This document shows, piece by piece, positions 1 through 64,000 of a stretch of DNA of 64,000 nt. The notes beneath the pieces are model-generated. The model did not search any database. It saw only the letters and a program-made list of their open reading frames with translations, and was not told the DNA's origin. Position numbers and translations under genes: made by a program. This DNA is from Thuidium tamariscinum. Lineage: Eukaryota; Streptophyta; Bryopsida; Hypnales; Thuidiaceae. The stretch is from the NCBI GenBank assembly GCA_947034885.2, contig OX344750.2:5518001-5582000 (forward strand), read 5' to 3'. Each line of letters opens with the position of its first letter. Position 1 is the first letter of the stretch.

Positions 1-2260
1 TGGTAGACAACCCCATTCGACATGTCGCTATAGAGATTTAGCAAGGTTCATCCATTCACCACTTGCTAAAGAGTTCAGCCAAGTTTATGGACAAATTAGT
101 ATTTGGAATCAGTATATGAGATAGGATCAGGTTCTTGATGGTTTTAGAATCTTATAATGTTGTAACTTGTATAAAAATATGTATACATAAAATACATCAA
201 TCTTTAATGTTGTAATGATTGAGTAGCCTAAAAGTGTGTGATGGATGATAGGGAATCCTTCTATGTAAGACAAAACCACCAAACTTAGTTCTTGGAATTT
301 TGTGTATGAAGGGAAGGTCTTGCACAATAGTTTGACCTCCTATATATGGTCTTGGTGTTTTTTTCAACAAATGGTTAATATGTTTTCAAAAAGAATGATT
401 TCTATAGTGACCAACTAGCTAGTCCAAAGTTATCTTCCTAAAGATGGGTTTATGACCATTGACTACATTTGGAACTTCAAACTCCTCTTTGTGTACTCCC
501 ATGTGGAACTATGTGTGAACAATATTTTTCTCAAATGTTTACAAAGGTCTCTTGTAGAGTTTCCATTTGCTACCTAATTCCATCATCTTGTTTTTGACCC
601 CAATTCTATTCAAAAAATCATCCAAATTCATTCATTTTTTGACAAAATCATTGCATTGATGCCAACAAGAGGTAACTAAACATGTTAATCTTTTAGTGGT
701 CAACATTTGAATACCATTAAATACATAGGAGAATGGTTATGGGTTGTTTGTAAGATATTCACAACTTTATTCTATGAATGATTTTGTAATTTCAAGGTAG
801 ACATCTTCAAAAATTAACAAGAATTACAATATTAATTGGAAATTATCACTCTACTTGGATTTGATTCATGAAGCAAGCACACACCTTTGAAATAATATGT
901 GCCCCTATAGATTTGCCCCTAAAATATTGAGATTTGCTAGTTTGCATGGTAATAGGCTTGTCTACCTTATAACTCATAAAACTTCTAAATATTTTTGTGA
1001 AAATTGGAAATATTGTGAATTTCATACTAAAAGTGGAAAAATTCAAATTGAATATAATATGCTTCATGAAATATAGAAGTTTCTTTGTAGGTTTATATTA
1101 TATTTTTGAACAATATTGTCCAAATCAATTTACTACATCAACCTAAAATTAGAAAATCATCAATCACAATCCAAAGTACCAAGTTCAAATTGCAATAAAA
1201 TATTGTATTTTAGGAAATTTTCAAATTTTCAAATTTGAGTAGAAGTTGGACTTCGTTGATAAGCATTATTTCACTAATTGGTAAAAAATGATCATTTTTA
1301 TGGCTTAGATTTAGATAAAGAGAAAGGAACAAAAGTTGCCCCAAAACACTACTAACATGGTGATCTATGGAATCACCATAGTTTCTTTTGTGGGAACTCA
1401 AAAAATATCATAAGGACAAACATAAACCACCTTTCATTGAAATTGGATTCAAGCAACTCCTTAATCCCTATAGGGTTGTGATCCATTGCATATTTGTATA
1501 AGTGAAGGAAGATGAGTAAATTGCAAATAATCACATAGAAAAATGGAGATTGTTTTTATCAATATGTAGAAAACAATGTAATGGTGCAATGTGAAAATGG
1601 AGGAATAAAACTATAATCTTCAACTGCCAATGAAAGCACAAAGTTATCTTAAGATGAGAGGATTATAAGTCTAACTAAGAAACCAAGGTGAAGATCTATA
1701 GTCATGTACCAAATGTGACTCCTTCAAACTTTTTTAAAATAGTTTGCTATAAGAGAAATTATTTAAGGGGTAGTCTACCATTTTATGGACTTTACATGGA
1801 CAAGAAAATTTTTAGTTCATTATTTAGACCAGAGAGAAATAGGTGCAACATTTGATACAAGTGATTTCATTTTTTTTAAAGCTTTATTGAATCACTTATG
1901 AATTTTCAAAGATTTCTATTGTAGGCACTATGTGTCTTAGTAGGTCTTCCAAAATTTTCCGTTTCCTTGCAACTTGTAATGAAATAAGGGAGAAGCACCA
2001 ATAACTGATCAAACAAGCTCATTTGTAGCACATGTGGAATAAAAGGTGATGGAAATTTTTCCCATGTCAAAATACACTACCAACGAACCATCATATTTAT
2101 TTCCTATATGACTATTAAAATCTCATATATTTTATAGAAGAATTTTAACACATTCTAGACTCCTAGAGGATTGTTATATATTAATGTTTACAAAGAACAT
2201 CTCTATCAAGACTTGCCAAATTGAATGGCTAAAATCATATGGAATATAGAACTATCATCA
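1..2260. other. AT-rich intergenic DNA, no gene recognised
   Basis: The stretch is strongly AT-rich. Open frames are short, lack recognisable domains and show no splice-joined continuity. I see no RNA gene and no transposase motif. It looks like decayed repeat DNA. Confidence 0.6.
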
Positions 2261-2709
2261 AGGGTAGTCACACCTTTCCTCACTACCCAAAATCTAAAGA
2301 ACTAGGACATGTTGAAGACTTATTGGCTTACCGTATGTTCTTGAATGTAGCTTTTGAATCTCCTGTGAAGCCTTCACAACATCGCTTATTCTCCTTTGGA
2401 GGTGGATTTTGGGGATGTGGAGGCTTTCATGGGCTATTTTTTGTTACATGCCGCTCCTTGGTTTCACCTCGTGGTGCTTTGCAGTTTCACCTCTCTTGTG
2501 CTGACATGAACTTCACACAACGTGCCTTTTAGGTCCTCTCTGATTGACTCCGTCGTGTGTAGGTAAATCAATTCTGCAGCTTTTGAATCTCCCTTGTCAA
2601 CGTACCAAAACAGGGCATCACACCTTCACCCAGAACAACATTCGATTGGCTCTTTTTTCCTCTCCCTTCTTCTGCTAAATCTGCCTGCCGAAGCAGGTGT
2701 GACTACCCC
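2261..2709. mobile_element. TIR element, GGGGTAGTCACACC family
   Basis: The left end reads AGGGTAGTCACACCTTTCC. The right end is its complement, GGTGTGACTACCCC, followed by TA. The right interior (CCCAGAAC..CATTCGATTGGCTC) resembles the right part of the element at 43853-44580, which supports a shared family. There is no coding capacity. The family looks like a non-autonomous element that duplicates TA on insertion, although the left TA is degraded in this copy. Confidence 0.5.
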
Positions 2710-4379
2710 TATTGTAATGAATATCCCCTTATTTAAAAAAACGTGGGAAAACTGAAGCGGGTATAGCAAGAACGCCAATCTAAGGAACTAGAACGAAAAT
2801 AGCACCTCTTGCATAAATCATCCAAGGAGAAGATCAGCTGTTGTAAAGCACAATTCTCATCCAAAGAAACTAAGATACAGTAGGACTTAGAATTCTGAGA
2901 ACCAGAATTCCAGCTCTCAAAATTTCAACATGGTATACTCAAATGTGTCCCTAAACTCGAGCAAGGAAGAAGGATTTGTTCTGTATGTGCTTCATGTTTA
3001 CTCTGTCGGTGCTTCATGTCATTTCATCAAGAGAGCATTTCCAAATCAAGAGTGATTTCAAAGATCCATACCTCCTTCAAAGCACGACCTGGAGCCCGCC
3101 TGCACAGGAAGCCCTGTTATGCGCCATGGCTGTCACGTTCTTCCGTGAACAAAGCACGTGAACCACGCATAATAATACCTGGCACAGCATGCCTACAATA
3201 TCACGTAGAAAACAAACCGCGTGAACGAATAATTTGAAATTAGCACATCACTTGCACAATCCAACTAGGAAGAATTGGAACCTCCAACTTCTGTAAGGCA
3301 CAGATGAAGCAGGTCTCAGGGATATTCTACAAACTAGAAAATCCAGTTCTCAAGTCGTATTAATGGCAACAAACCAAAACTCAAAATCTGATTAATGATT
3401 CCTTCTGTTACTAGAGCCATGAACTAAGCATCGCAATCTTAACCAAGCATAACGTTTTGAATTCCAATGGTCTTATCTAGCACAACAAGCCTAAATCTAT
3501 CATGCACAATACACGAGAACGTCTAACATGAAACAGTACAATTCTGGCACAATCCCAAATCTCCAGCTGTGTTCAAGCAAAATTGAATCTCGCTAAAAGA
3601 GTGAAGTGCAGCAGCTCTTAGCTAGAGTTTCAAGAAACCAGATCATCCAATTCTCAATTCATTTCGAATTGCAACAAGGTGCACACAAACATGTGCCCCA
3701 AACTCAAGCGCTTCTACTAATTTCTCGACTGAAACTAGGTGCTTCATTTCACGATCCATCAGAAAAGTATTTCCAAATGAAAAATGATACGGAGACGTTC
3801 ATACCACCTCGAAAGCGCGATCTCAAGTCCACTGCACAAACAGACATTTGTGCTCCCGCAATCGATCACAACACTCACCGTAGAGAACAAGATGCTGCAC
3901 CGGCAATGCAAAGATCTCCGCGAATTTCACAGACCACTGCTGCACTTCAACTCAAGGCAAGAGGCTTCATGCTGTGAACGCCAGAATCGTCTCTGTCGAA
4001 ACTACTCCTAGTGAAAAGCAACAATGATGAGTGAGTTCGTTCATCTCTGGATGAATGCAGGAGGAAGGGGGACGAAGCACGGCATTGTTGGAGGGACACT
4101 CAAGCGAGATTGCGATGGGACACCATCGATGTCTCAAGATGAGATCCTGTGAGGTTGATCTCAGATCCCAAGACTTCCCGTGACCCGCCGACTCAGCCAG
4201 AGAATAACTCACTAAATGAAGTTCGGTAACTTGTAAGGAGAAGACCGGCTCTGTCAGGTTCTTCAATGAAGTCAGCAGTCAGCACGTTTTCGTTCAGTGA
4301 TTTGGAATCTGGATAGAATCATCCATTTTCTTCATTCATCCAGTGCGCCGTTGGAAATTTGGCAAATTCCTATGTACAA
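2710..4379. other. Intergenic, moderate GC, no gene recognised
   Basis: Base composition rises here, especially 3000-4300. Open frames of 75-123 codons exist on both strands (for example 3606-3977 plus and 3967-4266 minus), but none shows a known domain, a compositional bias typical of protein or a convincing splice partner. It may hold a non-coding transcript or a decayed gene. Confidence 0.4.
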
Positions 4380-5950
4380 TGCGGTACCAATTGAAACGGC
4401 GTTTTTGAATTTGCAGTGAAAATTTTTTTAGTGCTATGGACTGAAAAATTGGTTTTTTATTATGTAATTTTACTTACAAGATCATCTCTAAATTAATCAC
4501 ATGTGTGCCAAATTTCAAGGCCAAGAGATTTACACAAAAAAGGTTATTCAAAATCTATCAACATATATAGTTGTGAGAAAAATTTCACTACTTTTAACTT
4601 GACACCCTCCTAAGGATTGAAATCTATCAACATGGGTAGTTTTGAAAAAAAATTCACAATTGCCAACTTTGACACCGTCCCAAGGGCTAAAAAATTGGTT
4701 TCTTACCACAAATTTTTTTGGTGAAATCATTTCTATACTGATAACATGTATTCTAAATTTCAAGTTCACAAGACTTATCCAAAAAAAGATATTCAAAATC
4801 TCCCAATATGTGTAGTTGTGAGGATGAGTTTTCGAGCCCTTGGTATAGTGTCATTTTGTGGGTCAAAGTTTGACATGGATGTAAAAAGTCATCTTCACAA
4901 TTACACATGTTCTAAGATTTTGAATTTTTTTTGGATAAGTCTTGTGAATTTGAAGTTTAGCAAACACATTATCAACATAGAGGTGATCTTATGAGAAAAA
5001 TTCCATGGTAATTAGACAATTTTTCAGCCCTTGGGAAGGTGTTTAAATTGGCAACAGTAAATTTTTTCTTAAAGCTACATATATCGGGAGATTTTGAATA
5101 TCTTTTTTGGAATAAGTTTTATGAACTTGAAATTTGAAATACATGTTATTAACTTAAAAATGATTTCACAAAAAAAATCTTTTTTTGTATTAATCTTTTG
5201 ACTTTGAAATTTTTCACACATAAGGTAGATGTACCCATTACTAACACATGCCCTACCAACAATAAATAGGATACCCTATTCCAAACAAGATTGGAATGGA
5301 TTTCTGTTTTTTCCTTGGAATGTGTATCTTTGTATTTTTTCAAGGTTTGGACCAATAAATTTATGACACATAAATGAGTACAAAAGTAGGAAGTAATTAG
5401 TGGGAAAATACTTCTTGAATGATTGGAATTTGATGACTTTAGATGTTGGTCATCGGTCAAGCCCAACTTTTACCTTTCAAAATTCATAGTAATTTCAATA
5501 TAAAAAATAAAATAACCAAATTTTTTGCAATCTCCATTATTTTTGTCAATGCACCTCTAAAAATATTTGTCTTGCATTGCACTATCCAAAATCATGTCTA
5601 GATGTGCTTATTTCATTGTTTATAGGTACATCTACCTTATTACAAAGATAGAGGTTATTTCATGCCAAAAATTTCATGGCAAAAAAGAAATTCAATCCTC
5701 AGAAGGGTGTCAAAGTTGAAAGTAGTGAAATTTTTTCACAGCTATACATGTTGATAGATTTTGAATGCCCTTTTTGGTGTAAATATTTTGGCCTTAAAAT
5801 TTGGTACACATATTATTAACTTAGAGATGATTTTGTAAGAAAAAATTCATGGTAAAAAAACAATTTTTTGGCTCTCAAGAAGCTTTCAAAGTTGGCATCA
5901 TTGAAATTTCTATCACTACAAATTTGTAAATGCCATTTTGCAGTAGGGGA
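4380..5950. mobile_element. Fold-back element built of ~200-bp subrepeats
   Basis: The left end (TGCGGTACCAATTGAAACGG) matches the terminus of the element at 40776-41474. The interior is a series of diverged units in both orientations, each carrying phrases such as 'ctaaaaaattggtt', 'gtcaaagttg', 'tacatgttgatagattttga' and 'aacttagagatgatttt'. The right end near 5930-5950 is the inverted counterpart (ACTACAAATTTGTAAATGCC). It has no coding capacity. The right boundary is approximate. Confidence 0.55.
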
Positions 5951-7560
5951 GATTGAAGCCAAAACAAGACTATGAGTTCCTAGATTGTAGAAAAAGAGGG
6001 AACTGCACAGTGGCAAAAATGTGACATGGCTGAGACTCTAAGACTTTAAGAAAGTGTTCTAAAAATCTAGAATCTCCTTTTGACTACCAACATGACCCTA
6101 GAAAAAATTTCAAATATAATTATTGGAACTATGTTGATATTTTTACATGTATGATTTTAGGTGTAGTTATCTTATACCAAGATCATAATGAAGTAATACA
6201 TCGTTCCAAAGATCTTAGGGTAACCAATTTTTTTAAGAGTTATCATTTAAAGTATACCATGTGCCATTGCTACAACCATCATGATGTCAAAAGTAATGGC
6301 TAAGCCCTCCTTATTATCTCTTTAAGTGAAAATAAAAGTATGTAGGTTCGAACACCATAAAACCAAGTCTATGCATCCCTCTTCACCAAGGGCTTTTCAA
6401 ATGTACCATAAATGCAAATTCATGACACATAATTCCAAAGATGTCATGCAACAAACAAAACAACCTAATGTAAAGGTATCGATGGGTGAATAAGCAAATG
6501 AATATTTTTCTTTAGATAGGTGTAAATTATTGGCATGGTCATATTGGGTCCACTTCTAATTACTAGTATTGATATAAGTGACACCAATACTATATATCTT
6601 CAATTAGGAAGGACCTTTATTTATATCATGACTATTGCTTCAACTGCCTTTTGTTGCTACAACCAAAATACAATTTTTTTTCAATTTTTAATTCATTCAA
6701 ACTTTGAAATTCAATAGCTTTCATACTATAGTGTAAGAGGTTACATTCTTGGTAAAAATAGAGAGATTTATGTGAAAGATATATTTTTTCCAAAGTAAAA
6801 GATAATTTAATTTAATTTTTAATTAAAAAATTCCATAATTTTCACACAATAGGTCCAAATGCCACAAAGCTTGTAATCAAATTTAGAAGGAATTTAGAAT
6901 TTTTCCTTTCACAACTTATAGAAAATATTCGTAATAGCAATGGTGAATCTAACCATATGAGTAAAATTTAATACTCAAACCCAACAACTTATATTCACAT
7001 CTCAATTCCAAAATATTCTTCCAAATAGTACTTTAAGATGATATTTTCAAAACTGTCAATTCTAAAGATGAGCCTTGACGCTTAGGGGTTAAGCTTATAA
7101 GGTAGAACCACCTATACCCGATCACTTAAGCAGTTTTGGACCAGATCATGAGGAATATAAGGCTGTACAAATTTTTCTCATGTAGTAAGATAAGATAGAT
7201 TGAGATTGCAAATTTTTCATAATTTTATTCCCCAAACTAAAATTACTATGATTTTTAGAAGCCCAAAAGTGCTTTGAACCCATAGCCAATGTTTAGAGTC
7301 TTCTAATTTGGATCATAGCCAAGACTTCTTTCCCAATTGGTACTTTCCGCACACTTTATGACACTTTGGGACATGTGTCATGACCTTATTAGTCCCAACC
7401 TTGAAAATAGGCGAAAAGTACATTCCTAGCTTTGATTGTAAATCTCTTTTAGCCTTGGTTGGAAATAGCTACATCCTATAGGTTGGATATGGGTCCTTGA
7501 TCGGGAATAGGTGGTTCTACCTTAGTTTGTCAATGAAATCCCGGCTCCCCTCTCTTTGAA
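5951..7560. other. AT-rich intergenic DNA, no gene recognised
   Basis: No convincing exon, RNA gene or terminal repeat is seen. Composition changes abruptly to GC-rich near 7540, where the leader of the next gene begins. Confidence 0.5.
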
Positions 7561-8163
7561 AGCTTGAACCGTCTACGGGAAGGGATGGCCAGTCCCCGAC
7601 CACCCGGCGACCGCCCCAGCCCGTTCGATCCAGTACAGTAACGAATTATTCACCTGCTGAAGTGCCCCCCCCCCCGGTGAGCTGGATCCCCACCTTTGTC
7701 AGTTGCGGTTCTTCGGGTCACTCATTGCGCGGGGAGGCCGCTCCCCCTCCCTCCGTCGCACCTTCGTTGCCCACCCTTTCAGCTTTGAATCCACTTCTTG
7801 CGATCAATCCCTGCTACACTCCTGTTTCGATCCATTCGTCGTCTTCGTTACGTCGGTTGCGCACGGATTTCTCGCTGCGCTTGTTTCGCGTCTTGCATTC
7901 CGTCGAAAGTTCCGTTGCCACTTGACCTCTCGTGCGATCCGTATTGGCCAGGTGATTTAGATCGAGGCAATTGGGAGAAATTGGGAGAAGTGCCTTCTCG
8001 TTCACATTGCACGAGAACGCACTGATTAGCACTGGGTCTACACTAGATTCAAAATTTGCTAACGATTTCAGAGGCTATGGTGTGGAAGTCGACGTGAGGA
8101 ATCAAGCTCTCTGTTTTGCGTGTTGGATTTTGAAGGCGATTTGGTTTGGGAAATTGTGTCAAG
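7561..8163 (+). promoter_or_regulatory. GC-rich promoter/5' leader of the PMEI-like gene
   Basis: A sharp rise in GC and CpG, with pyrimidine-rich stretches, precedes the first plausible ATG of the downstream gene. Overlapping short open frames here shift among all three frames without domain content, as expected for a promoter plus untranslated leader. The transcription start cannot be placed. Confidence 0.4.
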
Positions 8164-9649
8164 ATGATGAGACTGGACGATTCGCGCGAGGCCGGACTGC
8201 TGAACCCGTCCACGCAGTACGCCAGCTTAGAAACCTCCATGCGGATGTCGGAGTTTGACGTGCCGATGGGATCCAGGAAACCCAAGAACCGGTCGCGGTG
8301 CTACGTCGCTAGCGTGTGTATTGCGCTTGTTGCGGTAGCTACCATCGTTAGCGTCTCTGTCGTGAAGACGAAGGGCAACGAGTCCGGCGGTGAGACCAAC
8401 AGCTCTCAAACGCGGAACGGCCCGCAGCGGAACTTGGCGCCAGCTCCAAGCCCTGAAGTTGCTTATACTCCTGGAGCTCTCGTCGCGAGTGCCCCGCCGG
8501 CCCCTCCTGTTGGAATCTCGGAGCCTGTGTCGTCTCCTCCGAAACCATCTTCCCCTCTACCGCCGCCTCAATCAGCCCCGCCAACTCAATCAGCTTCACC
8601 ACTGGCAGCGCTCGCGCCGTCGCCTTCGCCGTGGCCGTCCTCGGGGGCTTATCATCTAATTCGCTACGACGCCATATGCAACAAGACCATGTAAATTCAT
8701 TCCCAAGTCATTCAATGCTACAAAATCTCAGATTTCTTAAACAGATCGATTCGTGTTCACAATGCACACGACGGAGCTTGCGGGGAAGAGTGACTCTCGG
8801 TTGCATTTTTTAGGGTTGCCTCTCAGGGTCTTGTTTTATGATGAGTTTTAGGTTCCGCATCTTGCCGTGGAAATTTCCGTTCACGTTCACGTAACTCATC
8901 CTGAAAGCGACACTTTCCCTGATCCTGCTGTCGAATTAAGGGTATGGGCAAAAAATTTAGATCGACGCGTGATTAACTCATAGCTGAGATTGATAATGCA
9001 AGTCGTTTTCGTTAGTTGCATCTTGGATGGTGTCTCTATGAGGGATACTTACTGTTTGTGGTGTTATTTGTTTTCTTGTACCAGAGATCCTGCCGTCTGC
9101 CTCAGCTTGTTCGCGAGCAACCCGAATTCCCCCAAAGTGGACTTCCAGCAATGGACCATCATGACCATGCAAGCAGCCGAGCAGGCGTTGAACGAATCCT
9201 ACACCATGGCCGTGAGCCTGAAGGATGCCAACTACGAGAACGTGGCTCTGGAGCAATGCATTGACGTGTTCTCCGAGGCGCTCGCATTGGTGAATGAATC
9301 CATGTACACGCTCGCCGACATGGACGTGCACAACCCGGGCGATTCAGCCGCCGACATCCAAGTGGCGCTGAGCGCGGCCATGACGGAGCAGGACACATGC
9401 CAAGACGGCATTGACGATGTTGGTCCGTTTCGTGGGAGCGATCGAATCACGGGAGCACAGGCTCGGCATGTGGACACGCTGTTGAGCATTTCGCTCACGT
9501 TCGTCAGCGAGCTCATCGCAACGTCGGAGGATCCGAATCATCACCGACGAAGGCTCTTGGAGGTCGCTTCTTCTGCGGTAATGGGGCGTCGGGGACTTCT
9601 GGCGACGAGAGATTCGCAACCAATGTCACCGGGCAGAACATTCTTATAG
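8164..9649 (+). CDS. Membrane-anchored PMEI domain protein (PME pro-region without catalytic domain)
   Basis: Exons are 8164-8690 and 9085-9649 (GT-AG, phase 2), giving 363 residues. The start is the first of two adjacent ATGs after a GC-rich leader. A short cytosolic tail is followed by a membrane span (about residues 47-67), a Pro/Ser/Ala-rich stalk (about 88-165), and a plant invertase/pectin-methylesterase inhibitor helical domain. The domain's first cysteine pair is in YDAICNKTIDPAVC, and later cysteines lie in LEQC and EQDTCQDG. This is the layout of a type-II membrane pectin methylesterase pro-region, which in the family holds the enzyme inactive until cleaved at an RRLL-type site. RRRLL is present near residue 330. 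The frame then stops after about 30 residues. No PME catalytic motif follows. The protein could be a stand-alone cell-wall PME inhibitor or a truncated enzyme gene. Confidence 0.7.
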
Positions 9650-10920
9650 CGGACAAGGTTGTTTTTTCTTTTTGGTATTTGTTGAGTTTCTTTCTTCTGG
9701 TTATCGTCAAGTTCTATGAAGATAGGATTGTGGGTTTGCTCCGGAGTTCATTCGTAGGAGATGAACAACTGACATCCTACTCAGTGAGTGTGATGGGGAG
9801 AAGGAGCTTCCCCATCTGTAGAGTATTTGCTGCAATTGCAGCTCCGAGAGTTCACGACAGGCTTTGCCAACGTTATGTACTATTATTCAGATTCTTTTCA
9901 ATCATCTTATTGGAATCGCGAGTTTGCATTGACCATTTTACTGGAAGTGATCCCGCGTCTCGCAGTTGTTTTTGCTTGTGTCTCATTTGTGAAATGTTGA
10001 CTTGAATTTGCGAGAGCATGTACTGAACGGTCAATTGCATTTCAAATTCATTTCTTCTGTCACATTCTGCCTCCGTTGGAACGGTGTCTAGACACTGTCT
10101 GCGAGGAAAGTATGAACCTTACCACTTTGGAAGCTCGGCCCCACGAGCTACTATTTTTGTTCATTCGTGTTCCAATTGATGTAATCAGCTGTTCGCAATT
10201 TCAAAGGAGCAAACCATAGGGTACTGCAAGGTCTGATATTTATCAGAGGTGTGATGAGGTTAACTCAGGCAAGTTATTGTTACAAGAGTCTCAAATTACT
10301 TGCTCTGGGTGCGGGTGTCGGATTTGAAATGGAGCAAAGTGGTTTAGATACCACGTTGTTGCCTGGTCTTCGATTAAGGTTTACTAGATTGCAAAATCTA
10401 CATTTTTGTTGTTGTCGAAAGTGGTTTTTTGTGGAGATGGAAGATTGGTGTTTGTTTCCTGGGGAGGTATTCACAATTTGAAGACGCAAAATGCGTATCC
10501 AGGCTCGTCATCAAAGTGAAGTCCATTGACAAGGGTATCTACTACCCCTGTTTGATTGGGGGAGATTTGTCGATTGTGATGGCAACATGGAGAATCTGAG
10601 CATTCTAGTTGCACCACGAATAATTGCTTAAAGTGGTGATGGAAGAAACATGTCCTTGCCATACTTGCAAGTTACTCCCTCAGTCACTCCCACTTAAAGC
10701 TTCCGAAATTTTTCCTGCAAAGATTGTAAGTTAGCTTAATGAGGAAGCTTTTAGTGGGATAGAGGAAGTATTTCTTAAGCAATCTTTATTTCTAAGCATT
10801 TTGTAAGTTGATAGTATATAATCTTCAAGCAATGTAGAAGATAAAAATTAGTACAATGAATAGTAAACCTAAAGAGACAAACAATGCCCCTATCACACTT
10901 TTTGGATAATATATAACTAC
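9650..10920. other. Downstream region of the PMEI-like gene, no second gene recognised
   Basis: The DNA stays moderately GC-rich to about 10100. A plus frame stays open from about 9550 to 10005 but lacks PME catalytic motifs beyond the first few residues. The rest is probably 3' untranslated and intergenic sequence. Confidence 0.4.
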
Positions 10921-10924
10921 CTTG

Positions 10925-11255
10925 GTGGTAGAACCTTCATGCTCTTAAGGATAACAAGTTCATAATGGACCATCTGAGGGCTAGAACTAAATTTTAGGGA
11001 GGTAAAACATCTTGAAGTATTTTTCAGTAAAATTTCCTTAAAAGACAAGTAAAATTGACATCTAATCCAAGTTGTTTTATATTTTTTGGAGTTTTGTAGA
11101 ATTAATTATAAGATTTTGAAGTTGAAACTCTTAAGCTGCCCACTTCCTAAAATGTATACTATTTGTACATTACTAAAGGCTATGAAAAAAAACCATGTAC
11201 AAATTGTGTACATTTAAGGAGGTGGGTCATTTAAGGGCGTAAGTAGTTCTTAAAC
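10925..11255 (+). repeat. Dispersed repeat, AGGTAGAAGG family, copy 1
   Basis: This copy shares long blocks with 38349-38530 and, inverted, with 60969-61295. Examples are 'aattttagggaggtaaaac', 'aaaattgacatctaatccaa' and 'aaggctatgaaaaa'. It has no coding capacity. The ends are diverged, so boundaries are approximate. The copy at 60969 has the clearest terminal structure. Confidence 0.5.
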
Positions 11256-12492
11256 CTATTACCTTTACCTTTAACTTGAAAGACTTCCTTATTCTTCTTC
11301 ATGAAGTTCAATCCAAAAAATTTCCCTTCAATGTGACATTTTAGTCTAAACTTTGCCTTGCCTAATATCAACAATTTGGATCTTTTAATCTTTTATTCAA
11401 TATAAATTATAAAATTGAGATATATAATATATAGCTTGAATAAGGACAATATACAAATGTACTTCAATTACTTCCAAGGTGCTTCATTCCCCTAATACAT
11501 ATGTCTCCTTTATTGGTATCTCAAGGATATGAAGGAAGTATCTAATAAGATTTTTGCAATTTAAAAAAAAGTAATTTGCTTATGTTCATTTGTTGAATTC
11601 TTGTTTTTTCCTATGATGTTGGAAGGATTGAATGATTGAATGGGCATCATGGCACAAATTTATAACAAACATGAGTCTCCAAATTTAAGTGAAACCATCA
11701 ATGAATGATATTAGATTGTTGGCTTAGTGAAGTCAAAAGCAAAGAATGTACAAAGAGATCGAGCTTTGAAAAAATTTAAAACTTTGAAATTTGAAAGCAT
11801 GGTTACTATGTACGATATGTTTTATTTGTTTTTTCCTTCTTAGATATAGTTTGGATATTTTTCCATCCCTCCTAAAGAATGTCTTTTAAAAAAAATTAAA
11901 TGAATCAACAACATGCAAATGTACATCAAATTGGGTGATTAGATGAATAAAATATTCAAATCGATAACATTTCTTACAAGACAAAGTCATACAAGTGTGC
12001 ATGTCACTAGCTATCAAAAGTCAAATATTTGTTAATTCATTAACTACCGTGCTTGATTTTAGAGGTGTGTAAGACATTTTCTAAATTTAGATTAAATATA
12101 GAAAAAAATGATCAAGCCATAATGCATTTTAAGAGATCTTACCATACTAGTGGAATTGGCATGAATGCTTGGGTCTCTACCATAAATTTTGTGGCTATTG
12201 AAGGTTCTTGTGCTAGAAGATTTTTGTATTTTTGGCTCATACTCCATTAGTTTGTTCAACCCTTTGAATTGCATGTTAGTCCAAATTGTTGTGATCCTTA
12301 TCCCAATGCATTCAGTTCCTAATTTCTCTCACTCATCTTCTTTTGTTCGTATCCAAATTCATTCTAAAATTCTTTTCACAAATGAAAAAGTGCCAATTTT
12401 GACCAAAAAGTGGTCAACGGTTCTTAATGGGTTAAGAAAAAGGTGAAAAATCCTCAAGGACAACTCTCCAACTTTTGACCAATCACATTGCT
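11256..12492. other. AT-rich intergenic DNA, no gene recognised
   Basis: No exon, RNA gene or repeat end is evident. Confidence 0.5.
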
Positions 12493-12650
12493 AGACTTCT
12501 TGAAGTATGCCTCCGTGCCTGATAACTGGACAACCCTCACTCTGAACGCCGCCCTCGAAGTTGCGGAGAGCCAGCGCAACCCAAACTGCGACAGCCTGCC
12601 GTGTGGAAAGTTTGCAAGAGATGCTTCCTCGCATCCGCGGTGGCGATGGC
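12493..12650 (+). pseudogene. Possible orphan coding fragment
   Basis: A short GC-rich island with coding-like codon use follows an acceptor-like 'ttgctag'. Its frame reads FLKYASVPDNWTTLTLNAAL, continues EVAESQRNPNCDSLPCGKF, then becomes low-complexity (WRWRW). The helix-like segment loosely recalls a PMEI domain, like the gene at 8164, but the match is too weak to name. No start, stop or partner exon can be assigned. It may instead be part of an untranslated region. Confidence 0.2.
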
Positions 12651-13281
12651 GATGGTGATTCATCGACACTCAACAAGATGCCACTCACTCAAACCCAAGA
12701 ATTTCTCCGAATTTTTCTTTCACGACGCGTTGCAATTGTCGAGGTCGGCAGCTGGCTTCGGAATTGGATGAACTTTCTCATTACAGGGTGGAGATTCCGG
12801 GGTCAATTGAGAATCGATTTGGAGCTCGCCTGCACGCTTCGTGATTTCGTCTCGAGCTATAGTTTGGATTGTTGGTGAGTGCATTTCAAGCATAAGTTTC
12901 AGAATCTGAAGCTACGCGAGTTCCACGATTCAGTTCTTCTCTCTTGTTGTGGTGGTGAGAATCGGTAAGGTTGAACCCTAAGTCTGTGGGATCACCGTTG
13001 CGTCAAGCTTTCCTACAAGAAGACCGTGTCGGGAAGCGTTTATTGTTTTTTGCGGGTGGGTGGGGTGGGTACCATTGTTCCTGTTGAGAATTGAGTGATT
13101 TGGGGAGAGTGGGTAGAATTTAGGTTATCTGGAAGCCCTGTGTGTGGATCCCAACCTGTGGCGAAGCATTCAGCGATTGTCCGCTTAGTTGGTGGTTGCA
13201 TCCGTGCGCGGATCCCTAGTGTGTTGGATTTACTCTGTTTCGATGATAGTTGCGTGATTGTGCTCTTAATTTAACTCGGCC
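12651..13281 (+). promoter_or_regulatory. Upstream region/leader of the dioxygenase gene
   Basis: This moderately GC-rich sequence leads directly into an ATG in good context (ggccATGGga). No TATA box or exon can be placed with confidence. A weak 105-codon open frame (12561-12878) shows no domain. Confidence 0.35.
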
Positions 13282-14703
13282 ATGGGAGCCTGCCTCTCCC
13301 GCGGGCACGATCCCGCCCTCGAGAAGAAGAAAAACGGCGTCCAGAGATCCTCGTTAGTATGCAGCCACGATTCATCATCGAAGGAACTGAGCTTCGTGTA
13401 CAAAAACAGAACGGTTTCCACTGTCGTCACCAAGAGCAAGACCTTGGACGAGCTCAATTCCTTTCTGCTCTCCGCGCTCGAGCTCGAAGAATCCACGTAC
13501 GTCGTGACCGGCGTGCTCATCACCGTCACGGGACCCTTGATGCCCTTCTTTATGTTACCCTACCTGCACTCCAACAAGCCTGAAACTCCTTACCCTCTCG
13601 TCATCGCCCTCGTCAAGGACTTCGCCATCAACAACTGGGGCTGCGCTCCGGACGCGCAGGCGCAAGCTGACGCGACAGTGGAATGGGCCGAAATTGAACA
13701 ACTAGGGTCGGAGTTTTACTCTTCCCCCTCCTCCCTCGTGTTGGCGAGTCGCCTCTTCGAAACTCTAAAGAATTACGGTTACGTTCGCTTGCATCTGCCC
13801 CCGACGTCTCCCCTTCCCTCCATCTTCCAAGCCGCGACCACGTCCCTCCACCGCTACTGCGCCTTCCCCGAGGTTGTGAAGCAGCGCAACTTTTTAGGGT
13901 TTAATCAGCATAAATTCGTGGGGTACAGCCATGCGAAAGGAAGCGCTCGCCAGTTCCTCCAGCTGAGGACCACGAGGGCGCGCATGACGGATACGGGTAA
14001 GGAGGTTCCGGTTTTCGACACCGAATTGACGGAGGCGTACCTTGCGTTGCAGGGGATTGCTTACCAGTTGTTCAAGCTTCTGTGTCATCCGGATCTCACT
14101 CCGCAAACACATCTTTCACCAGAGTGCTTCTCTTCTCTTCTCGATGCGCCATGTCCATCTGTCGATGCTTTCAATCACTGCTCGTCGGCGCCGCCCTACC
14201 AGTTCATTGGGACTAATGTCTTTAGGGTTTATCAATACCTTCGGGAGATGGAAGCGAAGAAAGAGGAGTCACCGGGGTTTCTAGGAGCAGCCACGAGTGT
14301 GCACTCTGACATGGGATTGTTAACTGTGAGTCCGCATTCGAATTTGCCGGGGTTGACTGTTCTTCAGCATTCGAATGCAAGTCGGTGGGTGAACTTGGAG
14401 ATGCAGCCGAGCTCCACTTGCGTGGATGGCAGCGATGTGGAGAAGAATTTCGTCTTCGTGTTTGTTGGGGAGACGATGGCGCAGCTGACGAAGGGCGCGC
14501 TTCTGGCTCCTCTCCATTTCGTGGATGAGCGCACCCCGACCAAGCCACGCTTCAGCATGCCGTTTTTCCTCCGGGCGCGCCAGAAGAGTGTGTTACCGGC
14601 CGTGGAGGGGCTGTGTGGGGAGATGACGGTGGAGAGCTTCATGCGGGATTTATTGCCGCAACGGAAGCAAGTCTGGGGTTCTAAACCGACTACGGATTTT
14701 TGA
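13282..14703 (+). CDS. 2-oxoglutarate/Fe(II)-dependent dioxygenase family protein, N-terminally acylated type
   Basis: This is a single uninterrupted 473-codon frame. The C-terminal half has the double-stranded beta-helix signature of the isopenicillin-N-synthase-like plant dioxygenases. The iron ligands are H341-S-D343 (in VHSDMGLLTV) and the distal H412 (in LLAPLHFVDERT). The 2-oxoglutarate-binding R423-F-S425 lies in RFSMPFFLRAR. All key residues are present, so activity is plausible; the substrate is unknown. The first residues, MGACLS, fit an N-myristoylation plus palmitoylation site and predict membrane attachment, unlike most soluble members of this family. Residues 35-120 form an extra N-terminal region that I do not recognise. 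The whole protein is longer than the roughly 350 residues typical of plant members. No introns are seen, whereas many relatives have two or more. Confidence 0.85.
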   Translation: MGACLSRGHDPALEKKKNGVQRSSLVCSHDSSSKELSFVYKNRTVSTVVTKSKTLDELNSFLLSALELEESTYVVTGVLITVTGPLMPFFMLPYLHSNKPETPYPLVIALVKDFAINNWGCAPDAQAQADATVEWAEIEQLGSEFYSSPSSLVLASRLFETLKNYGYVRLHLPPTSPLPSIFQAATTSLHRYCAFPEVVKQRNFLGFNQHKFVGYSHAKGSARQFLQLRTTRARMTDTGKEVPVFDTELTEAYLALQGIAYQLFKLLCHPDLTPQTHLSPECFSSLLDAPCPSVDAFNHCSSAPPYQFIGTNVFRVYQYLREMEAKKEESPGFLGAATSVHSDMGLLTVSPHSNLPGLTVLQHSNASRWVNLEMQPSSTCVDGSDVEKNFVFVFVGETMAQLTKGALLAPLHFVDERTPTKPRFSMPFFLRARQKSVLPAVEGLCGEMTVESFMRDLLPQRKQVWGSKPTTDF

Positions 14704-15979
14704 GTGGTTATCAGGTGCAGGAAACCAATCGCTGCAGGAGTAAATTATTTTGCTGCGTGGTAGAAATCACCACTTGCATGTACAGAATTTTGTGATTTCT
14801 CATCATAAATTTCTTGTCGAAATTGATCAACCTCTGATCACGGTCAAGATCCGTAAGCGAGGTACATTCAACCTTGACATTTTGGTTGATGTGATTTAGT
14901 GCAAGGTGAAGAATAGATTTGTAATTACGTTGCTATTGATTGATGGATTGTGGGATGCCAATGATCTTTCAGTTTCAGTTTAGCATTATTGGATTATTAA
15001 GCTGTCTTCAATAGGTTACCTGAGCTCTAGCGAATGCCGTCTCCTCATGCGGCGAAGCGGATGATCCATTTTTCTCTTTCATTCTTGATTACAAACCCTG
15101 CTTTGGCAAGATGGGTTTCTTGAATCAGTAATTGAACATGGCCTTTTTATGAGTCTAACTAAAATCAGGACTCTTATCACAAGCTCTTCAAGTTGATTTC
15201 TCTAAGCCTTTGGTTCACACTGCTCATCAGCACTCTTGGTGAGGGTGGGCGACTGGTTCACAAAACTTCAATGAGGCCAGGAGAGAAGCAGGCATTCTGA
15301 CCAGATGCGTGAAACTCACTAAATAACGGCCAGTTGCAGCAATTATCCATGCATGCCCCTCTTCGTTGTGTGTTTCGGTCTTTATGCTGCTGCTTCACTC
15401 ATCTTGGTAACCTCCACAGCGACACTCTGGAACTGCTTACTCTTCTGCCACATTTGCCCTGTCTTTGAGAATTTGCATACAAATTCTCCTAATTTCTGGA
15501 CAGAAGTAGGGTACAGCATTCTCTTCCACAATACTTTTAAATGCAGAAATTGCAGAAATTGTCCCCAGGTACCGGTCGGTGTTCTGAACTACGGCTACAT
15601 GGCTCAGGGTGCATGGAATTGAAATTTGTCCAACGTTCCGTGACAAATGGAATGCATCAAAGTATTGCTAATTTGAAAACTCGGATCCCGTGAGTGCCAA
15701 TAATAAGACCGAGGAAAATATCTCATTTGCACGGCAAAAGTATCTAAATCTGTTAAATACTGCTCTCGAACACCACGGCGATACAACGTATGGCAGAGGC
15801 AGTCGAAACCCAATTATTTGCACGCAGATTTAAGATATGCCCCGTCTTATCCATCGGAGCCGGCGCAACAGCACCACACTCACGCAACCCATCAGCGCCG
15901 AAATTTCAAGGTGTTTCTCAAATCAGTCTCCCGACTTTGCAGCCCAATTTCACAAGCTTTGACAACTATAGCTGCCACC
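14704..15979. other. Intergenic region between dioxygenase and CP12
   Basis: The first part is the likely 3' untranslated region of the dioxygenase; the last few hundred bases are the likely promoter and leader of CP12. Open frames around 15353-15646 on both strands show no domain or coding bias. Confidence 0.4.
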
Positions 15980-16326
15980 ATGCTCATCATGGCTGCAACA
16001 AGTGCACAGCTCGCCCCAATCTCGACCTCCAGTCGCTCCCAATTTGCCACGAGAACGACGTTACCAGCGAGGAGAATGGTGTGCACAGCCTCTCCCAGCG
16101 AAGGAGGCTCATCAGGTCTGGCCATCGACGCGGACGACAAGGTGACGGAGAAGATCGAAGATGCGCAGGAGATTTGCGCCGGCGACTCGCATTCAGAGGA
16201 TTGCAGCACGGTGTGGAACGAAGTGGAGGCCGCGAAAGCGCAGAAGAAGCAGACCAAGAGTGATCCTCTTGAGGAGTTTGTGAGGAATATCCCGGGACGG
16301 ATGAGTGCTGCACTTATACTGACTGA
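15980..16326 (+). pseudogene. CP12: CP12 chloroplast regulator with a frameshifted C-terminus
   Basis: CP12 is the small disordered plastid protein that ties GAPDH and phosphoribulokinase into an inactive complex in the dark. The start sits in an ideal context (gccaccATG, 15980). A Ser/Thr/Arg-rich transit peptide ends near residue 35. It is followed by the N-terminal module EICAGDSHSEDCSTVWNEVE (C66, C75) and the linker ending SDPLEEF at residue 100. The family then expects a C-terminal Cys pair that binds GAPDH. In this sequence that pair (CEEYPGTDECCTYTD, then TGA at 16324-16326) lies in the next frame, from 16279. The shift is one T short in a TTT run. As written, the open frame instead runs to 16414 with an unrelated 44-residue tail lacking the pair. 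It is either a real null/altered allele or a homopolymer sequencing error. No intron explains it. Confidence 0.8.
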
Positions 16327-17387
16327 GCCTCGACCCTTCTGCTGCAAACCTGTCGACAAATTCCTTAGAACTTTGCTGTCACAGCATTTCTTGATGCTGC
16401 AGCTTTGTAATTAAGTTAGCCCTGAGCCCCTGACTGTAATAGCGGTGCAGCTTTGTCGCCCATCGTAGCATTTAGGAGGTAATCAGTTTCATCAAGCAAT
16501 GTCCATACGTCGCAATCCCCCTCGGGCAGAGTGAAGCGGCTCCTATCAACATTGGTGAATGTACTCTGGCTCGTGCGCAATAAATCATTTAGCCAGGCCA
16601 TGTAACTTACACGCAAGCCTTATCACCTGGAGTTCTCAATTTTCCACTATAGCATTCCTTAAATGCGTAACGAGCGTAATTACTACTGTCAATGATACTA
16701 GAGCTACAGTAGTGGCAACTGGCAAGTGTGTAGGATGCTCTACAATGTCAATTTCAAGGTCACATCAAAGAGCTTTTGAGTGTACATTTTCACATGAGGA
16801 TAGTCTAGAATGTCATTTTTAGAGTGTCACGATAATGGGTTTGAGTTGTACAAAAAAATTCCAAGTGATCCGTCGTCTTCCTGTAGCTGAAAACGATCGT
16901 CATACTGTACATGTACTGATGTTGCAGGAGTAGAGCAATACATCACCCCAAATGTGTGGTTTGTGGGAAGTACCAGCGTAAGCATCTCTTACAGCGACCG
17001 TTCTCCAGTCACGGCAGCGACACTGACACATTAGCAGGACTGAAAGAGGCTAAGTATCAAGCCTTTCAGAACTCAGCTTCCAAGCTCATCCCGACGCTGT
17101 TCATCTTCCAGAGCTCAAGTGACCCTCTTCAATCACAAGCACAACTTCTTCCGTGAGTGAGCACGCATAGTTTTGGTTACTTGAATTATTGCAGCTAGTT
17201 TTGAGCTGAAGTCACACCAACTCCTGGAAGACTAGCCAGCCTATGATCATCAACTGATTTCCATCACTACTCCATGGTTTGTGTTCCTGACCCACTTTTT
17301 TCTTGCAACCCGAGTAATCACGAAACGACTAGAACACGACCCATTGTACTCATATTCTGAAGTCGATGGAGTGTTGGGCTATGGCAG
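16327..17387. other. Intergenic region between CP12 and phytocyanin
   Basis: The first few hundred bases are probably the CP12 3' untranslated region; an AATAAA lies near 16578. The final part is the probable phytocyanin promoter and leader. Open frames here are short and without domains. Confidence 0.4.
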
Positions 17388-20064
17388 ATGTTACCGATCT
17401 ATGGAGCTGCTGCGAGATACTGCAACATTGTTGCAGCTGTTGTGGTGGCGATGCTTGTGCAGTGGAGCCAAGCCAAGTCCGTGGACGTGGGAGGGACGGC
17501 AGGGTGGACGAGCTTCGAGTCCAATCCAGCCACTTCTCCCAATTACGGAGCCTGGGCTTCGTCGCAGAAGTTCTACATTGGCGACAGCTTGGGTTTGTTA
17601 GTGACTTTGCGTAGCTGCAGAATAGCCTTTGATTTGCTCTTGAAGTTTGGAGACTTTCTATTTCTACGTACCAGCTCATGTCATCGTTTTTGGTGCTGGT
17701 TTTGTGTGCAGTTTTCAAATTCGCAGCGGGAGAGCATAATGTTTGGTTGATGCAGTCGCGAGATGCTTACCAAAGGTGTGATTTCTCCGGGGCTTCGCTT
17801 CTCGATGAGGGAGGCTCCGGTTTCTACAGTGTAAGTCTTGCTTTCGCTCGGCGAAAATGCATTCGGAATTAGGAAGTTCTTCATTTTTCTGTGCACAACT
17901 GTGCACGAGTTTAGAGTCCCAATGCCGCATATTTTAGTGCATATATCCTGTACCACTTAATGCAAGTCTGGAGGGGAGTTACACGATATGGTACACACAG
18001 CAAAACAGTAACGTAGTAAGCGGAACATTATTCTTACGCCAGTCATAAGGCTCCCTACAGTATATGGTCAGAGACAGAATCTATTGAAGTAGTCATCCCC
18101 ATAACCTTAAGCAAAGAGAGATCAGCAAGCAAACACCTGGACCCAGTGCATTGGACCATAATGTTGTAAGGCAGGTACTATGGCATATGGAACTCTCCAA
18201 AATTGAATCATCTGACGTACCTTGATTCCAAAAAACTCATGAGCCTGACGTCCTCACAGAGAAAAAACAAGAGTGAGCTCTTTGACACCTCCCATACTGA
18301 AACTTTCCCTGCTTTATAATTTGAGGCTCCTACCTACCAGGGTCTTGAGGAAGGCCAATGTTACGAAACTGAAGGTACAGGTAACGAATTTAATTAGGAT
18401 TTTGCAAGGCGAAAAAGAAAATGCCATCTATACAGCGTCCAGTGTGGGATTACCGAAAAGCACTTAATTGATTGGGTTCCAATTTTGGGTCATGGTTTAA
18501 CGAGACAGTGTTAAACAATGTCCTTGCACTCAATTTTGTTGATCTGCACATTCCTGTCTGTTGATTTGGGAACCAACATTTGGACCTTAACATAAAGTGG
18601 GCCTGATACTTCCAATGCAGTGGAAAGCAACGCAAGCAGGAGAATACTACTTCTCCTGCGACAAAGGAGCCGAAGGTGTGGGAACGCACTGCGACTACAA
18701 CCAGAAGCTCTCTGTAGTCGTATCGAAACTTGCAACAACACCAACCTCCGCTCCCTCTCTGCCTCCAACGCCAAACCCTAATCCCCCTGCATCAGCACCA
18801 GCTCCGCAGCCAAATCCCATTCCCCCTGTTGCATCGCCAGCTTCAAACCCAAATCCTGTTCCCCCTGTTGCATCGCCAGCTCCGAAGCCAAATCCTATTC
18901 CCCCTGTTGCATCGCCAGCTCCGAAGCCAAACCCTATTCCCCCTGCCGCATCGCCGTCGCCTTTGTCCCCTCCACCCCCAGTAAGTAGTCCTGCACCCTG
19001 GATTGCCCCTGCTCGTGCTCCTACTCCCTTGCATTCCTTGCCTCCAACAAAACCTCCCATTCTCGCACCGTCTTCTTCTTCAACGCCCGTTTCAGGTCCA
19101 TTGCACTCCCCTGTTCCTGTTCTGGCTCCTGTTCTCGCTCCTGCTTCTGCAGCTCCGGCGCCAGTTCCTTCGCACTCCCCTGCACCAGTTCCTTCAGAGC
19201 CCACAATCAGCCCCGTTCCTGCACAGTCCATCTCTCCATCTCCGAGTCCTGAAGTTCCCGCACCACCTCCTTCGTCACCCGTTTCGAGTCCTCCCAGTTC
19301 TGCTCTTCCTAATGCGCCAGGCGGTGAACCAACAACAGCTCCCGTTTCTCCTTCACAGGTATGGAATTCAGAGTCTCTTTTTGATGCTGCAATCACATGA
19401 AAGCAAACATCAACTTGGAACTTCATATGCTAAATAAATGGTAACTAAATCACCAGCTAAGATCATGAAGAATGAACTGCAAGTAGAGAGTAGAATTTAA
19501 GGAATCGATTCAAAAAGCATTCAAACTCTTTACTTAGCAAATAACCCAGAGTTCTAACCCAGGTGCCTCAACATGGACATTTCCTCTTTCTTAGGAGCGC
19601 TGGAGGCACACCCTCATTTGTTTTGTACTCAATGAATGCAACCCAATTTGCACTTTCTCATGTTTGCTGCTATTTTCAATTAGTTGCTAGTCTAGATTCA
19701 GTGTTTGCATGTGGTATGCTCGGGCTTAAGGTGGGCTCATATCACTACCTCAACAGGTTGTGATTCAGTGTGTCACGCACCGGTTACATGTATCAAATGC
19801 AATGCTGAATCCAGATCACAGCGAACTGTGAACTGCAATCTCATGTTGCAATCTTGTGTTGAAGTAGTAGCCAGCGAAAGACTCATTGTTTCATGCGATG
19901 TGGATTTCATGAAAGTACTGACCGTTTTGCATGGATGTGAGTGCTCATTGGTGCCATGGTGTTTGTGCTGCTGGGATGTGCAGAACGGCGGGATGTTGCT
20001 GAGTGCGCAATCGCCGTCGTCCTTGCTCCCTTTTGTAGGCCTTCTACTTGTGCTTCTTTGGTGA
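17388..20064 (+). CDS. GPI-anchored phytocyanin (stellacyanin-like, arabinogalactan-type stalk)
   Basis: Exons are 17388-17592, 17712-17830, 18621-19358 and 19984-20064 (380 residues, GT-AG throughout; phases 1, 0, 0). A signal peptide (to about residue 29, ending QAKS) is followed by a plastocyanin-like copper domain. Candidate type-1 copper ligands are His in AGEHNVW, Cys in YYFSC, His in GTHC and the axial Gln in NQKL, so it is of the stellacyanin (Gln) type rather than Met type. A Pro/Ala/Ser stalk of about 220 residues follows, with repeated NPIPPVASPAP units, a typical substrate for prolyl hydroxylation and arabinogalactan addition. The last exon encodes a GPI signal (NGG, then hydrophobic SLLPFVGLLLVLLW). 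It is predicted to sit on the outer plasma-membrane face. The Cys-to-His spacing is nine residues, longer than the usual four. Confidence 0.88.
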
Positions 20065-20247
20065 CAGAATTCTCAAGACGATTTGAGATTTTGAAAACGG
20101 TTCATGTACAATTGTAAGGCAATGTCGAATTCTATGCTACCTTTTGTAGATCTTCTACTTGTGCTTCTTTGGTGACGAAATTCTCAAGACGATTTGAGAT
20201 TTTGAAAACGGTTCATGTACAATTGTAAGGCTATGTCGAATTCTATG
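20024..20247 (+). repeat. 111-bp tandem duplication across the phytocyanin stop codon
   Basis: The unit 20024-20134 is repeated almost exactly at 20135-20245. It contains the last dozen codons, the TGA and the start of the 3' untranslated region. The second copy (CCTTTTGTAGATCTTCTACT) therefore carries a silent duplicate of the GPI-tail coding end downstream of the real stop. Confidence 0.85.
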
Positions 20248-20595
20248 GAATAGATATAACCTTCGAGAGACTTGAGAAGGCTATTGGACAAATTGCCAAG
20301 ACTGTTGGAGCCGTGTCATTTGAGAACCAGGTCTCGTTGGAGAACAGAAAGCTCATTCTATCGCCCCTGGTGTACTCTACAGTTTTTACCATCATACTAG
20401 CATTTCCACATTCTGTCTGGCACTCACTTTCAAATTTAACAGAGTCGAGATCGAGTGGGTTACAAATATCAAAATATCAAAATATCAAAAGACTAATTGA
20501 GTTACAAATATCAAAATTTTATTAAAGATTGTTATACTCCAAAGTTCACACGTAGAGAATACTCCAAAGCTTTCAGAGACAGTGTCGGAAGTCTG

Positions 20596-23500
20596 TCAAC
20601 GTATCCCAGCTACTCCAGCCATGACTAAAATAGCACCACCCTGTAAGTAGCAGCGCCCTGCCTCCTCATCAACACGAACAAGAAACTTGCCTCCCCGTTG
20701 TGATGCCTGCTCAAGGAAATTGTCAAACACATGTCACTTACCCACAAATCTTGCACAAAAATAAACAATTTTTAGTACGTACTGCATGCTACACTATTTT
20801 GTAGAACTCCGAAAAACTAGGAACACCATGACTTACGGCAGAGGCACCCAATGGCGCACCTGCACCCAATGCCGTCCATTTCTAAGTCAGTCATTCATTC
20901 TAGAACAGAAATGTAGCGGGATTGTAGACTGCTTATTGTTTTAGGTCAAAAGAAATAAGCCATGTACTGCCTACCTACATTTATAGCCTGAAATGATTGT
21001 GTGCTGTAGAAACGGACGGCATTGGGTACAGGTGCGCCATTGGGTGCCTCTCCCTTAGATTATCCATTCATGAGAAACTTCTAGATGGTTGTTCCAAGGA
21101 ACACTGAATTTAACAAAAAAAAATTATCATTCATTTGCTCTATGATACACTATTCTGGTGTTACGTTGAACAAATAAACAGTGTAGCTATGCCCTCAAAT
21201 CAAGGAACACAGTTATTTATTGAAGCCAGACTTGTTGGTTAAGTTTACCAACTGTCCCTCAAGCACTACTTTCCAATATGCGAATCTCCTTAAAAAACAG
21301 AAACAGATAACTCTCGTGCCGGGCCACGCATGAATCCACGTACACAGAATCTTAAAGGGCTTTGGTGCCGTTTGCTTCAGAATCACCAAACAAAGTATCG
21401 CATAAAGGGAAAGGACTCACTTGATAAGCATTCAACTCAGTTTTGCCCAATTTAGATGCCCAGTATGGGCCCAACGTGCAATGGGCACTTCCGGTAGCTG
21501 GATCCTGACGGACACAATTCAACTATTGTCAATTTTGAGAAATGACATTGCATACTGTTACCATGAGATCCACCGCTAGGAGAACCTATTTTTGTATTAG
21601 CTTACATTGCTGAAACTCCTGATCCGTGGACTGTTGAACATGCAGTTTCATGCGCTCGCCAACTTCGGTATAACAATTAAAATATCGGCAGTATGACAAC
21701 CAAACACACAGAGAAGTAGTACCTCTTTGACTCCCACATTAGGGCCGAAGAAGCGCGATATGAAGTCATACTCGCTACCTGCAGCTCCAGGGGCGGTGAC
21801 AATTACACCTAGACCAGGTAGGTCTAACATAATTTCAAATTTGGGGTTAATGTTCTCCACATCCTCACTACTCTGCACCTCCACCTGCAGGGGGAAAAAA
21901 CACAAGTTGGTTGGTCACTTCTGTTGCAGTGAAAAAAACAAAGGTTGAGACTTAGGACAATAATGAAGGGCAGGATTCGGCACCAAACGAGATACAAGCG
22001 AGTGCAGAAGTCATACCAGGTAATAATTTAAGCTGCTTATTCCCGCCCATTTGACCTCGACTCCACCTAGAGCCTCCGAAAGAAGACTAGCGTCGTCACA
22101 GGCAATAGGCGGTGCCAAGGGAAAATCCAGCTGGACCACACCCTTGTCAGAGGGTTTTCTTCTCTCAGAAGCCGGTTTTTCTTCTTTTTCTTCGTCAGGA
22201 TCTTCCTTGTACTCAACATAACCAGAAACTTTACGGGCTGTCAAGACACCCGATCTTGTATGAAAAATTGCAGTATCTCCTTCCACTATCCCAGATGAGA
22301 ATAACAAATGTGCAGATGCTATCGTTGCATGTCCACAGAGGTCAACCTGCAGAAATCAACTTCACTACGCTCATGTAGGGCACAACATCACATTGTCAAC
22401 AAAATGCACAGTACACAAGCTAAAATACCGGGTAACGAAGGCCATGGCAACCGGAAATCAGAGGTTGCACTCAAATTTTCAAAATGAGATTTTGTACTCA
22501 ATCCCCCAAAACATATTTTAAGTAATATAGTGATGGGAAGCCACTGAAAATGCACTTTAAATGAGCTATAATACCGTACGTCTCAAATATTGAGATCACA
22601 ATCCTCAAGCAATCAAAGGTGCACAGCAAAAATGACAGCAGGCTACACATAGAGAAAATAGACTGTTTAGTTTTTTGAGGATTCTTGCTCATTTTTGGGT
22701 CAAATCATGCAAATGATAGCTTGTTGGAAAGCACTGAACGCCTTCTAGCAAGCAATTACTATGATCTGATTTTTCAGTATTGAAGGCACACCAACCGATT
22801 GAAGGTTGCTGGCCAGGGTTTCAAACGATGTCAAATACATGGCTTTTCGTCATAAGTAACACTTTAAATTAACGTGCAATATAAACCTCAATGTGCAGCT
22901 ATGAAGGTTTGTCCTTGTCTGTTCAACTAAAAAGGACGGCAAACTGGTAGTAATTTCAACATCTGAAAAAGCAGAAAAGAACGAGGGGTGTACCTCATCT
23001 GTGGGAGTGAACCAGCGCAGATTGAACTCGTTTTCCTCACGCAGTGGGGCGTAGTTTTTGGTAGCTTTCAAACTTGTGCCACTTTCATCCACTTGCACAA
23101 GACCTTTACCCTTCTTTCCTTTGCCACTCCGCGCAGTGGTTCTCCTCACCAGGTATGCAGTCTCAGACAGATTGAACTCACGTGCCAGCAGTTGCAGCCA
23201 TTTGTCATCCCTGTCCTCGGGCAAGACCACTACAGCTGCTGGATTGCCACTATAAGCTCTATCTGTGAATGCATCAATCTGTCAATTCATCAAAATTTTA
23301 GGTCTCCTTGAATTTGAGTGCATAGTAGTTCGTCAGTCGGATTCCTTCTCAATAAAAAGCCCCAATACAACCGTAAACATGTGCCGATTATCACGAAACT
23401 TCAGAGCCACTTCAAATATTTTCGACTATTCTCTAGTCCAAGTTCCAAGAATGAGAATGAACAGTAGCCAATTATGTGCCTCTCAATGCGGCTTGCTGAA

Positions 23501-24619
23501 TACATTCAAGATAATGTCCAAGGAATGAAGCTTTGACTTGGACATTTGTTGTCTCAAATGCATCATAAAAGCACTGAACTAACTTACGCTTATTATCTGA
23601 AGCTTATTGCTTCGACCCGCGAACTCTCTGGAAACTTACACTGGACGGGGAATAAACAGCTCATCAAGAAGTTATAGGAAATGATAACAAGCACGTTCCA
23701 TCTCGCCTAAAACCTAAAACCTAAAATCCTAAAATCAAATCGCATAGTACCGACTGATACAGCACATGCCTTCTCGTTAAAGAGAGATGAATGAAACTGA
23801 ATTGTTCACAAAGTTCGCGAATTAAGGAACAATGACAACAAGGCCAATGGCACGGAAGATCTAATCCACCTCCACCGAAAGATGGCATAATACGATACCA
23901 TATCAATTTTCAAGAAGATCGAATCGCGATTTGATAAGCATTGAAAAGAAGGTCAAGTTCGGAACACACATAAACCGTCAACGGACTAAAATTAATTAGG
24001 TTTAACTGCTCGTCAAGAACTTGTGACATATGATGACAAGTAAGTTCCAAATCACCTAAAACCTAGAACCCTAATTTTGTAACACACTACCGATTATTCG
24101 AACTGAATTCTCTTACAAAGCTCGTGCACTAAGAAAGAACGTTAACAACGCTAATGCCATTCAAGATATAATCTACATCGACCGAAAGACAGTGTCAATA
24201 TACTTAGAATACGTACATCTCTGAGCTCGAATAGGAATGTGATAACAACATACTGCATTGAAAAGAAGTACAAATTCATAACACAAGTAAACCCTAATTG
24301 GGTTCTACAGCATTGGCAAACGATTTTGAACCTGGGCATAATCAACTTGGTCGTAATCCCCGTAAAGCTCCTCCTCCCTTCCTCCCCTGCGCCATCCCGC
24401 TTCTGCAACCCTTTCCCTAAGCACTAAACCCTTCTCCGTAGACGATGAACAATTGAGCACGAATCCTCGCATCCTGTCTCTTCCATTTTGTATTGGCGTT
24501 CCCGTGATTGGAAAAGAAGACGCAGAGGGTCGCTGAGAAATGGGAAAGGGATTAGGTCTGCAATGAAATCGCACAGAACCTAAGCTCATGGACAACTTCG
24601 CACCCAAGCAGGCTGCCAT
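20596..24619 (-). CDS. PhzF-family (phenazine biosynthesis-like) isomerase/epimerase fold protein, likely plastid
   Basis: The reverse-strand exons in order are 24619-24332, 23278-22994, 22346-22017, 21884-21723, 21504-21421 and 20706-20596 (419 residues). All introns are GT-AG and phase 0. The first 65 residues are Ser/Arg-rich with few acidic residues, consistent with a plastid transit peptide. Family landmarks are IDAFTDRAYSGNPAAVV, the catalytic glutamate in NLSETAYLV (about residue 135), RWFTPTDEVDLCGHATIASA with the conserved His (about 197), FFGPNVGVKEDPATGSAHCT and GGKFLVRV..YLQGGAILVMAG near the end. The fold, two-domain and diaminopimelate-epimerase-like, is widespread; the plant substrate is generally unknown. 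Two charged insertions (a Lys/Gly run after AYLV and an acidic EDPDEEKEEKP stretch) lengthen it beyond the usual 300 or so. Intron 5 holds a MITE and intron 1 an internal tandem duplication. Confidence 0.88.
20837..21054. mobile_element. MITE with 47-bp terminal inverted repeats in PhzF intron 5
   Basis: The arms 20837-20883 and 21008-21054 are inverted copies matching at 44 of 47 positions. The core phrase is GGCATTGGGT..AGGTGCGCCATTGGGTGCCTC, and TTA lies next to both ends (one extra C on the left). The 124-bp centre is non-coding. A TTA duplication would suit a PIF/Harbinger-type element, but the family is not proven. A single diverged arm recurs at 25417-25455. Confidence 0.7.
23655..24300. 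repeat. ~350-bp diverged tandem duplication in PhzF intron 1
   Basis: Phrases recur in order at an offset of about 350 bp. They include 'ctcatcaagaagttata' versus 'ctcgtcaagaacttgtg', 'aaatcacctaaaacctag' versus 'tctcgcctaaaacctaaa', and 'attgaaaagaaggtca' versus 'attgaaaagaagtaca'. The copies lie entirely inside the intron. Confidence 0.65.
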
Positions 24620-25809
24620 CGCGATGTGCCCGCTCTCAATTCCAATCTCCTGTTAAACATGGCAATAGCACATCTGCTGAGAGCAATTGAGGACGAGGGC
24701 GTCGAGAAAGAGGGACAGAAGCAAATCAAGCTTCATCTGTACCTTAGATTTCTTTCTTCCATATCTTGGTCACCGTAAAATCTATTGTGCTCGAGTGGCG
24801 AACATGGAACCCACTTTGGAAATGTCGCCCAGGATCTATGTAGTTGGAGGCATCTTTGTTTATAAAATAATATTTTTCTTAGTATTGGAGTTATTTGTAA
24901 AGTCCCCTCCCACTTTGGGCATGACTTTTTTTGAAGTTGAGAAGGCAACTATAGTTGAAGCGTCAAACTTTTTTGCAAGATACTTATGTCACATGACTTC
25001 AAAAGTGGGGGCCAAACTTTTTTAGGCACCATTTTGATGAAAAAATAAGTTTCATACCCACTTTTATTTCGACTTTTTCAACTCAACCAACTTTTTCACA
25101 AAGCTCATGGGTTTAAACCCCACTTTAGTGTACTTTACAAATAACTCAATTAGCGAGTGAAAATCATGAATATTCGAGAGAAAAAAAAGATTTTTTGAAC
25201 ACCATATATAATTTTTATAATTTTCCAAAGTATTGGCTCTCTAGACCACTAAAACTATTCAATAGATGCCCCCAAATTTGAACCTTGCTAAAATGAGCAG
25301 TGAACCAATCAGATTTTGATATGTGTCGTTAATATGCATTAGCAAATTAGATACAAGCATTTGGTGAACACATTCTTTGAAGTCTAGGAACACAATTAGA
25401 TGAGTCTAGAGTTCAATGCAAGGTACATGTGCGGTATTGGGTGTATCTCCCTTACTAGTGTCTTAGAAATATTTAGAAAATCTACACCTTAAGTCGGCTA
25501 GTGAAGAGTTTATCCAGCCATGCCTTGGTTCTTGGCTTTTCCCATCGAATAAAATTGACATTGTCCTTTGGTAGCTAGTTCAATGTGAAAAGCTCATTTT
25601 TCCTTCATCTTGCACATGAACTTGTTCATTTTCTTATTGTGTTGCACATTAATTGGTTGAATTTTCTTTCAAAATCAATTTGAATCAACCAATATCTAAA
25701 ATTTCTATTCTACAAACACTTATACATGTATATACAAAAACCATGTCAAAATTTCAAACAACTTAAAAATTTTAAGGCTTATAGTTAAATCAAAACTAGG
25801 AATTATGTT
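24620..25809. other. Intergenic region upstream of PhzF
   Basis: The first 150 bases are the likely promoter and leader of the minus-strand PhzF gene. The rest is AT-rich without a gene. At 25417-25455 there is a solo diverged copy of the MITE arm from 20837-21054 (GGTATTGGGTGTATCTCCC), again followed by TTA. Confidence 0.45.
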
Positions 25810-26165
25810 TGAAGTAGAATTTTAAACCTCATTTAGCATGGTAGAATAACTTTTTCAAAACTTTTTGAAGTGAGAAAAGTTGGGAAATCAAGTTGAAATT
25901 CATCTCTCAAAATTTGTTTGAGATTTGGAGCCTCTCATAAAAAATTATGGACAAATTTTAAAGAGGAGTTGGAAGGGACAAAGTTTTTGACATTTTCAAA
26001 CGTTTTCTCTCAATCTTGTCCATAACTTTCTTTTATAGAAGCTCAAAGTTGTAAATGTTTTTTTGGAGATGAAATTTAATGTGATTTTTCAACTTTTCTT
26101 AATTCAAAGTTTTAAGAAATAAAATTCTACTATGCCAAAATGATGTTTGAAATTCTACTCTAAAA
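25810..26165. repeat. Large imperfect inverted repeat (fold-back)
   Basis: Arms of about 145 bp centred near 25985 mirror each other. 'gaagtagaattttaaacctc', 'catggtagaat' and 'gaaattcatctctcaaaatt' on the left return as the complement on the right ('aaattctactatgccaaaat', 'tttttttggagatgaaattt'). A third, solo arm lies at about 29870-30010 inside the CACTA element. It is non-coding. Confidence 0.6.
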
Positions 26166-26439
26166 ACAATTTCTATGTTTTGACAATGATTAGTTTAACT
26201 TTCATCTTCAACTATTATTGCATGTCCTTTGTAACAATAGGGATTCATGATGGTCAATTAAGATTTCATTACAAAAAAGACCTCTCTACCCACTACATTC
26301 ATTACATGAAAATCAAGCAATTCCTTCACTTTGCCATCAAATTCTTGTTTGATTGTAAATGGTAATTGCCATAAATATATGGTGGTTATTTGAAGATACC
26401 ATCCTTTATTAACATTTAAAGCCCTATACTACATTTTTT
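26166..26439. other. AT-rich DNA, nothing recognised
   Basis: No gene or repeat boundary is seen in this short interval. Confidence 0.4.
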
Positions 26440-27345
26440 TTCAACATAATAATTTTGGGCAGCTCATTACAAATGGAGTTTTTAATTTTTTTTCTTTAAA
26501 ATTTTCACACAACATTTTTCCAAGAAATACCTTTAAGGCCCAACAATTTTAATAACTTTTAACTACATGGTTAAATTTTTTTGGCATGATATGTAGTTTT
26601 CATTGCTCGGCAAGCAATCTAGGGAGCTAAAAAACCTTCTTTGAAATTAATTTTCTTAAGAAATAAAAATGTGAAATTAGTTTAATAAATTTTTATATAT
26701 GTGGCAATCTTTGAATCATTCCATTTTGATTAATGAGATGAAAGTTATGAGGAGTTTTTATTTGGGGTAGTTTGTAGGTAGTTATAAAATCTCTATTCAA
26801 AAAAAAGTTTGAAATCCTTAATTTAATTTAATTTTTAATATTTTTGAAAAAAAATTAAAACATTAGATGAAGATTTTTTTATTAAAATATTACAACCATT
26901 GGGATTGGCATTTTTCATTTCCATAAATAAATTGCTCACAATTTAGTATTTTGAATCATTTTATACTTCTTTCTACTTACTATTTTTTTCCTATATGGTG
27001 TACAATTCCAAATGATTTGAATTTTTTTTAGCATATAGTCAAATTGCATTAAAGAATGAATTTTGAATAACCACCATTTTGAACATTTTTTCATACAAAT
27101 GTAACCTTGTGAAGTGCAGCTACCTAGATTTTGGCAGGGATAGAAAAAAGGTTTTGTCAATTCCTAATGCCAATATCTTGCAATCAACACGGTGGAAAAT
27201 TCCTTAAAAATTCTACATCTTTTTAAACCAACATACTACAATTCAAAATGGTTTTATGTGTCAAAAAATGGTTTCTTTCTAAGTTTTGATATTTGTATTA
27301 GAAATTGTAGTTTTAGAGTGTTTTTGGTGAAAACACAGTCAAAAA
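26440..27345 (-). repeat. 0.9-kb dispersed repeat, minus orientation
   Basis: This is the inverse complement of the repeat at 52210-53115 and of 40420-42020 (without its insertion). Matching blocks include 'gattgcaagatattggcatt', 'aatgttcaaaatggtggtta' and 'aaaactccatttgtaatgag' read on the minus strand. No long frame or transposase motif is conserved among copies, so it looks like a non-autonomous or dead element. Confidence 0.6.
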
Positions 27346-27738
27346 CCTTTAGGAGTTAATTCACATGTAATGAATTATTAGCTTTAGCCAGCTTTATTGG
27401 TTGTTTGTCAAGCATGTGAAGTCTCTAATTGATCCTACTATCAAAAACCATCTCATTTTGAATGCCATCAGTTGAAATCTAGCCATATCCTCTGAAAGTC
27501 TTTTCATATCTATTTATTGTTATTTCCAAAGAGCCAATTTCTAGCCAACTTTGAAGTAATGGATATAATTTTTTGGCTTATTTCTTTATTATCCAATCAA
27601 TTTCTACCTCATTTCATATGCATTCAATTTTACTACCTATTGATTTGAATTTCAACCAATCAAAATTTCATTTTTATCGATTGATCTTACACAAACTGTC
27701 AATTTTTCTTAGACATTGTTGTGTATTGTATAGTACAA
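27346..27738. other. AT-rich DNA flanking the CACTA element
   Basis: Nothing recognised. It ends in the ATT that is duplicated on the other side of the CACTA element. Confidence 0.4.
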
Positions 27739-28812
27739 ATTCACTACAAAAAAAGAGGGATATAAATGACTGTAGAGGGATGACTCAAAAATGACTAAAT
27801 GTCCGGTTTGACTAAATAGTGACTGGTACCTCTGTAATTGCACCAACCCAACTGAATTTACACAGTCCTAGTCATTTTCAGTCATTTTCAGTCATTTTTC
27901 AGTCATGAGTGCGACTAGCAGATGAAGACATGATAGACAACGAAATTCATCTACATTTTTTTCATTCAGATTGCCATCAACAAGAGCACAAAAAGAAGGG
28001 AAAAATCAGCGTGGATGCTAGAGTCATTAATAAGTATGATATAGTTATTGATTGCAACTTAATTTCATTACTTCATGACTCGAAAATGACTAAAGGGTTA
28101 CAAAAAGGCTATACCTCCATATTTTAAGCCAAAGACGGGCAGGGCAGCTTGCTGATGTGGATGGAAATTGTTCTAAGGCTACTAGAATGCGACTACGCCT
28201 TACTACTGTGTGACTCTAAAATGACTGCAAGGTCTTTTGTAGAGTCATGTTGTAATTTTTTGCTTTAAAGATGGGCATGATATGAAAAACATTGTAGTGC
28301 ATGATATGAAAATACATTGTAGAGCTGAAAATAATTTCACACCCCTATTTTATACAAGAAAAAATGGTCTAATTTATTTTTTAATTCTAAAAATAACTCT
28401 TTATTGAAAGTTCATTTTTCTTCATTATTGATGCAATGGTCATCTAAATGTATTCTCAAGAAATATTTGAATTTTTAATTGTTCTATTTTAGTTCATTTC
28501 TCAATTTATTCTAGAAATCATTTCATATATTATTTGAGTTGGGCATATAGTGTATGGTGTATGGTATTTTTTGGCAATAGAAATCTATAGTCATTATTGG
28601 ACAAAGCTCAAAATTATAGGTTGAAATCATAATTTATTAAAAAATATATATTTAAAGAGTCTAAAAATGACTTGTTCGTACATGATTTATGATAGATACA
28701 CTAAGTGAGCTTCCCAAGGATGTAATTGTACTTCACTACTATGCAACTTAAGAATTACTACAAAGTCTTTTGTAGGGCTATGCTAAAAAAATTTGCTCTT
28801 AAGATGGAAAAG

Positions 28813-28845
28813 CACTATAAGAAAATGGGGGGATAAATGACTTGT
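28813..28845 (+). repeat. Internal CACTA-like terminus
   Basis: CACTATAAGAAAATGGGGGG followed by ATAAATGACTTG repeats the outer terminus with a few changes, and AATGACT subterminal motifs follow to 28945. No matching right terminus with the same flank was found, so it is a truncated second element or an internal rearrangement. Confidence 0.6.
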
Positions 28846-28986
28846 TCACAATGACTGCACCAACAACAATGACTACAAAATAATCATTTTGTAGTCATTT
28901 TGTAGTCATTTTGTAGTCATTGTAGACAAGTCATTTTAAAATGATTGTTGTCTATGTTAGCATATTGTCTTTAATACAAGACAATA

Positions 28987-29085
28987 CACTAGAAGAAAAG
29001 CTTGAAAATTTGCGTTTGTTTCAACATAACGCGTCAAGTGAATTATATTGAAACAAACGCAAATTTTCAGGCTTTTCTTCTAGTG
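28987..29085. mobile_element. 99-bp near-palindromic mini-CACTA element
   Basis: Two 38-bp arms starting CACTAGAAGAAAAGC match at 37 of 38 positions and enclose a 23-bp loop. ATA flanks both sides (28984-28986 and 29086-29088), a 3-bp target duplication. It is inserted in the larger CACTA element. It can form an almost perfect hairpin and encodes nothing. Confidence 0.8.
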
Positions 29086-30089
29086 ATAGGGGGATAAATT
29101 AAATGACTAGGATGCAACTATATTCATCTGATTTATGATTTTTTAACACATATCCTAATACCTTTCTTGAGCTAATAACTTTTCTTTTAGTCTTTCCAAT
29201 AATTCTACTCCTTGTTTATTTTCTTCATTTTCTTTTCAAAAAAATTTCCAATAGAATACTTTTGTCTTTTTTTTCAAAAATGATGCATTACAAGTGGCCT
29301 TTGTCTTTGTTAGCATTAAAAAAATTTCTTCCTTAGGATCCATTTGTATGATTTGTTTAAACTCCTATCTATATGCCATTATGCCAATATTAATGACTTT
29401 TGAAAATTTGTGCCATTGTAAATGAACTACTTTTGAACACTTCATATGCTTACATTTGAATTACTAAATGTCCCAATAAACATACAATAAGGTATTTAGA
29501 TGAATCCAATGACATTTGTTAAGTTCCATTTTTCCTTGTGCAAATACCACCACCACTACTTTAGTTTTACTACAAAATGACTTCCTGCAACTGCCAAATG
29601 ACTTCCTGTAACTACCAAATGACTACTCAATACTTTTGAACTACTACACATCTACTCTACTACTACTTTGGCACCTTGTGCATTATGATTCATTGTGTTA
29701 TTTGCAAAAATCTTGTACATTCATTGTCACACTTTCTTTATATGAAGTAAAGAGGCTTACGGATAGCTACATACATCTTTGTTTAGAGAAAGTCAAATTA
29801 TAGGTGCTTGAACTTAGTACTCTTCCTATGCCAATCCTTTTCAAACCTTTTAGCAAATTTTATTTATAACTTTTGATTAGAGGCTTGAAATCTAAAACAA
29901 ATTTTTGGAGATGAAAGTGAGATTGATTCCCCAACTTTAATTAGTTCTAAGTTTTTTGAAAAAAGTTAGTCTACTATGCCTCAATGAGGTTAAAATTATG
30001 ACTTGTAATGCAATTCCTGCGTTTTACATATCCCACAAGCTTTGTCTTGCCTACTACTATCCTTCCTTTATAAAGGCTTGTCATTTCAT

Positions 30090-30240
30090 CTATTCATATC
30101 CACATATTAAGTGGATTTTGAAATGATGTATGGCATATGGTGTATGGTGTATCGTACATGATATATTATATATGATGTATTGTATATGTTGTATGGTGTA
30201 TTGGATGTGTATGGTGTATGGTGTATCATTGTGGAACTTT
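30090..30240. repeat. Simple repeat, GTATGGT/GATGTAT type
   Basis: Irregular iterations of 'gtatggtgtat' and 'gatgtattgtatatg' occur within the CACTA element. It is microsatellite-like, with no other function visible. Confidence 0.6.
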
Positions 30241-30854
30241 GAATGTATTCATATGTGACTGTAGAATGACTACTTTAAAGAAGGAAGAGATAACTAGAAT
30301 ATGACTCATCCTAAAGCAAAAATGTCTCAAAAATGACTAGGATGCAACTTCAGAACCCCCTTATTATTAAGTGCCACGTGTCAAAGACCCTACCCTTGAA
30401 CGTAACTATATCACAACTGAAATATGACTTCATTTTTACTGACACCATTGTCCACGTCAACATTAGTCAGACTGTCTGACAACTGAACAATGACTGCCTG
30501 ACAACTGAACAATGACTGACACGTCACCCAAACTTCAACTATGCCGCGACTTAGAAATAACTTATAAATTAACCTACATGGACAGCCACGTAGGTGAAAT
30601 TTTCTCAAAAATGGTCAGCTGCCCACCCTTTTCACAAAATTTTCAAGTAAAATTTCTTTATCCCTTAGACAGATTCATCTATTAATTATCCAATTTCCAA
30701 ATGGATGGTGATAATACACCCGCAGTCATTTAAAGAATGACTTGTCCACAATGACTGTAGGGCCTAAAGTCATTTTTGAGTCATCTCGGTCCGAAATGAC
30801 TCATTTTCAGTCATTTTTCGCAGTCATTTATACCCCAGTTTTTTTGTAGTGATT

Positions 30855-31144
30855 AAAAGTCCATTGTTAACCTTGAAGTGTTCCAATGTCTAATTTCTAG
30901 ACAATGAATAAATTGTGAATCAATTTTCTTTCACATTGTTGCTTGGATGAAAGTCATCCTAATTTGCTAAGATACTTTATCAAATTGTTGTCAAGTGGTT
31001 GACTACACCAAAATGACATTGACTTTAATTTAAAGTGAATTTGCAAAAATGAGGTTATAGATTTAAAGAACACAAAAATTTCAAAAAATCATGATATCAA
31101 TAGAAACTCATTTCAAATCCATTTCAACAAATTTTACTCAAAAA
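30855..31144. other. AT-rich DNA between repeats
   Basis: Nothing recognised. Confidence 0.4.
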
Positions 31145-32310
31145 ATGATGTAGCCTCAATCTCAATGATGCTAGAGTATGAGCGGGGAGCAATGAGCAAT
31201 GAAACTTGAATGTTCATTGCAAGAATGTTTTCTAAAAATAGACATGTTAGAGCAATAAATAGTATTATCAAATGCAAAAATAATAATGTCAAAAAAATTT
31301 CAATTTTCAATTTTTTTTTAAATCTACAAAAAAATTATATAAAATAGTTGATATTATAATGAAAGGTTGCATGAATGAACACCCATTCATTCATGTGTGA
31401 ATGAACTTCATCCATGTCATCCATCCATCATCCATCATTCATCATTCAATTTCCAAATTGTTAAAATTTTTGCAACTCATTATAAACTTCTTTGAAACCA
31501 AAGAGGCTTTGAACCATTCGTGCTCTTTAAATTTTGTCTCCTACAAGCCTCTTTGGAATCCAAAAAAGGCTTCTCAATTCAAAGAGTCCTTCTTTGGAGG
31601 CAAAGGGCTCTCCTAGGATAGGCTTTTTAGAACCTAAAAAATGCTCCTTGGATTTGAGGAGTTTTTCCTTAGTGCCAAAAGACTTTTTTTAATAAGCCTT
31701 TTTGAATTCATAAAAGGCTCCTTCAATGAAAGAGCATTTTTTGGTGCCAAAAAGGTCTTTCATTGAAACCACTTTGGAATTAAAATAAGGGTACTTCAAA
31801 TCAATGAGCTCTTCATTTGTGCCAAAAATTTCATTAAGAGCATTCTTGAAACGAAGAGACCTTAAAACCATCATTGTTTTTTAATATTGTCTCCCTACAA
31901 GCCTCCTTGGAACCCAAGGATGGCTCCTCGGATCCGAGGAGCCTTTTTTGGTACCCAAAACTTCTTGCAATGAACGCTCTTTTAAGCTCAAGGAAGAGTC
32001 TTTGGATCCAAAGAGCCTTTTGTTGATGCCAAAAAGTTCTTTCAATGAAGGCTCTTTACAACCCAAAGAATAATCTACATTGAGAGTTCTTAATTTTTTC
32101 ATCTACATTTTTCATCTACATTCATCTGGTATCATTTTCATCCATCTAAATTAATGAATGAAATAAGGCATTTACATCTAAAGATTTCTTTTTATAAAAT
32201 TAATTTTTAAATGCTCATTCTTAAATTTTTAAAACAAAATTCTTAACGCTCAAATCTTCCCGCTCAATGCTCAATGCTCAACGCTCATTGCTTATACTTT
32301 AGCAACCTTG
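31145..32310. mobile_element. TIR-bounded repeat carrying a minisatellite
   Basis: The left end near 31150-31205 (atgctagagtatgagc, gagcaatgagcaatgaa) has its imperfect complement at 32262-32310 (ctcaatgctcaacgctcattgcttatactttagcaac). Both arms carry GCCTCAATCT-type flanks. Just inside lie CATCCA/ATTCAT-rich runs on both sides. The centre is a tandem minisatellite. There is no transposase, and the boundaries are approximate. Confidence 0.45.
31540..32090 (-). repeat. ~75-bp minisatellite, about seven to eight diverged units
   Basis: Units run roughly 'aagcctctttggaacccaa', 'ggctcctcggatccgaggag', 'ccttttttggtgccaaaaag', 'ttctttcaatgaaggctctt'. Spacing is about 74-75 bp, with a higher-order duplication of about 360 bp (the 'tgtctcctacaagcctc' phrase recurs at 31900). 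The minus strand stays open across several units (31689-31874 and 31881-32102) and would encode a roughly 25-residue repeat with SLKELFGTKK-like phrases. No start context, splice partner or known domain supports a protein. Confidence 0.6.
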
Positions 32311-34690
32311 GCCTCAATCTTTTTGAAGTTTTGTCATTTTAGCTTTTATCCTTGAACTTATATATTGTTTACTTCAATTTGACAAAATAGATCATGAACA
32401 TGGTTGTCTTCTAAAGACTTAGGATGAATGAGAAGTTAGTCCAACAAAATATTGCTTTGAAACTTGTTTTTTATTATTAGAATGTTCTAATTCCTAAACA
32501 TTCTTATTACCACATCAAAGAGAGTTTCAATGCACCAAAGTGTTAATTATTTGGATGTCATATGAAATTGAAAAGGATTCATAATCAATTGCTTGGGGGG
32601 TTAGCAGTAGAAAACTATGTGCAAACAAATGATAGGTTGCCTACAAAACATTTGAGATAAAAATTAGAATTTGTTTTTTAATACTATAGGGTACTGAAAA
32701 TGCCATGATATGTATTATAACTATTATAGGGTATAGAAAAATAGGTTCAATTAGAAAAAAAATGGACTTAAGATACCCCCCCTTTTTATTCTTTTTTTGA
32801 GCCAAAAGTTTGAAATTCAAGTACCTTGATAGTGGCATATTCAATAATTTCATAGACTATAGTTGTCTTTAGGTGTCTTTAAGTGGCTTCAAGTGGCCAA
32901 AATTTTGAAATTGTGGATTCCCTTCCTATCTCTATTGTAAAGTCATCCCATTCTCAGTCCGTTCAAGCCCATTTTGGTCAAGCTTATTTAGAGTTCGTGA
33001 TTTTTTTAAAAACAAAGGACATAAACTGTAACAAAGAAGGTTTTGGGTTTTCAAATTTAGATAGGGTTCTAGCTTAGGGTTTGGAGGACATGGCGTTTAC
33101 TTTGAAAACAAGGGACACGGACTGACAAAAAAGCTAATGTGGAATGAATTTCAATTGTCTCTCCTTCTACATTTTCTTTTCAAATTTATGCATGTATATG
33201 ATCATATGTGCTAGTGAGTTCATTTCTTTCTTAAACATTTCCATTGATGCAAGTTTGTATGTTTATTGCAATGCAGGTGCAAAACTAAAGGGGATATTGA
33301 ATCACAATTACAATTGGAGTTTAGGTATACAATCTTAGTTTTGTTCATGTCTCTATGATATGTACATTTTGTTTCACTAATTGTGTTTATAAACACAATG
33401 AGAACGTTTTATTTCATACTACTATGATCGTACAAATATTTTGTACATTTTGCTTCATGATATGACTATGACTTCATGCTAAAAGTTTGTATTTAAGAAG
33501 CCATATCCAATAATAGCATACAACCACTAAGAAATGTGCTCCCACAACCAACCCTTGAAATGAATAGCGGGAGTCACATCATCTTCAATCATCCCATTCT
33601 TGAGGATGGAAAATTGGAGACATGGCACTCTTCTTTGTAATTTGTTGAGGTTCCATTTTGATGAGGATTGAGATTCAAGATGGTCATTATTTATCCTTTG
33701 GAAGTGAAGATTGGATGTGAAGAAGAATTAGCAAGTGAAAGTTTCACCTAGTTTTTATCCTTTGCATGTTGCTTTCACCCCAATGTCAAATATTTTCATT
33801 GCAAATCTCTCTCATTGGCAATAATTGCCTCTTCTGAGCTCATTGTCATTGTCACTGTGTCATAATGAGCTCAAAAACTAAAAACATTTAAAAATTTAAT
33901 TATTTCACCCCCCTCCCCTCCCAATCTGATTTAAATATTAAAAATTTTTAACTTCTAAAACCCCCTCCCCCCCTCCCCTCTTATAATTCTCACACAATGG
34001 GCTTGGATACAATGGATATGGGATAAATAATATAATAACCGTATATCATATCTGTATTTAGTATCAATGTTTGTATCCATATCAATATATAGTATAGGTG
34101 TATATATTCAATACTAGTATCAATATATGTATTTGGTATCAATATCTGTATTCAATATTCGTATTTGATATCCATATCTATATCCAATGGTTATTGATTT
34201 TTCTTAGAGGGGGATTGGGATTTCTTGAAATTCAAATCCAACGGTTGTCAATTTTTCTAATGAGGGGGGGGGGGGGGTGTCAAGAAAATTAATCAAACAA
34301 GCTATGTTGCCTCTTTTTTGTCACATTGCATTGTTACAACTAGCTACATTGATGCTTAGAGTTAACTACATTGACGTTTACCCTAATCTGTTGATTTTGG
34401 TTTGGTTTACTACATTGAATCCTCCTTTGTAGGCCTCTACAGGGGAATACTTCTCTTAGTTTCTATTCTCATTCTTCACACAATACAAAAGGGGGGTCAC
34501 ACCTTTATACAAAACAATTCCCTATTGCTTCCTATTTTATTCTTAAACTTCTCATTCTTTACAAAAAATTTGTTTTAGGAAAAGGTGTAATTACCCCTAA
34601 TCCAATCTCTTCATTTGAGATGAATTATGAGGTGATGGTTCTAGAGGCACATGCCTAACAAATAAGCACATCACTCGTTGCAAGATCCTA
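32311..34690. other. AT-rich intergenic DNA with low-complexity tracts
   Basis: No gene is recognised. At 33905-33990 there are CCCCTCCC runs; at 34040-34195 iterations of 'gtatcaatatctgtatt'; at 34264-34277 a run of 14 G. Blocks near 33950 and 34240 are loosely complementary. Confidence 0.5.
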
Positions 34691-34927
34691 AGGTGGGCAC
34701 CCCCAAACTACCACTTCTTGCTACTTTACTTAATTACAAATATTAGATTGACCAAATTTTTATATTTTCTTGTTGTCAAGTGAGAGGAGGTTCTAACACA
34801 CCAAAGAATGCAGCAATATGGATACCATATACAAAAGTTATAAAGGATCAAAGTTTTTTTGGTTAGAGATGTACCCAAAGTGATGATGGCAGTTTTGGGT
34901 CAGAAGCGCATTTGAAAGCACCCACCT
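34691..34927 (+). mobile_element. TA-flanked MITE, AGGTGGGT family, diverged copy
   Basis: The ends AGGTGGGCACCCCC and GCACCCACCT are flanked by TA on both sides. The interior follows the family at 43023 ('accaaatttttatattttcttgttgtcaag' type sequence, 'aatgcagcaatatgg'). It is 237 bp with no coding capacity. Confidence 0.65.
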
Positions 34928-35500
34928 TACAAAATGACCGCAAGAAATTCCAATCTCTTTACTTGGGGCAATATTGACTTTTCACATATATTTTGGAAAG
35001 ATGAATGTAGAGTTGCCTCATGAATTTATTTCCACGGTAAAAAGTCGAACTGCTGCGGTTGAAATCAGAGCATGAAAATAAAAGTTCTAAACTCATCGAG
35101 CTTGCAACAGACTGATAAAATATAATGTCAGGTACTGCCTCTGATGGCTTTCACCATCGAACTTATCTGTAACTGATACGGAGTACCTCGATTAATGAGA
35201 AGACATGGTACAATATGATACAGATAAATTTCAGGGAGGCAAGAAAAGCCTCGTCAACGGAAGGGATAACCAAGTAAGGCTCTCTCTGTCACTACACTCC
35301 ATAAAACTCATTCTCTGTAAAAACCTGCCAAATTTTTGGTTTCCAGGGTCTTCAACGTGTAAATCATCATATGATACAAGTGAAACTTCAACTCCAAGCT
35401 CAAAAACTAATTTATATTCATCAAATAGGGAATGGCTAAAAAGAAGGACGCATAACGTACTTCCAAGACGTGTGTGTGTGTCATCTTCACCAACAAATGT
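34928..35500. other. 3' flank of TFIIE-beta
   Basis: No separate gene is recognised. The part next to 35500 is the likely 3' untranslated region of the minus-strand TFIIE-beta gene. Confidence 0.4.
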
Positions 35501-37825
35501 TTATGGTACTTCGATAGATTTGGAAAGCTCAGCCAAGTGGGCATTTGCGTACTTGGTCCGCTTCAATTCCCTTTCTTTCTTTTCTATTGTGGCTTTGGAA
35601 TCTGGGAAGGTGAAATCTCGGCCATTGCCTCCCGTAGCTTCGTGCTGAGTTCGTGACTGGCTTCGTGAATGCTTTCTGCAATCCAGAAACTCTCGTGGTA
35701 TCTCCATCCCTCTTATCAGCTGCTTCGAGTCGTCATCCACCTGCCCATTGTGTGAAGAAAATAAATGACCATCGTGTACAACGAAGTCACCTATATGTGC
35801 AACAAAAAGTGAAATAATATTCTAGGAATTACAACATTTTCAAATCGCACAAGTATCTTCCAGATAAAACGTCTTCATCAATTACACAGCTGAAATCCAA
35901 CACTGGCAGAGAATTTGATCTGTGGCTTCTGTATTAGAACCACCTCGAGGTAGTCCACTTACTAATTATGCAAATTGACACGTTCTTATTAATAAAAAAA
36001 ACTGCAAGTCCAAGCAACGTCTATTGCTCGGTTTGTTTGGGTGGGGTGTCTGTGGTCCTCCTGTTCCTGGTGGGCCACTTGTGGCTGCCGGCTTTGTACT
36101 TTTTACTCTTGCAATGAAATTTCGTTTCATTTGCTTAAAATAAAAAAGTCAAAGCAACGAAGTGCAAGAATTGAACACCTTGATAACAAAGTTGAGATCA
36201 TTCGGGTAGACAATATCCTCCTGAGAATCACTGTTCGTCAACACCCAGACTTCTCCGCTTGCCTTCAGCTCCTGCAATGGCAACATATACGGTGTAAGCA
36301 CTCGAAATACTTGAGCAGATACATACGCCGACACATTTCAGTGGATACTTTCGTCAAAGTCAAACATGAGACAGGAGTACTTGCATATAAGTAGGTAAAG
36401 AAACTGACTCTCTGGGATACAACTTTACAGTGATGAAACTCTTGCACAGACCTCTGCATCCAGACTAACAGTGACTGTACAGTACTACAAAGTTATGATC
36501 TACAACAACAAAAACTTACGACTAGACTGAGTATCTGCCCGCGCCTGAATGCGGATATCACTTGCAAGAATTCAAATGAATGATTCCTAGGACTCAACCA
36601 TGAGTACCTGCACATCGGCTGCGACTCCAGGATATGAGTCTTCTAAATCACCCATAGGAATCCCATCTTGCAGATTTCTCAAGAGAATCAGAAGTTCCTG
36701 CTTGGTTTTAAGGACGTGCTTTGTCTGCCACACCAACCATCATCTTGTTACAATTTTGAGCTAATTACATGCACCTCACTGTCAGACCTAACTCCCGCGA
36801 AATCTTGCACAGTGAGATATTTAAGATTTTGATTTTGAGAATGTACTGATAACCCCTCAATTCGTGTCGGGTTTAGGTCACCTACCAAAAAAATGTTTGA
36901 ACTGCTACGTATATTATGCGAATAATGCATTCTCTACTGCATTGGTATTCTCTTTGGTTTACCACCGAGAAATTGAAAACCTGACAATTCAGAAATACTA
37001 ACTGGGTTTAGCGCTTAAAGTGTGCTTAGATCTGCCAGCCACTAGAGAATTGCAGTAGAAGTTCGGTAAGTCCTAAGCGAATCGCGTTAACATAGCGATC
37101 ATACACAAATGCACGAAAATGAATACTTGTGAAATGAGGTTCAAGTTCGAGCGGAAATTGAGATGCGTGAATTACCTTATAAGCAAATCGCTGACCATCA
37201 AACGAGACCTTCACGTTGCTCTTTAAACCCTCAAACACATCCTTGGTATTTTTCACGTCTACGAAACAGAGGTCATTGATCTCCTCAGGCAAGAGCGATT
37301 GTCGTGACTGCACTCAAAAGGGAACTATGTCATGTAAATTCGTTCTACAATCCAGGACCTCACGACCAAATCCCTCCCATTTTGAAAAGCAGAGGTAGTG
37401 AGAGGGAGCCATAAGGATAGTGAGAGGGAGCTCACCATCTCATTTTCCATGATTTTCCTCGTTGGAAGGATCTGACTGTGTTGAAATTTGAATTTAAAAC
37501 CCCAATCATAAAACCCTAAATATCGTCACTACTGTTGTTACAAAATTGAGCAGTTGGTATTGCTTAGGATTTCAAAGGCATAACATACTTCGAGCAAAAG
37601 ACCAAGCACGCGCTTGATCTGCGCACCAACAGGCGATTTTTGGATGGTAGCAATATGCTGCAGCTTCTCAGTGTCATTGGTGAAGGAGGAGCGTTCCGCA
37701 AGAGGCACATGGGACAGAGGGGGCAGGGGGGTGAGTGTCGGCCGACTAGAGGTGATAGTGGCGAGCGACGATTGTAGCTTCTCTTGCTGCTGTATGAATT
37801 GCGCAAGCTTCTGCGACAACGCCAT
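35501..37825 (-). CDS. Transcription initiation factor IIE subunit beta (TFIIE-beta)
   Basis: The reverse-strand exons in order are 37825-37589, 37307-37176, 36724-36608, 36271-36179 and 35740-35501 (272 residues, all introns GT-AG and phase 0). TFIIE-beta pairs with TFIIE-alpha, recruits TFIIH and helps open the promoter for RNA polymerase II in the nucleus. Residues 1-50 form a Gln/Ser-rich helix and linker. The core winged-helix region begins FTNDTEKLQHIATIQKSPVG and continues AQIKRVLGLLLESRQSLLPE. The second winged helix covers TKQELLILLRNLQDGIPMGD to ELKASGEVWVLTNSDSQEDI. The conserved YPND..IKVDDD linker and the basic C-terminal helices (KKERELKRTKYANAHLAEL) follow. Length is close to the plant norm. 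Nothing looks broken. Confidence 0.92.
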
Positions 37826-38348
37826 CACTGGCAACGTTTTCTTTCTCAGATTATTGTTGCTGCTGCTGCTGACCTTCTCTCAAGCTCTCTCTCCACCTCC
37901 ATCTCTCTAGAAATCTCTTTCTCTCAATCTATGTCTCCATTTGAATCTCTGAGGGGCACTGCGAGAGTGCAATCGTGGTGTGAGGACGATGAGATTTGCA
38001 CGGGAACCCCTAATCCTTGACAGAATCCTTCCTCTCGTGCATCAACTTCTACTTGAGAGTTGAGACTTAGACTCATGAGCACGTCAAGTGACTTGGCCAC
38101 CAATCCTTGTCACTCCATTCCATTCGAGGTAAGTTACTCGCACCTTCTTCACGGCTCACAAATTCTGCTGCGAATGGGGACGTGCCGGCTTAGTAACAGC
38201 TTTCGGTTGACTCTTTGGTGCCCAAGATTCTTTTCGTGTGAAGAGTTCGCTACTTAGAATTGGTTTTCAGTTGGCTCTTGGGAGCCGAAGATTCTTTTTG
38301 TGTGAAGGATTTTCCACCTCCATTATTGTCCTCCAAAGGTGAATAATA
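37826..38348. promoter_or_regulatory. Promoter/leader of TFIIE-beta
   Basis: CT-rich sequence lies just upstream of the ATG (37840-37950 on plus, so GA-rich in the sense strand), with no other gene recognised. Confidence 0.35.
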
Positions 38349-38530
38349 AGGTAGAAGGCTCAGTAATCGCCCATCTCAGGGTTGAAACTGAATTTTGGGG
38401 AGGTGAAACATTTTTCAGAATATTTTACTTAAAAAGACAAGTGAAATTGACATCTAACCCAAGTCGTTTCATATTTTTTGAAACTTTATGGAATTAGTTA
38501 TCAAATTTTGAATTTGAAAAGGCATTCTAT
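38349..38530 (+). repeat. Dispersed repeat, AGGTAGAAGG family, truncated copy
   Basis: It begins TA|AGGTAGAAGGCTC like the inner end at 60969 and shares 'gacatctaacccaagtcgtt' and 'ggggaggtgaaacattttt' with 10925-11255. The right end is missing. Confidence 0.55.
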
Positions 38531-40419
38531 CTTAGCAAAGTTTTGGAGGTGCTTTTGGTCAAAGTGCAAGGGGTGGGTGCATTCGAGGAAAGCTCATGTA
38601 GCATAGCGCATTCGAACAAAGTTCAAGCCTAGTGTATTCACGCAACGTTCAGGCTGTATTTAAACAATATTTAGGTGTGTTTGAGTAATGTTTCAGGGCT
38701 GCACTGGACGAAGTTTGGTAGGTGTGATTGGGGTCAACTCTATGAAGACAAATCAAAAAAAGCAAGGTTGGTGAAGATACATTGGGGAAAAAAAGGTTGA
38801 TGGAGGACAATTAGGGGCGAGATTGTCTAAGTCTAAAAAATTGAAGAAAAAGTGAGCTGAAGTGCCAAAAAATTGAAGACTTGGCTAAGAGCAAAAAAAT
38901 GAATTATGTAAAAGTGCATTTTCATTTTGTATCTTTAAGGTTAACATACATTATTTTTGTTTAAAATATGATTCTTGAGAATGGATGAAAGAATCACAAA
39001 TATAAGATAAATTTAAAAATGAAAAACTTATAATTGCTATTTTGTTTAATTATTATATTATTAATAATTTTGTCATGCTTAGTAATTGGAGTTAAAGTTT
39101 TATGGTAAAAATTATAATATGCTGTATCTAAATAGGTGTGTAGTTTTAGATATAAAATTTATTAAGCTAAGATTTTAAAATAAGTTATCACGTGATTAAC
39201 AAAAATTCTAATTTAGAGTTCTAGGATGCTCATTGTTTATAGAGTTCAATATTACAATATTAGTATATTACTAAAATTAGGCAATAAAAGTGTAATGAAT
39301 TGGCATGTAGCTAGTTTGTTGTCTATGTGTGTTGGTCGTGCTATTATGATTATCAAAGTACAAATTATAAGTAGTCACTTCACTTGGAGATGAAGGCAAT
39401 GTCAATTTAACAAAGCTTTATGGGCAATTTATTTTTGAGACAAGATGGATTATTGATTATTAGTGCCGCTGTAGGTGACATCAAAGGTGTGGCATGGATT
39501 TAAGGTGCTATTTTTGGTGGAGCTATTTATCTACAGCAATTGCTAATCTACAAAAGTTATTGATATACAACATTTACATGGAATCTTTTCTATGCTTTGA
39601 CAATACAATTCTAGATTTGCCTCAACTACTTGAACATATGCTTGTAAATGTTTAGGATCATCTTCTTTTTACTCGTGTTTTATAAACACTCTTTTATTTT
39701 TTGATTTTAAATTCAAACCATTGCAAATGCATATCTATAGATAAAATATATTCCTCTACGTCATAGTAAAGGTCATATTCTTGTGTTAATCTACAATGTT
39801 TTTAGAGTGTCATTTTCTCACGTTGTTCATGTTATATTGCTAGTATTGGTCTTCTTCTTAGTTTTAGTATAATAACTATGTTTAATGTTTCTATAATGTT
39901 CATGATTCATCATATCGGGTTGTTTAGAATACATGGCATAAAAGTTAGAAAATTTTAAAACTAATGTTACATTTCAAATTTTAATTGTCATTTGAAATTG
40001 TACTACAATACAAGTAGTGCATATATTAAAAAAATGTATATGTAGAACACTATTTTTATGGTGTGTATTGTAAATGGGTATGAAAAAATTAGACATATCA
40101 ATTTTATATATAAAATAGCCCAACTATAAAAACCAAAGGACTAAATTTATGTGTAAAAATACCATCATTTTAATCATTATAATGAAGGTAAATATCCCCA
40201 TATCAAATACCATGTTAACTTACGTAACTACTTAAAATTACAAGGAGTCATCTCCTCAAGGATGTTGCTTTACAAATATTCTATAATTCAAAGGAAACTA
40301 GTTACTTTGGCCTTAAACAAGAACTTTTGCATATATAAAATGATTATTCAAAATTGAATTCAATAAAAATAGTAAAATATTTTTTTTAATAAATATCTAT
40401 AATAATAATTTAACCCCCA
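38531..40419. other. AT-rich intergenic DNA, no gene recognised
   Basis: No coding or RNA gene signal. Near 38600-38720 there are repeated 'aagttcaggc/aatgtttcagg'-type phrases. Confidence 0.45.
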
Positions 40420-42020
40420 AATATTTTTGACAATGTTTTCTCTAAAAACATTCTAAAACTACCATTTCTAATACAAATACCAAAACTTAGGGAAAAAAAT
40501 TCTTGACACATTTAACTACAAAATATTATAGTATTTTGGTTTGAAAAGATGTAGAAAATATTTCAAAAGTTTTTCCTATGTAGATTGCAAGACATTAGCA
40601 TTTGAATTGAAAAAAAATCATTTTTTGGGCTCTACCAAAAATTGAGTAGCTACACTTTACAAGGTCACATTTATATTGAAAAAAAGTTCAAATTTATGGT
40701 TATTCTTTGGACTTATTTTCTTAAAGCAAGTTCTCTACATACTTGAAAAATTTCAAACCATTTGGAATTGTACAATGGGGTACCAATCAAAATGGCATTT
40801 TCAAATTTGTAGTGAAAGAAATTTCAATGTTGCTAACTTTGACAACTTCTTGAGAGCTAAAAAATTGGTATTTTACCATTGAATTTTTTTGATGCGGATG
40901 TAAAAACTCATCTTTACTACACATGTTGGGAGATTTTGCGTATCTTTATATGGATAAGTCTTTTGAACTTAAAATTTGGAACACATGTTACCAACATAGA
41001 CATGAATTCACAAAAAAAATTCATGGTAAGAAACTAATTTTTCAACCCTGAGGAGGATGTCAAAGTTGACCATAGTGAAAATTTTCTCAAAACTATACAT
41101 GTTGGTAGATTTCAAACATCTTTTTTTGTGTTAATATGTGGACATTGAAAATTTTCACACATATTACAAACATAGAGCTTATTTCATGACAAAAATTTAA
41201 TGGAAAAAAATTTTCAATCCTTGGGACGGTGTCAAAGTTGATTGTAGTAAAAACGTTTTCATAGCTACACGTGTTGGTAGATTCTGAATGTCTTTTTTCT
41301 ATAAATATTTTGGCGTTGAAATTTGACAAACATATTATAAATTTAGAGATGATCTTGTAAAAAAAATTCAATGGTAAAATACCAATTTTTTAGCTCTTAG
41401 GAAGCTATCAAAGTGAGAAGCACTGAAATTTCTTTCACTACAAATTTGAAAACACCATTTTGATTGGTACCCCATTGTACAAAATATAGGAATAAAGTAG
41501 TAAATAGAAAAAAAGTAGAAAATGATTCAAAATATCAAATTATAAATAATCTATTTATGGAAATAAAAATGCCAATCTCAATGCTTAAAACGTTGTAATA
41601 AACAATCTACACCTAATTTTATTTTTTGAAATATTAAAAACTCAATTAAATAAAAAATTTCAAACTTCTTTTGTAATGTAGAGATTCTATAACTACCCAC
41701 AAACTATCCTAAACTAAAACTCTTCATAACTTTTGACTCATTGATTATAATAGAAAGATTCAAAGTTTTCTACTTTGATATAAATCTTAAGAATTAATTT
41801 CAATTTTTTATCTCTTAAAAAAAGGAGTTTTTAAAACAAAAATTTGGTTGCCTCAATTGTTTGCTAAGCAATGAAAACTCCATTTCATACAATAACTTAT
41901 TACCAATGTAGTCAAAAGTTATGTAAGTTGTTGGGCCTTAAAGGTACTCCTTGAAAATATGTTGTGTGAAAATTTCAAAGAAAAAAATAAAAACTCCATT
42001 TGTAGTGAGTTGTCCAAAAT
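40420..42020 (+). repeat. 0.9-kb dispersed repeat interrupted by a fold-back element
   Basis: The two flanks (40420-40775 and 41475-42020) are collinear with the uninterrupted copy at 52210-53115 and the inverse copy at 26440-27345. Shared phrases are 'gattgcaagacattagcatt', 'aaactcttcataacttttga' and 'gttgggccttaaaggtactc'. The insertion at 40776-41474 splits it. Confidence 0.65.
40776..41474. mobile_element. 699-bp fold-back/long-TIR element with 8-bp target duplication
   Basis: It starts TGGGGTACCAATCAAAATGG and ends with the complement CCATTTTGATTGGTACCCCA. The inverted arms exceed 110 bp at about 90% identity. TTGTACAA flanks both sides (40768-40775 and 41475-41482). The related repeat at about 52575 has only TTGCATAA at this point, an empty site. 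An 8-bp duplication suits hAT-like transposition. It has no transposase; the interior units match those of 4380-5950. Confidence 0.78.
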
Positions 42021-43022
42021 CACTATGTTGCCAAAAAATACAATTGGGGTATTTAGGGGTTAACTGCAAGGTGATGGATTCAAATGGCCTAAGCTTATGG
42101 TGGCTTCTTTGTCAAAAAACACTCAAACTCATTAGAAGAGATTTGAAGCCTTTCAAAAGATTGAGTTTCTAAATTGTGGAAACATATTTGGGGATGTTGC
42201 CTTATAAGCAATCTAATATGGTCAAATGATTGCCACGTCTAATAATATTAATGAATTAATTTAAAAAAATAAAAATTACTATTTTTTAAAACTTGAATTT
42301 TTAATAATCATTTTTTGGTTTCCTAATACCATTTGAAAATTTTGAATTCTCTTGACTTTTTCTTAGAAATTTGAACATTTAAAGCAATAATGGCTAGTTG
42401 CAACATTAGAAACAATTTCAAGGAATAATCTTGTAGAGTTTTGAAATCTTTTCTATAATTGTGTACTTAAAATTTTTTTTCCTATACACTTTTTGACACT
42501 TTTTCATTCTTTTTCTCAGTTCAACATTATTTTGACACTAAAGTGTCAAACACAAAGATTTATGCATCATACTTTTGGCAATTTAGTGTCAAAAAAGATG
42601 TAAAAAGTAAAACCACGTTTTGGATTAGGTATTATTATTTTTTAATTCTAAAAATTAATAGTGTTTTTGGGTGTTGCAACCACTCAATACAGACAAAAAA
42701 GACGTAGTGGTTTTGGAAGTTTAAAAAAAGTAAAAGCCCATCAAGTTCATTCTATCTATTAGAAAATGTGACACATGTTATTGTAATATCTCAATATGTA
42801 CTTGTCATGCATATGAAATGCCTATGGTATCAAGCTAACATGCTCTAATTGATGGCCTTGAATTTGTTTCATACTGCACCAACCCTAGTAACTACACCTA
42901 AATGGATTTGAATAAACAATTGAGCAATGTTCTTATTATTAAATTATTTCATATTTTGATGGAACTTCTGAGAAGTAAAATGAGTATTTTAGATTCCCTT
43001 CTTATTCATTTTTTGAACACTA
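42021..43022. other. AT-rich intergenic DNA, nothing recognised
   Basis: Short frames only. Near 42480-42600 the phrase 'tttttgacact' recurs in both orientations. Confidence 0.4.
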
Positions 43023-43294
43023 AGGTGGGTACACCTAAAAGGGTCACTTTTTGGTACTGTGCCTAGTAACTATCACTGGTCTAATAAAATTTTCATATAG
43101 TCTTCTTGGCAAGTGAAAGCACATTCCAATGCACTTAAAAATGCAGCATTTGGATATAGTATGCAAAAGTTATTGAGGTTCAAAGTCTGTTTCTAAAAGT
43201 GCTCCAACCAAATAGGTACATAATGAAAATCAGAAATGTGCAGCAACTATAGATGGCACTTTTAGGTAAGGTGCAATTTTAGGTGTACCCACCT
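43023..43294 (+). mobile_element. TA-flanked 272-bp MITE, AGGTGGGT family
   Basis: AGGTGGGTACACCTAAAA at the left and its complement at the right are flanked by TA on both sides (43021-43022 and 43295-43296). It is the same length as the inverted copy at 54646-54917 and closely similar. It is non-coding, with Tc1/mariner (Stowaway)-like insertion preference. Confidence 0.8.
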
Positions 43295-43852
43295 TATACA
43301 AGTAAACTATGAATTTTCAAAGCAATGAAAATAGTTGCAATCCAAAGAAACCGTAATTCTCTAAACTCTCATAAATAGAGGCACTACATTGTAGGCAAGA
43401 ATCTGTAGGGTCTGATTTGAAAAAGAGATCAGAATCAGGTGCACTTCCCGGAAGTCATACCCCATTCCCAGTTGTGCTCCACCAACCCCCTTTTCTGACT
43501 GTAGTTGAGTCACTTCCAAGGAATATTTCGGTGGGGCTGGCTGGCAAATGGAGGACCGCCCTCATCATACTTTTTCAATTAACTTACATATAATCAAGGC
43601 TCTCCTTCCCAAACTTCGTACAATAGCGACAGCCCACCATTTGGCATAAACCCTAATTCTTTTTCAAAGACCTGAAATGACCGTAAAATCCAAGCTTCAG
43701 TATTATCCACAGCAGTTACCATTTTGAGGTCATGTTCTCCAGCTTCAACTGGACTTACACTTACACACAAACTTACCAATTTGAGGGGTCGTCTTCTCCA
43801 GCTTGAACTGGAAACACCCAAATGGATTAACTTGCACACAAACTTCCAAATT
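43295..43852. repeat. Intergenic DNA with short tandem repeats
   Basis: At 43725-43850 two diverged units of about 75 bp share 'tctccagcttcaactgga', 'cacacaaacttaccaatttg' and 'aggggt(c/a)gt'. The second unit runs into the outer TIR element. No gene is recognised. Confidence 0.45.
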
Positions 43853-44580
43853 AGGGGTAGTCACAACTTCTTCAACTTGAGTTCAATTCTCAAAGTATTG
43901 AGATGTATTGCATTAGGGGTTGTCATGGCACTTCTAGGTTCCAGATTTTCTCAGGGAATTGAGGGAAAGGGTGAGCCAATCGGTTTGCTGGAAGTTGGAG
44001 GTGGTGTGACACCCCTTGGGAAGGGCAGAAGATGAACCTTTGAGGTTCGTTCACCTCGAGTGAGACTTGGGTAAAAATGTCTACGCGCTTGTTAGCCTCT
44101 AACTGCAGCGGAGGGGCAAATAGTGTTGCGGAAGGGTGAAACTATGAAGCGGAAGATCAAATTTTCCCAGGGAATGAATCCCAGGCCTGACACAAACCAC
44201 AAATGGAAACCTGCTATGTGGACGTTCCCAGGGAATTCTACAACAAGTGAAGGTGCCGTAACAAGTGAAGGTGCCGTGACAACCCCTATTGTTGTTGGTT
44301 GTCAATGGCTTCCACTATCATAATGCCTTGAGAATTGAGAGTGTTGTTTCTTCTCCTCCATAAATGAAGAAATTGGTTCCTTGAAGAATTTTGCAGTTAG
44401 GTTGGTTGTATGTGTCTTGTGGAGCGTTGTTGGTAACAATTTCTTCAAGAACTATTGCAAAGAGAGAAAGGGGGGTCTCACCTCCTTCACACAGAACCGC
44501 TCACCATTGGCTCCTCTTTTGTTTTGCCAATTTCTTTGACTTTAGAGAATTTTGCTTCTTGGAAGAGGTGTGACTACCCC
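43853..44580. mobile_element. TA-flanked TIR element, GGGGTAGTCACACC family (outer)
   Basis: The left end GGGGTAGTCACAACTTCTTC and the right end (complement GGGGTAGTCACACCTCTTCC) are each bordered by TA (43851-43852 and 44581-44582). The right interior matches 2610-2709. It contains a second element at 43916-44286. No coding capacity. Confidence 0.6.
43916..44286. mobile_element. TA-flanked TIR element nested in the outer one
   Basis: The ends GGGGTTGTCATGGCACTTC and GGTGCCGTGACAACCCC form a related but distinct inverted pair, and TA lies on both sides. Near the right end the 18-bp phrase ACAAGTGAAGGTGCCGT is directly duplicated. Non-coding. Confidence 0.55.
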
Positions 44581-44582
44581 TA

Positions 44583-46680
44583 CTCCAACTTGCAGCAGTA
44601 TGTCTACAGTGTATGCAGGCATACTCACACCTCCAGTCTCCTATACCTGTACAGTACATGGGCTTGGTTTTGTGAGTGCACAAAACTCCAAATCATAGTC
44701 TTTTTCTACGAGACAGAACCCTGACAGCTACAGTAGGTGCTGAAGGTGCCGAAGGAGGTACAGGCAGGATATTTGCACCGCTTGTCTCCTTCGATCTTTG
44801 CAGCTGGAGTCGGTTTCTCGCAGCAGGCAGTATAAGTTTTCACCAGGCTCTGTTCTCGAAAGATCTTCAGAATTGTGAGCTCACTCAGTCGCTGCAGGAT
44901 CGGACTTTGGTGATCTAGGAAGCGTTTTGGGGCTCGACTTCTGTGCACACAGCGTCGATCGGCCCGTCAGAGGATCCCTGCACCGGGGCAACCTCTGGCG
45001 GAGAGCCCCACTACTCTAGCTTTTAGCTCGCCATGGACTGCAGTAGTACTAACAAGAAGTTTGTCAGCAGTTAATGGCCGCAAGTGCAAGTGCTAGTTAG
45101 TGCGTAGTCGACAGGTCAACTCACACACACTGGATGAGTGGAGGACACAAGCTAATGGACGACGACGGAGTCGTCACCGTCGCCAGGCGGTTGCCAGTGA
45201 TGAGCTTCATAATGACGACAATCGGCTTCCAAGTGCTGGGGCTCCATCACTGCAACCTCTTTGTCTCCCTGGAGTAGTAAGTTAAGTTAATTATAATGGA
45301 TTGTACCACCCAAGCGTCTTTTCCATCTACGCTCCAGCTGTTGTCGCCTGCTGGCGATCGGACGACGTCGCCTTTGCCGTCGCTGTATTGTGTCTAGCTA
45401 CTGTAGTGTCCGACGCGTGCGAGCTGAGCTCACGTTTCCTGCACCAGCTAGCTTGCGCTGAAGCACAGTTAACTCTTGTTATTCGTTTCCAGGAGGTGTA
45501 ATTGGCGGCAGTCACGAGACAAAGCCCTGTGGACTGTGGTGTGCGATTCGAATTGGGGTGTCGGTGGTGACAGACGCATTGCGCCAGCCGGGTGAGTTTG
45601 TGAAGCTAGTTGCTGTGTTTGATCAAGGGTTTGGGTTTGGACTGTTTGGTCATGGCGCCATGGAAGAGTGAGAGAAGCCTGGGCTGGGTGTGTCCGTTGT
45701 ACACCGTGATCGTCAGGTTCTGTTTCGTATACCATGAAGCCCGGTTATGTGTCGAGTCCGTGAGCTTGTCCGACATTCCTTTCTTTTGCATGTAGTGAAT
45801 GTGACTTGATATGATCATGTTGTAATTGCACCGTCAGCTCCGCGTCTCCATCGTCTTGTTTCCGTTGAACGCTGGGCTTCACGAGCTTCGTACATGGCTT
45901 GTTTGTTGGTGCTTGGTTATCGTGTGCGCATGCTGGCGCGAACAAGTCGCATTGTTGATAAAACTGGGCCGAATCACGTGCTGTGTGCTTACAGGAGTTT
46001 TGGGAAACACGAAGGTTCTGATAAAGCCACCCGAGTCCTCGTTCCTGCTTTCTTGTTGAGTCCTGTACCTGTGTAAGTTGTGTGCTGGTTAGTCGATTGC
46101 TTCCCATTTCAACGCAGAGTGCTACACTCTAAAGCAATCAAAAAGATTTTGTATTAGGCAATTGCCAGAAAGCGGAGTCGTTTGATGAGGTCAATGTCTC
46201 GAGTTCTGGTCCAGAAAGCGTTGCAAAACCCCAGCCAGAGCACCTATCGTTGTTTCTGTGTCCGTATTTAGAAAGTTGCTGGCCATGGCGGCTCATGAAA
46301 CTGTTCGTGAACCTTGCTTGCATGTCACAGTACCGCTTGGGGAGTCGAACGTGTAATTTTGGGGCCACATGCACTAGTTAACGTGTTGCTACTCAACCTC
46401 GATTCGTATCACTGCTGATGTACCTTTTTATTATTTTTTCAGGGAGTAGCGCAGGGTTTTAGAATCAAAGTTTACATTGGACATCCACCATGTCGAAGAA
46501 GCGTGGCAAGCTTGGCGATGCCCTCCCTCGCACTGGCAAGCAGCCGGAGCATCATCCGAGGAGGAACTCCATCCAGCAATCAGGGTGATAGCAAGCTCCC
46601 CCTTGGCCTATGCGCATGGACGATTTCATGAACCGCCATGGCCAACGTCTCCTCTAAAGACAGACACAAAGAGATTTGTG
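44583..46680 (+). promoter_or_regulatory. Upstream region and likely leader of receptor kinase 1
   Basis: This is a GC-richer stretch of about 2 kb with no protein domain in any frame. The longest frames (45745-46107 minus and 45301-45501 plus) show no domain. The last few hundred bases are probably the 5' untranslated region, possibly with an intron. A hidden non-coding gene cannot be excluded. Confidence 0.35.
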
Positions 46681-49600
46681 ATGACAAAGAGGGACGGCCA
46701 TGACCCCTCGGATTACTACCCCCATTCCAGCATGGCCACATTGAAAGTGGCCGCCACTGTCATAACAATCCTCTGCATCGCCTCCGCAGCTGCAGCTCAA
46801 GACTTGGCCGCCGACGCGGGAGCTCTGATCACATTTCGAACCGCTTTCGACCCACGCGGTAAGAAACTGAAGTGGGCGAATGCGACTTCGCCGTGCACTT
46901 GGAATGGCGTGGTGTGCTCCAGTAATCGCGTCACGCAAATCCGATTACCTGGCGTTGGACTCACGGGCGTCATCCCCGTCAACAGCTTGAGCTTGCTGTC
47001 GGAGCTTCGGGTTGTGAGTTTGCGTAACAACAAGTTGACGGGCGCTTTCCCTGGTGAATTAGGTCAGTGCAGCCATGTGCATGCATTGTACCTCGGAGGA
47101 AACCAGTTCTATGGTCCCGTGCCCAATCTTACTGGATTCTGGCCGCGACTCACGCACTTCAGCATGGAATACAACAGGTAATGTAAAGTCTCCCTCCACC
47201 ATGCAGTAAGAGAGAGACTTTGCATACAACAACCTAGAAACTCGTGTCATTTGAAATCTTTGCACAATTATTCTATGTTAAGCTAAAAATCAATTGTAAA
47301 AAACGAAATGTCAATGGGTTTCGTGGATACACACTTCACACAAACCAAAGCACCTGTATGATTCATAAAGCATCTAATGTACTATATGGTTAATGGAGAC
47401 TCTACTTTAGGGCAGCTCAAGCTCATTTCCTTCATGGTGATATGATGCACCCCTCTACATGAAAAATGAAATTTGTATGCTGTTTCAATTGAGTCCCAAT
47501 TCCTGAATATCCTCAACTTCAAGTGAACACTCTACCTTTACGAGCCACAGAATTCGGAAGGTGTCGTCCGACGTTGTCATTAGGTTTAAGACTGAATTTG
47601 CCAGTTGCAAGAATTCACGCACTCGTGGTGTTCAATTCCTGTCCACAGGTTCAAATTTGTCTGCTGCATCATTTGAGTCCAAATGCCTGACTACTATTCA
47701 CTTCAATTAAACACTCCATTTACGCGATTATGATTGTGTTGTTGTACGATGTTGCCATTAGGTCAGGTATTGAATTTTGCAGTTGCAACAAGCTCATGTA
47801 CTTGTGGTGTCCCGGCTTGCAGGTTCAATGGGACCATTCCAGATTCAATAGGCCTATTCTCGCACCTCTACTTGCTGAACCTCCGCAACAACTCGTTCTC
47901 CGGAAGCATTCCTCCTTTCAATTTAGTGAACCTGACAATCTTCGACGTCGCCAACAACAACTTGTCAGGGACTGTACCGTCCACGCTCACCAGATTCGGG
48001 CCAACTCCATTCCTCGGCAACCCAGGTTTGTGCGGGTATCCCTTACCATCCATCTGCACATCACCCAGTCCAAGCCCAATTGCACCAGGACCAGCCGAAG
48101 CTCCAGGAAAATCAAGGAAATTGCTCTCAGCTGCGGCCATCACGGCCATCATAGCGGGCGGCGTGGCATTGCTAATCCTGTTCACAATCGGGCTCTTCCT
48201 CTGTTGTTGGAAACGAGTGAAGCGCTGGACAAGTGCACGAAGAGGGACTGGGGCTGCAACAGCAGCAGCAGCAGCAGGGCGTGAGAAGGGGAAGGGAGTT
48301 GCGGAGGAGCATGGCGAAGAATACTCGAGCTCGCTGCCAGGAGAGCTGGAGCGCAACAAGCTGGTGTTCTTTGAAGGGAAGCGATACTCGTTTGATTTGG
48401 AGGATCTGTTGCGAGCTTCCGCGGAGGTGCTGGGGAAAGGGAGCGTGGGCACGGCGTATAAGGCTGTGTTGGAAGATGGGACTGTGCTAGCGGTGAAGAG
48501 GTTGAAGGATGTGACGACCGGAAGAAAAGATTTCGAAGCACAGATTGATGTGGTGGGGAAGATGCAGCATCGGAACTTGGTGCCGTTGAGAGCGTACTAC
48601 TTTTCGAAGGATGAGAAGCTGCTCGTGTATGAGTACATGCCTGTGGGCAGCCTTGCTACACTCCTGCACGGTAACCCTAAACCACCTCATGCTCTTGCCA
48701 AATTTTTGAGAACGGGGGAACAAGGCAAACTGCGATGCACTCTGTTTCCCTTGCTGTGTCCCCGATTTGGTTTCTGAGCTCTTGTGAGTGAGTGTTTAGC
48801 AAAGACTAAGGATTTGTGGTTTTATACTGACGAACTCAATCGATCACGTTGTGAAAACTGTAATTCAAATGAATTGGAGTCAAATCTTATATCACCAGAA
48901 TCAATTAAGAGCATTGCATGTGTTGGTCTACTAAGGCAATAAAATTGAAGAAAAAAAAGTATAAATTCTACCAAATTTCAGCAAAAATTCCAGATCTGGG
49001 GTAACACGGCAAACTGAACAATCTCCCTTCCAGTGTCTTCAATTTGGTCTCTGAGCTTTTGTGAATGGATGTTAGGCGAAGACTAAGGATTCGTGACTTT
49101 AGAATTTAACAATTCAACTGCTCACGTTCTGAAACCTTTACTTCAAATGGATTGGGGTCAAATTTTATCTCAACAGAATCGATGAAGAGTGTTGCACGTG
49201 TTGGTCAATAAGGCAATAGATTAAAGAAAGGAACTAACTCCACAGATGACCTACTTGAAATTAGTAGAAACACGAACATGGGGTCCAAATTTGGGATTCC
49301 TGGCTCTTCAGGGGTTTAAGAGAATTGGCTTTGGTTTTGGCAGGCAACAGAGGTACCAACCGAACTCCGCTAGATTGGGTAAGCAGGGTGAGAATTGCGC
49401 TTGGCGTTGCAAGAGGACTTGCGTATCTGCACGCACAAGGAGGAGGACCCCGATTCGTGCACGGGAATATCAAGTCTTCCAACGTGCTTCTCTACCGAGA
49501 CCTGGAAGCTTGTATTTCAGACTTCGGACTGACGCAGTTGCTGAATACCGGAACAGCTGCGTCCCGGGTGGTCGGGTACCGAGCGCCTGAGATCACCGAG

Positions 49601-50545
49601 ACACGAAAAGTGACACAAAAGTCCGATGTCTACAGCTTCGGAGTGGTACGTCTCGTCTCCAGACTTATCTTGTCTTAAAATTACACCATTTATTCTATTG
49701 CTTGTATGATATCCTAATCTGCTCATTCCATACACCTACGGACTAGCGTATTGCTCATTCAAACATGTATCAACTTACTGTCTCTCTACTTGGATAAGAT
49801 TCAGACACCAGACAGCAGAAAGAAGCAAAAAAACTCCCAATTCATTGGTTGACTTACAATTCACTCAACTCCTTCAACCTTTATCCTTTCTTTAAACGAT
49901 CGATGGTAGTTCCAATGGCTAAAACGTGTACAACTTACACTCAGAAACTTCTATTTTCTCTCTTGCAACGATCAATGGTGGTTCCAAGGTTTTACCGTGT
50001 ACACAGTTACTGTAAAGCACAATAAACCCTAAACCCTAACCCTATTTAGTTGGCACATAAAACCATGGATGACACTATTTAACAGTAGCATACATGATCC
50101 CCCTGACTGCAATGCTTGGTTTCTGTAGCTGTTGCTGGAGCTCCTGACAGGAAAGGCCCCCAGCCAAGTGTCAATAAACGACGAAGGCATCGACCTCCCC
50201 CAGTGGGTGCAATCCGTGGTCCGCGAGGAATGGACAGCCGAAGTGTTCGACTTGGAGCTCATGCGCTACGCGAACATCGAAGAGGAGATGGTGTCCATGT
50301 TGCAACTGGCCATGCAATGCGTGGACGCGGCTCCTGAGCGGCGCCCAAGCATGAGCGACTTGCTGCCGCTGCTGGAGGATGTGCACCCGTTCTCCTCCGA
50401 CACGGGGGACGAAGGAGCGTCACGACAAGAGTCGTCCGAGGACAAGTCCAAGAGCGAAGAGAAGGAGAAGGAGTCTTCTTTGGAAACCACGCCGTCGGCG
50501 CCTTCCGAGGAGTCTCGCAACCCGTCGGAGGGTGCTGTGCCTTAG
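46681..50545 (+). CDS. LRR receptor-like (pseudo)kinase 1, LRR-III type
   Basis: Exons are 46681-47177, 47823-48670, 49344-49645 and 50129-50545 (687 residues; GT-AG; phases 2, 1, 0). The start is the MTKR methionine, shared with the downstream paralogue; an alternative is the Met before the signal peptide ([14 protein letters not shown]). The order is signal peptide, LRR N-terminal cap ([17 protein letters not shown]), about five leucine-rich repeats, a Pro/Ser linker, a membrane span ([20 protein letters not shown]), and a juxtamembrane Ala/Lys segment, then a kinase domain. The glycine loop ([13 protein letters not shown]) and lysine K391 are intact. The HRD catalytic loop is HGN (488-490), lacking the catalytic Asp, while D508-F-G remains. 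This matches the atypical plant LRR-III kinases (RKL1/RLK902/At2g26730 class), thought to signal by scaffolding at the plasma membrane. The tail is Glu/Ser/Lys-rich. Confidence 0.88.
47460..47830 (+). repeat. ~183-bp tandem duplication in intron 1 reaching the splice acceptor
   Basis: Two diverged units (about 47460-47645 and 47646-47830) share 'tttgtctgctgcatcatttgag'-type starts, 'cacttcaattaaacactcc', 'tgttgccattagg' and 'cttgtggtgt'. Each ends in an acceptor-like CAG|GTTCAA. The second is the real exon-2 junction. Confidence 0.65.
48718..49230 (+). repeat. ~278-bp tandem duplication in intron 2 of receptor kinase 1
   Basis: 'tctgagctcttgtgagtgag' (48772) and 'tctgagcttttgtgaatgga' (49050) start matching blocks that continue through 'gactaaggatt' and 'ggagtcaaatcttatatca/ggggtcaaattttatctca' to 'ggcaata'. 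It is entirely intronic. Confidence 0.7.
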
Positions 50546-51530
50546 AAGTAGTGTCCAGTCGGTGTTTTGTAGACTGTGTCCTGCAAGTTGCAAGAGATTC
50601 TTGTTGACATTTTGTTACCATTTTTTTTCATACATGTGTTGGTGGGTTGGACATTCTCTGTGGAACTCTTGTGATCTGATCAACTCAAAATTGGGCCATT
50701 GTTTTCTCAAGTGTGCGTGATTGGGGTGTGAGTATGATGTGAGCATGCTGCGGCGTAGGAGTGTTCAATAGGTGTTCAATTACTCTGCAAGTTGCAAGGG
50801 ATTCTTGTTGTGGGGACTTGTTGACAGATTGTTACCAGTTTTTTCCGGGAGTTGGTGGATCGGGCATTCTCTGTGGAATTTCCGTAGCATTCTTGTGATC
50901 TACTCAACACAGAATTGAGCTATTGTTTTTCCAAGTTTGCATGATTGGTGTGAGCACCCTGAGCATGCTGTGTTGTAGGAGTGAATTTTATGGATCTTGC
51001 AAGTCGCAAGGGATTTTTGCAGTTCCTGGCGGACAGATTGTTACCATTTTCATTGTGGATTGGTGGGTAGGGCATTGTCTGTGGAACTATTCGTAGCAGT
51101 TTTTGTGAGATGGTCAACACAGAGTTGAGGTATTGCTTTTCCAAGGGTGCGTAATTGGTATGTGTGCACCCTGAGCATGTTGCAGCGCAGGAGTGTGCCA
51201 TCGGCGTTTTTTCTGTGTCCTCTAGGTTGCAAGGGACTCTTGTTTTCATTTTGCTACGACTTTTTTCATACCCGTGTCGGTGGACTGGACATTCTCTGCA
51301 GAACTCTTGTGATCTGATCAACTCAAAATTGAACTAAATTATTGTTTTTTTAAGTGTGCTTGATTGGTATTGTATATGAGCACCCTGACCATGCTGCATT
51401 GCAGAGGAGTGTTCCGTCGTTTTTTTTTATGGATCCTGCAAGTTGCAAGCGAGTGGAACTTGTAGACAGATTGTCACCATTTTTTTTCATGTGTTGATGG
51501 ATTGGACATTCTCCGTGGAACTTTCTTCCT
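50546..51530 (+). repeat. Five-copy ~210-bp tandem repeat at the 3' end of receptor kinase 1
   Basis: Units start at the phrase CTGCAAGTTGCAAGGGATTC near 50581, 50784, 50996, 51222 and 51436. Each also carries 'ttgttaccatttttt', 'gacattctctgtggaact', 'tgatcaactcaaaattg' and 'gagcatgctg'. The first unit overlaps the probable 3' untranslated region directly after the stop codon. Confidence 0.75.
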
Positions 51531-52050
51531 TACCTACATGCAAACTAAAACTCCTCGTAACTCTGCTTGTGTTCGTCAGTCTGCTTGAACGTGTTTCATC
51601 CATGAGCAGGATAATTTGATCATCATAATCACACAATATTCATCCATGAAGGCAATAATTACAAGACTTTTCATCTACGGACACAGTTGGTTACGTTGTG
51701 TAACTTTTTTGCCGCCTCCCGGTGGCTTGAAGGTTACCTAGTCCATAACTTTCATCTTATGAATCATAATGCAATGATTCAAATCTTATGACAAACATAT
51801 AATTTTAAAGAATCAATTTTTTTTTTTCATTTTTTCAAAAAGTGATTCTTAAAGAAGTTTTTTGAGCTATCCAAGTTGCCTAAAGATCAAAGAAAATCAC
51901 ATATCATACAATAATTTTTTAATCATATAGTCAAAAGTTATGAAAATTGTTGGGTCTTAAAGCTACTCCTTAGGCACATGTTAAGTGAAAATTTCAAAAT
52001 AAAAATAAATAAATAAATTCTATTTATAGTAAGTTGCCCATGTTGCCTAA
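51531..52050 (+). repeat. 0.9-kb dispersed repeat, right-half copy
   Basis: It matches the last part of the repeat at 52210-53115 ('aaactaaaactcctcgtaac', 'gttgggtcttaaagctactc', 'aagttgccca'). The left half is absent, so this is a truncated copy just upstream of a complete one. Confidence 0.55.
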
Positions 52051-52209
52051 AAATGTAGCTTTGCCCTTTAAAGGGTAACCATATAATGGCTTTGTGGACA
52101 TTAAGTCTCTGTTGAATGACAATAATATTTCTATATAAGATAGAATTGCAAATGCTCATCTGTGCAAATTTGTATGGAACAAAGTCTTGCACAACAATTT
52201 GACTCCCAA
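52051..52209. other. Spacer between repeat copies
   Basis: AT-rich, no gene recognised. Confidence 0.35.
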
Positions 52210-53115
52210 TGAGTGCTTTTGTTTTTTAATCCCTAAAGTTTTTTAACTATGTTTTCACCAAAAATGCTCTAAAATTGTAATTTCTAATACAAGTCCAAAA
52301 TTAAGAATTTTTTTTTTTTACACATGTAACCATAGGATCTTGTATTAAGGCGGTTTGAAAAGATGTAGAAATTTTTTTAGAAATTTCCATTGTTAGTAGA
52401 TTGCAAGATATTAGCATTTGAATTGACAAAAATCCTTTTTTTTATCCTTGCAAAAACTTAGATAGTTGTACTTAACAAGGTCATATTTATATGTAAAAAT
52501 GTTCAAAATGGTGGTTACTCTTTTAATTCATTCTTCAATGCAAGTTGGCTACATGCTCAAAAAAGTTCAATCATTTGAAATTGCATAATATATAGGAAAA
52601 AATAGCAAACAGAAAGAAGTAAAAAATGATTCAAAATACTAAATTGTGAACAATTTATGAAAAATGTCAGTTCCAATGGTTGTAATATTTTGACAAACAA
52701 TCTTCACCCTATGTTTTCATTTTTTTTCAAAAATATTAAAAATCAAATCAAATAGAGAATTTCAAACTTTTTTGTAAAATACAAATTCTATAACTACTTT
52801 CAAACTACTCCAAACTAAAACTCCTCATAACTTTCATTTCATTAATCAAAATCGAATGATTTAAAGCTTCCCATAGATATAAATTTAATTAACCAATTTA
52901 AATTTTTATGTCTTAAAAAAATAAATTTTAAAGAAGTTTTTTTAGCTACTTGAATGTGCTATTGGCCAAGTAATGTAAATTACATATCATGCCATAATTT
53001 TTTAAATATGTAGTCAAAAGTTATGAAAATTATTGGGCCTTAAAGGTATTCTTTGGGAAAATATTACATGAAAATTTCAAAGAAAAAAAACAAAAACTCC
53101 ATTTGTAATTAATCA
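52210..53115 (+). repeat. 0.9-kb dispersed repeat, uninterrupted copy
   Basis: It is collinear with 40420-42020 after removal of the fold-back insertion there, and with the inverse of 26440-27345. It provides the empty site TTGCATAA at about 52580. No conserved reading frame. Confidence 0.65.
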
Positions 53116-54645
53116 TTAGAAAACTTCTCGGCTCTTCAAAAGGCCCTCTAAGAGCTTGGGCGGGCAACCATTTGTGTGGACTTTTGAACCTCGGGCACCC
53201 TGCGGGCATCACCAAGAACTCCAAGTACTGATGGGTGCTGAGTACTATCCTTGCATTAATTTAATATAAACTTAAAAATATTATAAGTTTTTTTTAGGGG
53301 CGCAGTACTAGCCACTACTTGAAGGCCACTGTCGAGTACTCACAGCAAACAAAATTCAACTGGGTTGCTTGTGGTAAAAGTTGGATTTTACTTTGTAACT
53401 GTACCTCTCAGTCCAACTGGGCATGGAAGTGGTGAGAATCGATTGGCTATACCTGCAACAATTCAAGGTGGTGGTGTGCAGTAGCACCATTGGTAATCCT
53501 TTGCTTGTAGTACCTATTTCGTCGGGCAGGGTACTTCTCTTTGACCACAGGCAACCCATTGAGGGCCTTCCGGTGACCCCAAAATTCTTCTAATGTGCCT
53601 ATATTGCCAAAAAAAATGCAATTAGGGCTTCAGAGGTTAAAGCAAATGATTCATATAGTACCAAAAAAGATGATTTCTATAGTGACCAATTCCAAGTTCT
53701 AATGTCAACCTTAAAATGATGCCATGGTGTTTTTTTTTGTCTATTAGAAGATAAAGAATTGTTCTATATAAGACAAAAGTGCAACTATTCATTTCTAAGA
53801 TTTTGTTGTGAAAAAGAGAAGTCTTCAATAATAAAATCTCCCTTAGTTGATAAGGTTGAGATTGACTTACCTTAGAGAAGTTTATAAATTCAAGATTTTG
53901 GAGTTCATTCATAAATGAAGTTGTATAAGTAGCACATATTGAAGAAAAGAAGGACCTCATATGACCAAGAAGTTGGTTCAAAAGTCTATTTAGCTTTTCC
54001 TGGTAACTCATTTAGTGCACCTACCAATAATATTCTCCAAGCTTGGACTACTTGACCTATTGCTTAAGAGACACTTACTAATTTATAGACGACTAACTAG
54101 GGAAGTTCTACTATATAGTAATTTGACTTCTAATGAATACTTTTGTATTTTGTAAGCCAATGATTCAAACAATATGCACAAGGATGATTTCGACAATCAC
54201 CAATCCATTCTTGAAGTGTTAAAGCCCATCCCAATTACACCATTGGGATGGACCAAGGTGAGCTAATCCTTTGCTTGGCCACTCGGAAAAATGTTAAATT
54301 TAAAAAAAATTTCACACATGATAAAATTTGCAAATTCCATTTTAGATAATGAACAAGCTGTGATAGTGGCGAGTAGGTTGTCGGACATAACCAATCATCC
54401 ATTTTTCAATTACAATCTTTGATCTTCATGATCCAAGGGTGTAGGAAGCAAGTTGAAAGGAAAGAAGGTTATAAGTTGAGACTTGGGATGGTGATGGATA
54501 ACCCATGGCATAGAGCCACATTAGCGATGAAGAGTTAACAACCATTTATGAATTCATATTTGCAATCAAAGGCAAATGAATTAGGGGAATTACTCCAACA
54601 CAAAATAGGGGGCTTTTATTTTTACTTGCACCTTTGGAAAGACTA
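53116..54645. other. AT-rich intergenic DNA, no gene recognised
   Basis: A minus-strand frame of 124 codons (53637-54011) has no domain and an AT-driven composition. At 53330-53580 sequence of higher GC shows no coding signal. Confidence 0.45.
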
Positions 54646-54917
54646 AGGTGGGTACACCTAAAATTGCACCTCACCTAAAAGTACCATCTATAGTTGCTGT
54701 ACATTTCTGAATTTCATTATGTACCTATTTGGCTGGAGTGCTTTTAGAACTAGACTTTGAACCTTAATAACTTTTGCATACTATATCCAAATGCTGCATT
54801 TTTTGGTGCATTGGAATGTGCTTTCACTTGCCAAGAAGACTATATGAAAATTTGATCAGACCAGTAATAGGTACTAGGCGCAGTACCAAAAAGTGGCACT
54901 TTTAGGTGTACCCACCT
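54646..54917 (-). mobile_element. TA-flanked 272-bp MITE, AGGTGGGT family, inverted copy
   Basis: It has the same termini and exact length as 43023-43294 but lies in the opposite orientation, with TA at 54644-54645 and 54918-54919. The reverse complement starts AGGTGGGTACACCTAAAAGT and follows the other copy along its length. Confidence 0.8.
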
Positions 54918-54919
54918 TA

Positions 54920-56228
54920 TAACTTACTAAGGTGAGAGGGTCACTCAGTTTGGGATGACACGGAACAGTAAACCACCAACTGAGAACGACTGAAGGAACC
55001 GCGCCATATATGCTCAGCCCCGTTCACACTGTCCCACAACCCGTCCCCGAGAAACAAGCACCTGGCCGTCTAAATCACGCAGAATGCTCGGAGACGCCCA
55101 GTTCTGTAAACGCGGATGCTCTCCACGTCAATTCCGCTCCACTGCAGCCGCTCCGGGCCTCTGTGCAATAGCGCAATCTATTTCGGGCAGTGCAGTGGTG
55201 GAGGGAGCTTCGATGAGTGTGGCGGCCGCCAAGCTTTTCCGCCCCTCCGTTGCCTTAGTTTGGAAAAACCCAGCTCCCTTTGCATCCCCAAATGGCTGTG
55301 TATCCGCAGGCGCATTCTTTCGTTCCATCAATGCGCTCCAGTTTTCGCTGGGGAGGTACTCACAGGGATCCAAGACATTGGAATGCTCATCATCCTCACG
55401 GAAGATCAGACGCGCTATGGTGGAATGGTGGCGCTACTGGGGTGGTTCCATTTGGACATTCTCTGTCTCTAGTTTGGGAGTGTCCATGGAGGACGACAAG
55501 GAACATGCTCTGTGATCGGAGTGTTTGGTTTGTACCCTGGCTGGGGATTCAGGCATTGTTTGGGATTCAAGCATTGGATCAAGAGATTGGATTGCGATCG
55601 GGTTGATGTGTGTGTGCTATGGGATTAGCACCACGAGAACGAGGTGGAGCAGCGGCATTGTGTGGCTAGGCGCAGGTTTGTGACCTAGAATTAGGGCATG
55701 TTCAAGTGGAGGGCTCAAATCCGACGCGTGTGGACTTTGTAACGCATAATGAAGACATGATTAGTGTTCGCGGGGGGCGCTACGTCTAGGAGATGCATCT
55801 GTTCAGAGAGGTCCGTTAGGAGGGGTCATATCCATTTTTTGAATTTAGGGTGTGGTACATTGGCCTTCTAGGTGGTTATATTTGAATTTCTTTGCCGAAT
55901 GCGTGTCAAATGAGTTTCGAATTGTCGTTCGGGATGGTGGGGTGCCAGTTGATGTCGTCGAGAGAGGATCACAGTTCTGAAAATCTTTTAGAGCTTTTCA
56001 GAATGAGAATCAAGACTGGGAGACAATGATTGAGTAGTTACCTTGATTTTGAGCGGTTTTGTGGTAATGGTTGTTTCAGGTAGAGTGTTCTCACGAGCCT
56101 TGAGCAAAGGCTGCGAGGAGGATCACCGAGTCTGAAATTAGGGTTTGCTGCGGTGGGTGTGGAAGTGCAGACAGAGAATGTTCGATCTGCAAGCACCGCA
56201 TTCTCTTTTGCAATTGTAGTGTTCCAGA
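54920..56228 (+). promoter_or_regulatory. Upstream region of receptor kinase 2, with a possible unassigned exon
   Basis: A GC-rich island begins at about 54960. A plus frame with ATG at 55084 runs to 55515. Its first 90 residues (MLGDAQFCKRGCSPRQF.., Arg/Ser/Ala-rich) resemble an organelle-targeting leader, and a donor GAG|GTACTC lies near 55355. No domain or partner exon is recognised. The segment may be a separate small gene, a 5' untranslated exon of receptor kinase 2, or chance. Confidence 0.3.
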
Positions 56229-59119
56229 ATGACTAAAAGAGAGCATGAATCAGAGTCGATCATGGTCAAGATGGCATCCACCTTGATCATGGTGATCCTC
56301 CTCGGTGGGGTGTCAGTGTTAGGCCAGGACCTCGCATCGGACACCCGAGCACTGCTCGCATTCAGCAGTCTGCATGACCCGAATGGATTGAAGCTAAATT
56401 GGACCAACGTCACCTCGACGTGCAGCTGGCTTGGCATCACTTGTGGTAACAATAGGGTTACGGAGCTTCGGCTGCCAGGGAAAGGACTCAGGGGGATCAT
56501 CCCTCCAGGGAGTTTGAGCAATGTTACTGAACTTCAGGTCGTCAGCTTGCGCGGCAACACGTTGACCGGGGATTTCCCCGACGAGTTTGGAGGTTGCAAA
56601 AACTTGCAGTACCTGTATCTGGCTGGCAATGACTTCTACGGATCTCTACCCAATCTTTCTGCGCTCTGGCCTGGACTAACTAGTTTGAGCTTGGATTACA
56701 ACGGGTCAGTGCTTGCCATTATATCGTTTCATGTTGGCGATGGTCGTTCCAGGACCACACAAACTTTGCATATGTGACATTGGGAATTGGAGAGACAAAA
56801 ACACTGGTTCTATAAGTTTTGCAATGTTCTAATTTCTCGTTGGCGTGATTTCCCAGTTAGGAACCACTGGACTGACTGGCATTTTAAGGAACTGTCTGGT
56901 AGTTTGAATTGGAGAACTCAATGTAAATTTTAGAATTCATGCTATTTTTTGGTGCAGATCTAGACTCTTTACATTACAGATTTGGTATGCTAGTCAGTTT
57001 ACCAGCCTTTTCTTCAGTGATTAACGTGTGTGTGTTATTTGCCACACGTGTTTGTCAACAGCTTGAATGGGACCCTTCCGGAGTCACTGCAGCTTCTCCC
57101 TCAGCTGACGTTGCTGACCCTCCGCAACAACTCGTTTTCTGGTAGCCTTCCACCGTTGGATCTGGCAAACTTGACGGTTTTCGATGTCGCCTACAACAAT
57201 TTGTCTGGAACCATTCCTGCAACTTTCTCGAGATTTGCTGCGGACTCGTTCGCTGGCAATCCTGGCTTGTGTGGTGCTCCTCTTGGAGCTCCATGCTCTT
57301 CCTCAACAGCACCCTTATCCTCATCTCCAAAACACCATGGTCTATCTAAAGGCGCAATTGCGGGTATTGTAGTGGGAGGTGTGGCATGTCTGGTCCTCGT
57401 TGTCGTAGCTTTCATCTGTCTCTGTGCAAGAGAGGACGAGAGTGAGGATTCACCATCCCCTTCAGCGCCTGGTGAGAGAACTGGTGATGTTGTGGGAGTG
57501 ACTCGTGATAAGAACCGAGAGCGGCGAGCAATAGAGCAATATGGAGAAGAGTATGCCATTGCAGTTGCAGGGGAGCCGGCAAGCGCCAGCAAGTTGGTGT
57601 CGTTCTCCCTGGTTTCTTTTGATCTTGAGGACTTGCTCCGAGCTTCGGCGGAGATCCTGGGCAAGGGCAGTGTGGGCACTGCGTACAAGGCGATCTTGGA
57701 GGATGGGACCGTCATGGCTGTGAAGAGGTTGAAGGATGTGACGACGGGCAAGAAGGAGTTTGAGGCTCTGATCCAGGCCGTGGGGAAGCTGCAGCACCGG
57801 AATGTGGTGCCTGTGCGCGCGTATTACTATTCCAAGGACGAAAAGCTTCTGGTCTCTGATTTCATGCCCATGGGCAGTCTCGCTGCAATTCTGCATGGTA
57901 AGCAATTATCAAGAGACTGCTTTTACTACATAATTGTTTTTAGACCTAAGATTTTTCGGTTCTTGGTTGACTGAAGGGGAGGAGGCCATCTGCATCAACG
58001 CAAGCTACATATATGGGTGAAATGAGAAAGTTTTAGTGGGTTCTTACGCACAATGCTTGTTGCAACTAAAATATTGCGCCCAAGTTTCTTACCAGAAATA
58101 AGCTACCTCTGCAGTGCTGCTACACTGTGAATTAAGCTACAGAGCCTCTTGTAGCTTCATCACAAAAGGACCGAGTCTTTTGTTTCATCCTATTTTACGC
58201 TGTAATGGAATCTTTTTCAGGAGGTGCCGAGTAACAGGGAGTCTTGTGTCTTTGTAGGCAATCGAGGACCCAATCGCATCCCTGTGGATTGGCTGGCTAG
58301 AGTAAGGATTGTAATTGGCGCTGCCAAGGGTCTTGCGTATCTGCATGCACAAGGCGGACCAAATTTTGTGCACGGGAACATCAAGTCATCCAACGTTCTG
58401 CTCAATAGAGACCGAGAAGCTTGCGTTTCTGATTTTGGACTTTCTCCTCTGGTGGTCTCGTCCAATTCTGCTTCAAAAGTTGTTGGCTACCGAGCCCCAG
58501 AAGTCACCGTAACTCGCAAACTGACTCAGAAATCGGATGTCTATAGCTTTGGAGTGGTACAAGATTTACCCTTCGGTCTCTTCATTTATGTTTCGTATAT
58601 TCTGAGAATGTTTCAAATTTATTCTCTTGATTTGCGTTTTGACTCTGTTTGTTTTGGTACAAGGACTACCTTATATTCTTATTGCAAGAACATTGTGATA
58701 ACTTGCTTGATTTATGGTTCTTTTATTTTTTGTAGCTACTGCTGGAGATTCTAACTGGCAAGGCACCTATCCAAGAATCTCCCAACAGCGAAGCGATTGA
58801 TTTGCCACGTTGGGTTCAGTCCACTGTTCGGGAAGAATGGACAGCCGAAGTGTTCGACTTGGAGCTGATGCGCTACCAGAACATCGAAGGGGAAATGGTA
58901 TCTATGCTGCAGGTTGCAATGCAGTGTGTGGAATCTGTTCCTGAGAAGCGGCCCAAGATGAGCACTGTGTTATCTCTGCTTGAGGATGTGCACCCATTCT
59001 TTATCGTGAACGGTGCACCTCCAGCTCGGCAATCCGACAGCGCCTCGGAGGAGACAATTAGGGACACTGAGGGAGACTCCTCTCTAAGGGCTGCTCCTTC
59101 GGTCTCTCGCTCTCTTTGA
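56229..59119 (+). CDS. LRR receptor-like (pseudo)kinase 2, LRR-III type, tandem paralogue
   Basis: Exons are 56229-56704, 57062-57897, 58258-58556 and 58736-59119 (664 residues). The intron positions and phases (2, 1, 0) are identical to those of the gene at 46681, so the pair arose by tandem duplication. The order is signal peptide ([18 protein letters not shown]), LRR cap with CSWLGITC, about five leucine-rich repeats, a membrane span ([20 protein letters not shown]), then kinase. The loop [13 protein letters not shown] and K380 are intact. The catalytic loop is HGN at 476-478 rather than HRD, and D496-F-G is kept, so it is a probable pseudokinase. The tail is shorter and less charged than in paralogue 1. 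Its introns are compact (about 180-360 bp) compared with 480-670 bp in paralogue 1. The ligand is unknown. Confidence 0.88.
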
Positions 59120-60968
59120 GCTTTTCTTGTGGTCCTTTACATAAATCCTGGACGCATTGTAGTTACTCCATTTATTAATGAATTGTAGGCTAGCCTCTTT
59201 ATGTTACCCTTGCATGTGTAAAGCTTGTTCTTAGCAGCCATTCACATGTGAATAGGTTGAACCTGCATGAAGTTTTCATAGCTTTCATGTGGTAGATTTG
59301 AGCCAGTAGTGATCTACTTCGGAAGTCACCTCGTGTTACGTGATTAGGTTGCCTTTCGGTGATTGAACTGCAATCAGTAAATTCTGATTGTGCAGCTCGC
59401 AGATTGAAGCAACCTAAGTTTGATGTTGTACTATTGAAGAGTACTAAGAAAAAAATTCTGCTAGTATTGATTGTTGGGTGTAGAGCATAATAAAGTAACA
59501 TGACAATGATTTTGATGGTGTTTTGTTTTGGAGACAGACAGCTTGACTTTGAATTGATTTGTGAATGAATGGGTGCATTTTTTGTCTCTTTAGTTCTTTA
59601 AAATGTCATTTATTGGGCACCTTTATTCCTTGGGTGCCATTACAAGGTTAAATTGTTCAATAATGAAAGTTACCCGCTTTTATGTTTGGAAGCAAATGAA
59701 TCAAGCATGTTACTCAAATGCTAAATGTATTAAAAGTCACTACAAAGTGGAGTTGGTAAAAAATTTCAATTTAACTCCTTATTCATTACATTTTAATCCT
59801 TTGTTTGAAGGTCTCTCTGATTCTATAGGAAAGCAAAGCATTAAGAGGAATATTTGATGAGGTGGTTTTTAGTATGTGGCTTATAGAAAAAGCAATTTTT
59901 TATGCCAACCTTTATTTTGGAAGTCTTTATAGTCTTTTGAGGATTTATAATTGTTAAAAAGAGTATGAGAATGAAAATCATTCGGACTATGAATATCCTT
60001 TCTTTACGTGCATCAAATGGATTTTGGATTTTCTTAGGTTTCAATTCTAGCCTCCTCTAACATTTACCTTTGAAATGTTGTACTACAAAGTACAATTTGA
60101 AGATATGAAACCATTGAGATTCATGAGCCTAAATGTATTTTTAATGTCAATATTAATTTATTAAAACCTTTCAACATGTTATGAAGGGCTATTAAGCATG
60201 TTCTAATTAGTATAAATATTTGGAGGTATATGCAATATATCATCATCTCAATGGCAAGGGTTGCTAATATATGAGCCTAAAAGACTACATACCTACGGTA
60301 TAGGTGTTTAGAATAGAAACTTAGTATAATTATAGTGCAACTATGCTATAGATATCTTTATACTCAAGGCTCATATGCTCACATCTTTATACTCACATAC
60401 TAGCACCATTGTCTTAATGGCTATAAGCTTCAAGAAATCTAAAATAATGAAGGAATCTTCAAATCTCTTGTATATGAACAATGAAAGTGGTAACCCATTA
60501 AAATACATTAAATCAACAATATACTCTTCAAGATATTGTAGTTGGATTTTTTTTTAAATTTTAATTTTAATGGATAGTTGGACTTTGTAGATTAGATATT
60601 GAATGAGATATATTGAAAGAACTAATCTATGTTATGTGTAAAAAAATATTGGTACCTACTTAACATCATGTTTAAAACAAAAGACATAGTTAAAGGTTGA
60701 ATAGATGGTTAAAGACACAATATTTTGTATCTACAATATTTGACTCTTAATCTAAAGCAAAATGAAAGCCACAACTGAAACTACTCCTCACTCAACTACA
60801 AAACTTTGTATTCTTAATCCTTCAAAGATCAAGCTCATTTTAGCATGGATATGATTGAAAAATATTTTTTGGTCCGAAAGCTAGATGAATGTAGGGATAC
60901 AATGCTTCACCAAAATTCAAGTGATTGCCATCGTGGCACTTTCTCAGAATGTTGCCATCCAGGAGTTA
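59120..60968. other. Downstream intergenic DNA, no gene recognised
   Basis: The first 100 bases are probably the 3' untranslated region of receptor kinase 2. The remainder becomes very AT-rich, with only short frames. Confidence 0.45.
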
Positions 60969-61295
60969 AGGTAGAAGGCTCTTAAATGGAGCAGGTTCTA
61001 AAATGGTGCCCTATCTTAAATGTACAATATTTGTACATGTTGCTTTTTCATAGCCTTCAACAGTGTACTGACAGTGTACATTGTAGCTAGGGCACTATTT
61101 TACTGCCCTTTGCCCTTTCAACTGCAAAATTTGATAACTAATTCAAAAAATCTTAGAGAAATATGAAACGACTTGGGTTAGATGTCAATTCTACTTGTTT
61201 TTCAAGGAAAATTTACTGAAAAATATTTCTAGAGGTTTTACCTCCCTGAAATTCTGTTTCAGCCCTTAGATGGTCCATTATAGGACCTCTTACCT
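60969..61295 (-). mobile_element. TA-flanked repeat, AGGTAGAAGG family
   Basis: It begins AGGTAGAAGGCTCTTAAA and ends GGACCTCTTACCT, an imperfect inverted pair, with TA on both sides (60967-60968 and 61296-61297). It is the inverse of 10925-11255 over most of its length ('acttgggttagatgtcaatt', 'ttttacctccctgaaattc'). Non-coding. Confidence 0.6.
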
Positions 61296-61297
61296 TA

Positions 61298-62568
61298 AGG
61301 CCCTTCATCACTGGATGATGGCTCCCTCTGGCCCGTTTCTTCAGAAAGCGATTAGCTAGAGCGGACGGCGATGCGGCTGATGGGGATTCGAAGTGTTGAA
61401 TCACTTGGCAAATTTCCGGTCGAAATTTCAGTTTCATGTAGAATACGGTAACTTCCGCCAAATCTCGCGTCGAGATTTCGTTTTAAGGCTCTTCAATTTT
61501 GCAACCCTACAGCGTTTCAATTCTGGAGGATCTTGCCACCTTGAGAACATTGGAGAAGGATGCAGCGTCAGTTCATCATTGGGTCACGTTTTGTGTTTCC
61601 TGCGGGTGTTTTTGTACGTCGACAGACTTCGATTCGGCCTTCGAACCGAAATTTGAGGCGCACTCGATTCTCGCTGGTACTCGTGAGCGTAAGGTGATTT
61701 ATCTCTTTGGGGTATTTTTTGGAAGTGGATAGTTTGAGCTGATTGTTTTGCAATGGCTCTCGGAAATCTTGAGGAAGCTAGGTGTGCATTTGGTCTGGGG
61801 CTGTGATGGTTTGAGCAAGTTCTGGTGGTTCTGTTGAGCTCTGCAAACGATGTATTGACGACTGTACGTGAAGCTCCTTTCCATCATCTGATTAATTACA
61901 GTACGTTGTTGGGTTTCTATTGAAACGGAAATTGTGGGACTGAAATCTTTCAATTAGCTGAATAAAGTTAGGCAAAGGACTGTAGTGTAGACATTGAAGA
62001 ATTTCCACTTCATGAAATGCGAAAGGGACAGCATATATATACTGACATGTAAAATTGGGAATTAGAATGTGGCGTATCAATATGCTATGCACTTTCGGAG
62101 GAAAATTATTAGGAAAACCAGTATTCAATTCTCGTTCTCGACACTCTCAATCTGGAAGTGTCATAGAAATATGTTGAATATTTTCACCATCACTGAAGGC
62201 ATCAATTACAGGAAGCATTTTTAAATAGATATAGCACTCTCAGAATAATAAAACAATCCCTATGTATGTATCTTTCTCCTTCTTGCAATGTCAGAACTGA
62301 TGCAGGAATCTCAAGTTAACAAGAAACCCAATGTTTCTAACGCACGGTAACCTGGAAAGTTAAGAGATATATTTCATGCGAAAAAACCGAGAGAAAACTG
62401 TCCAGGCTCATGAACGGTAATCCTTTTGAGAGTTAGTTTTGGAATCCAAGAATTGGGAATTCTGTGGTTGACGAAGAATCTCTGAGACTTAGTTTGTTGT
62501 CGTGAAGGCGATTAAGATGAAGAATTTGACCCTACTAGCGGTTCGAGGTGAATTCTTGGGTGATCCTA
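61298..62568 (+). promoter_or_regulatory. GC-richer upstream region of a possible gene leaving the window
   Basis: Composition rises at 61320-61720. Two overlapping plus frames of 77-87 codons show no domain. The region could be a promoter plus a first untranslated exon for the candidate exon at 62569. Confidence 0.3.
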
Positions 62569-62776
62569 ATGCCTGGAAGACAAGGTGGACGTGCACTGGA
62601 AGTGAAGAAGCATGGAGGGAACTTAGTTGAGGGGGCTTACAAGGGAAGAAATCTGAAATTTTGCTCAAATCCAAGCTCAACAACTGTTTCAGAAGTTCAA
62701 GTGCAACATTCTTACATGCATGGGGAGCCAATCGATTTGAATCTCGAGGATGAACAACTTGCTGGTGGTGCAAATT
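62569..62776 (+). CDS. Possible first coding exon with an EAR-like DLNLE motif
   Basis: The ATG at 62569 opens a frame (MPGRQGGRALEVKKHGGNLV..) that runs to a strong donor ATT|GTAAGT at 62777, 69 codons plus one base. Near its end it reads EPIDLNLEDEQL, matching the DLNxx/LxLxL form of the EAR repression motif used by plant transcriptional repressors. No DNA-binding domain is seen, and no following exon is recognised before the window ends at 64000. It may be chance. Confidence 0.3.
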
Positions 62777-64000
62777 GTAAGTTTGAGTAACATGGTTGAA
62801 TGCTGATTGGGAGTTTGCAGTTCACTTGTTACAATAGCCTCGAATGCAATTAATCCAAATTTGCAATGAATCAACCAAATATGTAAGTAGCAATGAACCA
62901 TTATGCATTCTTTACAAGGTGGTAGTTTCCAAAACCAATTTATTGCAATACTTGAATGCATAATGGTTCATTGTTAATAGCTAAATGTGTAATGGTTTAT
63001 TGCTAATTGTGAATTCACTTATTGCAAAAGAAGAAAGCCACTTGTGAATTTACTTATTGCAAGATTCTAGATTCTACTTGTTTGGCATGCATTTCATATT
63101 TGTATCCATCATAATGTATCAATTGGATGGATGCACAAAGCTTGATGGAGATAGTAACGGTAGGCTCATGAAGAGGTGGTGATTCAGGACAAGGGTGTAG
63201 GCACACACAATTCTTGAGGAAAAGAATTTTTTTATTGCATTCTATCATCCAAGGGTGTAGTCACAACTCATGTAGAAATTAAAGAGTTTTTTTTAATCAC
63301 ATTCTATCATCCAAGGGTTGGAGCCAATTTGTTTTGCTAAATTTGTGTGACATGGCAACCACTGAAGCATTTTTAGCAAAGATGAGGTTTGGTTTTTTGA
63401 TATAAATGAAAACTACTACCGAAGCTTGTTAGCAAATTCACCTACAAATTGCTCATGTGTATGTAGTAATTATCAATTTATGTTCATGTGCAAAGAATAT
63501 GGACAAATCTAAAAGTTGTTTTGTTTTAAAGAATGTCACACACAAATTGATGTCCTTCATTATAGACAATGGTTGGGATACCAAAGTCACATCAAGAGCT
63601 AATATAGTTATTCAAATTTTCAATATAATTGACATTGCTTCTTAGTCCAAAACCAATGGCAATCTATTGATTGATTTATGTGAGGCCAATTTGATATTGT
63701 ATTCATTGCTTGTGAATATGGAAATTAGGAAGGTCCAATTGAAGTAGGTAGAAATTGGATCTTCCAAACATGCTAACAAAGATTGTCATCACATTGTTCA
63801 ATTGATTTCAATTTGTAGATTGTACAAGGTGACTATGCTCAAAACGTACACAACTAATTCTAACTTTACATGCATATTATAAGATATTGAAACAAATTTG
63901 ATGTGCACATTATTTAATTTATTATAAAATGAAGCAAATTGTTTTTATACTCTTATATGATCTATTTTTTTGATGGTACAGCTAAGCAAAAGAAAAAAAG
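62777..64000. other. AT-rich DNA to the window edge
   Basis: No exon is recognised. Short direct repeats occur: 'taatggttcattg' and 'cttattgcaa' near 62900-63060, and 'cattctatcatccaagggtg' at about 63238 and 63300. Confidence 0.4.

What the first reader, a model, noticed from the sequence alone, without database searches (positions are those of the whole stretch)
15980..16414. CP12 gene broken by a one-base deletion before its GAPDH-binding cysteine module
The transit peptide, N-terminal Cys pair and linker (to SDPLEEF, ending 16279) are textbook CP12. The conserved C-terminal module, CEEYPGTDECCTYTD followed by TGA, is intact but sits in the neighbouring frame from 16279, at a TTT run where one more T would restore the reading. 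As written the protein gets an unrelated 44-residue tail without the redox Cys pair that CP12 uses to bind GAPDH. If real, this copy would be a naturally redox-crippled CP12. If not, it is an assembly error worth correcting.
Basis: partly seen in the sequence, partly recalled or inferred. Interest (0 to 1): 0.7.

Follow-up and report, generated by a model that had tools for sequence, protein, structure and literature searches.

The report
Diverged CP12 copy, reading frame broken
A plant gene for CP12, a small chloroplast switch protein, reads out of frame just before its enzyme-binding end; the copy has also lost other conserved residues, so it is most likely a failing duplicate, although a one-base sequencing error cannot be ruled out.

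Summary
The frame break is in the sequence. An open frame from 15980 (or 15989) encodes a transit-peptide-like leader, a CP12 N-half and SDPLEEF to base 16279, then 44 residues unlike CP12 to a TAA at 16412-16414. The CP12 C-terminal module, CEEYPGTDECCTYTD plus TGA, lies at 16279-16326 in the neighbouring frame; it scores best of 58,328 stop-free 15-residue windows in six frames (16.8 bits, next 3.4). The frames share base 16279, so no intron can keep both halves whole. 'Textbook CP12' is wrong. The AWD_VEE core reads VWN_VEA, the linker is seven residues shorter than in Arabidopsis CP12-2, and the module has lost the conserved Asn, Arg and penultimate acidic residue. Of 22 near-invariant positions 10 are changed; 80 cyanobacterial CP12s have at most 3. 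Overall identity to Arabidopsis CP12-2 is ordinary (32 of 63). Read through, it scores 51.4 Pfam bits against 92-108 for three solved CP12s. Best reading: a paralogue losing CP12 motifs whose frame was truly and recently lost (0.5). Rival: a base-calling error in a diverged, open paralogue (0.4). The own-genome search did not complete in 14 tries; no reads, transcripts or plant relatives were at hand.

The parts
15980..16093 (+). Leader with two in-frame ATGs (15980 and 15989): MLIMAATSAQLAPISTSSRSQFATRTTLPARRMVCTAS, Ser/Thr/Arg-rich and transit-peptide-like
   Evidence: sequence and translation; chloroplast targeting is inferred, no predictor was run
16133..16279 (+). CP12 N-half: N-terminal Cys pair CAGDSHSEDC, degraded core VWN_VEA (usual AWD_VEE), short linker, SDPLEEF
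   Evidence: Pfam PF02672 29.2 bits, residues 52-100; three CP12 chains of the PDB at E 6e-06 to 1e-05; rank 1 in the profile scan for the 24-residue N-half at 16163-16234
16277..16279 (+). TTT where the CP12 frame breaks; the last T is also the first base of the Cys codon of the shifted module
   Evidence: sequence
16279..16326 (+). CP12 C-terminal module CEEYPGTDECCTYTD and TGA in the neighbouring frame; Cys spacing CxxxPxxxxC kept, conserved N, E, R and penultimate acidic residue replaced
   Evidence: rank 1 of 58,328 windows; Pfam 29.2 bits without it, 51.4 with it; compared with CP12 and GAPDH-B tails
16280..16414 (+). 44-residue tail VRNIPGRMSAALILTEPRPFCCKPVDKF...LQLCN of the printed frame and TAA; not CP12-like
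   Evidence: first 15 residues score -25.7 on the C-module profile; Pfam runs five residues into it
16579..16584 (+). AATAAA, possible polyadenylation signal; no A or T run of 8 or more in 15001-17500, so no sign of a processed retrocopy

Best explanation
A diverged paralogue of the chloroplast redox switch CP12, in a plant nuclear genome, that had lost constraint on its PRK-related core and its GAPDH-binding tail and then suffered a real one-base frame loss before the C-terminal module. Shown: the frame break, the absence of the CxxxPxxxxC tail from the reading frame, and changes at many conserved positions. Inferred: that the base is truly absent, that another CP12 copy carries the function, and that any protein made would be unable to dock GAPDH and hence to form the dark GAPDH-CP12-PRK complex.
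For: 10 of 22 near-invariant positions are changed or deleted; on the same pairwise footing the 80 cyanobacterial CP12s have 0 (68), 1 (6), 2 (5) or 3 (1). In the first alignment the counts were 9 of 22 here, and 0 (76), 1 (3), 2 (2) for the 81 others. Eight of the 22 positions lie in the C-terminal module, which the fetching patterns did not cover; three of them are changed (Y56F, N60Y, R67C), of which Y56F is mild: F occurs in one of the 81 and in GAPDH-B. GAPDH-B keeps the Asn, a basic residue after the second Cys and an acidic residue at the penultimate-acidic position, which this module has lost. In Chlamydomonas the penultimate Glu of CP12 contacts an Arg of GAPDH (PMC4436894, passage); here that position is Thr. 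The read-through scores 51.4 Pfam bits, against 91.9, 106.8 and 107.6 for CP12 stretches from three solved structures. Eight of eight exon pieces of two related LRR-kinase genes in the window align in a single frame.
Against: Overall identity to Arabidopsis CP12-2 is ordinary: 32 of 63 (51%), against 42-58%, median 50%, for the 80 cyanobacterial CP12s, although its alignment score is below 75 of the 80. Only one frame lesion and no premature stop before it; the module ends with TGA at the canonical length. The body has gene-like third-position GC (0.71) and CpG o/e 1.0, like the 2OG and PMEI genes (1.03, 1.11) and unlike intergenic DNA (0.25-0.27), so it is not an old pseudogene. No second copy, read or transcript was seen. 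The comparison set is cyanobacterial plus one Arabidopsis protein, chosen by conserved motifs and by similarity to Arabidopsis, so it understates normal variation, above all in plants.
Confidence: 0.5

Rival explanations
1. Base-calling or assembly error: the genome has one more base near the T run, and the gene encodes an open but diverged CP12 paralogue.
For: One lesion at a short homopolymer; both halves match CP12 and together score 51.4 bits; stop codon at the canonical place; gene-like GC3 and CpG; ordinary overall identity to Arabidopsis CP12-2.
Against: A run of three or four T is an easy site for most sequencing platforms (general knowledge). No frame error was seen in the LRR-kinase pair. 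60 homopolymer runs of four or more fall in 5,991 bases of ORF or exon, but those stretches were picked because they are open, so this control is weak. The protein so restored would still have changes at 10 of 22 near-invariant positions.
Confidence: 0.4
2. The frame is bridged in the cell, by splicing or by -1 ribosomal frameshifting, so that the module is translated.
For: 52 GT-AG pairs (53-275 bases) inside 15989-16279 have a length that would put the module in frame with the start; GTGAGG at 16280 resembles a donor site.
Against: The halves share a base and lie in different frames, so no intron can keep both whole and in frame: one upstream of the N-half would put the N-half out of frame, one inside it would remove part of it. 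A donor at 16280 would drop the module, and no second module scores well in the window. The site has no X XXY YYZ slippery pattern (sequence; the pattern is recalled), and the RNA downstream folds no better than shuffles (z -0.12, 81 of 200 at least as good).
Confidence: 0.03
3. A working truncated CP12 with the N-terminal Cys pair only, kept for something other than GAPDH binding.
For: Cyanobacteria have CP12 classes with only the N-terminal pair (CP12-N; PMC3906501, section 4 read). The body looks gene-like in composition.
Against: The AWD_VEE core, implicated in PRK inactivation (PMC9623430, passage), is also degraded, and the tail does not resemble CP12. In Synechocystis, CP12 without the C-terminal Cys pair resembles the deletion for glucose consumption and NAD(P)H re-oxidation and restores growth only slowly (same paper, passages).
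Confidence: 0.05

Closest known systems
CP12 (Pfam PF02672; Arabidopsis CP12-2, PDB 2lj9, 3qv1, 6kez)
   Same: N-terminal Cys pair, the SDPLEE linker and, in the other frame, a CxxxPxxxxC tail of the same length; 32 of 63 aligned residues identical when read through
   Different: core VWN_VEA instead of AWD_VEE, linker seven residues shorter, changed conserved residues in the tail, frame broken before the tail
CP12-N class of cyanobacterial CP12-like proteins (PMC3906501, section 4)
   Same: as printed, only the N-terminal Cys pair remains in frame
   Different: plant nuclear gene with a leader; the C-terminal module is still there in another frame; AWD_VEE also degraded
CP12-like tail of GAPDH-B (PDB 2pkq, 2pkr)
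   Same: same kind of C-terminal module with a conserved Cys pair
   Different: GAPDH-B keeps the Asn, a basic residue after the second Cys and the acidic end

Membership tests
CP12 (canonical) | sequence match to the CP12 domain family | tested here: met
   PF02672 29.2 bits for the N-half, 33.5 for the frame as printed, 51.4 read through; cut-off 22.7; three solved CP12s score 91.9-107.6
CP12 (canonical) | N-terminal Cys pair with seven or eight residues between (PMC9406205) | tested here: met
   CAGDSHSEDC, eight residues between
CP12 (canonical) | core AWD_VEE(L) | tested here: not met
   VWN_VEA
CP12 (canonical) | C-terminal CxxxPxxxxC pair in the protein | tested here: not met
   present in DNA at 16279-16323 but out of frame; the printed tail lacks it
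CP12 (canonical) | redox-dependent binding of GAPDH and PRK | not testable with these tools
   needs protein
CP12-N class (N-terminal pair only) | N-terminal pair present, C-terminal pair absent in an expressed protein | tested here: inconclusive
   true of the frame as printed; expression and the reality of the frame are unknown
processed pseudogene | poly(A) tract and target-site repeats | tested here: not met
   no A or T run of 8 or more in 15001-17500; one 11-bp match between the flanks (15902 and 16750), not a convincing target-site pair

The most novel reading that the evidence does not exclude
A land-plant CP12 paralogue that is expressed as an N-terminal-pair-only protein with a new 44-residue tail carrying three other cysteines, and kept for a role that does not need GAPDH docking.
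Probability: 0.05. Interest if true: 0.5.

Novelty: new member of a known kind. Interest (0 to 1): 0.22.

Why it matters
If real, it is a natural CP12 copy without the GAPDH tail and with a degraded core, a small illustration of how duplicated CP12 genes fail. A 2014 review states that all higher-plant CP12s studied so far keep all three features (PMC3906501, section 4), so a confirmed expressed exception would be worth a note. If it is an error, the gene model of a diverged CP12 paralogue needs correction. Neither changes what is known of the Calvin cycle switch.

Tried and rejected
Intron joining the two frames: rejected because the halves share a base; the 52 GT-AG pairs cannot keep both halves whole and in frame. 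Programmed -1 frameshift: no slippery pattern, no structure. Replacement exon downstream: no second C-module with a good score in the window. Processed retrocopy: no poly(A) or convincing target-site repeats. Old pseudogene: CpG and GC3 are gene-like. RNA families at gathering score and tRNAs: none in the window. Viral and phage relatives of CP12: none found at these sensitivities (102 pattern stretches, none confirmed; no match), although reviews report CP12-like proteins in cyanophages, so these searches were weak.

Withdrawn by my own check: the window copy came out 40% identical to Arabidopsis CP12-2, below all 80 cyanobacterial CP12s. That alignment had slid SDP out of register. With one pairwise method for all it is 51%, in the middle of their range. 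I dropped the claim and lowered the best reading from 0.55 to 0.5 and raised the error reading from 0.35 to 0.4. The count of changed conserved positions held (9, then 10 of 22).

Literature, listings only: CP12 + Physcomitrella + GAPDH (11 papers), CP12 + pseudogene + chloroplast (11 papers), CP12 + Cys-pair terms (20 of 122 listed), (20 of 298 listed), CP12 + frameshift + phosphoribulokinase (3 papers), (3 of 4 listed; 15 of 23 listed). No listed title is about a broken plant CP12. Read: section 4 of PMC3906501 and section 6 of PMC9406205, with passages; passages of PMC5095126, PMC4436894 and PMC9623430; in PMC8151241 the terms asked did not occur.

The own-genome search for other CP12 copies (genome search, where own, PF02672) did not complete in 14 tries. 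Whether another CP12 exists in this genome is unknown here.

Full report
What is there. The + strand has an open frame with two in-frame ATGs (15980, 15989) ending at TAA 16412-16414. From 15980 it reads 144 residues: a Ser/Thr/Arg-rich leader, a CP12 N-half with the Cys pair CAGDSHSEDC, then SDPLEEF to base 16279, then 44 residues unlike CP12. The CP12 C-terminal module CEEYPGTDECCTYTD with TGA occupies 16279-16326 in the neighbouring frame. T16279 serves both frames.

Is it more than chance. Pfam CP12 scores the N-half 29.2 bits, the printed frame 33.5 (it runs five residues into the tail) and the read-through 51.4, cut-off 22.7. PDB matches of the read-through are three CP12 chains at E 1.5e-12 to 2.9e-12, CBS-CP12 at 4.8e-4 and a further CP12 at 0.053. 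With profiles from these 80 plus Arabidopsis CP12-2, the module is first of 58,328 stop-free 15-residue windows in six frames (16.8 bits, next 3.4), the N-half is first of 38,366 (15.8, next -3.2), and the first 15 residues of the real tail score -25.7; Arabidopsis scores 39.1 on the module profile.

It is not a textbook CP12. The core AWD_VEE reads VWN_VEA, the linker is seven residues shorter than in Arabidopsis CP12-2, and the module has lost the conserved Asn, the Arg after the second Cys (now another Cys) and the penultimate acidic residue (acidic in 74 of 81). Of 22 positions kept in at least 80 of 81 CP12s, 10 are changed or deleted here on a pairwise alignment to Arabidopsis: A25S, A26T, A27V, D29N, E33A, A36 and H40 lost, Y56F, N60Y, R67C. 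On the same footing the 80 cyanobacterial CP12s have 0 (68), 1 (6), 2 (5) or 3 (1). Arabidopsis CP12-2 departs at two positions in the jackknife (A25V, Q35S). Caveat: the loci were found through AAWD[EVA][VL]EE and A[SA]H[QA]R[AD][KE][KQ][QK] and were ranked by similarity to Arabidopsis, so variation is understated, most of all in those stretches. Eight near-invariant positions lie in the C-terminal module, outside the patterns; three are changed, one of them mildly (Y56F).

Overall identity is not unusual. Against Arabidopsis CP12-2 the read-through has 32 of 63 aligned residues identical (51%); the 80 cyanobacterial CP12s have 42-58%, median 50%. Its alignment score lies below 75 of the 80. 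A first figure of 40% came from a misaligned linker and is withdrawn. Against the family model the read-through is weak: 51.4 bits, where three CP12 stretches from solved structures score 91.9, 106.8 and 107.6. The GAPDH-B tail, an independent relative, keeps Asn, a basic residue and the acidic end. A review says all higher-plant CP12s studied keep both Cys pairs and AWD_VEE, and that Arabidopsis CP12-3 is only 41-48% identical to CP12-1 and CP12-2 (PMC3906501, section 4); so divergence in itself is normal in paralogues, and the loss of the motifs is what stands out.

Real or error. For a real loss: the changes at constrained sites, and no frame errors in the one pair of related genes in the window (eight of eight LRR-kinase exon pieces each align in one frame). 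For an error: a single lesion at a T run, an otherwise open frame with the stop in place, and gene-like composition. CpG o/e is 1.0 in the body, 0.71 in the short module and 0.49 after it, against 0.25-0.27 in intergenic DNA; third-position GC is 0.71 in the mature N-half and 0.53 in the 15-codon module. That composition speaks against an old pseudogene and for a recent loss or an error. ORF and exon stretches totalling 5,991 bases hold 60 runs of four or more, but they were chosen as open and so test little.

Other ways to make the full protein. No intron can keep both halves whole and in frame, since they share a base. The 52 GT-AG pairs inside the coding region would cut the N-half or put it out of frame. 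No slippery site was seen, and the downstream RNA folds no better than shuffles.

What it would do. If translated as printed, the protein would lack the CxxxPxxxxC tail that docks on GAPDH (PMC9406205, section 6) and would carry a degraded core of the kind involved in PRK inactivation (PMC9623430, passage). In Synechocystis, mutating the C-terminal Cys pair resembles the deletion for glucose consumption and NAD(P)H re-oxidation and gives slow growth, while mutating the N-terminal pair is much milder (same passages). So it should be inert in the dark complex. This is inference; no expression data were available.

What is missing. The window is plant nuclear by gene content (PMEI, 2OG oxygenase, PhzF-like, two LRR kinases, a weak phytocyanin-like match). 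The moss Physcomitrella has at least one CP12 (PMC5095126, passages), but I did not place this species.

Noticed in passing
46681-50392 and 56229-59104: Two related LRR receptor-kinase genes with matching four-piece layout, 46-78% amino-acid identity piece by piece; probably a local duplication.
   Followed up: partly
17388-19397: Phytocyanin-like gene (weak Pfam Cu_bind_like match, 18.4 bits, under the cut-off of 20.8) followed by a proline-rich frame with a 39-bp tandem repeat, 4.9 copies at 18763-18955; that both belong to one gene is a guess.
   Followed up: no
20024-20247: 111-bp tandem duplicate, two copies, 94% matches.
   Followed up: no
22014-22355 and 22853-23281: Two PhzC-PhzF family pieces on the minus strand, probably exons of one gene.
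   Followed up: no
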